In this document: in pieces, positions 1 to 64,000 of the stretch
Position numbering within the stretch: the stretch's first letter is position 1
Layout: the number at the start of each line of letters is the position of its first letter
Source: Chondrosia reniformis
Lineage: Eukaryota > Porifera > Demospongiae > Chondrillida > Chondrillidae
Direction: 5' to 3'
Assembly (NCBI GenBank): GCA_947172415.1
Contig: OX359199.1
Coordinates: 1,948,001-2,012,000, forward strand
DNA: 64,000 bases
Notes under the pieces: model-generated
The model's database searches: none
Told to the model about the DNA's origin: nothing
What the model saw: the letters and a program-made list of their open reading frames with translations, nothing else
Position numbers and translations under genes: made by a program

Positions 1-3000
1 AAATATAGTGGAACAGCCATGAAAAGTAGTTATGACCCGTTTCCTCAGACTTCTTTTTAATTGGCAGATTATTTAGTGTAAATTGCATGTTTAATAATTA
101 TTTTGTCCCCAAAAAGGTTGATTAGTGGGTTGGTGGATTATTGAGATGACACTGTATTAACATTTTGTTTTGTACATACCAACTTATACACTTTAGTCAG
201 AAGGTATCAGCAGTATAGTGAGTTCTTCTATTTAGGAGACTGAAAAGCTTAAGATGTTTCTTGCTGATCATAAAATGGAAGTAGAAAGGCTAGAGGAGTT
301 GAGAGTGCGATTTGAAAATGAACTTGACGAACAAGATGATAAGCTTGAAGTATATATGCACATTTTATGTATTGCCAACTTCATAAAGTTGATTTTTGTG
401 TATTATTCTTCTTCTTCTTTACTTAAGGCTCTTGAAACGGAGAAAAAGCAACAATCGGAAATAATTGCAGATCTCAATTCAGAACTTGAAGAAAAAAAGA
501 CTGTTAATCAGATAAAGTGCACTGTAGAGGTGCATGTTTAACTTAATAAGTCCCAGACTAGGGGGTAATACATGTATATAGATTAGAATAGAAATGGCAA
601 ATGTCATTTCAAGGTCCCCTGTTTATACCAGCCATGACCTATAGGGCTGTACCCATTGTAAAGCAATAATAATAACAATATTAACAATTTCACTCTATCA
701 ATCAATGCAATTAAAATTGAAATATAGTGGAACAGCCTTGAAAAGTAGTTCTGACCCACTTCCTCAGACTTCTTTTACTTGACAGATTATTTAGTGTAAA
801 TTGCATGTTTAATAATTATTTTGTCCTCAAAAAGGCTGATTAGTGGTGTTGGTGGATTATTGAGATGACACTGTATTAACATTTTGTTTTGTACATACCA
901 ACTTATACACTTTAGTCAGAAGGTATCAGCAGTATAGTGAGTTCTTCTATTTAGGAGACTGAAAAGCTTAAGATGTTTCTTGCTGATCATAAAATGGAAG
1001 TAGAAAGGCTAGAGGAGTTGAGAGTGCGATTTGAAAATGAACTTGACGAACAAGATGATAAGCTTGAAGTATATATGCACATTTTATGTATTGCCAACTT
1101 CATAAAGTTGATTTTTGTGTATTATTCTTCTTCTTTACTTAAGGCTCTTGAAACGGAGAAAAAGCAACAATCGGAAATAATTGCAGATCTCAATTCAGAA
1201 CTTGAAGAAAAAAAGACTGTTAGTCAGATTTAGTGCACTGTAGAGGTGCATGCTTAACTTAATAAGTCCCAGACTAGGGGGTAATACATGTATATAGATT
1301 AGAATAGAAATGGCAAATGTCATTTCAAGGTCCCCTGTTTATACCAGCCATGACCTATAGGGCTGTACCCATTGTAAACCAATAATAATAACAATATTAA
1401 CAATTTCACTCTATCAATCAATGGAATTAAAATTGAAATATAGTGGAACAGCCATGAAAAGTAGTTATGACCCACTTCCTCAGACTTCTTTTACTTGACA
1501 GATTATTTAGTGTAAATTGCATGTTTAATAATTATTTTGTCCTCAAAAAGGCTGATTAGTGGGTTGGTGGATGTCGAGATGACACTGTATTAACATTTTG
1601 TTTTGTACATACCAACTTATACACTTTAGTCAGAAGGTATCAGCAGTATAGTGAGTTCTTCTACATATTTAGGAGACTGCAAAGCTTAAGATGTTTCTTG
1701 CTGATCATAAAATGGAAGTAGAAAGGCTAGAGGAGTTGAGAGTGCGATTTGAAAATGAACTTGACGAACAAGATGATAAGCTTGAAGTAAACATGTACAT
1801 TTTATGTATTGCCAACTTCATAAAGTTGATTTTTGTGTATTATTATTCTTTACTTAAGGCTCTTGAAACGGAGAAAAAGCAACAATCGGAAATAATTGCA
1901 GATCTCAATTCAGAACTTGAAGAAAAAAAGACTGTTAGTCAGATTTAGTGCACTGTAGAGGTGCATGCTTAACTTAATAAGTCCCAGACTAGGGGGTAAT
2001 ACATGTATATAGAATAGAATAGAAATGGCAAATGTCATTACAAGGTCCCCTGTTTATACCAGCCATGACTTATAGGGCTGTACCCATTGTAAAGCAATAA
2101 TAATAACAATATTAACAATGTACAAGACGATAAGCTTGAAGTATACATGCACATTTTATGTATTGCCAACTTCATAAAGTTGATTTTTGTGTATTATTCT
2201 TCTTTTTTACTTAAGGCTCTTGAAACGGAGAAAAAGCAACAATCGGAAATAATTGCAGATCTCAATTCAGAACTTGAAGAAAAAAAGACTGTTAGTCAGA
2301 CTTAGTGCACTGTAGAGGTGCATGCTTAACTTAATAAGTCCCAGACTAGGGGGTAATACATGTATATAGATTAGAATAGAAATGGCAAATGTCATTTCAA
2401 GGTCCCTGTTTATACCAGCCATGACCTATAGGGCTGTACCCATTGTAAAGCAATAATAATAACAATAACAACAGTTTCACTATATCAGTCAATGCAATTA
2501 AAATTGAAATATAGTGGAACAGCCATGAAAATTACGTAGTTATGACCCGTTTCCTCAGACTTCTTTTAATTGACAGATTATTTAGTGTAAATTGCATGTT
2601 TAATAATTATTTTGTCCCCAAAAAGGCTGATTAGTGGGTTGGTGGATTATCGAGATGACACTGTATTAACATTTTGTTTTGTACATACCAACTTATACAC
2701 TTTAGTCAGAAGGTATCAGCAGTATAGTGAGTTCTTCTATTTAGGAGACTGAAAAGCTTAAAATGTTTCTTGCTGATCATAAAATGGAAGTAGAATGGCT
2801 AGAGGAGTTGAGAGTGCGATTTGAAAATGAACTTGACGAACAAGACGATAAGCTTGAAGTAAACATGCACATTTTATGTATTACCAACTTAATAAAGTTG
2901 ATTTTTGTGTATTATTCTTCTTCTTTACTTAAGGCTCTTGAAACAGAGAAAAAGCAACAATCAAAAATAATTGCAGACCTCAATTCAGAAGTTGAAGAAA

Positions 3001-4646
3001 AAAAGACTGTTAGTCAGATTTAGTGCACTGTAGAGGTGCATGCTTAACTTAATAAGTCCCAGACTAGGGACATGTATATAGAATAGAATAGAAATGGCAA
3101 ATGTCATTTCAAGGTCCCTCTTTATACCAGCCATGACCTATAGGGCTGTACCCATTGTAAAGCAATAATAATAACAATAACAACAGTTTCACTATATCAG
3201 TCAATGCAATTAAAATTGAAATATAGTGGAACAGCCATGAAAATTACGTAGTTATGACCCGTTTCCTCAGACTTCTTTTAATTGACAGATTATTTAGTGT
3301 AAATTGCATGTTTAATAATTATTTTGTCCCCAAAAAGGCTGATTAGTGGGTTGGTGGATGTCGAGATGACACTGTATTAACATTTTGTTTTGTACATACC
3401 AACTTATACACTTTAGTCAGAAGGTATCAGCAGTATAGTGAGTTCTTCTACATATTTAGGAGACTGAAAAGCTTAAGATGTTTCTTGCTGATCATAAAAT
3501 GGAAGTAGAAAGGCTAGAGGAGTTGAGAGTGCGATTTGAAAATGAACTTGACGAACAAGATGATAAGCTTGAAGTAAACATGTACATTTTATGTAATACC
3601 AACTTCATAAAGTTGATTTTTGTGTATTATTATTCTTTACTTAAGGCTCTTGAAACGGAGAAAAAGCAACAATCGGAAATAATTGCAGATCTCAATTCAG
3701 AACTTGAAGAAAAAAAGACTGTTAGTCAGATAAAGTGCACTGTAGAGGTGCATGTTTAACTTAATAAGTCCCAGACTAGGGGGTAATACATGTATATAGA
3801 TTAGAATAGAAATGGCAAATGTCATTTCAAGGTCTCTGTTTATACCAGCCATGACTTATAGGGCTGTACCCATTGTAAAGCAATAATAATAACAATATTA
3901 ACAATGTACAAGACGATAAGCTTGAAGTATACATGCACATTTTATGTATTGCCAACTTCATAAAGTTGATTTTTGTGTATTATTCTTCTTTTTTACTTAA
4001 GGCTCTTGAAACGGAGAAAAAGCAACAATCGGAAATAATTGCAGATCTCAATTCAGAACTTGAAGAAAAAAAGACTGTTAGTCAGATAAAGTGCACTGTA
4101 GAGGTGCATGTTTAACTTAATAAGTCCCAGACTAGGGGGTAATACATGTATATAGATTAGAATAGAAATGGCAAATGTCATTTCAAGGTCCCCTGTTTAT
4201 ACCAGCCATGACCTATAGGGCTGTACCCATTGTAAAGCAATAATAATAACAATATTAACAATTTCACTCTATCAATCAATGCAATTAAAATTGAAATATA
4301 GTGGAACAGCCATGAAAAGTAGTTATGACCCACTTCCTCAGACTTCTTTTTAATTAGCAGATTATTTAGTGTAAATTGCATGTTTAATAATTATTTTGTC
4401 CCCAAAAAGGCTGATTAGTGGGTTGGTGGATTATCGAGATGACACTGTATTAACATTTTGTTTTGTACATACCAACTTATACACTTTAGTCAGAAGGTAT
4501 CAGCAGTATAGTGAGTTCTTCTACATATTTAGGAGACTGAAAAGCTTAAGATGTTTCTTGCTGATCATAAAATGGAAGTAGAAAGGCTAGAGGAGTTGAG
4601 AGTGCGATTTGAAAATGAACTTGACGAACAAGACGATCTCATTAAA
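1..4646 (+). repeat. Tandem array of exon-bearing units of about 718 bp
   Basis: Full units recur at about 718 bp (A1 to A2 is 719, A2 to A3 is 718, A5 to A6 is 715). Two short units of about 357 bp, around 2119-2475 and 3905-4262, have lost exon A except its last 18 bases but keep exon B. The block of units 3-4-5 recurs as 6-7-8 with a period of about 1786 bp, so there is a higher-order duplication. The sequence at base 1 is already intron of a unit, so the array continues to the left. The last unit (from about 4533) diverges after exon A and joins the single-copy part of the gene, which suggests it is the ancestral unit. Confidence 0.93.
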
Positions 4647-6787
4647 GTACATATGTACCTTCTTTCCACAGACTTTTGCCCACTTAGATGTAAATATTGC
4701 TGAAGCCTAAAGTAAATTTAAAATCTTTTAGTATCTAGCTCCAACATATTTTTATATAATCTATAATATTCCATGTACTTGTAATACACATTCCATTGCT
4801 AAACTAGTCATAAAATGGTGTAATGTTACAATGATATCAAGTAATTTGACCCAACCATCCTTGCTTTGGCTAAAATAACTCTGCCCTGAAGCTAATAACT
4901 ATGTATTACAGCAATACTTCCATCACTTCTTTTACTTAGTATGAGTGTCCTAGTTATTGCAATCAATGAACTTCCTAATTTGAATTACGTACCTCCCTTT
5001 TTGTAATGTCTTCATTAACTGATTCAATACGTAGGCTTTAAGAAAAGATAACGAAGCTCAAACTAAAGAAATTGCAAAACTTAATTCTGAACTAGAAAGA
5101 AAAGTAAAGGTATGCATATGACACTCTCTGAAAATATCTGCACATGAGCATTCCATTATACCTTATACGTGGGTCATTACTTACAGTACTAAGGTGGTAC
5201 CTGATCCATTGCTTTTGGATTGCCTAATTAAGAAGCTGAAGTGTGCTATTTGCATTTATTGTTACTATTTTCCCATCTTTCAAGTTTGGGCATTGCTTTC
5301 ACAGTACCCTAGTAAAACTATCTGTGTATCAGAAGTAGTAGATTGTGTTTTTATTGTGTGAGGTTTTCACTTGTATACGTACATACCTATATATGATTTT
5401 TCTCAGCAAAATAGTTCATCCTGGAAAGATTTACATGGAGAGCCTCAAGTGATAAATCATCCTCTAATAAAGCAACCTGTAAGTCACGAATACTCAATAC
5501 ACATCCTTTTACATTTTATGTGTTCTCTTAAACATTGATAATGGAAATTCATGTTGCTGTAAGGAAGATTTAGTAAATTTTGCAACATGTAGAAATTTTA
5601 ATCAATGAAAGGTAGATAGCTCAGGATTTTGACTATGAGGTATTTTGTTTTAGGATTATAATCAGGTCTTAAGGATGAAAGAATGGCTTAAGGAACAAAA
5701 TATGAGATTGACATCAGAAAGGGATCAGTTGCTTGGGAAAACAGAGGACCTGCTTGAGGAAAATAAAGTACAGTATACATCTTATAGTATATACAGTTCC
5801 CTCTGTAACATATCACTAGATAAAAAGGGATACTTATCTGTATGTAAATTTAGTGTTTGTATAATGTAAAACTTGATATGATAATATTTTCTTCTATCTA
5901 CGTACGTTGCAAAGATTGAACCTTGCAAAATTAATGATGTATTATATCTATTATAGAAATTAAAGGTACACAACAGAAAATTGGAAATATGGCTTCAGAA
6001 ACATCAGCCCCCCTCCAAACAGGTTAGGTCAAAGGTATGTCATTCACATACTAGATTTAAACATGCCTTAGGAAGAGGCCTAAATGTACTGGTTATTACT
6101 GAATAGTTGTCAAAATGTTTGGTTGTATAATTTTAAACTTTGGTTATTGTCGCGCTCATATGAAGTAAACGCAAATATCCTTTTTGCATATTTTCACCAA
6201 GGTGATATGCCTACGTATGTGCATACCTTCATTCAACAATACTTTCTCATTTTCTTCAGGATGCTGTTGGCAGGACTCTTGAAGGACCTATAGGTTTGTT
6301 TAAGTTGCCAAATGATTCACCCTACCAGATTAACTTGTATATTATGTAACAGACACTGTAGGGTACGGTGTTGGCATTACTATGGAAATGGAGAACCTCC
6401 ATTTGCGAAGCAAAATTGGGCTATTCAAGCACAATGAAGAAAAGCTTCTTGCTAAAATGTAAGTTTTGTAGTTGGATATGCATAGCTATTAGGGATTATT
6501 TCTTCCTTTAGTATTACCTCATTTCATACCTCTGTGGATATAGTTAGCAGCTAGCAGATGTGCTAACAGATATGTCTAACAATATGTACTCGGAGGGTTA
6601 CACTGTATCAATAGTTTTTTCTATATTTAAATAGAAAAGAGCTAGAAGAAATGAAATTCAAATCAGATGATGCAAGTGAGAAATACCAGATAAATATAGA
6701 AGAACTTGGGTTTACTGCTTCCAAAGAGTGCCAAACAGATCCAGTTGAAATAGTTGCTTGCCCTGAGGCCTTGGACAAAGTAACTGA
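236..6787 (+). CDS. Coiled-coil protein with tandemly duplicated exon pairs (partial, both ends open)
   Basis: I do not recognise the family. Exon A (114 bp, 38 aa, opens ETEKLKMFLADHK) and exon B (75 bp, 25 aa, opens ALETEKKQQ) alternate, all phase 0 with AG/GT borders. A exons: 236-349, 955-1068, 1673-1786, 2745-2858, 3460-3573, 4533-4646. B exons: 428-502, 1144-1218, 1859-1933, 2216-2290, 2934-3008, 3646-3720, 4002-4076 and a diverged one at 5035-5109. Single-copy exons follow at 5407-5478, 5654-5767 (again 38 aa), 5957-6034, 6260-6293, 6353-6458 and 6635-6787, the last ending in phase 2. The product is rich in E, K and L with a regular a/d pattern, so it should form a long coiled coil. 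The 5' end lies left of the window. No next exon was found after 6787. Seen: ORFs, splice sites, repeats. Inferred: that all copies are spliced into one message. Confidence 0.75.
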
Positions 6788-8200
6788 GTAAGTGAATTAG
6801 ATATATACATAAAACTATGTCGTTACCAAAGTGTGTACCAACTGTGTAGGTCATGCCAAGTGAGACTAGGAAGTGGTTTCTGGGATGAAACTATTACACA
6901 TGAAAAACTTGGTAAATGCGAGCAGCAATAGACATTTACGTACGTATATATATAACAAGTTCTATTAAAATGAAAGGGTATATATAATATATAGGTTTGT
7001 TGTAGAACTGAGCAATTACTATTTACTAATTGCACATTAACACAAACAATCATTGCTAATTATTTTTTCAATCAATTATTGTATAACTTTACATATATGT
7101 GTATAACTATTCATTTGTCATGTTTTAATAGAAAAAAAAAATTAAATGATTAAAATTACAATTTCTAATACATTATTATTTTATTTAACCTATAAGATAT
7201 ATATTATCAAGAAGGAATTATAATATAAATATAAATTAATAAATAATATAATTATAATTTCTAATATAAATTTAAATCTCTCAAATTAGAGAGTTTTGAC
7301 AGATTTTCAAGATACATAGATATTTTCAGGTACCATTCAAAACTGACAATTCATGCAACATATCTCTAGATCTGCATGAGGGACCTTCCCACTTTGAGGT
7401 CATCAACGTAATATTACTACAAATATAAAGACGTTATCATGTGGTCGACCTTCATGCAGGACCTACAGTATATAGAGAGTAAATAACTGCCTATTTCTTT
7501 TTTTATTATCAATTCTTTTAAAATACATTTTCATTTAATGTAGTAATCATGCATCACTTGAACAGGCATATTCTCCACTGTTTCACCTCCAGCTCTAATA
7601 ACTGATCATGTTATGTTGCATTAATATTAGGGAGGAATAAGTTTGGTAATGGTATGTAATTGTTATGGATGGCTGACTAGCTACTTGAGAATATATAGTT
7701 CTGCTATCTCCACACTATCCAAATAACAAGCATCGTATATATGAATGCGTCCAACCAACTGAGAGGAGGTTATTAGACTCTCTTATATTGCTTAATTAGT
7801 TGTACTGATATACAGGGATAACCTTGCTAATATATAGACTAGATGTAGCTATAGTTTATTAGCTATAAAGTAAACACATGCCACAAGGATTATGGTAACT
7901 TTATCAACAACAAATTCTCCTCGGTTTGTGATAACAAGCACACAGCTCATGAAATATGATGAAATATTTATTAGCGTTGTTTTCAACATATACTCATCTG
8001 GTTGTCCGACTATTCGAGGACCATAATATAAGAGAATTGGGGGCTTCCCCTTGAACTACAGCGTCTGCTTTACACACTTATGTATTGTATAGAATCTAAT
8101 ATCTGTAGTATGTATACTATCGGACTAATTCCGAGTGAATTTTGCAATTGATTTACTGGATATACCTATCAAATACCATGACTGAAGGTGTTTTAGTGTC
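6788..8200. other. AT-rich gap without recognised gene
   Basis: No convincing exon is seen here although the upstream coiled-coil gene ends in an open splice donor at 6788. 7060-7290 is very AT-rich with short A/T runs. The rest is unique-looking AT-rich sequence with no clear repeat structure. Confidence 0.5.
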
Positions 8201-8395
8201 TTGTCAGTTGAAATGATCACTCTGGCTGATCTACCTGATGAAGTGTGTTTTGGAGAGACTTATCAGATTTACTGTATACATCCTGTACTGGATGTGAGTA
8301 GCTATAGAGGATACATAACTACTAATTTGCAACTCGTTAATATATATGCCAGACCTAGGTGTAGTGGTGAGCTAAGGGATTTTCCCTTAGGCTAA
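8201..8395 (+). pseudogene. Possible exon remnant with cysteine-containing domain
   Basis: A 64-codon open stretch reads VEMITLADLPDEVCFGETYQ and, further on, RCSGELRDFPLG. Its composition is protein-like and it vaguely resembles an Ig or fibronectin-type extracellular segment with two spaced cysteines, but no family was securely recognised. It starts without a clear splice acceptor and stands alone. It could be a chance ORF. Confidence 0.25.
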
Positions 8396-8489
8396 GCGAT
8401 TACAAAAATGGCGGCGGAAGGTACGTACATAATATTGGTGGTGTATGTGCACCAATTAATCAGTGTTTATTAGTACTTGGTATCACTGC

Positions 8490-8813
8490 AGATTCATACC
8501 CCCAGTCTCGACGATGCTTATATGCCTAGATAAATGAAAAGAACTTGCCATTCTTCTTGGCCAGGAGAATACAGCCATACTGCTGGAAGTGTCCATGTCC
8601 CGTAACTTGGCACATAACCTTCTCAAGGTCATCAAGGCTTGGATTGATGGTGGCAAGAAGGTGGTGGATGGGGTAGAAGTGAGCCCCACTTGGGATTATC
8701 TTCTGCAGGTCCTCCAGAACCCAATCATTGACAAGAGAGATATTGCCAATGAGATTAGGCGAAAGATAACACCAGTTTCATATAGTTCCAGTGAGTTGGT
8801 AGGTAGCAGTTAG
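8490..8813 (+). pseudogene. Death-domain-like gene remnant
   Basis: The stretch from about 8538 reads KELAILLGQENTAILLEV and continues through KVIKAWIDGG, SPTWDYLLQVLQ and RDIANEIRRKIT. The pattern of an LL/W helix followed by PTWxxLLxxL and a final ANEIRRK helix is that of the C-terminal half of death domains in cnidarian and sponge proteins. The N-terminal half (SLDDAYMPR, around 8507-8533) lies in a different frame and is followed by a stop at 8535-8537, so this copy is broken as read. A start-like ATGGCGGCGGAAG followed by GTACGT lies at 8409-8421. A second open stretch at about 9252-9407 (with DQVMPDLTVKTEIHQK) may belong to the same decayed gene. Family assignment is by eye. Confidence 0.45.
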
Positions 8814-9759
8814 ATGTTACTGCTTATAGTTTGCTCAGTACTGAATGGGTGGATAGTTTTAAGGGGAGTGCCCAGTTATATAGGGGAAGGTTATGATGCT
8901 TTTGGATAGTATGTAGTATGCCAAAGTTTGAAATACAAGCTCAAATTTGGAGGGTGCTTCAACACCCAGAGCACTCCCTATACCTTTGACCTTGTTTGAG
9001 GATTGGCAGCTGTTATCTCCACAGCTATCACTAACCAGACATTGCAGTATATGACAATCAGCCTGTTTTGTGAGGAGTGTACATAAACATATGTTTGTAT
9101 AGATCTTACAATATTATTTTGTGTTGTTATGAAACTTACTTGCTTGTTTAAAAGTCACAATTTTGTAGTACCTTAATTTTTAAAATTTAGCAAATTGGAA
9201 TCAAAGCTGCTAGTACCATAATATATTTCTATATGGATGTGTTGTGTATAGGTGTGGAGTTTGGGGGAGAGAGTAGTAGTCATTTGAGAGATCAAGTGAT
9301 GCCTGACTTAACTGTCAAAACTGAGATCCACCAGAAGATTGAACCCCTTACTAAAACTCTGGGCACTTGTGAGCATCCAGATTTTTTAAGAGTTTTCTAA
9401 ACTCTGATGAAGGAGGGGATGAGAGAAGAATGTTTAATTCTTTTTTAGATATGGACCAATGAAAATGGAGGGAATTAAAGGATCTTCTGAATACTCTCCA
9501 TATAGTGATGAAGTTAATCTGAAGGGAATTGCTAGAAACATTCAAGATTTATTTGCAAGTTGACTCTTTCTACATTTTTGTATCAAAATCTGAGATTAAT
9601 TTTGTTAAGTATTGTTTAAAACAATTGACTGTACGCAGTTTAGGATACATTTGAAACTGTAAAAAATGATAATGTATTAATTATGAACTGATTATGGTGA
9701 GAGTATCATGATGGACCATAGAAATTGCATAAACACATCAACTTAATGTATGGTGAGAG

Positions 9760-9895
9760 GTATAGGGCAACTTCTGCATAGTTAGCCTTACCATAGGATC
9801 ACGGCCATATTTCAATACTTTTTCCAGATGTGTCAATCACTGTTGGAGGCACTGCCATCATCCCTACCTCTAAATTCATCTTATAAAAAAGTTAT
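9760..9895. mobile_element. Diverged single arm of the palindromic MITE at 61406-61779
   Basis: The words GTTAGCCTTACCATA, GATCAC, TTTTTCCAGATGTGTCAATC and CACTGCCATCATCCCTAC follow the order and spacing of the right arm of the 61.4-kb palindrome, with many substitutions. This is an older half-copy of the same non-autonomous family. Confidence 0.7.
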
Positions 9896-9899
9896 TTTA

Positions 9900-10595
9900 T
9901 CGTACACTTATGTACGTACATGTGTTGTTTGGTTATGAACATAGTGCTATGCAAGTCATAATGATAATAGAAATGAAGAAATGGAGAGCAATCCTGCTTA
10001 TATACATACCTATTGAGATGAATCAGATTGAAGATAGACAAGCTTGTGAATATACGTACCTACTTTCTATTCTATACATTAGTACATACGTTACTATAAT
10101 TATATAAAGAAGTTGAAAGTGTACACACCTACATAATGTCTATCAATTCCGTATATAGAAAAAAACATGGCTGGCCATTAGCTGTAGCTGCAATTCTGCT
10201 TGCTAAACATTATATCTGTTAGTAAAACATCAGATAGTCATCTTCACCATCACCATTTTATAATTACATATGAAGCTGTTAATGCATGTAACTATTTACC
10301 TATATACTACACTTATACTGTCTATATGTGTATATTTAGACCCCTCATTTTTTTAAAAATTCAACTAAATTCTGTAGTATATATAGTCAAGAAATAAGTG
10401 TTGTTACTACTTATAATGACTATTCAAGAATAATGTGTAATTTGATTCTGCAGCCATATAATTACAACAAACTATAAACAAATTGTCAAAGGTGCACAAT
10501 GATGACTAGAATTGATATACTTGTTCACACTATACGGATAAACAGAGAAAGCTTTCTAGCTAAAAATGCATGTGTTGGTCAGGACTGCAAGGAGG
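9900..10595. other. Gap between the remnant region and PPT1
   Basis: AT-rich sequence with TACGTA words. I see no gene, tRNA or clear repeat before the PPT1 stop codon at 10596. Confidence 0.5.
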
Positions 10596-13500
10596 TCAGA
10601 CTTTAGTTCCATTAATGAAAGGCAGCAGGTTCTGATAGAACCAGTCCTCTGTAAATCGGAGGTGATCAGTATCTGAAACAAGGAAATGCAACTTTCCAGC
10701 TGCATCCAATGTCTTTAAACCAATCCAGTCCTAAAATGACAAAATTAATATACAGATTAAGAAATACATTCAGGGGTAGATCTAAAAATTTGTAAGGGGG
10801 CTAGGTTATATAGGAGTGTGACAGAGAGAGGGTACATGAGGCAGCTTGACTGGTATTTTAGCCAAAAGTTGGAAATATGACTAGTACAAACTCAAACTCA
10901 GAAGGGGGTGTAGCCTCCAAAGCCCCGCCCGCTGAATCTGCTGCTGACACAAGTAGTACAGATTAACCTGTACTCTTTACCACTAGAAAAGTAGTATGTA
11001 TAACAAATTGACTGGACTTTTGATCCTTAACGGTGTAATGTGAACCAACGTATACAGAGGCACTGCACAACCATACGTACTTCTTGATAAAGTGGACTGT
11101 CCTTCATTGCATAAACCTGCTTGTCCTGTCCCTCTTTGTAGAAGCCAAACCACTAGTGAGTGAATAAAGGTTGAAAATACTCAATAAGCAGTATATATAA
11201 TCTACATAGGTAGTCACTATCAACCAGATTGTTCTAGATTAACTGTATCTCCTCTATAGCTAATGAGATTGGCATGAGGTAACTTTAAAGATGGAAGGAT
11301 TATTGCTGTTGCGATTGCAGTTCAGTGGCAGAGTGTCAGCAACTGAAGACAGCTATGCAATCCACTCCAATCACAACCTCTTCCTACGTATACAGATGAT
11401 CTATTAAGTTTTGTATCTATCAGTGTTTATTGTCTATTGCAAGGAATAGAAAGGATTAGGAAAAGGAATATGTGAATCACTGATTTATGAATAACAATTT
11501 AGTTAGAGGCTATGTAAGCAGAATCTTTACACATAATTAATAATTATTGATTTATACATTAAAAGCCATACGTGAATGTAACAATTTCTCTCAAAGTCAA
11601 CCATGCAATTTATGGATGTAATTGGAGCTACGTACGTACTTATACAAAGCCTAAGCAAAGGTTACAATGAAAATTTGTAAACCTTCAGTTATTGTCACTA
11701 ATATGTATTGCATTGTCCAAATTTTACATTTACTGCTTTTATAACACCTTCCCCGTGCATAACAGAGTTGACACTGATCATAAACAACGTACTTCACTCT
11801 CTTTGGGCTGTACCATTGTATCTTTGCCAAACATGACCATCACAAACTTGTTTAGCTTGATCAGATTCGCCTTGTAAGTAGCATTCTTTACCTAAAGAAC
11901 CAAATCATCAAACAGTACACAGTAAGCAGGCACGAGGTATGTATCTAAAAAAGAGATAGAGAGAGAGCCTGGAAAATATGATCCTTGGAAACAAGCAGTA
12001 CCTGACAAATAGACACAGAAGTAATTATAATCACAATTCAGTGGGGGTTACAATTTGATCTGTATCTATTATAATTTTGGGAATACTAATTAGTGCCTGA
12101 AAGATGAACAAGATGAAGAAATAATTGGATAGGTTTACAGGACCTGGTACTACTATTTCTGTTAATTATCCCTGGAATTAACCATATTAGTTAGGAAAAC
12201 TCTTGTATTCTCATCCAAAACTCTCACTAGGTTTAGTTCCCTATATGCATTTTACTCTAAAGTAGATGACCCAGTGGAGAAGAAGATGAAAGAGAGGAAA
12301 AGAAGAAAGAAAGACTCCTGTATCTTCATCCAAAGCTCTCTCCAGGTTTAGTTCCCCTATAGGCTTTTTTACAGAAGAGGCACAGCAGGTAGAAAAATGG
12401 TGTATTTTCATGTAGCATTATGAAAAATGGTGTAATGATAAACTCTCAGGACCTTTAAGTATGTACTGTGTATGTATGTACATACGTAGGTATGCACAGA
12501 CAAGGAGGAGCATATTATACTGAATTACTGAATCTCACACACATTTTCATTGTTGATGTCTGGCAAGAAGATACAATCTGCCTTGTATTTAGCCAGATTA
12601 AAGGGATCCTGCCAATATTCAGCTTGTACAAGATGCTCCTGCACAAATCTACATCAAATGAACAAGGATATTTGTTAAGGCAAGCTTCACATAGAGTACA
12701 TAGTTCCAATAGGAAACCATCTTCCGTTAATGGTTCAGCTACCTCACTAAATCCCTGTAATCTTACTCAGTCATTTGAAACATAAATTTCCAGAAATATT
12801 GTAGGGTCACAAGTTATGCGGAACATAACATATTCTAGTCTTAATAATCTATATAATATACGTACGTAGCTGTCCCTGTAAAGGCAAGATTTAGGTAACA
12901 TAAGTTGCTTGCATGCAATTCATTTACATTATATACTATGCTAGTTTGATTTACTAATCACATTTCAATAATTAATTGGATTATAGATGGGCATTTCTTC
13001 AACTGTGCCAGTTGATAAAGAAGACCCCCAGGGTTGAAATGACCGATTCCAAAAGATCAAACTACGTTTATAGATACTCAAATGACGAAAGATGACTCAA
13101 AGATAATAGGATCTTCTTAATCCAGACAATCTGAGCTTTTAGGTTGAAAGGCTTCATTTCAATCCCTTTTGAGCATTTAAAACCAGTCAGTGAAGACCAC
13201 CAGAGCCAAAATGTCCGACAAGAAGTTTCAAACAAAAATTGCCTCTTTAGATGCTCAAAAGAAATTAAAAGATAAACCCTATCAAATATAAACCACAAGT
13301 ATTTCCTTATAGTGTACCAGGAACATGAACTGTAGATGCGCATGCCTTCAACTTACGAAAGGTATGCACCGAGATCCAGAAGCTTGCGAACCTCATCACA
13401 GAGTGTACTGTTAGCCCCTGGGCACCTGGGAAAGCCAAACACTCCTTGATGTTGGCCACCCACAGATATCAGATTCCGCATCCCAAGGCCACAGCGCTGT

Positions 13501-15383
13501 TGAACTGCTCGCCTAAAGAGGACAACAGTACAATGTATGACGATGGTACAGCTGAACCTTGCTAAGACAAACTTTATGGGACCCACAAAACTGTCAGTGT
13601 TCTCAGTTGGGATAGCTTTTTATATCACCAAGACAACCAGTATATAACTCAAAATCATTGCATCCCAACTAAACAAGTCCTTTAGCTTTTATTTGTAGAA
13701 TATTAAACTTGATCGTGCTTGCACCTTCGATTAACATTCTTTCAAGTTTTTTCAAGTTCTTGTATGGAATATCAACCTTTTTTGAAGGGAAAGAAAGTCT
13801 TTCTTTGCCATAGCCATGTTTTTATGTAAAATAACTCTGTCAAAACCAAATACTGCTTGGGCTCGTTTGTGTAATCTGAAAATTTATATAAACTGTGTTT
13901 GTAATATACTTGCTAAGGACACAAGTTAATCACACAGGAATCAAAGGACCTAAGTATTATATTTGAGTGTCACAAATACTGTACACTTTGGGTAATCTAG
14001 CAAACCTCAAATATATAATACCTTTTCAATAAAGAATAGCTAATTTTTAATTAGTAAAGTATTTAATTTGTAGGTGATTTACAATGCTCAATCTTGTTAT
14101 GACATGACAAGCTTACAGAAATTGACCGCCCTGTGAGAACCCCATGGCATTAAATCCATTTCTAAGCTTTGGATCAGCTCTAATCTTGGCGCACACCATT
14201 TCAACCTGCGTATTCACATTCATAAAGAATCCATTCTCTATGTCTTGTGTAACACTGTCGCCGATCTCAATGGAGTAGACATAGATACCAGGGACCTTAT
14301 CCTCCACCATCTTCGTGATGTGCCCCATGCTTAGAGGGTTACAGCAGGAGTCTCCTACGTACGAATGTGTAACATGCGCAATAATAATAGTACATACATA
14401 TGTACATTACAGATGATCATTAATTATTTTAGCCAAAGACTAAGATATTTACATGTACATACATTTTAGTGTTTCAAAGCTAATAATAGCTCTGTAATAA
14501 GCTAAAATGGAATTAGAATGGCGCAAGCTTTTCTATATAATGAAGATTTTGCACCACGCTGCATAGTTACACTCTGTGGGGGTATGTATTCATATACTAA
14601 GGCCACTCCAAATTACACTTTAGTTTCCCGTCCACCGCCCGCATGCATTACAGGAACGAAGCCGCCTGCTTTTTCATTATTGTCTGTTATTGTTATTATA
14701 TACCAGTTATACCAGTATTACCCATTGTAAAACCCTCATAAAACGTTTTGCAGCTTGTAGTGTGGGCACTCGTCACATTTGCCTCGTGGTCTCCTACATC
14801 TAGTCCTACAGCGATGTGAAGACTATGACTCTGGTAAACACAAGCATTTTTGATGTTAGTTGCATTCGGATGCTTCTTCCGTGGACGATTTTTAATTAAT
14901 AATACATTGAAGACTATCTATTTATACACTTCCTGTCCATTTACCTTCTTGCATACACTATTATTGTAAAATAATGAAATAATGAATAATAAAAAATGCC
15001 CTCCCTCCCGCATGCTTTTTGGCAGCCGGGGGGACGGGAAACTAAAGTGTAATTTGGAGTGGCCTAAGTAGATATACATTTAACAAAAAGAAAAGAAGCC
15101 ATTTTATGTATTCCAGTTTAAATATCAAGAGCCATTTAAATGTATATAGAAAACATTAGCCCCAGTTTAACTGAAGGTACTGAACGGTGTCGGTACGTGC
15201 GTGCAGACTAAAATGAAGGAAATTAAAATTAGACGATTTCGAGCGAGTAACAATACACTGATGGAATGCGAAGGTGGTAATAAAGATCTCACCCATCCCG
15301 TGCCATATCACCAGTGGTACCGGGGTCACCTCGGCCGTAGCAATGGCAAAGAGAGCCAAAAGGACAATGTTCAAAGCAGCCAT
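10596..15383 (-). CDS. PPT1: Palmitoyl-protein thioesterase 1
   Basis: Lysosomal alpha/beta hydrolase that removes thioester-linked fatty acids from cysteines of degraded proteins. Seven exons: 15383-15293, 14354-14117, 13512-13357, 12648-12543, 11891-11793, 11152-11081, 10730-10596; they sum to 897 bp (298 aa), close to human PPT1 (306 aa), and all phases agree. The chosen Met starts a signal peptide ([17 protein letters not shown]); an upstream in-frame Met at 15413 would put charged residues before it. Key features are IWHGMGDSCCNP at the oxyanion region, the nucleophile elbow GFSQGGQF (Ser), [20 protein letters not shown], the likely catalytic Asp in KDTMVQP and the His in SDTDHLRF. All three triad residues are present. 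Neighbour: the carbonic anhydrase stop codon lies 183 bp upstream on the same strand. Family assignment is firm. Confidence 0.95.
12140..12440 (+). repeat. Two head-to-tail copies of the Penelope-like tail repeat
   Basis: The words CTTGTATTCTCATCCAAA and GGTTTAGTTCCCTATA near 12205-12248, then GACCCAGTGGAGAAGAAGA to CCCCTATAGGCTTTTTTACA at 12268-12374, match the sequence downstream of the reverse transcriptase at about 20970-21090. They lie in an intron of PPT1 in antisense. The second copy begins just after the hammerhead-like core position, so the core itself is missing here. Confidence 0.7.
14601..15064. mobile_element. PIF/Harbinger-type MITE in PPT1 intron 1
   Basis: A 464-bp element begins GGCCACTCCAAATTACAC and ends with the reverse complement GTGTAATTTGGAGTGGCC. 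The terminal inverted repeats match for about 33 bp, through TTTAGTTTCCCGTCC. It is flanked on both sides by TAA (14598-14600 and 15065-15067), the target-site duplication of PIF/Harbinger elements. No transposase is seen inside. The near-identical ends suggest it is fairly young. Confidence 0.85.
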
Positions 15384-15566
15384 TTTAAAGTCACGTGGTA
15401 GCATGCAGTCCATTTAGCTATATAGCCACACTGATCCATAATAAATACAACTTAACTGATATACTTCATCAAACGTTGAAAATCAGTATTATACTCTCAT
15501 AATTAATAACGAATTATTCTAGTACAATTATAATGAGAAGTTAATTATTAATAGACATTGTGAACG

Positions 15567-16397
15567 TCAGATAGAAGAGACAGTTCTATTATTTAACTTC
15601 TGGACACTTCGGAAATTGCAGGATAGACACTCCCCTTCATGCATCTGAATCTTTCTGAGCTTTTGAAGGTAGCTTGATGGGCATTTAATGGGGTTCTTCA
15701 GAACAAACCACTGAACCACCTCAGTACAGGGAGGTGTAGTCAGGGAACCTTCATAGTAATAGTAGTCCAGATTTTCGGGAAGCAGGTCCTTGAATTTAAT
15801 TCCTTCAATGGCAACCTTCTGATTGTAATCTGACGGAATAATAAGCTTCTCCCAGACACCATTCTCGCTTACACTGTCATCTTCTTCACAGAACACTCCA
15901 ACGACACTATAGGCGTCACCATCGGCAGAATTGCCCTGAAGGCCTTCCTTCAAGTTTACAAAATGTATTTCTGCTGAATACTGTTTTCCATCGACAGTAT
16001 GCTCGGATCCTTCTGTTCTGTTCCGTCCCCAGTGGAAGTGGAATTGCTGAACGATGTAGCTGCCAAGGTGATTGGTCAATCCGGCTTTATTAGCACCAGG
16101 AGCAAACAACACAGTATGTCCATTGTTGGTAAGGGAGCCAGACACTTCATCGTTCCACCCGGAGAGCTTTAACTGGATCAAGTTTGCTCCCTTCTGAACC
16201 GCGCTAGGAGTAATGTCTATTGGTGACTGTCTTTTCCCTTCAGAAACACAGCTAGGAAGGTCTTTCCACGAAGCTATATCTTTATATCCCCACTTTGACG
16301 CCATTGAACACTTGTAGAGACGATTCGAAACACGAAATCCTCTACGGCAAAGTCTAGGAATCACGCTAGAATGCCGCCGCAGTAAACTACAAATCAT
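15567..16397 (-). CDS. Alpha-carbonic anhydrase, intronless, probable mitochondrial leader
   Basis: Hydrates CO2 to bicarbonate. The 276-aa single ORF carries one alpha-CA domain (about residues 35-265). The three zinc ligands are H120 and H122 in QFHFHWG and H145 in EIHFVN; the gate Thr is T220 in SLTTPPC; the proton-shuttle His (H64 in human CA II) is H94 in NNGHTVLF. The catalytic set is complete, so activity is expected. The first 31 residues are Arg/Ser-rich without acids (MICSLLRRHSSVIPRLCRRG), like a mitochondrial presequence. An internal Met32 (MASKWGYKD) could start a cytosolic form. It lacks introns while its neighbours have 7 and 20 exons, so an old retrocopy is possible. A TATA-like run lies at 16398-16414 just upstream. 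Confidence 0.95.
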   Translation of the reverse strand: MICSLLRRHSSVIPRLCRRGFRVSNRLYKCSMASKWGYKDIASWKDLPSCVSEGKRQSPIDITPSAVQKGANLIQLKLSGWNDEVSGSLTNNGHTVLFAPGANKAGLTNHLGSYIVQQFHFHWGRNRTEGSEHTVDGKQYSAEIHFVNLKEGLQGNSADGDAYSVVGVFCEEDDSVSENGVWEKLIIPSDYNQKVAIEGIKFKDLLPENLDYYYYEGSLTTPPCTEVVQWFVLKNPIKCPSSYLQKLRKIQMHEGECLSCNFRSVQKLNNRTVSSI

Positions 16398-16429
16398 CGC
16401 GTATATATATATATACGCTTATGTTTTCC

Positions 16430-16998
16430 GGATGTACTGGTTCAAGTATCTCTTGGCGGCCATTTTAAAAGTATACTCCACGGATATTCTACATGTACGT
16501 ATGTACATTGGCAAATACACTGTCTATATGGAATTTGTTAGGCAAGTGAAAGGTATAGCTGGTTCACATCTATATGGGCACTCTAATAATAATGATAATA
16601 ATAATAATAATAATAATATATAGTGCAAGTGGACTTTTGGTTTGAACCATTATAACTCATTGTGGTATGTAATTTTCAAAGTCTTAAGTACTAGTGGGGT
16701 AGGGGAAATGTGTACATGTATGTGGAGCAATGTTTGCTCTAAAAATTGTCATTGTATAACACCCCCAACTGAAATGACATACAACTGATAAATTGTAGCA
16801 GTAATCCATAGCTAAGTGGTAGAAAATTAGTAGTGTAAACCAACTTTGTTGATTCCTAGCAATTGCTTCTTTACTTTCAAAAAACATTTGAATGCGATAA
16901 TGTGGTTTGATTATCACTCCAAGATCCATGCACTCAAAAAGTCAAACAATTCAAGTACATACTGTATATTTGAGTGAGTGTCTGCATATATGTGTCAT
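16430..16998. other. Gap between carbonic anhydrase and DDX23
   Basis: Holds a short (AAT)n tract at about 16584-16618 and otherwise AT-rich unique sequence. It must contain the DDX23 3' UTR (minus strand) at its right side and the carbonic anhydrase promoter at its left. No gene seen. Confidence 0.6.
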
Positions 16999-19900
16999 TT
17001 AATGAAGATAGATAACTTCGTCTTTCTTCTTTTTGGACATGACGGTCCCCGGCTTGTGTTGTGCATCTGGGTGATTCAACAACTCTGGGGGACAAGTACT
17101 AGCTGGACTGTTTAGTATTAGCTGCTTCAATTCATAAAACAAAGAGGCGTCTTCTTGAGTTAGGAAAGAGACGGCCACGCCCTCCTTTCCAGCACGAGCA
17201 GTTCGACCTATCCTGTGAGTATAATCTAGATCAAGTGTAGAAAATGATATTTATGTTACACAGTAGGATGGAGAAACTACATTGGGCAACTTATCCAGTC
17301 ACATAAGATTTTGTCATCTCACAGGTAAATTAGGATCGAGTTTGCTCTCCAGATTTACCTTCTATAGACTTTGCCATATCGTAGTTGATAACATGTGAAA
17401 CATCCCTATTGAATGACGAAAGTAAATATAGTTATTGGGCAATCAAACAAATAAAAATATATTAGTATGTATACATGAAAGATTGCTTTGATCAGAACCA
17501 TGCAAAGAATATTTATATATCTTTATGAAGCCTATAGTACCTCTATGTACATAGCTGCATATCACATGCATAGTGCCATTCAAAGATTCAAACATACCTA
17601 CCTACCTAATATCAATACCTCTACCAGCTACATCAGTGGCAACTAAAACATCTTTACTGCCATCTTTCAAACTAGCCAAAGCAAATTCACGTTGCTCCTG
17701 GTTACGACCACCATGAAGTGTGGTAGCTCGATACTGCAATCAAATAGTGAAAGATTTTAAGCATACCAAGAGTTGAGGTACAAACACTGTTACGTATGCT
17801 AGAGCCAAGGTTGTAACAACTTACTCCCAGTTTCTCCAGAGATCGGACAAGTACATCTGCTCCCTTCTTCTGATTAACAAAGATAATGATTGGTGGATCA
17901 ATACCACTGTCGAGGTACTGCAGTAGTAGCTTCCTAATATGGAACAATTAAATTTACACTATTTCAAATTACATATCTACCCTTTTGAATCAACAAAAAA
18001 CCTAACGCATACGGATTATAGTATAAATACCCAAAAATATCATAACTACATGTGCTTTAGGTAATGTACGTATTTGATACATGACACCCTCACAAACAGC
18101 ACATCAAGTCTAAAATATAAAAAGGGTGACAAGTTTTGATCAGTTGGTTAACATCTTCGTTGTGGTACTGTACTAACCGATATACGTATGTACGTACATG
18201 CCTCATAACATGCACTCATTTCCAACCAAACTGGTAATTAAAAGCTTCTTTATAGCCAATGAATACCTTATGGTTGAATGTCCAATTATTGAACTTAATA
18301 CTATACTGATAACTCAATCAGAAGAAATTAACCAAATCAGCAGGAACTGTACGTGTGTTTAACATAACAGGCTAATTAGTATAGAACTTGTGGACAGGAT
18401 CAAGTGTTCAGAACAGCATACCAGCAAAATAATAATATTAAGACATACGTATGTATATTACATGTAGTAGTAGATCACTGCATGTTAATTGTACTCACCG
18501 TTTCTCTCCTTCTCCAACAATATGCACAATCTGCTCCACTTTCTCTGTTGGTTTGCCTACAGATCCGATGTATACTACAGCTGGCCTTCTGAGGTAGGAC
18601 CTGGCAAGCCTCTCTACTGCTGGGGGCATGGTGGCAGTAAACATCACAGTCTGTAGCAACAGGAGGATCAATAGTATGCTGTCATCGATAGCAAGCTGTC
18701 ATCAACAATAAGCTATCAACAACAGTCATCCATACACAACAATAAGCTATCAACAACAGTCATCCACACACAACAATAAGCTATCAACAACAGTCATCCA
18801 CACACAACAATGAGCTATCATCAACAGTCATCCACACACAACAATAAGCTATCAACAACAGTCATCCACACACAACAATAAGCTATCATCAACAGTCATC
18901 CACACACAACAATGAGCTATCATCAACAGTCATCCACACACAACAATGAGCTATCATCAACAGTCATCCACACACAACAATAAGCTATCAACAACAGTCA
19001 TCCACACACAACAATAAGCTGTCAACAACAGTCATCCACACACAACAATAAGCTGTCAACTACAGTCATCCACACACAACAATGAGCTGTCATCAACAGT
19101 CATCCACACACTACAATAAGCTGTCAACAACAGTCATCCACATACAACAATGAGCTGTCATCAACAGTCATCCACACACAACAATAAGCTGTCAACAACA
19201 GTCATCCACACACAACAATAAGCTATCAACAACAGTCATCCACACACAACAATAAGTTGTCAACAACTGTCATCCACACACAACAATAAGCTGTCAACAA
19301 CAGTCATCCACACACAACAATAAGCTATCATCAACAGTCATCCACACACAACAATAAGCTATCAACAACAGTCATCCACACACAACAATTAGCTGTCATC
19401 AACAGTCATCCACACACAACAATGAGCTGTCATCAACAGTCATCCACACACAACAATAAGCTGTCATCAACAGTCATCCACACACAACAATAAGCTGTCA
19501 TCAACAGTCATCCACACACAACAATGAGCTATCATCAACAGTCATCCACACACAACACTAAGCTGTCAACAACAGTCATCCACACACAACAATGAGCTGT
19601 CATCAACAGTCATCCACACACAACACTAAGCTGTCAACAACAGTCATCCACACACAACAATTAGCTGTCAACAACAGTCATCCACACACAACAATTAGCT
19701 GTCAACAACAGTCATCCACACACAACAATTAGCTGTCATCAACAGTCATCCACACACAACAATTAGCTGTCATCAACAATAAGCTGTCATCGATACAGCA
19801 ATACATAATCTCTAAATATGTGTACATAATTAAGACTTGAAATGCATATGTAGAAAGTCCCAATATATAGAAGTCTGTCAGGATAAAGCCTTTTGGTCTA

Positions 19901-22900
19901 ACAATGTCTCCAATAAAGCAGTCACAGCTGTTCATTTAGTAGAGCTCTTTAATTACCTTATTGACAACATTTATGTATGTGTAGACGGTTCTGTATTTAA
20001 GCAATGTGTAGGTATCCCTATGGGTACTGACTGTGCCCCTGTAGTTGCTAATCTTTTTCTGTTTGCCTATGAGTATGGGTTTATGAAAGGACTACTTAAG
20101 GATAACATCACCCTAGCTATTAAATTTTCCAATACTTATAGGTATATTGATGACCTTTTATGTATTAACAACAAGGATTTTGAACTGTCAATTAGTGATA
20201 TTTACCCCAAAGAACTTATTCTTAAAAAGACAAATACCAGCCCTAAAAAATCCCCCTTTTTAGACTTAGATATAACCATTACTAACAATCAATTTATCAC
20301 TAAAGTATATGATAAGCGAGAGGACTTTAACTTTGATATAGTAAATTTCCCCCATTTAGATAGTAATATTCCTAATACCCCAGCCTATGGTGTCTTTATT
20401 TCACAACTAATTAGGTATTCTAGAATATGTAGTGACTTCTCCAGTTTTCAGGCTAAAAGTTTGCAGTTATGCAGTAGGCTTATTAAGCAGGGTTACAAAT
20501 ACTTTAAGCTAAAATCAACCTTTAAAACCTTCCTATCCCGGCAGCCTCTAGTTAGAATCAAGTATAAGCAAAAAGTAGCTAGTATGCTTAAGGACTGTCT
20601 TGTGTTACCCCATATTGTGTTACCCCACCTCCAAAGAAATGTTACTACTAGAAGACCGAAGGGTAGACTTACGTAATATGTCCTACTTGTGTCTATAGTT
20701 ATGCTGAGTCTGTTTTACCTGTACAAGCAAGATTACTAATAGATTTATAATTAATTCATAAAAGTTAATTGGACCTACATTCCTTTCATAAAATTAAATT
20801 TCATCATGTGTCTTAGTTAACACCTTATTTAACTTTTGGCGCCAAAATAGTGTATATAAGGCCCCTAGATTTAGCATAGTGAGCCAAGGATTCACAGAAG
20901 ATCAAGATAAAGAAAAAGACAAAGACTCCCAGGATCACTGATGAAGGGTGGAATTCCCAGAAACGGCTGTCTGACCCAGTGGAGAAGAAGATGAAAGAAG
21001 GGAAAAGAAGGAAGAAAAGACTACTGTATCTTCATCTAAAGCTCTCTTTAGGTTTAGTTCCCCTATAGGCTCTTTTTACAGAATAGGCATATAGCATGTA
21101 GGAAAATGGTATCTTAGATTTTTCATATGTACAAGCAAACTCTTATAAATGACTGTTCTTGGGCTATCTATACAGACAGTGAAACACACCTGTCTGAACC
21201 TGTGCTTAGTTGACCCAATATTAGCTAGCAGCTTCTCTGGATCCTCAGCGTCATCTGTAGTGGGAAGAGAAAGTGTTACCTAGGAAACCACATGATTAAC
21301 ACAGAACGTTTTGGTTTCGTGGACCTTCATCAGCTGAATAGGGGGGTGCACAACTACAGGGTGAATATATAGGGATGGTGCTGTGCCATGAAAACATGTT
21401 TATGAATAGACAATGATCAAAAGGGGAAAATGAGAAATGGAATTAATTAGTTATACATTGTAACTCAGAATGCCTACAGGCAAACCACATACCTGTGTCA
21501 GGCTTTTGATTGGTTACGGATAAATGTCCTAGGATCTTCTGCACTTCGGGCTCAAAACCCATATCTATCATACGATCAGCCTGGAAAACATCAAGTTCAC
21601 ATGCATACAGTAGAGACACTGAATTCTGATCAGCTTAATGGCAGTTAGATGTGCAATGACATAAGGACATCTCTGTACATCAGAATACAGAAGGTTTAGT
21701 CCATCATAACACAATACAATTTCTAGTTTACTTTTAAATTATATACATGTATTCTGCAGTTGAAATGGGTGCATTGGATAGATTGGTCGATGGATGGAGA
21801 GGTGTGAAAAGTACAAATAATGACTTACCTCATCTAACACAACATAGGTGCATCTGCCAAGAACTAGATAACGATTTTCTGTGGGAAAATGAAAATGAAA
21901 ATGATACATCTTAACACTCATAATGTGTGTATAAATAATACTACATATATAAGTATGTCTACTAACATACCTAGGACATCAATAAGTCTGCCTGGGGTAG
22001 CAATAACTATTTCACATCCTTGTCGTAGCTGAAATCCTTGTTCCTCACGAGACAGCTGTGGGATAAAGGAGTGGGAGTAAACAAGTGTTGTGTGAGGAAG
22101 TGTGAGTAAACAAGTGTTGTGTGAGGAAGTGAGTAAACAAGTGTTGTGTGAAGGAGTAGAAGTAAACAAGTGATAGGATGTCATTCTAGGATAGGCATGG
22201 TTTGTGTGTCCATCATATTTACTCCTCCAATTATAGATACTGTTCTTATTCCAAGAGGTTTAGCAAACTTCAGTGTCTCTTCTTCAATCTGTTGTGCCAG
22301 TTCACGTGTTGGGGCAAGAATCAAGGCATATGGACCTTCATCCTCTTCTGCCTCTCTAACCACTTTGGGCAGCTCAGTAATCCACACAAGCAAAGGAATG
22401 ACAAAAGCTGCAGTCTTTCCAGAACCTTGAAGTAAAAGAACATTAAGAGCTCACACAGACAGTAAGTAGAACCAAACCACTCACTGACCCTACCGGCCAC
22501 CATCAACTGTACTGTACATCTGATAAAGCCAGATGCAACATAGTGACAACACAGTACAAGCTATCATGTAACACTTGTGCTTTATAATGATACGGCAGAG
22601 TATTGATTAAATATTCATTGGGAAAGTCAGAGAATATGAAACATATGACAATTACATTTAAGCTTTGATACTATAAAGACAACCCAGGAAGAGTAAGAGT
22701 AGGACACTGGAAACCACAAGTACTATAATTACCTACAAGCCAAGGTTGCATGTTGATCCAACTTCAAATCCTAACAAACCTGTTTCTGCAATGCCAATTA
22801 TATCCCTGTTCTGTAGGCCAATGGGAATGGCCTGTCTCTGAATAGGAGTGGGGTCCTTGTAGTTAAGGTGATCAATTACTTTTAAAATGGAGGAAGGGAT

Positions 22901-25900
22901 TACAGACTCCACCCAATACCTGACAGGATTAGGGATTCGACCACCTGCATAGTTATCAAACAAAGAGGAATAGGATACTGTAGACGATGGATAAAACTCA
23001 CATAGATAATTAAAACATCATTACATCAATTTAATATGTGAAATAATGATAAACTGTTTCGATATACAGATTACAAACATCAATTTAGAAGGTGGCCTCT
23101 TAATAGCTCTGGTAAGATTTACTATGTCACTTAGTTTTATACCAACAGATGAATAATTAAAACCACAATCATCATCAAACATCCTGAAATGAGAAAAACA
23201 CAAAAGAAGCTATTGCTGAACTTGCATCCAGGACAGCTACGTAGGTGGTTATGATCACCAGTGCTGTGCCACTGAGCTACAACTGCCAAAGCAATGCTCC
23301 AATCATGTTTCTAACTACAAGGTAATTAGTTTCTCTATTTGTATATAAAACCTAGTGGTGTTTCTATACCTAGCACTTGGTACAGGCTTATAATAGTGAC
23401 CCCACTTTGAACATAAACACTATTCCGTGACTTTTGGATTCACAATAGGTACCTTTTGTTGAGATGTTAAAATCTTCCTTAAAGATTCTCCAATCTCTCT
23501 CAGTCATCTCATCCAAATCCTTTTCTGACCAATGTCGCTCATCCCATATTCTTTTCTTGTCCTTGTCCTTCTCCTTTCTGGCATTCAAACTACAGAGTTA
23601 GAGTAGTAGAGACTTAATGAAACAGGAAGAGATAGAGTGGTAGAGACTTAATGAAACAGGAAGAGTTAGAGTGGTAGAGACTTAATGAAACAGGAAGAGT
23701 TAGAGTGATTGAGATGTAATGAAACAGGAAGAGATAGAGTGGTAGAGACTTAATGAAACAGGAAGAGCTAGAGTGGTTGAGATGTAATGAAACAGGAAGA
23801 GATAGAGTGGTAGAGACTTAATGAAACAGGAAGAGTTGGAGTGGTAGAAAGAATTACACATAAAAGAGTAATAATTCTCCATCCATAGATCACTGAAGAA
23901 GACTCTCAGGGACAATATTCCCACCAACAAGAAGTTCAAACTAAACTGTGAAACTCTAAAAACAGCAAGACTACACAGACAACCACGTATAGGTTCTAAA
24001 AAGAAATCAAAACATTCAAGACACATACCACTTTGAAGATCTCATAGATCAAAAAGAGAACGACCAACAATCGATCAACAAAAAAAGAAATTGAATGGCT
24101 AGATGGAGGACTGTACAACTGAATATCATACGGGCATAGAGAAACGGTATGCAACTTATACAAAAAACATCAGCAGGTGGACGACACTGTACTTCTTTCT
24201 TACTCTGCCTGCTGTTTCTGCTCGTCTGTCCTCCGCCTCTCCATGAGATCTTGATAAAATTTGGACTGATTTCTCTTTTGAGATTTGATATCAATCCCCG
24301 CCAAATGACCTCGACCAAAGAATTGAACTTGGTGACGTTCCTTGTATCTATGGTACAATAAACAAATACTGCCAGCCAATTTCAACAGAGTTGATGGGAC
24401 TTTGCTCACAGAACATTGTAGTCATTGGATGTATCATCCTTTGTATCCCATTCAAATACAAATTTCTTGTCTGACCATTTTCGAATTTTTCTTCTCCTTT
24501 TTTCCCCACCCAGATATCTAACCTAATATTACAACCACACAATAGAAGGGGGAAATCAACCTTAAAAATAATGGTGTACACATGAGATTCGATAATTTAC
24601 TTAATATGATTAATTAACAGTTAAGGAGTTTGCTTACTCACTTTAATGGCTTCTGCCTCCTTGCCAGCGAGTTCAGCTTCATCTTTGCCTACTTGTTGCT
24701 TGTGTCTCTCTTCACGCTCTCTCTCTCTCTCTCCCAGATCTCTATTCCTTCTTCCGTCATCTAAAGAGATACATCAACTACTATCAATCCAGTTGAAGTA
24801 CACTTGCACTACCAATTTTCACAATGATATATATGATCTGTAGCTAGTGCTGGGCGATAGCTTGAGGTATCGATAGTATCGCTGAGCACTAATGACTTGT
24901 CTACAGTGCTAACTAAATAGACAATGCTGCATTAAAAAGGACCATGCACAATAATGAACATGTACCTCCACAGTACATCAATCTTACGTATATCAAATGA
25001 AAACAAAATTGAAGCGACAGCCTATAAGTTTCATTAGAAAGAAAGTTTATGAAAACAGACTATGCCAAGTTATATCATGAAATTAATGTTAAACATTTCC
25101 TAAAATTACTGTAAAAAGGATTAAGATTACTGGCAAAGTATTCAGTTAACACGTGTAGAATGCTCAGATAAGACACCCCTCTTAGTCAATCCACTGCAGC
25201 ATCATCTAAACTCTCTAACTTTTTGTGACCTTGTCGGCCTTTGACTACAATTTTATCTATCAGAAGAACTCTTTCTCCCTCACAGCTGACATTCTTCATA
25301 AACCCATAAATGAACACAACAAAGGAATTTCATTTATGACATCCAAACATTTGCTATATCCCATTCATCTTACCCAACTTGTTTTAAAATACTTAAACTT
25401 TGGGATGTTAAGAATCATTATTTTAAGAAAAGTGATTTTTCCTCTTTAAGTACATGCTGTGTTAATTGAGTTTCACTGAAGTAATAACATACGTAATATC
25501 TCATGAACTATTAACCACAACTTCCTACTAAGTACACCACTGAATGCTTAATAAAAGGCATACATTAGTAGTAGTAATCACTGGCCCCAGTCATACTATA
25601 GCTTAAACAACACCCTTGCATTAATGTGTCATAGTTATTAACTCCTCAAATCATTGTTTGAAGCAGCAGTGAAATTCGCTTTGACAACTGTGCATAAATT
25701 GGAGATTGACCACCTATAGAACTGGCACAATGACAACGGAAACGGCTACCCTCTTAATTCATCACTGCACTTCACAGTCTATGAATTAATATTGAATTTT
25801 AAATGAGTATATAACTGCATGAGAGTTTTATTGAAAAGGTCTCTTTCGTATCACCAGTTTGCTGTTTAGAGAACCTGGCTAAATAATTATGAATGAATGG

Positions 25901-28900
25901 ATACTTTCGACCCCAGGTAAATGCATTTGATTGGTCAAAAAGGTGTTATTTAATCTATAGTGCCGCTACATCATCCCTCCCCTTTCCATGCCTTTGTCTG
26001 CTTATCAGGGAGGGTCTAGCAAGCCAGACTACCCTATATAAGGAAATAAGGCTCAAAAAGAACACTGCAACCTATGAGGGTGGAGGCGTGGCACATTTAA
26101 AAACATAAAGTTCTAAGCTTACGTATATAGCCATACCTGCCCCTGTTCTCTTTGCTTTGTCTATAAATATTTGTCTGGCCTTCTTTTCTTCCTACAAACA
26201 GGTAAGTACAAGAAAAAGCTGGCCACCTATATGTACGTACATATTCCTCAATATTATGTTTAGGAAACTAGTGATTTAGATTATTCATACGTCCTTACGT
26301 ACGTACATCCAAATTCACAAATAAATTATTTTTTTGTTTTTAGTAGACTTTCTTACTCTTTTTATATGTACATTATTGCTATACATAAGCTCTGATCCAA
26401 ATGTACAGTACATATAACACATACTGCACATCCATAGTTGTACTAGAGATGTGCAGAAGACCTTGTATCTTTTCATAACTTCATTCACTTTTCATTTCCC
26501 ATCACCCATTCATACGTACGTACGTAGGTATTACAAAAAATCTCACTGGGTCACTGATTAAGGATGGTATTCCTAGAAACACCTGTCTGGCCCAATGAAG
26601 AAGCAGAGAAGAGGAAGAAATAAGCCTAACTGTATCCTCATCCAAAGCTCTGTAGGTTTGCCCTAAGTCCCATAAATCTTGTGTTTTTGTCTGTTGTTTA
26701 CAGTTCATTAGTCTCTCTTGCTTGATAACCAAATAGGATAATGGTGACAAGATTGTTCTTGAAGAGAAGATTACGGGTGAAATCTATTGTATTCCCTGCA
26801 CCAACTATGACCAATACATACACAGGCAACTACAAAAGGATTTGGCTCTATAGCAACTGGTGCAGTACAAAAGTGAAAAGACAAATGAGAGATTGTTTGA
26901 GTTAGGAAAACCCGCAGAAATCATGAGGTAACAGGGGGCCAATGAATGAGGATATTGGCATACAACTGTGTGTCCAACATTGGGAGATCACTGCTACATC
27001 AACATCACTTATCACTTATATGTATTAGTTATACCAAGGCATTGAGGTGTATATGGGTTTTATACGTGTGAGTCACGAGGGCGCGTATGTATATAAACCC
27101 ATATACACCTCAGTGCCGTGGTATGAGTGATATATACTTCATCGCTTCTTATTGTTATTTTGGCGGGACTTTCAGGATGGCTCATCTAGCGTCTGGTTAG
27201 TTTTGCTTAAATGCTGACGACTTCATAGAATGCTCTTGCCCTGACTACTCCAACTGTCCTAAATGTAAGGAGAATTGTCCACCCCCCAAGAAGAAACGTC
27301 TTAGTTTACCATATTTGGGTAGGGATATAACAGGATTTAAGAAGCCAATGCAGTATATAGCTTCTTAAATCCTATTATATCCCGGTTACGAAATATATAC
27401 ACAGGTGGTTGCCCCGGCAACGGGGTATATAATCATATTATAATTATTATTACAGTGTCAATCAATCAGACAGCCAGTTCACTAAATTATCTCCTGTTGC
27501 CTTTTCTTGTCTCCTTGCTACTTTCAACAATTAGCTTTAACAAGGAAGACACATAATTGCCCTTAGGTAAAATGATAAATTATTAATTGATTACAGCCCT
27601 TTGGTAAAATGATAAATTATTAATTGATTACAGCCCTTTGGTAAAATGATAAATTATTAATTGATTACAGCCCTTTGGTAAATGATGAATAGTGATATAG
27701 GTAAATGAATAAAATGATAAATTATTAATTGATTATAGAGGCATCATCAAACTTTAGTGGGTGTGGTTCTTGTAACCAAGGCGCTCTACTCTAATTTTTT
27801 CACTATGTAGGGTCAAAGTTCATGTTACTGCACTGGCCGACAAGCAGAAAGGTCAGGAAAAGGTGTTGTAGCTTAGCAACAACTCTGTGGCATTTACAAT
27901 GGGATAGAATGTACTTGCTAACTGTGCGACAAAGAAAATAGAGCAATTTCTGGTATACGTATTTACAGCTCTATTTAGAGGTATATATGTACTTGGTGTA
28001 AAAGAATACAGGAAGTGACATTATGAAATAATTCACAGAAGGTGAGACACATGATGAATCTGAAGGGCTTAACTGAAGTCTGTATTATATCATTTCACCA
28101 TAACTTCACTTTAATAAATTAATAAATAAATTAAATAACACTTGTATTCATTATCACTTTGATACAGCACTAATATTGTATTCATTATCACTTCACCAAT
28201 TAAAAGTCAAATACCTCCTGCCTGGATTTCATTTCCTCTACTTGAGCTTGTCTTCTCTTCAGTGCCAACTCAGTTCTTTGCTGCTTGCTCAGAAATACTG
28301 GCTAAAAATCATTAATTGAATAAATAATTACTCATGGGCTGCTGTCCCCACGCTTGAATTACGTACTTAGGTGCTCTATTATGTAATAATAAATCTCTCC
28401 CAACTGGTACGTGAATGTACAATTAACTGAAGCAATGGTTATTCTCCAATTTACTCAGGGATACATACATATGGGATACGTACCTCAGGAACTAGTGATA
28501 GTATACACGTACAAGCCTGTATATACTAGAAGTGATAAGGATGTTGCATTCAAAATGCAAATTTAAATTGTTGAACATCAGCAACACGAGTAATAACGGA
28601 AATTAAACAATTCAAATCGGAGGTTGGACGTCTTCATTAGCAATGCTCAACCATTTCAATTATCAAGTAAATAATTATTACTTAACAAGCATGCGGTAAT
28701 TTAACTGCCTTACTTACTTAGCTTTGGATGCTTGGATGTTGAAAATGCCAAACACATACCTTTGACTCTCTTGCTTGCTCATCGGCTTTCTTTGCAATCA
28801 GTTCATCAAGTGAGAGCGGCTCACGCTTTGATGAGATTTCCATCTTATTCTCCTCCTCTCCCTCACTTTCGTCATAGCTAACAAGAGCCCTGCCAGGTAT

Positions 28901-30102
28901 TATCAAATAACCACACGTTTATGCACACGTACATTACATGATCTATTTATTTGGTATATATATATATACATACTTTTCATCAGATTTCAGCCTTTTTGGC
29001 GAAGTAGACCTGGACCTCCTTCTAACGGGCGACTTTGACCTTCTTCTAGCGGGCGACCTTGACCTTCTTCTAGCTGGCGACCTTGACCTGGATCTTCTTC
29101 TAGCAGGCGACCTTGACCTGGATCTTCTTCTAGCAGGCGACCTTGACCTTCTTCTAGCGGGTGACCTTGACCTTCTTCTAGCGGGTGACCTTGACCTGGA
29201 TCTTCTTCTAGCAGGCGACCTTGACCTGGATCTTCTTCTAGCAGGCGATCTTGACCTTCTTCTAGCGGGTGACCTTGACCTTCTTCTAGCGGGTGACCTT
29301 GACCTGGATCTTCTTCTAGCAGGCGACCTGGATCTTCTTCTAGCAGGCGACCTTGACCTTCTTCTGGCGGGTGACCTTGACCTGGATCTTCTTCTAGCAG
29401 GCGACCTTGACCTTCTTCTAGCAGGCGACCTTGATCTGGATCTTCTTCTGGCAGGTGACCTTGACCTTGACCTTCTTCTAACGGGTGACCTAGATCTTCT
29501 TCTAGCAGGCGACCTTGATCTAGATCTTCTTCTAGCAGGTGACCTTGACCTTGACCTTTTTCTAACAGGTGACCTTGATCTAGATCTTCTAACAGGCGAC
29601 CTTGATTTTGATCTTCTTTGAGCAGGCGACATTGATTTTGATCTTCTTTGAGCAGGTGACCTTGACTTAGACCTCCTTCTAGTAGGTGAACTGGATCGTG
29701 ATCTTCTTTCAGTAGGTGACTCAGATCTACCCTCAGGAGACTTTAAAGATTCATTTTTCTGCTTCTTTGATGTCTTCAGTACTGGTGAACATGATCCGGA
29801 TCGAGATCCACTTTCACGATTCACAGGAGATACTTCTTTGGAGAGCGATCTACAGTAGGAGGACATCACATTTAGTGCAATGCGTATCACATGTACTTTG
29901 TCATATTCACAGTCAGGTCTGGCAAATCTAGGTTTAATACCGAGAAAGCGTTAACTAAGGCGACCAGGCCAACAAACACATAACAAAGTACGACACATGC
30001 ATATAACGTAAACCTTTTCCTGCTCTTGTTCTTTTCCTTTTTTTCTGAACGCTTTTCTGAGGATTTCTGCTTAACTTTCTTAGCAGACTTTTTGGACCCC
30101 AT
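16999..30102 (-). CDS. DDX23: Spliceosomal DEAD-box helicase DDX23/PRP28 with expanded RS domain
   Basis: U5 snRNP helicase that drives the U1-to-U6 switch at the 5' splice site. Twenty exons: 30102-30014, 29849-28974, 28889-28760, 28301-28215, 26191-26137, 24760-24642, 24532-24420, 24347-24204, 23589-23453, 22944-22780, 22425-22223, 22055-21971, 21878-21829, 21580-21493, 21254-21190, 18650-18499, 17933-17825, 17733-17606, 17405-17359, 17225-16999. They sum to 3069 bp (1022 aa; human about 820) with consistent phases. The N-terminus is basic, then a long RS domain, then [21 protein letters not shown] and YKERHQVQF as in human DDX23. Helicase motifs: [43 protein letters not shown]. The C-terminus ([14 protein letters not shown]) matches the family. 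An upstream in-frame Met at 30132 is an alternative start. The extra length comes from the RS exon. Confidence 0.96.
18700..19795. repeat. 34-bp minisatellite in a DDX23 intron
   Basis: About 31 copies of a 34-bp unit containing AATAAGCTATCAACAACAG and TCATCCACACAC, with a few base variants (ATAAG/ATGAG/TTAG, TATC/TGTC, AACA/ATCA). It fills the intron between exons 16 and 15 up to the inserted reverse transcriptase. Confidence 0.95.
19837..20676 (+). CDS. Reverse transcriptase fragment, Penelope-like
   Basis: 279 codons. RT motifs in order: [20 protein letters not shown] (B-like motif), YRYIDDLL with the catalytic aspartate pair, SPFLDLDI, and a family-typical stretch [15 protein letters not shown] followed by [20 protein letters not shown]. 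This layout (GIPMGT, RYIDD, FLDL) recalls Penelope-like elements rather than LINE or LTR RTs, but the assignment rests on eye comparison. The N-terminal fingers are missing and the first Met is probably internal, so this is a truncated copy. Confidence 0.8.
   Translation: MKCICRKSQYIEVCQDKAFWSNNVSNKAVTAVHLVELFNYLIDNIYVCVDGSVFKQCVGIPMGTDCAPVVANLFLFAYEYGFMKGLLKDNITLAIKFSNTYRYIDDLLCINNKDFELSISDIYPKELILKKTNTSPKKSPFLDLDITITNNQFITKVYDKREDFNFDIVNFPHLDSNIPNTPAYGVFISQLIRYSRICSDFSSFQAKSLQLCSRLIKQGYKYFKLKSTFKTFLSRQPLVRIKYKQKVASMLKDCLVLPHIVLPHLQRNVTTRRPKGRLT
20925..20990 (+). ncRNA. Hammerhead-ribozyme-like motif (type I, minimal helix III)
   Basis: The conserved core words occur in the right order: CTGATGA (20938-20944), helix II with GGG and CCC arms, GAAAC (20960-20964), a four-base loop GGCT, then the cleavage triplet GTC (20969-20971). 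Helix I can form between GGATCA before the core and TGACCC after GTC (one A.C mismatch), extended by CCA with TGG. Such minimal hammerheads are known from Penelope-like elements. The usual G10.1-C11.1 pair of helix II is A.A here, so activity is uncertain. Confidence 0.55.
22065..22172. repeat. Short tandem repeat in DDX23 intron
   Basis: Three to four copies of a unit of about 30 bp containing AAACAAGTGTTGTGTGA lie between DDX23 exons 12 and 11. Confidence 0.8.
23155..23300 (-). mobile_element. tRNA-derived SINE, diverged
   Basis: Read on the minus strand: GTTGTAGCTCAGTGGCACAG (A-box region), CACTGGTGATCATAACCACC and a decayed B box, then the family tail with TTTTGTGTTTTTCTC. Its partners are at 34905, 44285, 47390 and 57228. 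It lies in a DDX23 intron. Confidence 0.75.
23595..23850. repeat. Minisatellite of about 36 bp in DDX23 intron 8
   Basis: About seven copies of GTAGAGACTTAATGAAACAG followed by GAAGAGTTAGAGTG, with small variants, beginning just beyond the acceptor of exon 9. Confidence 0.9.
26545..26670 (+). repeat. Dispersed Penelope-like tail with mutated hammerhead-like core
   Basis: CACTGATTAAGGATGG, TATTCCTAGAAAC and CTGTCTGGCCCAATGA align base for base with the core at 20936-20980, including the GAAAC box, the four-base loop and GTC; the CTGATGA box reads CTGATTA. CATCCAAAGCTCT follows as in the other copies. Lies in a DDX23 intron. Confidence 0.7.
27010..27430. mobile_element. Foldback element with nested hairpins in DDX23 intron
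   Basis: GAGGTGTATATGGGTTT (about 27047) pairs with AAACCCATATACACCTC (about 27098). A second hairpin pairs GGATATAACAGGATTTAAGA (about 27322) with TCTTAAATCCTATTATATCC (about 27362). Between them an open stretch reads [20 protein letters not shown] (about 27206-27265), cysteine-rich and protein-like. Likely a non-autonomous element that carries a piece of a gene. Ends not resolved. Confidence 0.55.
27570..27735. repeat. Tandem repeat of about 42 bp in DDX23 intron
   Basis: Four copies of GGTAAAATGATAAATTATTA followed by ATTGATTACAGCCCTTT, the last one diverged. Confidence 0.9.
28975..29730 (-). repeat. Coding minisatellite encoding the DDX23 RS domain
   Basis: Within exon 2, units of 18 and 24 bp encode [11 protein letters not shown] and SPARRRSR over and over, flanked by less regular [15 protein letters not shown] and SPTRRRSKS. 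Both unit sizes are multiples of three, so copy-number change keeps the frame. Arg-Ser dipeptides are substrates of SR protein kinases; human PRP28 is phosphorylated in its RS domain by SRPK2. Confidence 0.95.
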
Positions 30103-30302
30103 TTTGTTTAAAACGTGTACTATACGATTCATGAAAAATTATATACATTATATAGGAATAGTTAATCTTAAGTACACACATAAATAAGCACATTTATATA
30201 CAGAATGCTACGAGATAAAAGTGTCTGCTAATTGGTTAATCGGCACGCTTCCGTCGTAGCGCTAACAGGCTGGACTGACTTGAGCACTGAAGAAGTAGCC
30301 AC
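30103..30302. promoter_or_regulatory. Shared divergent promoter region, DDX23 / SOAT-A
   Basis: The two start codons point away from each other with 200 bp between them, so both 5' UTRs and promoters must share this stretch. It is AT-rich on the DDX23 side and GC-richer (CGGCACGCTTCCGTCGTAGC at about 30241) on the SOAT side. No clear TATA placement for either. Function is inferred from position only. Confidence 0.55.
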
Positions 30303-33300
30303 ATGACACTAACTGACCTTAACAAGAGGACCTTATTCAGAAGGCCGCAGAAAGAGTCACTACAGGAGGATGACGTTCAAAACGTACATTCTTCTTCAAA
30401 CAAACAAGAAGAAGCGGATGGCAGCAAAGGAGGACACAAAAAAGGGTACGCGAACTGGTATTCGAGTTAAGTTATCTACTTTGTCATGATTCAATACGAC
30501 TTTGACCCTTCAACCCAGACAACAAAGCTTAGCCATTGAATTGAATTGTTTAATAACTGTTTGGAGGTTAAGATGAATTAACAAGCCCCGTAAGACAGGC
30601 ATATTGCATGTGATGATGTAGCTATGGAACCATCACGTAGCCAATAATATATTTCAGACTTTATCACTGCCCCGGGAGCTACGTTCGATTGGATTAAGCA
30701 TTCTTAACCACGGCATATAGAGCAACACGCAGTGGCACACCCTGCATTCCAGTTTGAGTATTTATGACTGTAGATCAGCTACAACGTGACCGCAATTCAG
30801 TTATTAACAAATCTCTGATTCTCCATCTCCCTACATATACAGGAAGCGGCAGCCCCACTTCAAGGTTTTTCGGGCGAGGGAATCGACTATAACGTAAGCT
30901 AACGAGACAGCTGTTCTCTATATACTTAGTAGTGCTGGTGAATTACATACAGTGTTTTTCAATAACTGATATACAGTGTCCCTATTAATGTACATAGCTA
31001 TATAGTAAGCATACGTACATGCATACATGTATTTAAGGGTGGGGGGGGGGGCTGAGGTAATTAAGGACACCAGACTACAAAGATATTTGGTCTTATTTGC
31101 AAAGTACCGGTTTAACAAGGTCTCTTTCTGCTGCTGTACTTGTATGGAACTGTCCACTCAGAGTGTTGTCTTTCCAAGTGTCACTGATCTACAGTGTCCC
31201 TATTACAGTTTTCTTCACATTAGTTTAACGCATTTTTTGATTGGTTTAACAAATGTTTGTTTAATCCCAAATACCTGAACTCTATTTTAATCGTTAAAAG
31301 CAAGTGAAAATCGTCAATAGTAACTGAAAAAGCGTTAAACCAATCCGAACGTCCGTTAAATCAATGTGAAAAAACTGTAATGTATAAGAATATATACGTA
31401 GCTGCCTATTAATGCCAGCTTTAAACGTCTCAGTTTCTGTTTTTTTCTTGCTTCTTTCCTGCTACGTAAGTCTATATCTGTAGATAGTCTCTGATGTATT
31501 TTTATGGCAGTGATATACATGTATACAATCAATTGGTGAAGGAATATCCCCCTTTTATTAAAACCCCTTTTATGTGGACCATTTAATTTAAATCGAATTT
31601 GGATTTGATTCGGATCGAACCGTTTCAGATGGTGTGACTCGATCTTGGATGATATCTGGGTCAAACTCTACTCATGACCTACATAGATTGAATCGTGATT
31701 AAGAAGAGATTTAAGGAATCACCCAGATATACGTATAAGTTAAAGTACGATTTATGAATATATACAGCCTATATATGAACATACAGTTAATTATTACTAT
31801 AATCAGTCAGTTAGACAGAAAATTGATTGATACATTTCTTCCCAGTCTCGTTCCTTGGTTGTTTGATCTTGGAAAAAATTAGGGAACTTCAATTGGTTGA
31901 TCTTTGTGCTGATTAGCTGTTGTATAATTTGTGGAAATATGTGATAGCTTATCTGTATCCTGTGAAGTAGTTTATTACTGGATTGCAGAGCATTTAGTAC
32001 CCATGTGAAATGATGTCTTGGAATGTTCAAGTAACAATTGATACATATGCTATCTCTTCCTTTTTGTAAAATGGAATGTAGGGGGGATCCTTGGTCGTTC
32101 TGTCTGTGGAGTTCCTAGAGGCTATGTACGTATATACCATAGATTAAAATAGTATTGCATAATTATAATCTTAATCTAACCTATGAATGTAATTAACCTA
32201 CTGTTGACCTTATTTTGAAATCAATAAAGCACTGGACCCAGTGACCTAATGGTGTATACCACTATGAGTGCAAGTTTTGTTATAGTGGTAAATTAATCAG
32301 TACTGTGTTACAGTAGCTATTAAATTCAAGATTTAGCCTGTTAAGTAAAGACAATGTTACCTGTAATAGTGTAGTAATATGCTGAAATTGAAACAAACAT
32401 TCCATGTGTATTTTAAGCAGTATAAGGTACGTGCATAGGTTTTCTAATAGAATAAGGATTCCTTCTAACTGTGTTGAATTTATCTTTGGGATGGTACATC
32501 TTTTGACTTTTGAGTGTTTAGAAATGCAGTTTGGTTTGGTTTCTCAATCCCAAAGATACATAAGTTTTCTGTTTATCATATTCATATATTTAATGTATAC
32601 TGTTTCAGTTGTAATAAAGTACATATACGTATATATATGTAGGTCATTGAGATACAATAATCCTCACTTTGAAACACTGGTCAATGCTGGAATATGCTTG
32701 ATGGTGACAATGTGCTTATATGACTTGATAAAGAATTCATATGAGAAAGGAAGGTTTGTTTCTGAACAGTGAACCATACTAGAATTACCTCTCCATGCTA
32801 TACGGGAACCTAACAAGCTCATCCTACACCAATGGCTTTGTCTATGTCCAATTAGTGTGTGTATATATAGGTTAGGTTAGGTATTCTTGTTTAGACTCTT
32901 GCGAGGCCACTAATTGCTATATAGTACATGTAGTACTGGCTATTCCTGCTCAGAGGTAATAAGATAACTATGTTTATGATATGTTTTGCACTTTGACATT
33001 TAGAGAAAAGTGAAATTTGATCTGTCTCATTTTACATTTCTCTTGGACAGTCACTTGCTTAAAGTAGCCACTTCCATTCAATCCCAAATATTCACACGTT
33101 AACATTATAAATTTTAGGGGCTGCCACAGAAAACCCCTATACTCCTTTCATTCCTACTTTGGATTGTTATGCTCATCTCATAGATATACGTACGTACGTA
33201 CGTAAGTATTAATTATAGCCAAGTAATTATATTTTGGCTATAGTCTGCAACTATTGGCTATAACCATTACATATATTATGGGTTCACATAAATTGGGGCT

Positions 33301-36300
33301 AAAGTTTAATACCATTCTTGGGTCCAAAATCTTGAAGACTACGACAATATATAAGCCTAACATAGTGATCAAGTAATTTAAGTACAGGGGGTAGCACCAC
33401 AATTATTTTAACTTGAATTACTTGTTTAATCTTGAACCCTGATAATCCAGTCACCTGTTTAAGGCAGCCAGATAAAGGTCCCTTAGATGACTGGATTAGG
33501 CAGGTTCCATGTATGTATGTATCAATATAAAGTTGTGTTTAGTGCATGTTATTTGTTCTACAGGTTCTATTTGGATACTGATGATTACTTCTTTGCCTTT
33601 GGGACTATTGATAAAGCCTTCTTTTCTGTATTTGTGTGGCTGTGTCTGATGTTAGCTTGTTTGCTAGTTCAACCTGCCTTCATGGTGAGATAGAGCATCC
33701 TCTAATGTCTCCATTAGCAAATACTGTAAATCCCTTAGTATTAGCGTGCCATTAAATTTAGCTATATTAGCGATTTGACATTTACCGCTCAAATTAGAGT
33801 TCGCTAAATATAGTACTACTACTATATTGTATTACTGTAATTGACTAACAAAACTTACCTGCATCTTGTAAATCGCTAATATTAAATTCTGCTATGTAGG
33901 GGTAAAATCCAGTTTCGCTAACTTTTGGTTCCGCTTAAATAAAGGGATTTACAGTAACTAGCAATTTTCTATAAATTGCTCTGTGCTGTTTGTTATGTTT
34001 TAAAGCGCTTATATTTATTTATGTCATTGGTAATTTAATGTACTGTACTACTGTATAACTACAAATGTTATGATTATGTACCTATAGACAGTTTGTCTAC
34101 TTCCTATTAAACTCACCAGTCTCACACTCTGTGCTAACGTGTGATGTAGGAACCTTCAACTTTATATCTAGCCATTCTTTCTTCTGTATTTTGGTCAAAG
34201 GTGATGTCTTGATATTACATCTTTCCTCTTTAATATAACACTTTGTTTTAGTATGATAGTTAGTACCTTTGTTTGCACAATACATTTTTCGTCACACTCA
34301 TTTACACCATAATCAAGGGTGATGGTTGAATGGTAGTCACTCCATCCATTCCAATGGCTGCACTGTGTTCAGCTGCATGTGATTGGTAATATGTATGAAA
34401 AATCTAAGATACCATTTTCCTACATGCTATATTCCTATTCTGTAAAAGAGCCTTATAGGGTAACTAAACCCGAAGAGAGCTTTGGATGAAGATACAGGAG
34501 TCTTTTCTTCCTTCTTTCATCTTCTTCTTTACTGGGTCAGACAGCCGTTTCTGGGAATTCCACCCTTCATCAGTGATCCTGGGAGTCTTTGTCTTTTCTT
34601 TATCTTGATCTTCTGTGAATCCTTTTGATGTACACACACTTAGTACGTACATTCGTATGGCTGCTTGTTGAAACCATTATGCAATGCTTTAGCAACATTT
34701 TTTAACTCGTAACACTTGACTGCAGGTCTTCATCAGCTGAAACGACAGAAATATGACTTATACAGTAGCTAATAAAACATACCTTCTAAAGTTAACCTGT
34801 TGAATCCGTGTTCATGTGCATGGAGTCATCATAGCTATACTCAAGATACAATTAATTGCTGATGATTTGAGTATATTCCTACATACACATGAATAATTGA
34901 CACAAGTCAAACCACAAGTAATAATCAGTCAAACATCATAAAGAGGGAAAACACAAAAGAAGCAATTGCTGGGAATCGAACCCAGGACAGCTGGTTATGA
35001 CCACCAGTGCTCTGCCACTGAGCTACAACTGCCACAGCAATGCCCCTCATGCTCTCCCTCTTAAGCAACTACAACTAATTATTGGTTGACATTCTTAATC
35101 AGTGGTGATTCTCTTCATCAGTACAAGCTGATAATCAAGTGTTTTATGTTACACAACGCATCAGTACATATACTGAATAGTGGTAGAACTTGTATTTCTA
35201 GAAAACGTTTTATTATAATCTATCCTTGGCTATGTGTAGCTACATGAATCAGGTATGTTGGTCAATAATTGTATACTAAGTAATAATCAAATGTACATAT
35301 ATGTAAGGCATTCTAGTTTGTGTGGCTTTCTATAGTTATTGTTGAAAGTAGAGTCGTCCCCAATTTGTAAGGGAAGCACCTCTAATTGTTCATGCTTATA
35401 CTCTTATGCTTGAGAAGTGAATGAGTATTTGAAGTTTGTATAACAAACATTTGTTGAACTTGAAACAATCTGTTGAAAGTTTAAGTCAATGTAATGAAAA
35501 TATATTTGCTATGTTATAAAAATGATCAAGAAATGATCTTCATCTTTGATTTGACACACTGTGTTCATTCCTACTTTAGTGGTGTGATGGCTAGGTCAAG
35601 GGTGGTATCCATCTTTGAGCGAGCAGGGGCTTGGGCATGGAAGTTGGAATATACATACTGTTATAATAATATTTTTATTACGGTGTTTATTGGTTATTGT
35701 TGATTGAAAATGGGTCAATATCCATACATATGTATATACATACATCCATACATACATACATGCAAGGTATGTGGTTAGTAGCAATTCATCCAATTTAAAT
35801 TGAATATACTTGTCCAATTTAAAGTACTTGGAGTATACTACGATGTGTACATTCTTCTCTCTAACTTTAGTTGTGGAAGCGTGCGTACAGAAGTGCTCCC
35901 AAGTTGTCCAATCTTTTCTTTTCATTGCTCTTCATCGGGTACAATATGTGTGCCCACATCATTGTAATATCCTTGATAGTTGTCTATGATCTTGAACCTG
36001 GACTGTCACTGGTGATATCTGTTGAACAGGTAAATCTGTTGAGTATTTCTGCTGAACTTGTTCCTAAATAAAATTATTGTGGTGTGTATATATCTGTGTG
36101 TATGGCCTACAATTAAATTGATTTGGTAGAACAATAAATTCGTATCCACATAGATACGTACTTACATTACATTGTTCACAGATGAATATGAATGCATACA
36201 TCTACGTACATGTATATAGATGGATATGAATACGTACATACGTACATAATTAATGATTTATTGAGCATTGTGACATGAGATGATGTGTGTAGTGTGCATT

Positions 36301-39300
36301 CAAGTAAAAGGGTAAATAGCTAAACATCCAAATCTGTTAAATATATGTTGCTAATGCTCAATAAATCATTGATTACCATGATGATTGCAACAAATACTCC
36401 CTGTTGCTTTACATACTGTATGTAAGTATGTACGTATATAGATGTAATTAATTGTAGTATATATGTATGTACACCTAATTAGACTAAACGGATATGCATA
36501 AAGTGTATTGCAGTAACTTTTATGTTTAAAAACAGTTAGGGGAAGCCTATATAGTACTGGAATTGAATCTAAAGAATTCTAAACATTAGCTTATCAATTA
36601 TCCACCTTGTTGTTGTTGTTTAAACTACCAAAGTTACCTTCCAGTTATTTTAACAATGTTGAGGAAGTCCCCAAGATTACCCTAAGAGGCAGACATGGAT
36701 TAATATGTGGGTGCTGTGAGAGATAAGCAGATTGCCACATTAGCCCATAGTCATGTGTGCATTCTTAACATTGTGCAATTTTAATGACATTTCAGATTCG
36801 GTTGACAATGAAGTCGTATTCATATATCAGAGAAAATGCCTGTAAAGTTGTCAGGCCTTGGAAAGAAACTGATGAGACTGGACCTGCTGTTTGGTACAAA
36901 GGACAACTCAAGCCCAAAGTTGGCAACTTTAGACAATATTTCTACTTTCTTTTTGTCCCTACCCTCTTGTACAGAGATGAGTACCCTAGGTAAGCTTGCA
37001 TTACTGGTCCATCTTATTGTCTTGTGCTAGCCACTGCACTGTATTACTAGTCCATCTTATTGTCTTGTGCTAGCCACTGCACTGTATTACTGGTCCATCT
37101 TATTGTCTTGTGCTAGCCACTGCACTGTATTACTAGTCCATCTTATTGTCTTGTGCTAGCCACTGCACTGTATTACTGGTCCATCTTATTGTCTTGTGCT
37201 AGCCACGGCACTGTATTACTAATCCATCTTAATGTCTTGTGCTAGCCACTGCACTGTATTACTGATCCATCTTATTGTCTTGTGCTAGCCACTGCACTGT
37301 ATTACTAGTCCATCTTATTGTCTTGTGCTAGCCACTGCACTGTATTACTAGTCCATTTTATTGTCTTGTGCTAGCCACTGCACTGTATTACTAGTCCATC
37401 TTATTGTCTTGTGCTAGCCACTGCACTGTATTACTGGTCCATCTTATTGCTTCACTAAACGGCCAATTCGTGAGGGCTGCTAGTACAGTATCTGTTCAAA
37501 TTATTTTGATTCAAATATTTAAACTCAAAATGGCCTCCTGTATTGTTTACATACATTTGACAAGGGTTCTCAGAAATGTAGCCTTTTGCTAAGGGGAAGT
37601 CCCAGTTCAAATAAGAATTGAATTTAAATTATGGCTAATTGGAAGGTTTAGCTTGACCAGAATTGGTATATACTAACATTATAACTGTCCAGCTACAAAT
37701 ACTTTCTTTCTTTTTGTTTTCTTCCAGAACTGAAAAGTTCAAATATAAGCGTGCTGCTCAGTATTTTGGTGAATTTATTTGTCTTCTTGTTGTTGCTGTA
37801 ATGGTCATGAAGAACTTTATTCGTCCATCTTTTTTGGCACTTCCAGAAGATCCACCAAGGTATAAGAATAAGGTGTTTGCCACCCACACCTCTGCTCATA
37901 CATACGTATGTAGATGACTAGATGAATATATAACCTTAAAAGTACCACAGAAAAGTTTATTTTCTCTCCATCTTAAACATTAGGCTTAATAGTGGGTAGT
38001 TTAATGGTTTAGGGTGGTGAATACTTTACAAACATATTTGTGTGGGTGAAACATAGCCACAATTCTTAAACGGGTTTTAACATAAAATAGGTCAGGATAC
38101 ATATTACAAACATAGTTACACACAAATGGAGTTTGGTATGGGAGAATGGTGATTCGTAACTTTCTTACAAATCTTTTTAGCCTTGATGAAGATGAGGTTG
38201 AATCAGACACTGACTCTAAAATGTTTGAAGAGAGCACTGAATAATTTGTGTACATTATATCTATTTAAATCAACCCGTTTAAAACTGGAGGCCGGGGCCA
38301 GCTAAATTTGGTATTATTAGAGAGGTGGCTGCATTATAGAAGGCCTACATTTATTACATATGATTTACCAGGACTTTCAGAGCCACCTGTTTTTCAGAGG
38401 TGAATGCTCTATTAACGTACCTATGTTCTACTGTGATACTCATTATGTGATAAGTGTAAGTCACAGCATTTCATTTACTCCCAGTTCAATTTTCGTATTT
38501 CTGTGGTTAGATACCTTCTAATGTCTTCTCTGGGTTTGATGTCACTTGGTCTCTTCCTGCTGGTATTGACCAATGGGGCCATACTTCATGCCTGGATGAA
38601 TTTTGGGGCAGAAATGACCTGTTTTGCAGACAGACATTTTTATGAGGTAAGTTTGAGATGTACAGTGTACATCAAACCAATAATACTTGTTGTTTAAGGG
38701 CAAGTCACTTTTCAAGGGAAGTGATAGACAAGCATGCAAGATGCTGCTAATGATGGTCTTAAAGCTGATTAGTTCACACACATTGTTAGCACTTGAAAAA
38801 TAATTTTTAAACTAGGTAGATGTATAGCATTGAGGGGGCAAGTGTGAGTGAGACCAGGGGTGTGGCAGATATTTGCTGTTCTCTGAGGGAGGCCTGTTAT
38901 GTGGCAAATCTAGAACGATAATTAAATGCATGATATTCATTGCACACAATCTCACACCTGTATAGATTATTATACATTTTAATTATCTCCATATAGGACT
39001 GGTAGACTTGTATAGATTATTAGACATTTAAATTATCTCCATATAGGACTGGTAGACTTGTATAGATTATTAGACATTTAAATTATCTCCATATAGAACT
39101 GGTAGACTTGTATAGATTATTAGACATTTAAATTATCTCCATATAGGACTGGTGGACTTGTATAGATTATCAGACATTTTATCGGAAGTGGAATTATGTA
39201 GTTTATGATTGGATACATGCTTATATTTATCAAGATTTGAAAATGGTAAGTATATAGTTATACATATATGTTGTAATCCAATGCCAGTAGCTCATACGTA

Positions 39301-42300
39301 CTTGTTATGTGCGTAATTTTTCGAAAGAGTAGCTAAGAATTCATTTTGGAGTATCATAGTTAAACATTTTCAGAATGAACACAATAAATGGATGAGGTAG
39401 ATTAACCATCAGAATTATGCAGTGATTAATAAGATGGAAAGACCATCAAGTGATTTCTGCTGAGTGCTGAGTGCTTGTGATAATTCTAAAGCTGGGTTGA
39501 CACTATTCTGAAACCATAAATTACTTACGTAAATGCTACCATTTTGGATATCCTGTAATGGAAAGGGAGCTAATAGCACTGAGCTGTGCTAAGGATAGAA
39601 ATATAATCACTGGGTCACTGGGAGATATTACGCCTGACCAAAGTCTTACCTTGGTTGGAAGACCAACGACCTATTAATGACAACCAGTGATCACCTCCAG
39701 TCATCCAAGATGACAGTGATCATCAAAAGAATCACAGACAGCTGTTTTTGCCCTCCGTAGGGCTTATCAGTATATATACTTCCAGTGGTCGAAATAACGT
39801 CCGGTCATCGGTCAATTTTTGAACGTTTTTTTAAATTGACCTCACATTATTCCATTTGTCAGTACTCAGGAGTGCTTGGACATTTGACTGAACAACCAAA
39901 AAACCTTATTTCAACCACTGTACTTCTGGTGAGGAGTTTGAATGACCATCTTCAGCTTAGTATTTCACTACAAGTGAAACACTTGTAGTTTCATAATAAG
40001 TAAAGATGCAAGCTTCCCTCTAGTGCTCACAATGTTAATTGCATTGAGCTGTCATCTTGGTTGATTGGGAGGCAATCAATGCTTGCCATTATAATATGAC
40101 TTCAGTCTTCTAACCAAATACATAGCTGTATATTGTAAGTGTATTTACTGTAAATCCCTTTATTTAAGTAGAACTAAAAGTTAGGTCTACTAAATGGCCA
40201 ACTGTGACTACTTTGTCGGAGACATTGTTAGACCAAAGGCTTTAATTTTACCCCTACATAACGGAATTTAATATTAGCGACTTACAAAATGCATGGAAGT
40301 TTTGTTAGTTAATTACAGTAATACAGTATAGTAGTTGTACTATATTTAGTGAACTCTAATTTTAGCAGTAAATGTCAAATCTCTAATATAGCTAAATTTA
40401 ATAGCACACTAATAATAAGGGATTTACAGTATTAACTGGCATTTATTCTGTAATGGCTTTTATTTTCACTGCGTGTAATCTGGTTCACCAACTCCTTATT
40501 AACCATAAAGGATATAGTGACACTCATTAATAGTTTCTTTTGTACAAGATTTTACTTCCAGATGCCACCAATCAGATTGTAGAATATATACATACGTACA
40601 TAGTGTAGAGAATGTGTAACTGAGCCATCATGAAAGTCAGCATAATAGTTTAATACAAAGCAGATGGATGCTCTTATCCAAATCTTTTTGACCACTCTAC
40701 AAAGGTGACCCTTGATTGCATCTCTTCTGTAATGGTGCACTATGCATGTGATATATGTAGTCATACACAGTTTTAGTGAATAAGTTTATCTGCACACACC
40801 CCTGCTCCCCTGCACCCCTGCTCCCCTGCACCCCTGCTCCCCTGCTCCCCTGCACCCCTGCACCCCTGCTCCCCTGCTCCCCTGCACCCCTGCTCCCCTG
40901 CTCCCCTGCACCCCTGCTCCCCTGCACCCCTGCACAAGAGGTGAATATATAAGTGTGACTTTACCCTTACATGTGTACAATTTGGTGCCGGTAAGCTAGT
41001 AGGAGATTACAAAATGTATTAAAATAAATATTCATTTTATTATCATTTGACCTACGTATCCTCTCAACATCATTATGGTACAGGGTACATATGTACATTT
41101 TAGTTGAAGTACGTATGCCACTTTTATCTTAGCCTTAGTATAACTTATCTCTAAATTGTCTAAGTACGTGTGTGAATGTTCTTTTTGTTTCATCTCTTCT
41201 ACAGTATGCTAAAAGTAGAATTTTTAACAAGATTTCTGTAATCCCAACTATAATCATATCTTCAATATTTCATGAATACGTGCTGGCTGTGGCACTCAAG
41301 TACTGTGTGCCATTTTTATCTCTGGAGTTCGGAATCTTAGGAGGTACATGGATTGATATTGTGTATACATGTAGATATCAACTGTAACAGTATGTGATTT
41401 TTAGGTATGCATACTTCAACCACCCTAGACTCCATCTCTGAATAGGCTTTGTACATACATATGTAAATGTATTATAAAGTTATGTGAAGTATCCAATGTT
41501 AAAGTTGAGTAGTCAGAAATCTCAGGATATTCTCTAGACTAGTCTTAACACCTAATTCAATAGCAACAGAGTTTGCTTACATCATCTTCACAGGATTGTG
41601 AGCTACAGTTGTCAGGCTTGGGGTCATACCACAGAAAGAGGAATGCCAGTGCTAAAAGTCATGTATAAATAGGCTGAGAAAGGTTTAAAATCTTATTTTC
41701 CTTCTTTGATGTTGCCTAAGCATGGCTTCAGTGGACATACCTGCACTTTGGTGTACTTGCCAAGTGTTTCTCCAATGCATACAGCAACTTTTTAAAAATA
41801 CCATTGACCTGATTGACAGACATTACCAGTATTCACTAATGGTAAACACTATCCTCAACTATAGTTGTGGTATGTATTAACTTTTTTAAGCACAAAAGTA
41901 GTAGAAGATTAGTCTCCAAAGGTCTTAATATAAAGAGATACTGTGTATGGCAAAACTAGAAGAAACCATATTCTGATAAATGTTACATTTGCATGCAATC
42001 AAGTATATTAATATTAATATTAAAGTGCACACGTGCAAAACAAAATAGCACTAAGGTACAGACCCAATCAAATGTACATAATGTAGTCCACAAATACAGT
42101 CAGGCTGAATCAGCCAAATCTTGCAGTCCACATTAAATGAATCAACTGGGCAATCCCACGGTCTTCACACGCTAAGTCTGTGATTACAGCAGACTGAATG
42201 TCATTATACGTATATTGTGCAATGTGGATACTAAAGACTTACTTTATAGAGAAAGAGCATATTACTATTTATAGACTGTAAGCGTGAGTCTATATCAGTT

Positions 42301-42909
42301 TGTTTTGATAAAATGTCTTATTGAAATACTATTCTAGTTATTTTTTATATCATAGTTGTGTCTCTCTGGCGTTCTTCTGTGTAGGTATGTTTTATTTTTT
42401 ACGGCCTGTACTTTTGGGTCAGAGAATTTGGAATACTTTGTTCCTGTTAAGTCTTGGAGTGGGACAGGGGCTAATGATCTGGTGTTATGCTATTGAATAT
42501 TACTCCAGATTATACTGTCCGAAAGAGGTATGTGACTATTCCCTTGAGAACTGTTTGTTACAATGTAAACTGTCTATATACTGTTTGATTTGCTATACAG
42601 TAAACCTGCATAAGCAATTACCTCAGAATTATGGTTGGCTCTTAAAATCTTGGTACAATCATACAATGGTGTGTACATGAGCCTTTCTATAATGCAGCCA
42701 CCTCTCTAATATGACCAGGTTAAGCTGATTCCAAGCCAACTGTATTAGACAGGTTTTACTGTACTGCTCTTTCATGCTAATATCCCTACTAGATATTGAG
42801 TGGTATCCTAATTCAGTTAGTAATGGTTCTTGTACTATTTTCTTTTTAGGACACAATGCTCAACGCCTTCATCCCAAGAACATATGAATGTTTCTTTGGA
42901 AAAACTTAG
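30303..42909 (+). CDS. SOAT1: Sterol O-acyltransferase (ACAT), paralogue A
   Basis: ER membrane-bound O-acyltransferase (MBOAT) that makes steryl esters from acyl-CoA. Twelve exons: 30303-30445, 30843-30893, 32643-32753, 33564-33684, 35871-36029, 36796-36989, 37728-37859, 38511-38646, 39147-39245, 41205-41343, 42385-42527, 42850-42909; sum 1488 bp (495 aa). Signatures: [15 protein letters not shown], the FYxDWWN-type motif as FYEDWWTC (Thr for Asn), and the catalytic His in SIFHEYVLAVALKY. YRDxYPR and HEYxLAV point to SOAT, not DGAT1. Multiple hydrophobic segments are present. Exon 11 was set at AG|GT (42385) because its phase fits and the partner gene uses the same site. The call SOAT1 means SOAT family; orthology to SOAT1 versus SOAT2 is not resolved. 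Confidence 0.92.
31206..31377. mobile_element. Tc1/mariner-type MITE in SOAT-A intron 2
   Basis: 172 bp with imperfect terminal inverted repeats of about 50 bp (CAGTTTTCTTCACATTAG at the left, the complement of CAGTTTTTTCACATTGAT at the right, then TTTAACG and GATTGGTTTAAC on both). Flanked by TA on each side. Confidence 0.75.
33724..33954. mobile_element. TA-flanked MITE, CTGTAAATCCC family, copy 1
   Basis: 231 bp, ends CTGTAAATCCCTT and AAGGGATTTACAG, flanked by TA. It shares internal words (GCTAATATTAAATTC, TTTACAGTA) with the copies at 40148 and 47528. Lies in SOAT-A intron 4. Confidence 0.85.
34385..34640 (-). repeat. Penelope-like tail with intact hammerhead-like core, inverted
   Basis: The reverse complement matches 20890-21130 almost base for base, including CTGATGA (34573-34567), GAAAC, GGCT and GTC (34552-34550). 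Lies in SOAT-A intron 4. It shows that the tail is dispersed without the RT ORF. Confidence 0.85.
34905..35060 (-). mobile_element. tRNA-derived SINE, best copy
   Basis: On the minus strand: GTAGCTCAGTGGCAGAGCAC (A box), AACCAGCTGTCCTGGG, then GGTTCGATTCCCAGC (B box), followed by a tail with TTTTGTGTTTTCCCTC and TTACTTGTGGTTTG. The head looks like a tRNA but lacks a clean 3' acceptor arm and continues into the tail shared by the other copies, so it is a SINE and not a tRNA gene. Confidence 0.85.
36252..36370. repeat. Inverted repeat with 18-bp perfect arms
   Basis: AATGATTTATTGAGCATT (36252-36269) is the exact reverse complement of 36353-36370, with an 83-bp spacer. Lies in SOAT-A intron 5. 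A small foldback element or chance remnant of one. Confidence 0.7.
37002..37455. repeat. 43-bp minisatellite in SOAT-A intron 6
   Basis: About ten copies of a 43-bp unit containing TCCATCTTATTGTCTTGTGC and TAGCCACTGCACTGTAT. It begins 13 bp after the splice donor of exon 6. Confidence 0.95.
38961..39175. repeat. 50-bp tandem array of duplicated splice acceptors at SOAT-A exon 9
   Basis: Unit starts at 38961, 39011, 39061, 39111 and (inside the exon) 39161. Each unit carries AATTATCTCCATATAG, an acceptor-like end, then GACTGGT (GAACTGGT in the third). Only the last acceptor (AG at 39145-39146) is followed by GACTGGTGG; the earlier three are followed by TGGTAG. Confidence 0.95.
39783..39920. 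mobile_element. Short TIR element, possibly hAT-like MITE
   Basis: 138 bp, begins CAGTGGTCGAAATAA and ends TTATTTCAACCACTG. TACTTC stands on both sides as a possible target-site duplication of at least six bases. Lies in SOAT-A intron 9. Confidence 0.65.
40148..40429. mobile_element. TA-flanked MITE, CTGTAAATCCC family, copy 2
   Basis: 282 bp, begins CTGTAAATCCCTTTATT and ends AATAAGGGATTTACAG with TA on each side. The interior is largely the reverse complement of the copy at 33724, plus about 50 extra bases. Confidence 0.85.
40797..40932. repeat. GC-rich short tandem repeat
   Basis: Runs of CCCCTGCTCC and CCCCTGCACC (10-bp units) in SOAT-A intron 9. The opposite-strand ORFs through it are repeat artefacts. 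Confidence 0.95.
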
Positions 42910-43214
42910 TGCAATATTTAATTAACCATAGGCTATAAAAGGATATAATACTCTTGACTATATCTTAGAGCTTAACCCCTTTTGAACTTGAAATTTTCAT
43001 GAAAAAGATAATTTTAGAAAACTCAATTTTAACTACATAGTTATGAGCATAGAATTAATCATAGACACATCTTTAACCTAACATTGACCATTACACATAC
43101 ATACACATATACATGTATGTCGAGAAGATCTCTGGTATATGCATGCACGAGATTGGCTGCAATCTGATTACGCAATGAACTGATTTGATTTCGTCAGACT
43201 ATAGAAAGAAGGGG

Positions 43215-43846
43215 ATGGGGTGCTGTAGTAGTACAGAATCCGGTAAGCTAAATCAGTACATTTTGTGATTCATTTTTACTTTGGAGTCAGTACCATGTTT
43301 GTCACTTTACGCTAAAGAAACGATTAATCTCATATCAAACTCATCTCTGCTAATTCGTTACCTACGTATTTAGGTACAGACAGTAATGCTGCTGCTCCCA
43401 CTGACGGTTTTATCCAAGAAATTATTGACGTTCACAACGAATTGAGGGCACGCCACAATGTCCCGGCGCTAGTTGCCGATGTTCGAGCCACTAAAGCAGC
43501 GCAGGAATGGGCCGAAGAGTTGTACAAGATAAACATATTAAAACACGGTAACCATGAAGGTATGGGTCAGAATCTCTTCAGTAATGTAGGAGCAGAGGTC
43601 TCCGCTAGAAAAATAGTCGAATACTGGTATTCCGAGGTTAAGAGCTACGATTTTAACAATCCCGGATTTAGTCCGGATACTGGTCACTTTACTCAATTGG
43701 TTTGGAAGGACACGACTGGAATTGGAGTGGGTCGCGTGTACAAGAACAGAAGGGGGTTTGTTGTTTGCAATTATGTTCCACCTGGAAACGTAGCAGTAGT
43801 TGGACGGAGTAGCTATGTGGAGAATGTGCTGCAACCTCAACATTAG
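43215..43846 (+). CDS. GLIPR2: CAP-superfamily protein, GLIPR2/GAPR-1-like, predicted lipid-anchored
   Basis: Exons 43215-43242 and 43374-43846 (501 bp, 166 aa). Exon 1 encodes MGCCSSTES, a strong N-myristoylation signal (Gly2, Ser at 6) with two adjacent cysteines for palmitoylation; human GAPR-1 is itself myristoylated and Golgi/raft-bound. The CAP domain is close to GAPR-1: HNELRARHNVPAL, ILKH, WYSEVKSYDFNNPGF, TGHFTQLVWK, GVGRV, FVVCNYVPPGNV and a C-terminal ENVLQPQH. The CAP His residues (ILKH and GHFT) are kept, but the Glu of the usual GENL motif is Gln here (GQNL). No signal peptide, so cytosolic face. GLIPR2 is the nearest family, assigned by eye. Confidence 0.9.
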
Positions 43847-45048
43847 AATTCACATGTCCAATTTAATTCATTGCAATCTATTCAAGAATTAAACAACACA
43901 AATGAAAATCAATGCATTTATTTTGCTGTATAGAACACCCATTGTCATATGTACATATAGCAATCTATTTATTTTAATTTGATTCAAATTGTAGTAGTCT
44001 TTCAACTTTGAATATATCGGAAATTTGACAGCGAATTTATTTTGGCGGATTAAGCAATCTGCCAAAATGTCAACCACCAAACTACACCGAGTGTAGGAGA
44101 ACTGTATTGTCAGTAAAATCTGCATAATTTGAGCAATCTGCCAACATTTTTCCTGATATTCCAATATGTGGTATATATGGGCCAACTTATTTAAAGACTT
44201 ATTAGAGCTGCAGTCTCTATTTAGCATTAAAAACTACAGTACTCTATTCCCAACCCTGTCAACTTCTGAAAACCCATTCATAATTTGCAGTTGTAGCTCA
44301 GCACTGGTGTTCATAACCAGCTGTCCTTGGTTCAATTCCAAGCAATTGCTTGTTTTTCTTTTTTACTTCATGATCTTTGTGAATGATCTACTTGTGGTTT
44401 GTTTATCACTTTGATTATTCATGCATGTATGTGACATAATGAATTCTTTTATTGATCAAATTACCTTGAGGTCATGTCTTTTAACTATAGCTACATTTTC
44501 TGGCTTCCAAAATGAAGTTTCCTTGAAGAAAAATGTCTGAAATAAGATCCAGTTTCTAGACTTAGAGTTGGTCATTGTTTAAAGCCTAATTTAATCAACT
44601 TCTAGTGGCAAGGTAACTTCACCAATTAGCCAATCAGTTTGCTTCTCAGTGTACCCAATGGTACCCCTAATTCTCTAATTGTTGTACCCAATATGTAAGT
44701 TGATTCTAATGACACTGTAAAGTTGACTGGGCCCTATGAGACCAAAGACTGCCTGTACCACTTAATTAAATTACCCATAGCTCTGATGCAGCAATATGTA
44801 CATATTAGTTTCTTACTTTACATTTACTTCTTAAAACCAATGTTATCAAAATTTGTTTTTCTGAAACTTAAAAAACATATATAACTATATCTATACCTAG
44901 ATCTATAAGTGTTCAATAGTTACTTGAATGCTTTGATTTATTGTCTTACAGTCTTAATGTACATATACATAACTATTGCTTTGTTGCAATGTTTGTATAA
45001 TTTGAGAGGTGCACATTGCTTTACTCACTTGCTGCCACAATTCCATAG
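43847..45048. other. Gap between the two CAP genes
   Basis: Contains the SINE at 44285-44415. No second MGCC-type first exon for the CAP gene at 45049 could be found. Otherwise unique AT-rich sequence. Confidence 0.6.
44285..44415 (+). mobile_element. tRNA-derived SINE, plus strand
   Basis: GTTGTAGCTCAGCACTGGTG, ATAACCAGCTGTCC, then GGTTCAATTCCAAGC and the shared tail ending in CTACTTGTGGTTTG. The A-box region has a deletion compared with the copy at 34905. Confidence 0.8.
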
Positions 45049-45671
45049 GGTATACTCCTACTAAAATGGATATTGGAGAAAATGACGGATCTACTGACAG
45101 TATATCCACTTTGCTTTCAGTGGAACCATCAGCCACTCAACCTCAGGATACAAGTTACTTTAAACTAGACAGCTTTGACCAAACCATGCTTGAAATGCAC
45201 AATAGCTTTAGACAGTCTCATCAGTGTCAGGCGTTAAATTGGTCAAATGAATGTGCAGTGTCAGCATTAACTTTAGCAGAACACATGGCAATAAACAATA
45301 CCCTAAAGACGTACCCCACTAAGAACTATGGCCAGAACATTGCCTTCTTTGCCTCCATTAATTTTGGAACATCTGATGTATATTGTGTGTACAATAGTCT
45401 CTCTGAAAAAGTTGTTGCTCAATATATATGCAACTTGTGGTACAATGAAAGCTCTCACTATGACTACAATGACACCTTTGAGAACAATGACATGAACCCA
45501 GTTGGCCATTTCACTCAAATGATTTGGAAGGATTCAAAGGAATTAGGGACGGCTAGAATCACAAGAGACAATCGTACATTCATAGTGGCCATATACAAAC
45601 CACCTGGGAATATTCCTGGCCAGTATAAACACAATGTATTGAAGAGACATAATCATGAACCTCTAGATTAG
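45049..45671 (+). CDS. Second CAP-superfamily gene, diverged
   Basis: The exon opens after CCATAG at 45049 in phase 1, the same phase as exon 2 of the CAP gene at 43215. Reads GYTPTKMDIGENDGSTDS, an acidic/Ser-rich linker of about 40 residues, then a CAP domain: LEMHNSFRQSHQCQALNWS, NYGQNIAFF, LWYNESSHYDYND, VGHFTQMIWKDS, FIVAIYKPPGN. It is much less like GAPR-1 than its neighbour and has an insertion with Cys before LWYN. The His in GHFTQ remains; the GENL Glu is Gln again. Either translation starts at Met 45066, or an upstream exon supplies the start. No such private exon was found. 45663-45671 encodes the end (EPLD would be the last residues). SOAT-B starts 308 bp downstream. Confidence 0.75.
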
Positions 45672-45979
45672 CCTATGCAAATGAATTCATTTCTCTCAAA
45701 ATGTCATTTATGTACAGCAACTAGTAATATTATTGATGGACAAGAGAAAGTTTAGTCTTTACAGTATGATTCCGCATAACCAAACTGGAATAAGTATTCA
45801 CTGATGTCTATATATCGGTTCCTTAGCCATAGACACAAGTGAATATTTAGAAACATGTGTCCACGCATCCGGTTTCTCGTGTGACCAGCCCACTCTTCTG
45901 TAGTCTTGTGATCCACCCATTTTTAAGGTTAATTTGGTGGGAGTTCCTCACGCGTAACCAGTCTCTGTTATTAGTAAGC

Positions 45980-48900
45980 ATGGAAGGAGAAAGGACGGGA
46001 GATTTATTAGTTAGGAGAACGCACCTTAATGGGGCCTTTCAGTCTACCGAGGAGGTAACTGAAATGTCAAGCCAATATTGAACGTTTTACCATTTCAATC
46101 TCTATTATTTCCTGCAGTCGAGTAACCTTAAAGAAAAGAATGACCACCCTGACGGTAAAACGTAAGTTCAATGCGTAAAGAAAAATGGTTGCTACCAAAG
46201 TTATTACCATTTCTTAATAATATAATAAAAATAAAAGAGTATTAGGTAGTGTATTGGGTGAAGAATGGTTTCCGTTCTAGCGGTTTAACTTATTTATGTT
46301 ATTATGTTACCTACCTTTGATGGTAGTTAACTTTTGATAGGAAACACACTAGTTGTGGTAAATTGTTGAGACTAAATGGACACAAAGTCATCTCATTTTC
46401 CCGCTCACACGATACAACAAGCGTTTGGGAATGGATCCACCTCATACTCTGAACCTTGAATTTATCTATTGTTAAGCGTGTATGTATGGTATATAGGAAA
46501 TTCCCATGCATTTGTCAGCTAAGAATGTTCCCAGTGCTTTGAGCTTGGGCAACAGGTGTGCTTGTTTGGTTGAATATACTGTTCTAATTTTATTCTTATT
46601 TTATCTTTCATTAACAATGCCATCCCTGTGCAAGGTAACACCAATTCTCATTTTTGTACCACATTGACTGGAAAATATGTGATTAAAATAAAAATGGTGG
46701 GCTCCCTGTAAACAGCTATTTGACTAATAGGCTCTCACACCTAAAATAGACATTGATTGATTTATTGATTGATTGATGTAGCATTTGTAAATGTTTACAG
46801 TGAACTGTTGTCTAACTATATTCATAGACACAAGAGACATCCATTTCGCTGCTTTCAGTCTCAAGACTCCCTCATAACGTGAGTTCTGATGTATTTACTT
46901 AGTTACCATGTTGTTACCAAACTGAAAGGTTGTGTGTTCTTGTTGGACCAACTCTACAATAACTGTTTGGGTCAGTTGTCCAGATTGGACATTGCAATCG
47001 GTAATAGTAAAAAGTTATTGACACATGTATGGTGACATCGTTCTAATGAAAGTTTGTTCAAATGGTATAGTTGCGAGTTACCAATTGCAACGTCCGGTCT
47101 GGACAACCGACCCAAAACGTACTGTACACAAAGTATAACAAACTTAATTACGTATTTAAATGTAAGTAAAACTAGTGATGTTCTATGATGAAACCATAGT
47201 ATTTGAATGGATTCTTCCTTGATTAAATATGTATTCATTGTATTATTACAATTTAAACTGAAAGTTTCTAAATTTTTCAAGAGGGGAAGTTTCTGTTTGT
47301 TGTAATGTGACAATAGGCAACTTTGACCATGAAAGATTTATGGATTACTTCCCAGGGCCATAAAATGCTGAATGGACATTAATTAGAGCATTGCTGTGGC
47401 AATTATAGCTCAATGACAAAGCTATAACCAGTTGTGCTGGATTTGATTCCCAGCAATTCCTCCTTTTATGTTTCCTCTTTATAATTGTTTTACTTGATTA
47501 CTTGTGGTTTGCCTATCGCTTCAGCTATTGTAAATCCCTTAATATTAGTGCACCATTAATATTAGTGAAATTAGTGATGCAATATCATTCGCTAACAATT
47601 ACGGTCACTAAAATGTTTATTATTACGCATGTGCAGTAGTGTGGAGCAAGTATTTAGAACAAAACGCTAAATTTAATGGATGGTAATAAGTCATATATGG
47701 TAAAACACTAAATATAATGGACGTTAATATTAATGGTTTTACAGTATTCATAAACTTCCTAAAAAGTGACTACTCTAATGGCAGGACCTGTACATTATAT
47801 GTATCAATAGGGCTCCAAATGTTTATAACATCATTTGCTGTATGTTAAAATGTTTATTTACAATGTGTTTCCTAGTAACTTTATGTGCAACATATTTCCC
47901 ACAGGACCCTCAGACATAATAACCCCCACTTTGAGACACTTGTTAATTGTGGAATTCATATCATGATCACACTTTGTGTACTTGATATTGTGAAGAATTC
48001 CTTTGACAAAGAAAGGTTTGTGAAGTGTCATCTATTAAATGGCTGGTTACTGCACCTATACATTATAAGGAAGCCAATATATTGGCTTCTTGTCTCCTGC
48101 TATATATACTCCTTATGTGTTAATAGTGCAATTGAAATTTGTAAGTGACATAACAAGGTTTCTTTTAGAAGATATCACAGGGTATAGGACAAAATACAGT
48201 AAGGCAAATTTTAATGTGTGTTGCTTTTAAAATTGGCAATTTAACTTTCTTCAACCTCCCTATCCCCTCCCTAAAGAAACTCTGAATGATTGCCGAACGG
48301 CGAGCGTGAGCGACCGAAGCGAGGCTAATGATCGGGTTCTATTCGAGAATTTCCTATATATATACAGTACAAGTTACAATATACTAAGGTAATCTAATAT
48401 ATATATAATTCATATGGCTCCAAGAAAGGACCTAGAAACAAAATGGGCATATTATCATAACGTTTAGGATATAAAACTCATTTTAAATTAAGGGATTTTT
48501 TATTTAGGCCTCCGTTTGTTAGAAAACAGAGAACAAAGTCTGCATATAAAATACCATAGGAAAGTAGAAAACATATAGGAAATTCTTCATTCTTTACATG
48601 GTCATTCGTAGCTGCTGTTTCTGCATCAATATGTGTTCCTTCAACGAAGTCCATTATGACAACAAACCATCCGCCGGCTATTTTGTCTAGATGCAATAAT
48701 TTTGGAGCCAGTTTCTTGTCTACAAGCAGTCGGTGCACATCTCCATTGTATTGTTTTGGTGAATTTTATAAAACCTTTATTTCCCTTAACATTTCCATGA
48801 AACTTATTTACCATCCACCACTGTGGCGTACATGTAAGGGGTCATACTGTATGTCAGAGCATTTGTAGTATGGAGAGATATCTGTGGGCGATTCATTGAA

Positions 48901-51900
48901 ATCCTTCAATTTTTGATGTAGTGTCAACAAAGCTGTTACCACACGAGCTAGCTGGTAGTAACCATTCAGGGGATCAGTAGGGACATAAAGTAGCGAAAAT
49001 GGCCGTGTCAATGGGTCTGCCACCAAGAGACTGTCTGCGTCTCCTTCCCATAAAGCACCAAACACTTGGAAATGATGGCAGCCATAAAGTTGTATTAAAA
49101 CCATTGGGCAGAGTCCTAGAGAACAGGTGTACATAAGCTACATTCTGAATGAAAGGATCTCTAAGAGTGCCTCCACCCATCTCATTCTTGACCTAAATAT
49201 TGTCTCGTACACAATCGCGAACCACGAATGAAAGATCATTTTTACAGACCCCTCTCTATCCTTTGCCATATATGGATTATACTGCAGGCCTAGCCCAAAT
49301 AGCCACTGTTGGAAGGCATATGTACACATACCCTCAGATTCGTAGAAATCAGACATCTTCACCATGATTTCAGCTGACTGGTGGCCAACTTCACCTGTAG
49401 GCTCCACTGAACATTGAGCATCAATGAATTCACCAAATGGTTTATAGAAGAGAGAGGCATGGTGGCTAGTTTTGTTAGGTGGGCGATGTCCCAAAACTGG
49501 CATATTGTCTAAACTAAAATTGTACTGCGTTACTTTAGCACAATCTGATGGTCTCATTGCCATATCTTGGCCCACCTTCTTTTTCATGGATGCACCTGCA
49601 AGGTACATAAACACATCGTGCTATGTGTTGCATCTCAACAGCCCAACAACAACTAATAGTATAGAGCCAACAGATAGAACAAACTGCAATAATCTGAACC
49701 TAAGCTAACACGTAAAGAGGTGTTCTGATACTTACCCACTTTTTCATCAGTAGTTGAGGATTTCAAAGCCTGCAACAGTGTGACTAAAGTCTTGTACTGT
49801 TTATAATACTGATTATCTTATGGGTCACTTGGATCTCTTTAAATTTGTAACTTGCACTGCATGTGTAGCAAGTACCTGATTGTAATTTTAATATTGTATA
49901 TAGTCACTTGGACCTCTATATGTCCGCAGATTCGAGGCCCACATCAGGCGCCTTTTTTTTTCAATATACCGCACCTTGTGCAAGCTTTGACAATTGCGTA
50001 AGCCAATTCGATCTAGCAGCTGAAGACAATTGCGTAAGCCAAGTCGATCGATTTTCCATTGTCCACTGTCCGGTGTTAGCTCATCTAATATCTTGCTCAT
50101 CACTTCTTGCTTTACTTACCTTGATAAGCTTTCTGCATGGTTAAGAAGCGAGGCATGTTTTTGCGTATTGCGTATGCCTAGTTTAACAACTACCTAGTAC
50201 ATACTACTAAGTCTGAAAGTCTGTATTATTGCTGATGAAGAGCTACAGGTCGAAACATTCAACACAGTACAATTTCGTTGCTGTTAGCTCAACAAACTGG
50301 CTTTCAGATTCAATGAATGCAACTAGAACTACCCCTATTCCTTCATACTTTTGTTACACCTTGCCATTATCTGTACCTAATATCTAATATTTGATGCTAT
50401 AGTCTAAGTCAGTGTTTTCTTTTATATTTAGGCTATATTTAGACTTTGATGCATACTTCATTGTTTTTGGACCATTTGTAAATTATCTGACAGCGATTCA
50501 GTTCTGGTGTGTGCTGATGGTAGGCATTGTTGCAACATACTATGCCTTTCAGGTGGGTAGTGTATTCTATCTATTATACATATGTCCATGTGCTCTACTT
50601 GCATATAAATGTCATTTAATGAAGATACGTAGATAACTTCATTACTATTATTCTTGGAAATAATGGTCCCCGGCTTGTGTTGTGCATCTGGGTGATTAAG
50701 CAACTCTGGGGGACAAGTACTAGCTGGACTGTTTTGTATTAGCCATACAGAATTGTGGCTGCTGCTGCCCCACACACTTGAATTACTTAGCTCTTTTTTG
50801 AGCTTGTACACAATCGTAATCTCAACAATTCTGTCCTTTTACTGTAGCATCCTCAAAGTTATAAAAACAAACTAAATCTTACCAAGTACCGCCATTTGCA
50901 AATACGTATAAATAAAGTATTGTGATACTTGCCTATGAACCTGTATAATATCTATCTATCTCCGTATCTATGAGATGAGCTTATAAACCAGAAGTAAGAT
51001 TGAAAACAACATAGGCTTAAAAAGAGAATCTTCATCTTGGGTCAGAAAAGAGATGGTCACGCCCTCCTTTCCACACCAGGTCCATCTGTCTTTGTAGAGT
51101 ACATGTTATGTATGTACGTAAATAGTACATGCTGCATTATGTTCTATTTAATAAATAACTGTTTATTTGTAGGTTTGGGTGAAATTGAGACCGCTAGCTC
51201 CTCGTTTTGTGGATTTTCTGTTTATCACTCTCTATCTGATCTACAACATTGCTGCCCACTTTGTTATTATATCATACATCATTAAACACAACCTAGCACC
51301 AGCGCCAGCCCTCTTCCTCTCCGTTGAACAGGTAACAGAAATATTTGTGATTTCAGTTTCATTAATAGTAACAGATACAGTACAGTGCCCATATAGCTTA
51401 TTATCCATATACAGTACATGTATGTAGTAGATCTTTTAACAGAAATTTGTATTTGAAGTCTATTTCAACAGTATCAGTAGATACTCCATTTTCAATTTCT
51501 GGTTGTTAAACATTTACCACGTAGCATGCAATTTCTCATTATATCAATTTCTAATTGCATTATGAGTGTAATGAGATTATGTCTACATACGTATATTGTT
51601 ACTGGTAGACCCGATTGACTATGAAAACGTACTCTTTCATTCGTGAAAATGCTTACAAGGTTCTGTGGCCTTGGAAAGAAACTGATGAGACTGGACCTGC
51701 AGTTTGGTACAAAGGACAACTCAAGCCCAAAGTTGGGAGTTTCGGACAATATTTCTACTTTCTCTTTGTCCCCACATTCTTGTACAGAGATGAGTACCCT
51801 AGGTATGCATATAATATAATCATTTTTAGGTACATTGACTCTTAAGCTAGTGTTTGCTTCATTTGAATATTTCATAAGAGTGACACTTGAGCTCACAAGT

Positions 51901-54900
51901 GATCGATTACTTTTTGTGCATTTAGGTTGTTAATATGTTGTTATACTATCAGGGTTTCTTTCGGGGGGGGGGGGGGGGGAGGGTGAGTCAGAGGGGGTGA
52001 TTTGCCCTCCTTGAAAAATTTGTGCCCTCCTCCCCCCCTGAAAATGACAACTGTTATATGTGCTAGAATAAACATTGGTGCACTAAATATGTTTGCCCCC
52101 CCTCTCCTTCATTCCTAATATCATCATTTTGCCCCCCTCCCCCTTTGCTAAATACTCTGAAACACTGACTATATACAGTAAGAATATGGATTTTACCCTG
52201 AAAGGTTACAATACTAACAAACATGTCCACTGGAATAGCTAATCTTAGCTGTTTGTGTATGTTAAAGATAAGATAAGCTTGTTTTTATGTTGTAAGGATA
52301 TCAAATGTTCATAAAGACTCACTCAATTATGGACTACCTTTCAATAAGCAATGGTGAAAGAGGAAAAAATATGAAATACCCCAGACACTACATGGGAACG
52401 TAGCCCAGTGGCCTCAACAGTATTCTCTCATTTACTGTAGCTACAGTAACAGCAGTGGATCTTCTCCCTTTGGCTAATAATTAGATGCAGTTAGATTTTA
52501 ATATAGTGGTTTGCTATTTGGGCTTGATGAGCTGTACACATGATGACCTCTGTACTAAACTCCTTTATATCCTAGCAATATTAACAATGTACATAAGTAT
52601 CTGGTTAGTGGTCATAGTATGACATATGAAAAACAAATCTGAGATCTTATAAATCACAACATGTTACACTGATGATGAGAACTGAATAGTTATTGACACC
52701 TCTGCCAATAATTTGCTTACAGTTTTGGCTAGTACATATAGTTAAAGAAGGTTTGCCATGAGCACCTCTTAGCCATACAGGATTGTTTTCATCTATGTAC
52801 AGACTAAACAATCCCAATGTAATTATAAGGATACATATCACAATCTGCTGACTTGCATATTATGACCACTGATCAGATACTTGTGTATACTGTGAATATT
52901 ACATATTACCAGTCTGTGTACTAGTGTTGACCACATGCACTTTGTATGACAGGACTCCAGCAATAAGATGGAGGTACGCTCTGCAGTATTTCCTGGAATT
53001 TGTCAGCACTATTGTTGTGACAGTTATGGTGTTGAAGAACTTCATCCGACCTACCCTTATGGGACTGCCTCAGGCACCCATTAAGTAAGCACTTTGTCAT
53101 TGGTAATGTAGGCATACGCACATGTCTAGTACAATAGTGCATCGATTATCTAACTGGCTGATTTGCTGCACAATCATAAAATGGCTGCTATGAAGAGAAA
53201 AGAATGGGTGTGGTAAATACCTTATGAATAGTTTTATTGTGTAACACAAAAAGTGGCTAAGATCAAGGAATGAATAATTTGTTGTTACATTATATTTCTA
53301 CTAATTGTTATGCCATGTCAGTGATATCAATATTCTCTCTCTAATTAGGAGCCTTGTTTTAGGCTGTGTGGTTAGTGTGTGCTTTGGTACATTTTACCTC
53401 TTTATGGCAAACGCATGTCTGCTACATGCATGGATGAACTTTGGGGCAGAGCTGACACGCTTTGGTGACAGACGTTTCTATGAGGTGGGTAAGACTGTTT
53501 CCAGATTGGCATTCAGTGCTTAAAATTTGTGTTAAAGATACAGTCGACTCCTGATATAACAAACACCAACATCCCAGCATAATTGTTCTTCATAAAAGAA
53601 GTTCTTTATAACCAAATGTACTTAATTTTAATATAATTATACGAATAAACTACTCATCAGTGCAGTATGAATACAGTAGAATGCTTACAAAATTAAAATT
53701 AAGTATATTAATGGTACTCAGGGTGGACTTTTCAACTGAAAATTCGTTAGAGTCGACTGTACAGTATACCATGTATGGGTCGGCGAGTCAAAATCATTCA
53801 ACTATTTTTTTTGGAAAATTGGGACTTACATATTTTTTTTGCAATTGACATTCCAAAGTTATTTGGGATGTTAAAATTATAGATTTATATTTGAAATTAC
53901 AATGTGTCAGAGTTTGTATGTACGTATTTAAGTTAGACTTTGGGGAATAGTAATGTATATAAATAGTCTGATAGAAGCTACAAATAGTTAGGTGCTGTCA
54001 AAATCTCCTCAGCTAATATCTTCAAGCCTCATTCTATAGGACTGGTGGACATGTATTGATTTCCAAACATTTTACCGAAAGTGGAACTTGGTAGTTTATG
54101 ACTGGATTCACTCATACATCTATAGAGACCTTACCTCAGTAAGTTATAATTAAAAAAGCAGTTTGAAAGTTTTCTCTTTACTGCGTGTTTCTTGCTTGAC
54201 TTTGTGTAGGTCTTGAAATTCAAGTGGTATCGAAAGCTAGCTGCCTTACCTCCCATTTTTATTTCTTCTGTTTTCCATGAATATATGATTTCAGTTGGTA
54301 CAAAATACTTTTTTCCAGTCCTGACCTTTCAGTTCTTCTGTTTAGGAGGTAAATACACACATGCATACATTCCTGTGCTTATATACCATTCTGCCAATAT
54401 CTGTTGGATTGTGCATCTATTAGCAGAGTTCGTGTAGGGAGTCAATGGTGTTAAAAGATAATCTCCCAAAACAATCTAATTTCCCATTGCCCATTCAGAA
54501 CATTAGCTGCTTTGATCATAGGATATGTTTCTTTAAACTCCAAATATTCACATGTAATAAATTTTGTATAAGAGCCAGTAACATGTACAGATGAGATATT
54601 CATATTGAAATGTTGTTCATACAGTGCAATTAACGCAAAAAATATTCACACCAGAAATACATTAAGATGTTGACAGTTAGCAATATTACCATGCTTTATG
54701 GCAGCTCACATAACACGTGGGTGCATTTCACAGTCTATATTTTCAGAGTGTAATGGTGCCCACAAATGTAGCAAAAGTACGTAGGTATCGTAAATCAAGA
54801 AAATCATGTGTGCATGTAATTTGTGCGTATTGTGCATCTCAGTGCGCATGAATTACATCACAGGGATTTCCCCATATGTAATTACTGTAACATAGTATTG

Positions 54901-55365
54901 TAAATTTGCATGTATTAAATAACATTTGTTTATCTAGAAATCATCTTTAAAATAAAACCGCATGACTTTAATGCAGTGCGAATTTCTTGATTTACAGTTT
55001 TCCATCATCGAATGTGCTTTTACATGTTATGGATTTTCTGTCTATATCCAGGTATAGTGTACTTTGTTAGACCTCAGATAGGATCTCACCGATTGTGGAA
55101 CGCACTATTTCTAATAGGAATAAGTATCGGAAGTGGATTGATGATTTGGGGATATTCTGTAGAATATTATGCCAGAATATTTTGTCCATCTGATGTAAGT
55201 GATTATTTAGAAATCACGACTGAACCTTGCTGTTTGCTGACAACAATGAAGTTATTTATGAAATGAATTGTTACTTCTTTGTAGGGCACATTTGCGGATG
55301 CTTTCAATCCACACTCATTTTTTTGTTTCCATGGCGATGGTCCTACGTTGACCGATCACGTGTAG
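45980..55365 (+). CDS. SOAT1: Sterol O-acyltransferase (ACAT), paralogue B
   Basis: Same family and likely role as the gene at 30303. Thirteen exons: 45980-46054, 46118-46161, 46828-46878, 47905-48015, 50432-50552, 51173-51331, 51609-51802, 52953-53084, 53349-53484, 54040-54138, 54210-54348, 55052-55194, 55285-55365; sum 1485 bp (494 aa). The ten exons from 46828 to 55194 have exactly the lengths of SOAT-A exons 2-11 (51, 111, 121, 159, 194, 132, 136, 99, 139, 143). Motifs: [23 protein letters not shown], and [14 protein letters not shown] with the catalytic His. The N-terminal exons differ from A, as does the last exon (ends TLTDHV). All internal acceptor/donor pairs are GT-AG. A member of a tandem duplication; both copies look functional. 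Confidence 0.92.
47390..47520 (+). mobile_element. tRNA-derived SINE, plus strand
   Basis: GTGGCAATTATAGCTCAATG, AACCAGTTGTGCTGG, ATTTGATTCCCAGC, then the tail TTTTATGTTTCCTCTTTATA and TTACTTGTGGTTTG. Lies in SOAT-B intron 3, next to a MITE. Confidence 0.8.
47528..47744. mobile_element. TA-flanked MITE, CTGTAAATCCC family, copy 3
   Basis: About 217 bp, begins TTGTAAATCCCTTAATATTA and ends TTAATGGTTTTACAG, flanked by TA. More diverged than the copies at 33724 and 40148. Confidence 0.7.
48478..49790 (-). pseudogene. Decayed kinase-fold-like protein gene in SOAT-B intron 4
   Basis: On the minus strand an exon-like piece (about 49786-49739, [11 protein letters not shown]) with a GTAAGT donor is followed by a long open stretch from about 49600 ([18 protein letters not shown], then [20 protein letters not shown]). 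Further pieces in shifted frames read [37 protein letters not shown] and [15 protein letters not shown] with [17 protein letters not shown]. The last piece looks like the ATP-lobe hinge of a protein-kinase-like fold. At least three frame changes occur between about 49180 and 48738, so it is not a working gene as read. The family is not securely recognised. Confidence 0.6.
49960..50100. repeat. Short tandem duplication
   Basis: GACAATTGCGTAAGCCAA occurs twice, 42 bp apart, each followed by a TCGATC-containing word. An open stretch on the minus strand ([19 protein letters not shown]) covers it and might be a 5' exon of the decayed gene to its left. Confidence 0.5.
50606..51095 (+). pseudogene. 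Interrupted copy of the DDX23 last exon (antisense) in SOAT-B intron 5
   Basis: 50606-50745 matches DDX23 at about 16992-17140 (stop codon, [11 protein letters not shown] region, [12 protein letters not shown]), including bases of the 3' UTR. After about 285 unrelated bases the match resumes at about 51030-51082 with the segment for [11 protein letters not shown] (17152-17195). It keeps the same + strand orientation as the parent locus. The encoded reading is altered (for example IISKNNSNE for VMSKKKKDE), so it is a non-functional fragment. Confidence 0.85.
51962..52145. repeat. Poly-G/C-rich low-complexity patch
   Basis: A run of about 17 G at 51964 is followed by pyrimidine-rich CCCTCC/CCCCCC segments. 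Such patches can form G-quadruplex or slip. Lies in SOAT-B intron 7. Confidence 0.7.
53541..53759. mobile_element. Tc1/mariner-type MITE
   Basis: 219 bp, begins CAGTCGACTCCTGATATAAC and ends GTTAGAGTCGACTG, flanked by TA. Lies in SOAT-B intron 9. Confidence 0.8.
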
Positions 55366-55652
55366 ATGTCAGAATTTTCTAGGTTGAAGGGTTTTGGACA
55401 TAGGTTACAAGTAACATGTAATTATTTCTGACCTTAGTACATCATTTTAAAATATGTATTTATTTGTGTTGGATATATTTACCAGTATACATTATTGTAC
55501 TTTCCATATTTAAAAACAATAATAACGTGCATATAGTGGAGATCCCAGGTTAGCAAAGTTTTAAGTAAAGGCATGATTGTTTATCGGTGTGCTGACGTTG
55601 CATTGGGGCGCTCGCTGGTTTCCATGGAGACAGACAGCTCTCAGAAAGTAAA

Positions 55653-55982
55653 ATGGATGAAGAAAAGGGCAACGAGTTGGGTTTCCTAAATTGGGAGGAT
55701 GACCTTCAAATGATGTCCAAGTATATCGATAGGAAGGTAGTTGTACATCAAGATGTATTCGTCATACACGCATATATTCGTTTACCACAATGTATTGTGA
55801 GGCATTGTTTAAATTAACTATAGGAGGAATTGGAATCGTACCACAAGGATTACATCAAGCAACATCCTGAGCTGAGGGCCCTTGTCACCGACTTCTTGCA
55901 AACAGTCCTCATCAATAAGCCAGAAAATGTTGTCGAATTTGCTCAAAAACATTTTTTACCTTATAAGAATAGTAAAACCTAA
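55653..55982 (+). CDS. RIIAD1: Small RIIa-domain protein, RIIAD1-like
   Basis: Exons 55653-55736 and 55824-55982 (243 bp, 80 aa). The first exon gives an acidic start (MDEEKGNELGFLNWEDDLQM). The second holds EELESYHKDYIKQHPEL, LVTDFLQTVLINKPENVVEF and AQKHF, the helix-turn-helix of the RIIa dimerisation/docking domain of PKA regulatory subunits and of sperm/cilium adaptor proteins. Human RIIAD1 has the same pattern (HKEVEWLISGFFREIFLKRP, DNILEFAADYF). Such proteins bind amphipathic helices of AKAP-type anchors, often in cilia. Not enough is seen to separate RIIAD1 from other short RIIa proteins. Start codon: first ATG after an in-frame TAA-free leader of 50 bp. Confidence 0.75.
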
Positions 55983-57590
55983 GTGAAACAAGTACGTACA
56001 ATGTATATTTTAGGTGTTCTAATATTAATGAAGTATAAGTGATTGCCAAATCATCTGTTTTCTTTTCCTTGAATTCATCTTCAGTTTAAACTAGTGATAC
56101 TGCTGAGCTCCTCAGTCTAAGTTGTACTACATGCATACCTTGGTGTAATGGGTTTATCCAGTGATTATGGATGATTTATATACCTTGCATATATCATAAG
56201 TTAATTGTACTGAGCCTGTGATATGATGGAGAAATACAGTAGATAATCACTGGAGTGTATTATGTACATGTATCAACCAGCCAAGTGGCCAAAGGGAGAA
56301 GCAGCATCTTTTACAGCGTAGTCTGTTACTTTACAATCCTGTTCATCCCTGCAGAATATAAACTGTGCGGCAACATCCTTGTACAAACAGGCGTTTATCT
56401 GAAACATAGGATACCCTACAGCCTACAAGATTTTAGTCCATAAACTAGTGCATAAATTTCTTCTCTGTCGTGCAGCATATATACATAGCAAAGGGCTAAT
56501 GCAATGTAATAGATATAAGATTCTCCAAAAGCTGTACATACTTGTATAGTAGCAATGGCACCTAAATTTGTCAAGAGAGACCCGACTTCTTTATGATAGA
56601 AAGAATACAATCTTAAAACCCCTAATTACACAGGTCAGATGAAGGGGCCAGGCAAATAGTCCAATTGTGTTGTTTATATGAAAGGATAAACTATATGGAG
56701 GTTAACAAAGTTGACCAAAATTAAATTAATGGTAGACGTTTGGAACTAGGGCAGGTGCAGGTAATTAGGTGTAGAGGGATGTGCAAACTATGCAAGCCAC
56801 CACGTGTCGTGCAGTCCAGAGTAAGGCCATTAACTCCCCAGCTGTTGTTTTTTTGTTTTTTTTCTTTGTTGTAGTGTTTGTTGTAGTAATTCTAGAATCT
56901 CTGCTTTCTTTATAAGGCGTGAAAGGGTGTGTGGGTAATATCCCCAGGTGATCTCAACCGCAGAGAGAGGTAGGGGCTAGAGCTCAAGTAGTCCACCGGA
57001 AGTTACTCCCCTGGCCTGCCATCAATATATAAAACCAGGGGGTATACAACCTGCACCCCCTTCCAGCCCGTTAAGGTGGTTCTTCCACGCTATAGGTAAT
57101 ATAGATACAGCCCTAGGGCTGATAGGTAGGATAATACTAAAATATATGCTTGGGGGTTATATATAGATAGTGAAGAACGGCGTATCCATTAAACATGCAT
57201 ATATAATTAAATTGAAGCGATGATCAAACCACAATTTCAAGTAATCATCTCCAGACATCATGAAGAGGGAAAAACACAATAGAAGCAACTGCATGTGCTG
57301 GGAATCGAACCCAGGACAACATGACAGTTGTCACATGCATGCAGCAATTAGTAGCCATTCACATCACATGCACTGACTAGTGGCCGATAATCAGAGAACC
57401 AGCCCATTAATAATTAATTAGTGTATATACGTAGAAGGTCATTGACACATGTAGTTTGGAGTGCATAGAGATAAACACTTTAATAGTTACTTAATCAGGT
57501 AATTGACTGTAGTTATATAAGCAATCACTCAATAGCATTAGTAACATTTGAAGAAACTATATAGATAGATAGAGAAAGTTCGAATTTAAG
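55983..57590. other. Intergenic stretch with repeats
   Basis: 56395-56545 and 58240-58390 share AGGATACCCTACAGCCTACA, GGGCTAATGCAATGTA and AAGATTCTCCAAAAGCTGTA, so they are copies of one dispersed repeat. 56847-56900 is T-rich. 56900-57110 is GC-richer and unrecognised. A SINE lies at 57228-57330. No gene seen. Confidence 0.6.
57228..57330 (-). mobile_element. tRNA-derived SINE, 5'-truncated
   Basis: On the minus strand: GTCCTGGGTTCGATTCCCAG (B box), then the tail with TTGTGTTTTTCCCTCTTCAT and ACTTGAAATTGTGGTTTG. The A-box half is missing or too diverged. Confidence 0.75.
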
Positions 57591-58217
57591 ATGAGGGATA
57601 TTCTTTACAGTCTTTGTGGTATGGTTTTCATATTAGGAACTTTAGCTAATGAAGGTATGTCATATCACTAATTTGTATTAAGGAATTTTGTTATATATAA
57701 TTAAGGTAGCTATAAATCGACATACTCAATGGATAAACAATCTTTAGTGATAAAGGTAATTAAAGATTTCACTGTATGAAGGAGAATTATCTGCTAATTA
57801 AATACATTTGTAGAGCAGTGATTCCTAAAGCTATAGAGTCACAAGGATTTGATTCCAAGCTAATCCCTTTTATAAGGAATATAGTCACACAATGCAATGT
57901 GAACTTTTAATTTTGCATTTTCAGATACACTCACTGTCAGCATTGATAAAGTCAAGTCTAGACGTGTTGCCAGGCAGCCCAGTGACTCGCAGTCCCAGGA
58001 TAGTTGTACAGGTCGAGATGGACGTGATGGGCGTGATGGTGTACCTGGGAGGGATGGACGAGAGGGGGAAATGGGTAAGCCTGGACCAATCGGAGTGCCA
58101 GGCCCACCAGGGCCACAAGGACCAGCTGGTGCTGATGGTGGAGGAGTGACCTACGTCAGATGGGGCAGGACCACTTGTCCAGAAGTTGAAGGAACCGAAA
58201 TGATATATGACATTTAA
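57591..58217 (+). CDS. Short secreted collagen-like protein
   Basis: Exons 57591-57654 and 57925-58217 (357 bp, 118 aa). Exon 1 encodes a signal peptide ([20 protein letters not shown]). Exon 2 encodes a linker with basic RR sites ([20 protein letters not shown]), then 15 uninterrupted Gly-X-Y triplets from [13 protein letters not shown] to GADGGG, then [19 protein letters not shown]. The [10 protein letters not shown] tail is a signature of a sponge/cnidarian family of short collagens, where a longer cysteine-containing domain normally follows. Here the frame stops 11 codons after TTCP, so the C-terminal domain is missing or lies in an exon that I cannot see. Confidence 0.85.
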
Positions 58218-59044
58218 TTATCGGAAACATAAATAATATCAGGATACCCTACAGCCTACAGGATTTTATAATTAGATTTATTTATTATTAATTAGAATTA
58301 AAATAATTATAATTTTAATAATTACTTCTCTGTCATGCAGTATAGCCAAGGGCTAATGCAATGTATAAGATTCTCCAAAAGCTGTATATATATAAATTTT
58401 ATACTAAACACAAGTTGTTGTGAATCACATTAAATATCTATAGGTATACGTTATCATTGCACTTGCATATATCTAGTCAAAGGCCATATATGCTGTACTG
58501 ACTACATATAACCACCAGTTATATAGGATTAAACAGTCACATGGCCAGCTCACTCTAATAAGGATAAGGTCTCATATAAATATAGACAGGGTTTAGTAGT
58601 TATATACAGATACAAGCCTCATACACAGTGCTAGCCTATATAAGGAGAAACTCTTGTATCCTGCATCCAAAGCTCTCCCCCTTGTGCATTTCATGTCCAT
58701 GTCAAAAATGTGTGAAACACTATATGAACAAACTCAACCATGCAACTAAGGATTACGTGCTACAACAAAGAGTAGGACAGGTTTATATACCATCAGAAAT
58801 CTGCATGTACGTACTGTATATATAGGAACTTATTTTTGCACTCCATTATACTGAGAAATGCATGCGTATGCATTGTTTATCACATGCAGAAGTTGCACAT
58901 TGTTTTTATATATATACTGAAGAGCATGACTTGTTCCACTACAATGAAAGTTATATAATGATTCTCTGTAAAATATTGTAGACTTTAGTTTGAAAAAAAT
59001 ATAGCTAAAATAGGTTAATAAGAATGGTTTACTTATACCTTATT
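58218..59044. other. Intergenic stretch
   Basis: 58240-58390 is the dispersed repeat shared with 56395-56545. At about 58649-58680 CTCTTGTATCCTGCATCCAA with AGCTCTC is a scrap of the Penelope-like tail. No gene seen. Confidence 0.55.
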
Positions 59045-59897
59045 CTAAGTAGTTTGAGAGCTACTGAATTGCAAATACACAATTACTCCTACAATAATAT
59101 TTGACAATATGCCAAGCACAATTGAAACTAAATTAAATACTTTTGCTTTCCTAGCAAAATGAGCAGCTTCACTTGGCCTTCCACTGTCAGCAAGAGAGTT
59201 AGCCTACATAATTATATAGGTGTAAAAAGTATCCATACATGCATGTGCCTCTATATATCTATATATAACAGCCAAGTTTGAAAACAACATTATACATATA
59301 TCAGTTAATCAATTACCTTGACACTGGAGATGATGGCTGCCACACCAAATGGAAGACAGCAACAGAATGTAGTAAATACGGATAGTATTATAAGACCAAT
59401 ATAAGAGGTTTCCCCTGCACTGTCTATGTGGTTTCGTGGTGCATACGCTTGTCTTACAACCGGCTGTGAGTATATAACATTAGCAGTAGATTGGACTTCT
59501 CCAGTCCTGTCAGGTAAAGGTTCATTCTCTGTTTTAAGATTCTGTACACTATCATGAGTTGCTGCTCCACTTTGAACTTCTGGTTCAGTGTATCCATCTT
59601 GTTCTCTTGGAGTGTAAGCTGGGGGACCATTAGTTGAAGCTGAGGAAGATGCTGTGAAAATATAAACGTACGTATATAGCATAATGATTATATGTATATT
59701 ATCATTTTCCTATAATTTATATGTAGGTACAAAACTTATGATAAATATATGGCAAGCCTATATGTTCTAAACATTCAGCATGCAGATTCAAATTGAATGC
59801 ATGTACATATATAAATGGTTTAATCTCCCTATTAATTTTCTATAAAATACTTACAAGATTGCATTATCTGGGCTTGGCTCCAATATTCAGAATCCAT
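59045..59897 (-). CDS. CD225/dispanin family membrane protein 1
   Basis: Exons 59897-59855, 59651-59317, 59203-59045 (537 bp, 178 aa). A proline/polar N-terminal half with PPAYTPREQ (a PPxY-type WW-binding motif) is followed by the CD225 core: the first hydrophobic helix YIGLIILSVFTTFCCCLPFG and VAAIISSVKV, with a Cys cluster typical of S-palmitoylation in IFITM/dispanin proteins, then a loop GRPSEAAHFARKAK and a second hydrophobic helix VFNLVSIVLGILSNIIVGVI. Two-helix topology is as in IFITM, PRRT and SynDIG proteins. A single protein cannot be assigned to one vertebrate subfamily. Confidence 0.88.
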
Positions 59898-60839
59898 TAA
59901 TCGTCAGAATAAGAAAGTTCTTTAAGTGTTCGTGTACTGATCAAGGAGCTCAAGGAGAGGGTATTTATAAGCGTTTAGCTGCTCATACACATGACAAATG
60001 GATATGTATATATACTAGATTGCATAACATAAAAGAGTTATTCATTTGTATATATGACCATGAAATATGAATAGGTATAGAATTTAATCATGCGAGTACT
60101 GTATACACGTGGAAGGCAGCCATATAGAAGTGTATTGAATTATATATATATTAAAATTAAATAAATCATCTCTATAGAGTTATCATGATGCACCTAAGGA
60201 AGAGCTAGATGTGTATGAATATGATAACATACAATCTTGTTTCAATATACTTTTTCCTAACCAGTCATGCATCCCTATATCTCTGTCAGTGCCTTTATTT
60301 TTAAATACAAACTGATAAGAGCTAGAAGCCATACACAGATACAAATATTTATATATGTGTGCATTGTTGCATGTGTATACACAAGACTGCATGACATATA
60401 TATATATATTGTATATATTCAGTGCAAGTTATATACAGTAATCTAATATATATATGTATGTACTACTGTATACTACTACTAATAATTATAGGGGGGTATA
60501 TGTAATATGGACCAAATGTTCTCAATACCAGCATTTTAAGGGAAATTTTGCATTGGGGGATTTAAATACTATCATAGAGTACGGTAGTACTCTATCATAC
60601 GGTAGTACTCTATACGGTAGTACTCTATAAGTAGGGATGGCCGAAAAAAAACATGGCCGCCCTATTCAATGTATTATCAATTAACACCTCATAAATCAAC
60701 AACGTTCAGATTTTCGGTTGCATTTGTGTGTTTGCAGTCGTTTTTGCATGCTTTTCTAAACGCCAAAACATGTTACGATGCTCTACAACCTTCGCAAAGT
60801 GGTTAAACCGAAATAGGCCAAATTCTGCAATTCCTCATT

Positions 60840-60911
60840 TTTTCTTCTTCTTCTTCTTCTTCTTCTTCTTCTTCTTCTTCTTCTTCTTCTTCTTCTTCTT
60901 CTTCTTCTTCT
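60840..60911. repeat. (TTC)n microsatellite
   Basis: About 24 uninterrupted TTC triplets. GAA/TTC tracts of this kind can form triplex DNA. Confidence 0.97.
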
Positions 60912-61405
60912 TTTTTCAAATGAGCTAGCGCTAACATGCGAACTTACGCAGGTACATACAAATACTAAATCGTCATGAATGTTTCCGAACTAGGGAATAG
61001 GCTACCCTAGATTTCAACGCGCTCCAACCGAAGCGTGTTACTTTTGAAAGTGCCCAATTTAGGGCCTCTTTGAACGCCATTTTTTAATTAAGTTTCAAAT
61101 TCTCTGTATATAAAATAAGTAACCCGAATGAGTAATATTTGTGGTACTGCCGTTACCCGCGATCGAATTTCTTAGTCGCTTTGCAGGGCCTATATACAGT
61201 CGTATTCTTAACGATTATGGACCCTTTAATATCCTAAACTGAATGTTAAAGAACGGTAGAAAACATCTTATCAAATTTGGGATCTTTTCGGACGCCATTT
61301 TTTAATTTAGAGCTCTCTATTATATCGTCTATTCTGCTACTTTATTTCGAGTTTTCGCCAAGAAAACTTTTAAAACAAATATTAACAAGAAAAAAGGAGC
61401 AATAC

Positions 61406-61779
61406 AAGTTAAATAAAAACATTCAAAAATGAAGTTAAAAGTAGGGATGGCACTATAACAGTGATTGGCACATCTAGAAAAAGTAACGAAACAAGAAAGT
61501 GATCATATGGTAAGGCTAACATTGCAGAAGTGGCATACTGAAACTTAACTATACACATCACTTCTATGTTTGGGCGCATCGATCCCTACTTCTAGTATAT
61601 CCATGATGCGCCCAAACATAGAAGTGATGTGTATAGTTAAGTTTCAGTATGCCACTTCTGCAATGTTAGCCTTACCATATGATCACTTTCTTGTTTCGTT
61701 ACTTTTTCTAGATGTGCCAATCACTGTTATAGTGCCATCCCTACTTTTAACTTCATTTTTGAATGTTTTTATTTAACTT
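61406..61779. mobile_element. Perfect foldback (palindromic) MITE
   Basis: Arms 61406-61580 and 61605-61779 (175 bp each) around a 24-bp spacer appear to be exact reverse complements (AAGTTAAATAAAAACATTC at the left edge, GAATGTTTTTATTTAACTT at the right, GGGCGCATC at the centre). AGTAGGGAT words stand inside each arm and in the spacer, so two MITE copies may lie head to head. An old half copy is at 9760-9895. Confidence 0.93.
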
Positions 61780-62139
61780 ATATATATATATACATACGTA
61801 TATATATAATCCATGAAATTGCATTCTATGAAAATGTAATTCATAATAGAATAGGAATTAGACACTCAAATAGTCAAAAGATGAACCTTCTAAGACATTG
61901 CACAACAAGAGAGAATGTTAATTTTATTGTCTAAGATAGCAACAAAGGAGTGCACAAGACTGTAAATACTTAAATTAAGGATATCTTGCATTGTTTTTGT
62001 AATGTATACATCAATCCTAATTATATATTCAGTCATACACTATGTATACACAATGTATACGTATATACCCATGCAAAGTAACATGTAGTGCTTATAAAGT
62101 GTATAGACTTTGTACGTATGTGTACATAGCTTGGCATAA

Positions 62140-62247
62140 TGGTTGATATGACCGAATATATTGTGATTGTGACTATTCCTGGCATGATGAATAGTGGAAT
62201 GTACACTTGTCGAGCCAATAATCCTCTTCAATGGATGATGTCGAGTA
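62140..62247 (+). pseudogene. Isolated Ig-domain exon remnant
   Basis: Reads VDMTEYIVIVTIPGMMNSGM then YTCRANNPLQW. The pattern DSGxYTCRAxN is the C-terminal signature of an immunoglobulin-like domain (Tyr-Cys of strand F). A GTAAGA donor follows at about 62247. No partner exon was found nearby, so it is either a lost exon of a receptor-type gene or one exon of a gene with very long introns. Confidence 0.45.
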
Positions 62248-62654
62248 AGACGTAGTAAAATGTAAGTTGCTTCAGTTAATAACTTTAAATTTTGAAAACT
62301 ATATGAATTATTATACATTACTCATTACTTTAGTGCAACAATAACAATTCATATTGTCTTACCTGTACATGTACATTACATTAAAATTATAGTTATTATT
62401 TTAGCTGATATCTTAATATCATATCACTGTTCACACAATCATGATTAATGATGCTTTAATATACTCATAACTTGTACTGTATAATACTTGACTGAATTAT
62501 AAATAATTAGTCTATATGAACAAAACAAAAATGACATATCGAATATTTTGCATTATAGAGAACTACATAATGATTATGAATCTGATATCATGATATTGAA
62601 AGTTGATCAAGAATATATGATGCAAGCGTAGCTAGTATAGTTATCCAGCCACAG

Positions 62655-63506
62655 TTAACGTTGAGTTGAGACAAGAGCCATTCGTATGCCAAATGATACA
62701 CCTATAAAAATGAAGAATGCTATGCCAACACCCAAAGCTGTAAAGTTGAGCCCTTTAGCCGTACGAGAGGCCCTCTGAGCTGATTCATATCGACCAGCAT
62801 TATATTCACTTGTCACCTGCATGGATGTATATAATAACTATGATAAAATTAAAGTTGATTTCAAATTAAAGGTTACAAAACTTATATACATGACGTATAT
62901 ACGTACAGTATAGTATGTATAGTATTATATATATTATACTGTATATAGATACGTGAATAGTTGTGTTTTTAACAATATATATATATATATATCATAAGTC
63001 AGAGCTGAAACCTAATATGTTTGTAAGGTACATATTCACTATATACAAGGGAACCTAGACATGTGAACGGTCAACTCACTAGGACAGTAATAATCAGTCA
63101 CTTAAAGTGGCCACTTCAATTGAGTCTGAAACGTTTACATGTACGCTGTATTATTTTTTTAAGTTGGTATGCATATGGTGGCTGGTTAATAATCCAGGCA
63201 GATAAATTAGGCTTATATAATATATAGCAGTTGACTAGGGAAAGGGGTTCTATAAAGTGTATGTACGTATATATGCATGGAGTTATATACACATGATGTA
63301 TTTTTCATGCCTACTCCACTCAGGAAGAACACTCTAATAAATGAATACTGAAAATACATGCAAGTTCTTACTCTTGCACTGTATATAATTGCAGCCAGAC
63401 CTACAGGCCAAAAGCAGCAGAAGAATGTTAGAATAGACCACACCATGTAGGTTTCTGGAAGCGGAGGGGCAGTTACAAAACCTAACATTGGCTGATTTGT
63501 AACCAC
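62655..63506 (-). CDS. CD225/dispanin family membrane protein 2 (5' end not found)
   Basis: Exons 63506-63372 and 62816-62655, both phase 0. The first reads VVTNQPMLGFVTAPPLPETY and then the CD225 helix YMVWSILTFFCCFWPVGLAA IIYSAR in two adjoining blocks; the second reads VTSEYNAGRYESAQRASRTA then KGLNFTALGVGIAFFIF and a short tail ending VSTQR. The pattern CCFWPvGlaAIiyS and YxxGRYExAxxaS matches the CD225 family better than its neighbour at 59045. At least one 5' exon is missing; it may lie beyond 64000. The upstream AG at 63507-63508 looks like a true acceptor. Confidence 0.85.
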
Positions 63507-64000
63507 CTATATAAAAATATATATAATCAATATTATTATATATGTATATTCTCATGCAGATTATCTGTACGCATATAAATGTAATTTAAGCATGTTAGAT
63601 CTAGATCTAATTTAAACCTACTGACTGTCAAATGCAACTCATACAGGTATAATTATAACCACAGTCTTGAAAATTAATCCTTTAATAAGATTACTTGTCT
63701 TAGTTAACACCTATAATTTGCATCTGTATAATATGAGCTAGACTAATTACCTAGATCTAAAGACTACAGAAGAAAAGAGACAAAACCTCAAAGCCTGGGC
63801 CTGGCCTCACTGATAAAGGAATTCCCAGAAACATACATTGAGAGAAGTCATGCAAGGAGATAGACTTATAATACTTATTGGGGATGAAATGTTCTATATA
63901 GAGATAATTTTAAAAGTTTATACCAATTTACATCTTAATAACTTAAATCAATCAATATTAATTTTATTATTTCAAATGTGCATGCGCACATGTACATTAT
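63507..64000. other. Window end, no gene assigned
   Basis: At about 63800-63840 CACTGATAAAGGAATTCCCA followed by GAAAC is another scrap of the Penelope-like tail with a damaged hammerhead-like core. The remainder is AT-rich and may hold the missing first intron of the CD225 gene on the minus strand. Confidence 0.5.

Follow-up and report, generated by a model that had tools for sequence, protein, structure and literature searches.

Can the length of a coiled-coil rod be changed by the gain and loss of exons within its own gene? This question is raised by a locus of the sponge Chondrosia reniformis, where a stretch of 64,000 nucleotides of chromosome 11 (C11), here called the window, opens on an array of two short exons, A (114 nt, 38 aa) and B (75 nt, 25 aa). 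An initial annotation had placed this array at 236-5109. The array is real but starts upstream, with its first exon B at C11:1946272 (window position -1728), so that three B and two A exons precede the features below.

1..235, + strand: intron upstream of the window's first exon A
236..349, + strand: exon A, 38 aa, flanked by AG and GT, length a multiple of three
428..502, + strand: exon B, 25 aa, donor gttaat
955..1068, + strand: exon A, 38 aa
1144..1218, + strand: exon B, 25 aa, donor gttagt
1673..1786, + strand: exon A, 38 aa
1859..1933, + strand: exon B, 25 aa
2216..2290, + strand: exon B of a module without exon A, a 3' stub of A being left in the upstream intron
2745..2858, + strand: exon A, 38 aa
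2934..3008, + strand: exon B, 25 aa, five substitutions relative to the consensus
3460..3573, + strand: exon A, 38 aa
3646..3720, + strand: exon B, 25 aa
4002..4076, + strand: exon B of the second module without exon A
4533..4646, + strand: last exon A, array-like to codon 35, codons 36-38 unique
5035..5109, + strand: last exon B, an old diverged copy, end of the array

All exon A and exon B starts in this list were confirmed, each exon lying between AG and GT. The last B differs at 30 of 75 nt and is preceded by a unique 388-nt intron, and the two modules without A (B at 2216 and 4002) have an identical junction.

The array belongs to the third of three tandem near-identical paralogs on C11 (K1, K2 and K3), in which motor, array and tail frames are all open. 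In K3, the motor exons lie just upstream of the array and the tail exons follow it.

C11:1942025-1945924, upstream of the window: motor exons e1-e13b of K3
5407..5478, + strand: tail exon t1, proline-containing break past the array rod
5654..5767, + strand: tail exon t2, coiled-coil-like by eye
5957..6034, + strand: tail exon t3
6260..6293, + strand: tail exon t4
6353..6458, + strand: tail exon t5
6635..6791, + strand: tail exon t6, stop TAA

The motor reading frames were joined from 13 of 14 exons in K1-K3, e13a being omitted; the first motor exon, missed by a motif scan, was located by reading translations. The joined motors are open in all three genes and lie a few amino acids apart. Membership of the kinesin superfamily is established by the score of the K1 motor against Pfam PF00225 Kinesin (329.4 bits; cut-off 29.3) and by GQTATGKT, NDRSSRSH and DLAGSE, found in the K1-K3 motors, which we take to be the kinesin P-loop, switch I and switch II motifs. 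The best PDB matches of the motor are CENP-E, at 278 (1t5c) and 272 bits, followed by KIF3B as the next family at 247. A different kinesin from this genome, taken as a control, matched OSM-3 at 469 bits and CENP-E at just 256. These bit scores, on which the class rests, suggest that the motor is CENP-E-like. The joined tails are open in 3/3 genes, and the predicted proteins measure 1163-1318 aa. All three models end in ALDKVTE, with no CaaX farnesylation motif of the kind known from CENP-E. A good donor (GA|gtaagt) lies across the t6 stop, which makes a further exon possible. Proline-containing stretches flank the array, with YPNPEVEV in the exon before and HPLIKQP in the exon after it. The same chromosome also carries K4, a decayed relative that contains stop codons and has lost splice sites, and there are two further fragments. 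A separate listing of matches outside the arrays covered those of 150 nt or more.

The joined A and B exons encode 63 residues, or nine heptads, and the register had been proposed to come back in phase from one module to the next. The a/d positions named for it (5, 9, 12, 16 ... 61) rank first of the seven registers on the consensus module; a value as high was reached in the best register of 54 of 20,000 shuffles. A alone and B alone independently favour the same register. The hydrophobic period is 3.495 for the joined module, and 3.75, not 3.5, for exon B alone. Since a length divisible by seven has a chance of 1/7, support is taken from the hydrophobic register and not from the arithmetic. 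By this test on the consensus module, the array is predicted to form a coiled coil. An unbroken register does not hold, however. Loss of exon A and a 9-nt deletion in exon A (35 aa) each shift the register by +4 mod 7, which is a stutter, and K3 is shifted twice by +4, its modules without A thus interrupting the register. A coiled coil can absorb a +4 stutter as a hendecad.

The three genes differ in the number of modules. K1 contains 10 A and 11 B exons, K2 7 and 9, and K3 8 and 11, for predicted array rods of 646, 491 and 579 aa, respectively. All 56 array exons of K1-K3 are multiples of three preceded by AG and followed by GT, and the 53 repeated ones (25 A, 28 B) are free of stops and frameshifts; consequently, the frame is kept whatever the number of A and B exons. 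The view that all copies keep frame and splice sites is borne out to this extent, but two of the eight modules in the window have no A and three exons A, all in K1, encode 35 aa. B-only modules number three among the three genes. The donor gttagt of exon B is less usual, yet it also closes motor exons e1 and e10. An exon B extended past gttagt to gtgcat was rejected, because it brings an in-frame stop into 12 of 28 repeated copies (atttag in nine; aattag, acttag and gttagttag in one each) and because the last B has its end at the position of the shorter reading.

The arrays are 5.8 to 7.5 kb long, with a unit of about 716 bp. An assembly artefact was judged unlikely from 124 kb without Ns, from three different arrays in a gapless stretch and from arrays shorter than the mean HiFi read; passages in PMC12181767 give 10.31 Gb in 0.80 M reads, so that the mean read exceeds the arrays. 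K1-K3 may also represent a haplotypic duplication, against which stands their position in one gapless stretch with differing unit content.

Several lines of evidence point to exchange between units. All four combinations occur in 906 of 1830 informative site pairs, and r2 within the unit drops from 0.281 for sites less than 25 nt apart to about 0.06 for those more than 200 nt apart, a decay matched in 0/2000 permutations (25 of 28 units, the three B-only units being left out). The best unit matches are out of position, with 5 differences for K2u2-K3u3, K2u4-K3u8 and K1u4-K1u7 and 7 for K2u3-K2u7, and a search for positional orthology of units between K1, K2 and K3 found none. At the array edges, the adjoining flanks show 2-3 differences in 811-815 nt, against 27-44 in 1267-1272 nt for the first and last units, a rise in paralog divergence of about 7- to 9-fold (Fisher p 4.3e-7, 7.4e-5 and 1.5e-4). 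Farther from the array, paralog windows differ by up to 1.5 to 2.9%. The edge step could thus also come from gene-body flanks recently homogenised while the arrays kept older differences. Such homogenisation would likewise need exchange, but with slower arrays. The module counts of the paralogs, the mosaic units and the edge step make it well supported, at the level of DNA, that unequal exchange changed the length encoded for the rod. Length evolution by unequal exchange between introns, as first proposed, holds in its main part on the basis of paralog counts, linkage decay and the edge step, but not in its restriction to introns, as the right array edge falls inside exon A and breakpoints thus extend beyond them.

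Taken together, the array is probably the variable stalk of the CENP-E-like kinesin K3, whose modules would be gained and lost by exchange and all spliced in. Modules would be added and removed through unequal crossing-over and gene conversion, acting on units both inside each of the three genes and from one gene to another, and every module would enter the mRNA. The rise of a coiled coil is 0.1485 nm per residue, and the 63 residues of each added pair would thus make the dimeric stalk about 9.4 nm longer. The proline breaks at both ends may free array length and final register from the neighbouring coils; breaks at the segment ends would explain why changes are tolerated.

A different product is expected if the intron between A and B is often retained. 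A, intron and B would then form one exon of 87-89 aa (84-86 with the 35-aa A), whose hydrophobic aromatic insert would break the coil. The short A-B introns (72, 75 or 78 nt) are multiples of three and stop-free in 22/22 cases, and the commonest exon A donor, gtaaac, is weak, with 18 of the gene's 20 constitutive donors scoring higher. A precedent also exists, as passages in PMC4046983 describe a functional ITIM encoded by an intron of chicken BG1 that stays unspliced. Retention is nonetheless unlikely, given that the A-B intron read as codons shows no protein-level constraint (12 nonsynonymous and 2 synonymous changes, pN/pS 2.10), that it is the most divergent part of the unit (nucleotide diversity 0.057) and that the last A and B are separated in 3/3 genes by the 388-nt intron, which contains stops.

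The array may instead be a neutral intragenic satellite, with most modules skipped, or K1-K3 may be starting to decay as K4 did. The decay of K4 and the presence of two more fragments fit this, as does the divergence of the repeats. The near-identity of the introns noted at the outset was confirmed, with a mean difference between copies of 3.2% for the large and 5.7% for the short intron, and the exons, with nucleotide diversities of 0.038 and 0.034, are no less variable than the large intron (0.032; this comparison omitted the last B exon and the 388-nt intron of each gene as well as three B-B introns). We looked for recent purifying selection in the motors and tails of K1-K3 and saw none, since these exons are as divergent as introns: K1 and K2 differ at 6/1608 positions in motor exons and 9/2342 in motor introns, about equally, and K1-K3 tail exons differ no less than tail introns. 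Against a satellite or decay, no stop or frameshift occurs in the 53 repeated exons, nor in any of the three joined motor or tail frames, a single type of exonic indel (9 nt) contrasts with 10 types in a 466-column intron, and pN/pS lies below 1 in both A (0.47) and B (0.20). A count test for fewer amino-acid changes, run without the three last A copies and seven codons of exon A, gives a borderline result, with 9 synonymous against 13 nonsynonymous changes (P = 0.039, or 0.36 for exon A by itself). Constraint on the array exons is thus weakly indicated, and neutrality or incipient decay appears quite improbable.

Mutually exclusive splicing can occur among tandem duplicated animal exons (PMC9741552, PMC6071210). 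Selection of the array exons one at a time in this manner, with stalk length unchanged, is very improbable here, as the copies encode nearly the same protein sequence and would yield little diversity, exon lengths in multiples of three provide no frame guard against joint inclusion, and two alternating kinds of exon speak against such a choice.

Should the variable-stalk reading be correct, one animal might possess motors alike but for their stalks, with array rods of about 96, 73 and 86 nm, and the number of modules might still be changing fast, perhaps among individuals; we regard this extension as tentative and rather doubtful. The three genes would then form a natural kinesin length series, in a protein class whose stalk length has been described as strongly conserved, and the array would follow a rule by which a change persists only when it amounts to 0 or +4 mod 7. 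According to passages in PMC5082667, coiled-coil length varies 3.6 times less than other regions, and the stalks of kinesin-1 and kinesin-5 are strongly conserved in length. Artificial shortening or exchange of its stalk leaves CENP-E unable to rescue chromosome misalignment in the experiments of PMC7475649, whose authors caution that the constructs might have other defects. Nature seems to run a stalk-length experiment in three sister genes with motors a few amino acids apart. The array would provide a concrete DNA mechanism for stepwise stalk change, consisting of an exon pair in multiples of three, a whole-heptad module and breaks on both sides, and it offers a system for testing length, register and function.

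Precedents for such arrays exist. In chicken BG genes, as passages in PMC4046983 describe them, many small exons of 7 (sometimes 8) residues each form a tail capable of coiled coil. The BG paralogs lie in tandem and point the same way, undergo unequal crossing-over and exchange with each other and have in-frame introns that stay unspliced, features that resemble the situation in the sponge. In those passages, BG exons encode one heptad (21 nt) of a receptor cytoplasmic tail, and crossing-over is described between genes, not heptad exons. The sponge exons, of 38 (or 35) and 25 aa, do not follow one heptad per exon; only the 38 + 25 pair equals 9 x 7, in a motor stalk with +4 shifts. In Tetrahymena thermophila, LRR exon number ranges from 1 to 51, a spread attributed to ectopic recombination both inside genes and from one gene to another. 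Those intragenic exon arrays have similar introns and, as in the sponge, copy number altered by recombination of near-identical exon-intron units; they differ in encoding leucine-rich repeats, in their single-exon unit, phase 2 introns and retrotransposon link, and in belonging to a ciliate. In NBPF, an exon doublet encodes the Olduvai domain and multiplies inside the gene, although passages in PMC9313022 describe blocks of about 4.7 kb with six exons, in a non-kinesin gene with a primate expansion. CENP-E itself (kinesin-7) has the N-terminal motor that the sponge motor matches best by bit score and, like the stalk predicted here, a stalk of discontinuous coiled coils, but it is a protein of 316 kDa in the passages of PMC7475649, whereas the sponge proteins are predicted to have 1163-1318 aa, to end in KVTE without a farnesylation box and to have repeated stalk modules. 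No such array in a kinesin was present among the matches listed from the open-access literature, and the sponge array is best described as a variant differing in its unit, a nine-heptad exon pair in a motor stalk.

A minor observation concerns the layout of K3. A 1787-bp higher-order repeat was considered there, as the AB-B-AB layout occurs more than once, with 98% identity over 300 nt. It was rejected because 21 sites distinguish K3u5 from K3u8, which indicates a mosaic and not a plain block duplication.

Three tandem, near-identical kinesin genes on contig C11, designated K1, K2 and K3, carry the exon array, the last of them lying partly in the window, which spans C11:1948001-2012000. Upstream of each array are 14 motor-part exons (e1-e13b, e13a included), and downstream are six tail exons (t1-t6). 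With e13a left out, the joined motor parts contain no stop in translation in 3/3 genes, and the same holds for the tails. The array itself codes for the predicted stalk and is composed of exon A (38 aa, or 35 aa in the shortened form A35) and exon B (25 aa).

Arrays of the three genes, and array exons in the window
C11:1904409-1911933, plus strand, K1 array
C11:1928034-1933799, plus strand, K2 array
C11:1946272-1953109, plus strand, K3 array, partly in the window
Window 236, 955, 1673, 2745, 3460, 4533, plus strand, starts of exon A
Window 428, 1144, 1859, 2216, 2934, 3646, 4002, 5035, plus strand, starts of exon B

K1 reads B A38B A38B A35B A38B A38B A35B A38B A35B A38B A38B, K2 reads B AB AB AB AB B AB AB AB, and K3 reads B AB AB AB AB AB B AB AB B AB, with 10, 7 and 8 exons A and 11, 9 and 11 exons B, respectively. 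The predicted array rods comprise 646, 491 and 579 aa, or 95.9, 72.9 and 86.0 nm at the coiled-coil rise of 0.1485 nm per residue, within predicted proteins of 1318, 1163 and 1251 aa (without e13a). The exon e13a is an extra in-frame exon of 150 nt (C11:1903536-1903685 in K1, and at the same place in K2 and K3), which arose when 223 bp ahead of the array were duplicated in tandem. It duplicates a stretch with TRVSKQALRRASF, and its donor gtatgt sits on the duplication junction.

The K1 motor part matches the Pfam Kinesin profile with 329.4 bits, and CENP-E is the best of its solved-structure matches (278 and 272 bits), followed by KIF3B (247). As a control, the sole kinesin frame in the genome spanning the whole Pfam profile in one match (C7:2805161-2806138) gave OSM-3 at the top (469 bits), with CENP-E at 256. 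The gene can be described as CENP-E-like, a provisional label taken from bit scores. No CaaX box occurs at the C-terminus of K1-K3. The stop codon TAA overlaps a consensus donor, GA/gtaagt (window 6785-6795), and a longer tail isoform is possible.

The initial annotation described the modules as A+B pairs. This is true of six modules in the window, whereas the B exons at 2216 and 4002 belong to two modules without exon A; the core of the array observation stands, and two of its details do not. In the A-less modules, two in the window and one in K2, the intron sequence aacaat joins directly onto GTACAAGACGATAAGCTTGAA, which is the 3' terminus of an exon A shortened in the way found in K1, and a short AAT is common to both sides of the junction. 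The right edge of the array falls inside the last exon A, which is array-like through codon 35 and unique beyond. A unique 388-nt intron then precedes the last B (window 5035), which differs from the consensus at 30/75 nt.

Outside the arrays the three genes are almost the same. Exons of the motor part diverge by 0.12 to 0.50% and its introns by 0.31 to 0.52%, and the corresponding tail values are 0.16 to 0.94% and 0.09 to 0.62%, against means of 3.2 to 5.7% for array segments. Comparison of first units between the genes gives 15 to 19 differing sites, and several closest pairs, separated by 5 to 7 differences, are out of position (K2u2-K3u3, K2u4-K3u8, K1u4-K1u7, K2u3-K2u7). For the three gene pairs, the adjoining introns and last B show 3/811, 3/815 and 2/815 differences, compared with 44/1267, 32/1272 and 27/1272 in the first and last units, a step at the array edge with Fisher values per pair of 4.3e-7, 7.4e-5 and 1.5e-4. 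Farther from the array, 800-base windows diverge by up to 1.5% (K1-K2) and 2.9% (K2-K3), which speaks against a simple reading of the step. Either import of foreign units has made the arrays diverge, or recent homogenisation acted on the gene-body flanks while the arrays kept older differences, and both readings of the edge step need exchange. The odds of the explanation are unchanged by these distant divergences, since linkage within units is independent of them. Across 25 of the 28 units, r2 of informative site pairs falls from 0.281 (<25 nt) to about 0.06 (>200 nt), all four combinations occur in 906 of 1830 such pairs, and 0/2000 permutations reached the observed correlation of linkage with distance. 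The units are therefore mosaics formed by recombination or gene conversion. The stretch A35-B-A38-B occurs three times in K1 and two of the copies match closely (u4-u7 with 5 differences, u3-u6 with 11 and 4 gaps), which fits exchange in steps larger than one module. The proposal that unequal exchange lengthens the rod is thus well supported for DNA, and its consequences for RNA and protein are predicted.

Splice sites had been reported as kept in all copies, and indeed all 56 array exons of K1-K3 are preceded by AG and trailed by GT. Exon B donors are gttagt (27/31), gttaat (1/31) and, in the three last B, gtatgc. The donor gttagt is also used by motor exons e1 and e10; the CENP-E alignment runs across the e10 junction, and the e1 junction is placed by reading frame alone. 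Exon A most often has the donor gtaaac (18/25), which scores below 18 of the gene's 20 constitutive donors on a matrix built from those same 20. Across K1-K3, the short A-B introns (22/22; e.g., window 350-427 and 1069-1143) measure 72, 75 or 78 nt, all multiples of 3, and none contains an in-frame stop, so that retention would keep the frame. It would insert a hydrophobic stretch of 24-26 aa. No protein-level constraint was seen in these introns read as codons (12 nonsynonymous and 2 synonymous changes; pN/pS 2.10). The intron before B1 of K1 (6062-6408 of L010, the stretch around K1), almost the same in K2 and K3, lies where one might look for an initial exon A; it bears repeated TTATCCGAACC motifs, which we take to resemble a small DNA transposon.

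Constraint on the array exons is weakly indicated. The pN/pS ratio is 0.47 for A (0.36 without the last copies) and 0.20 for B, and in the two wrong frames 0.78 and 4.35 for A and 1.38 and 1.89 for B. Among distinct changes in A and B together, 9 are synonymous, and the nonsynonymous ones, with an expected share of 0.777, number 13 (P = 0.039); separately, P = 0.36 for A and 0.019 for B. A single indel type, in frame and 9 nt long, occurs in the exons, against ten types in the large intron. The array exons are no less diverse than this intron.

The a/d register first proposed for the module is confirmed as the best of seven on the consensus (2, 5, 9, 12, 16...), with a mean Kyte-Doolittle value of 1.04 and, by the set used, 11 of 18 hydrophobic a/d positions per module. 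The best register reached this mean in 54/20000 shuffles, and A and B, taken separately, agree in their preferred register (chance 1/7). Hydrophobicity has a period of 3.53 in A, 3.75 in B and 3.495 in four joined modules. A35+B (60 aa) and B alone (25 aa) each add +4 mod 7, giving three register steps in K1, one in K2 and two in K3; this pattern of only 0 or +4, arising from just two kinds of event, is suggestive only. Proline-containing sequences flank the array, YPNPEVEV in e13b and HPLIKQP in t1, so that the rod could vary in length and end register without dephasing the neighbouring coils.

Relatives of the three genes occur elsewhere on the contig.

Kinesin relatives on C11
C11:3845837-3850790, K4, decayed kinesin copy with stops in the motor and lost splice sites
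C11:2288615-2289923, fragment
C11:2726905-2725269, fragment

In K4, e13 is single and the array part reads B-A-B before similarity ends, so tandem B-A-B units likely predate the K1-K3 triplication. The present copy-number differences would postdate the separation of the three genes, or that of their arrays. About a dozen tandem kinesin motor fragments in 280 kb (C3:6937143-7217456) form another local kinesin expansion.

Comparable systems are described in several published accounts. In chicken BG genes, a coiled-coil-capable tail is coded by numerous short exons of 7 (or 8) residues each; the genes exchange through unequal crossing-over, and in one case an unspliced intron contributes a functional motif (PMC4046983). 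Tetrahymena LRR genes contain arrays of 90-bp exons varying by ectopic recombination (PMC6564038), and Olduvai domains are exon doublets (PMC9313022). Coiled-coil length, including stalk length in kinesin-1 and -5, is otherwise described as conserved (PMC5082667). Compared with the BG, LRR and Olduvai precedents as there described, what is new in the sponge is a unit consisting of an exon pair, in which neither exon is whole heptads and the pair is nine, an array coding for a motor stalk, and three sister motors, nearly alike in head and tail, that carry three different stalks.

Other features were found in the window.

Other features in the window
15567-16418, minus strand, carbonic anhydrase in a single open frame (Pfam 212 bits)
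18703-20676, 34-bp tandem repeat (31.6 copies), immediately followed by a 280-aa open frame
28943-29950, minus strand, repeat-rich 335-aa open frame that looks SR-type, without a Pfam match at 0.001
43328-43846 and 45006-45671, pair of adjacent frames with CAP domains (PF00188)
59305-59709, minus strand, frame partly matching CD225 (31.1 bits, cut-off 27.1)

The 280-aa frame appears reverse transcriptase-like by eye, with a sub-threshold Pfam polymerase match (19.6 bits, cut-off 23.9). The DNA that encodes the 335-aa frame is a minisatellite in which several periods occur (24-108 bp).
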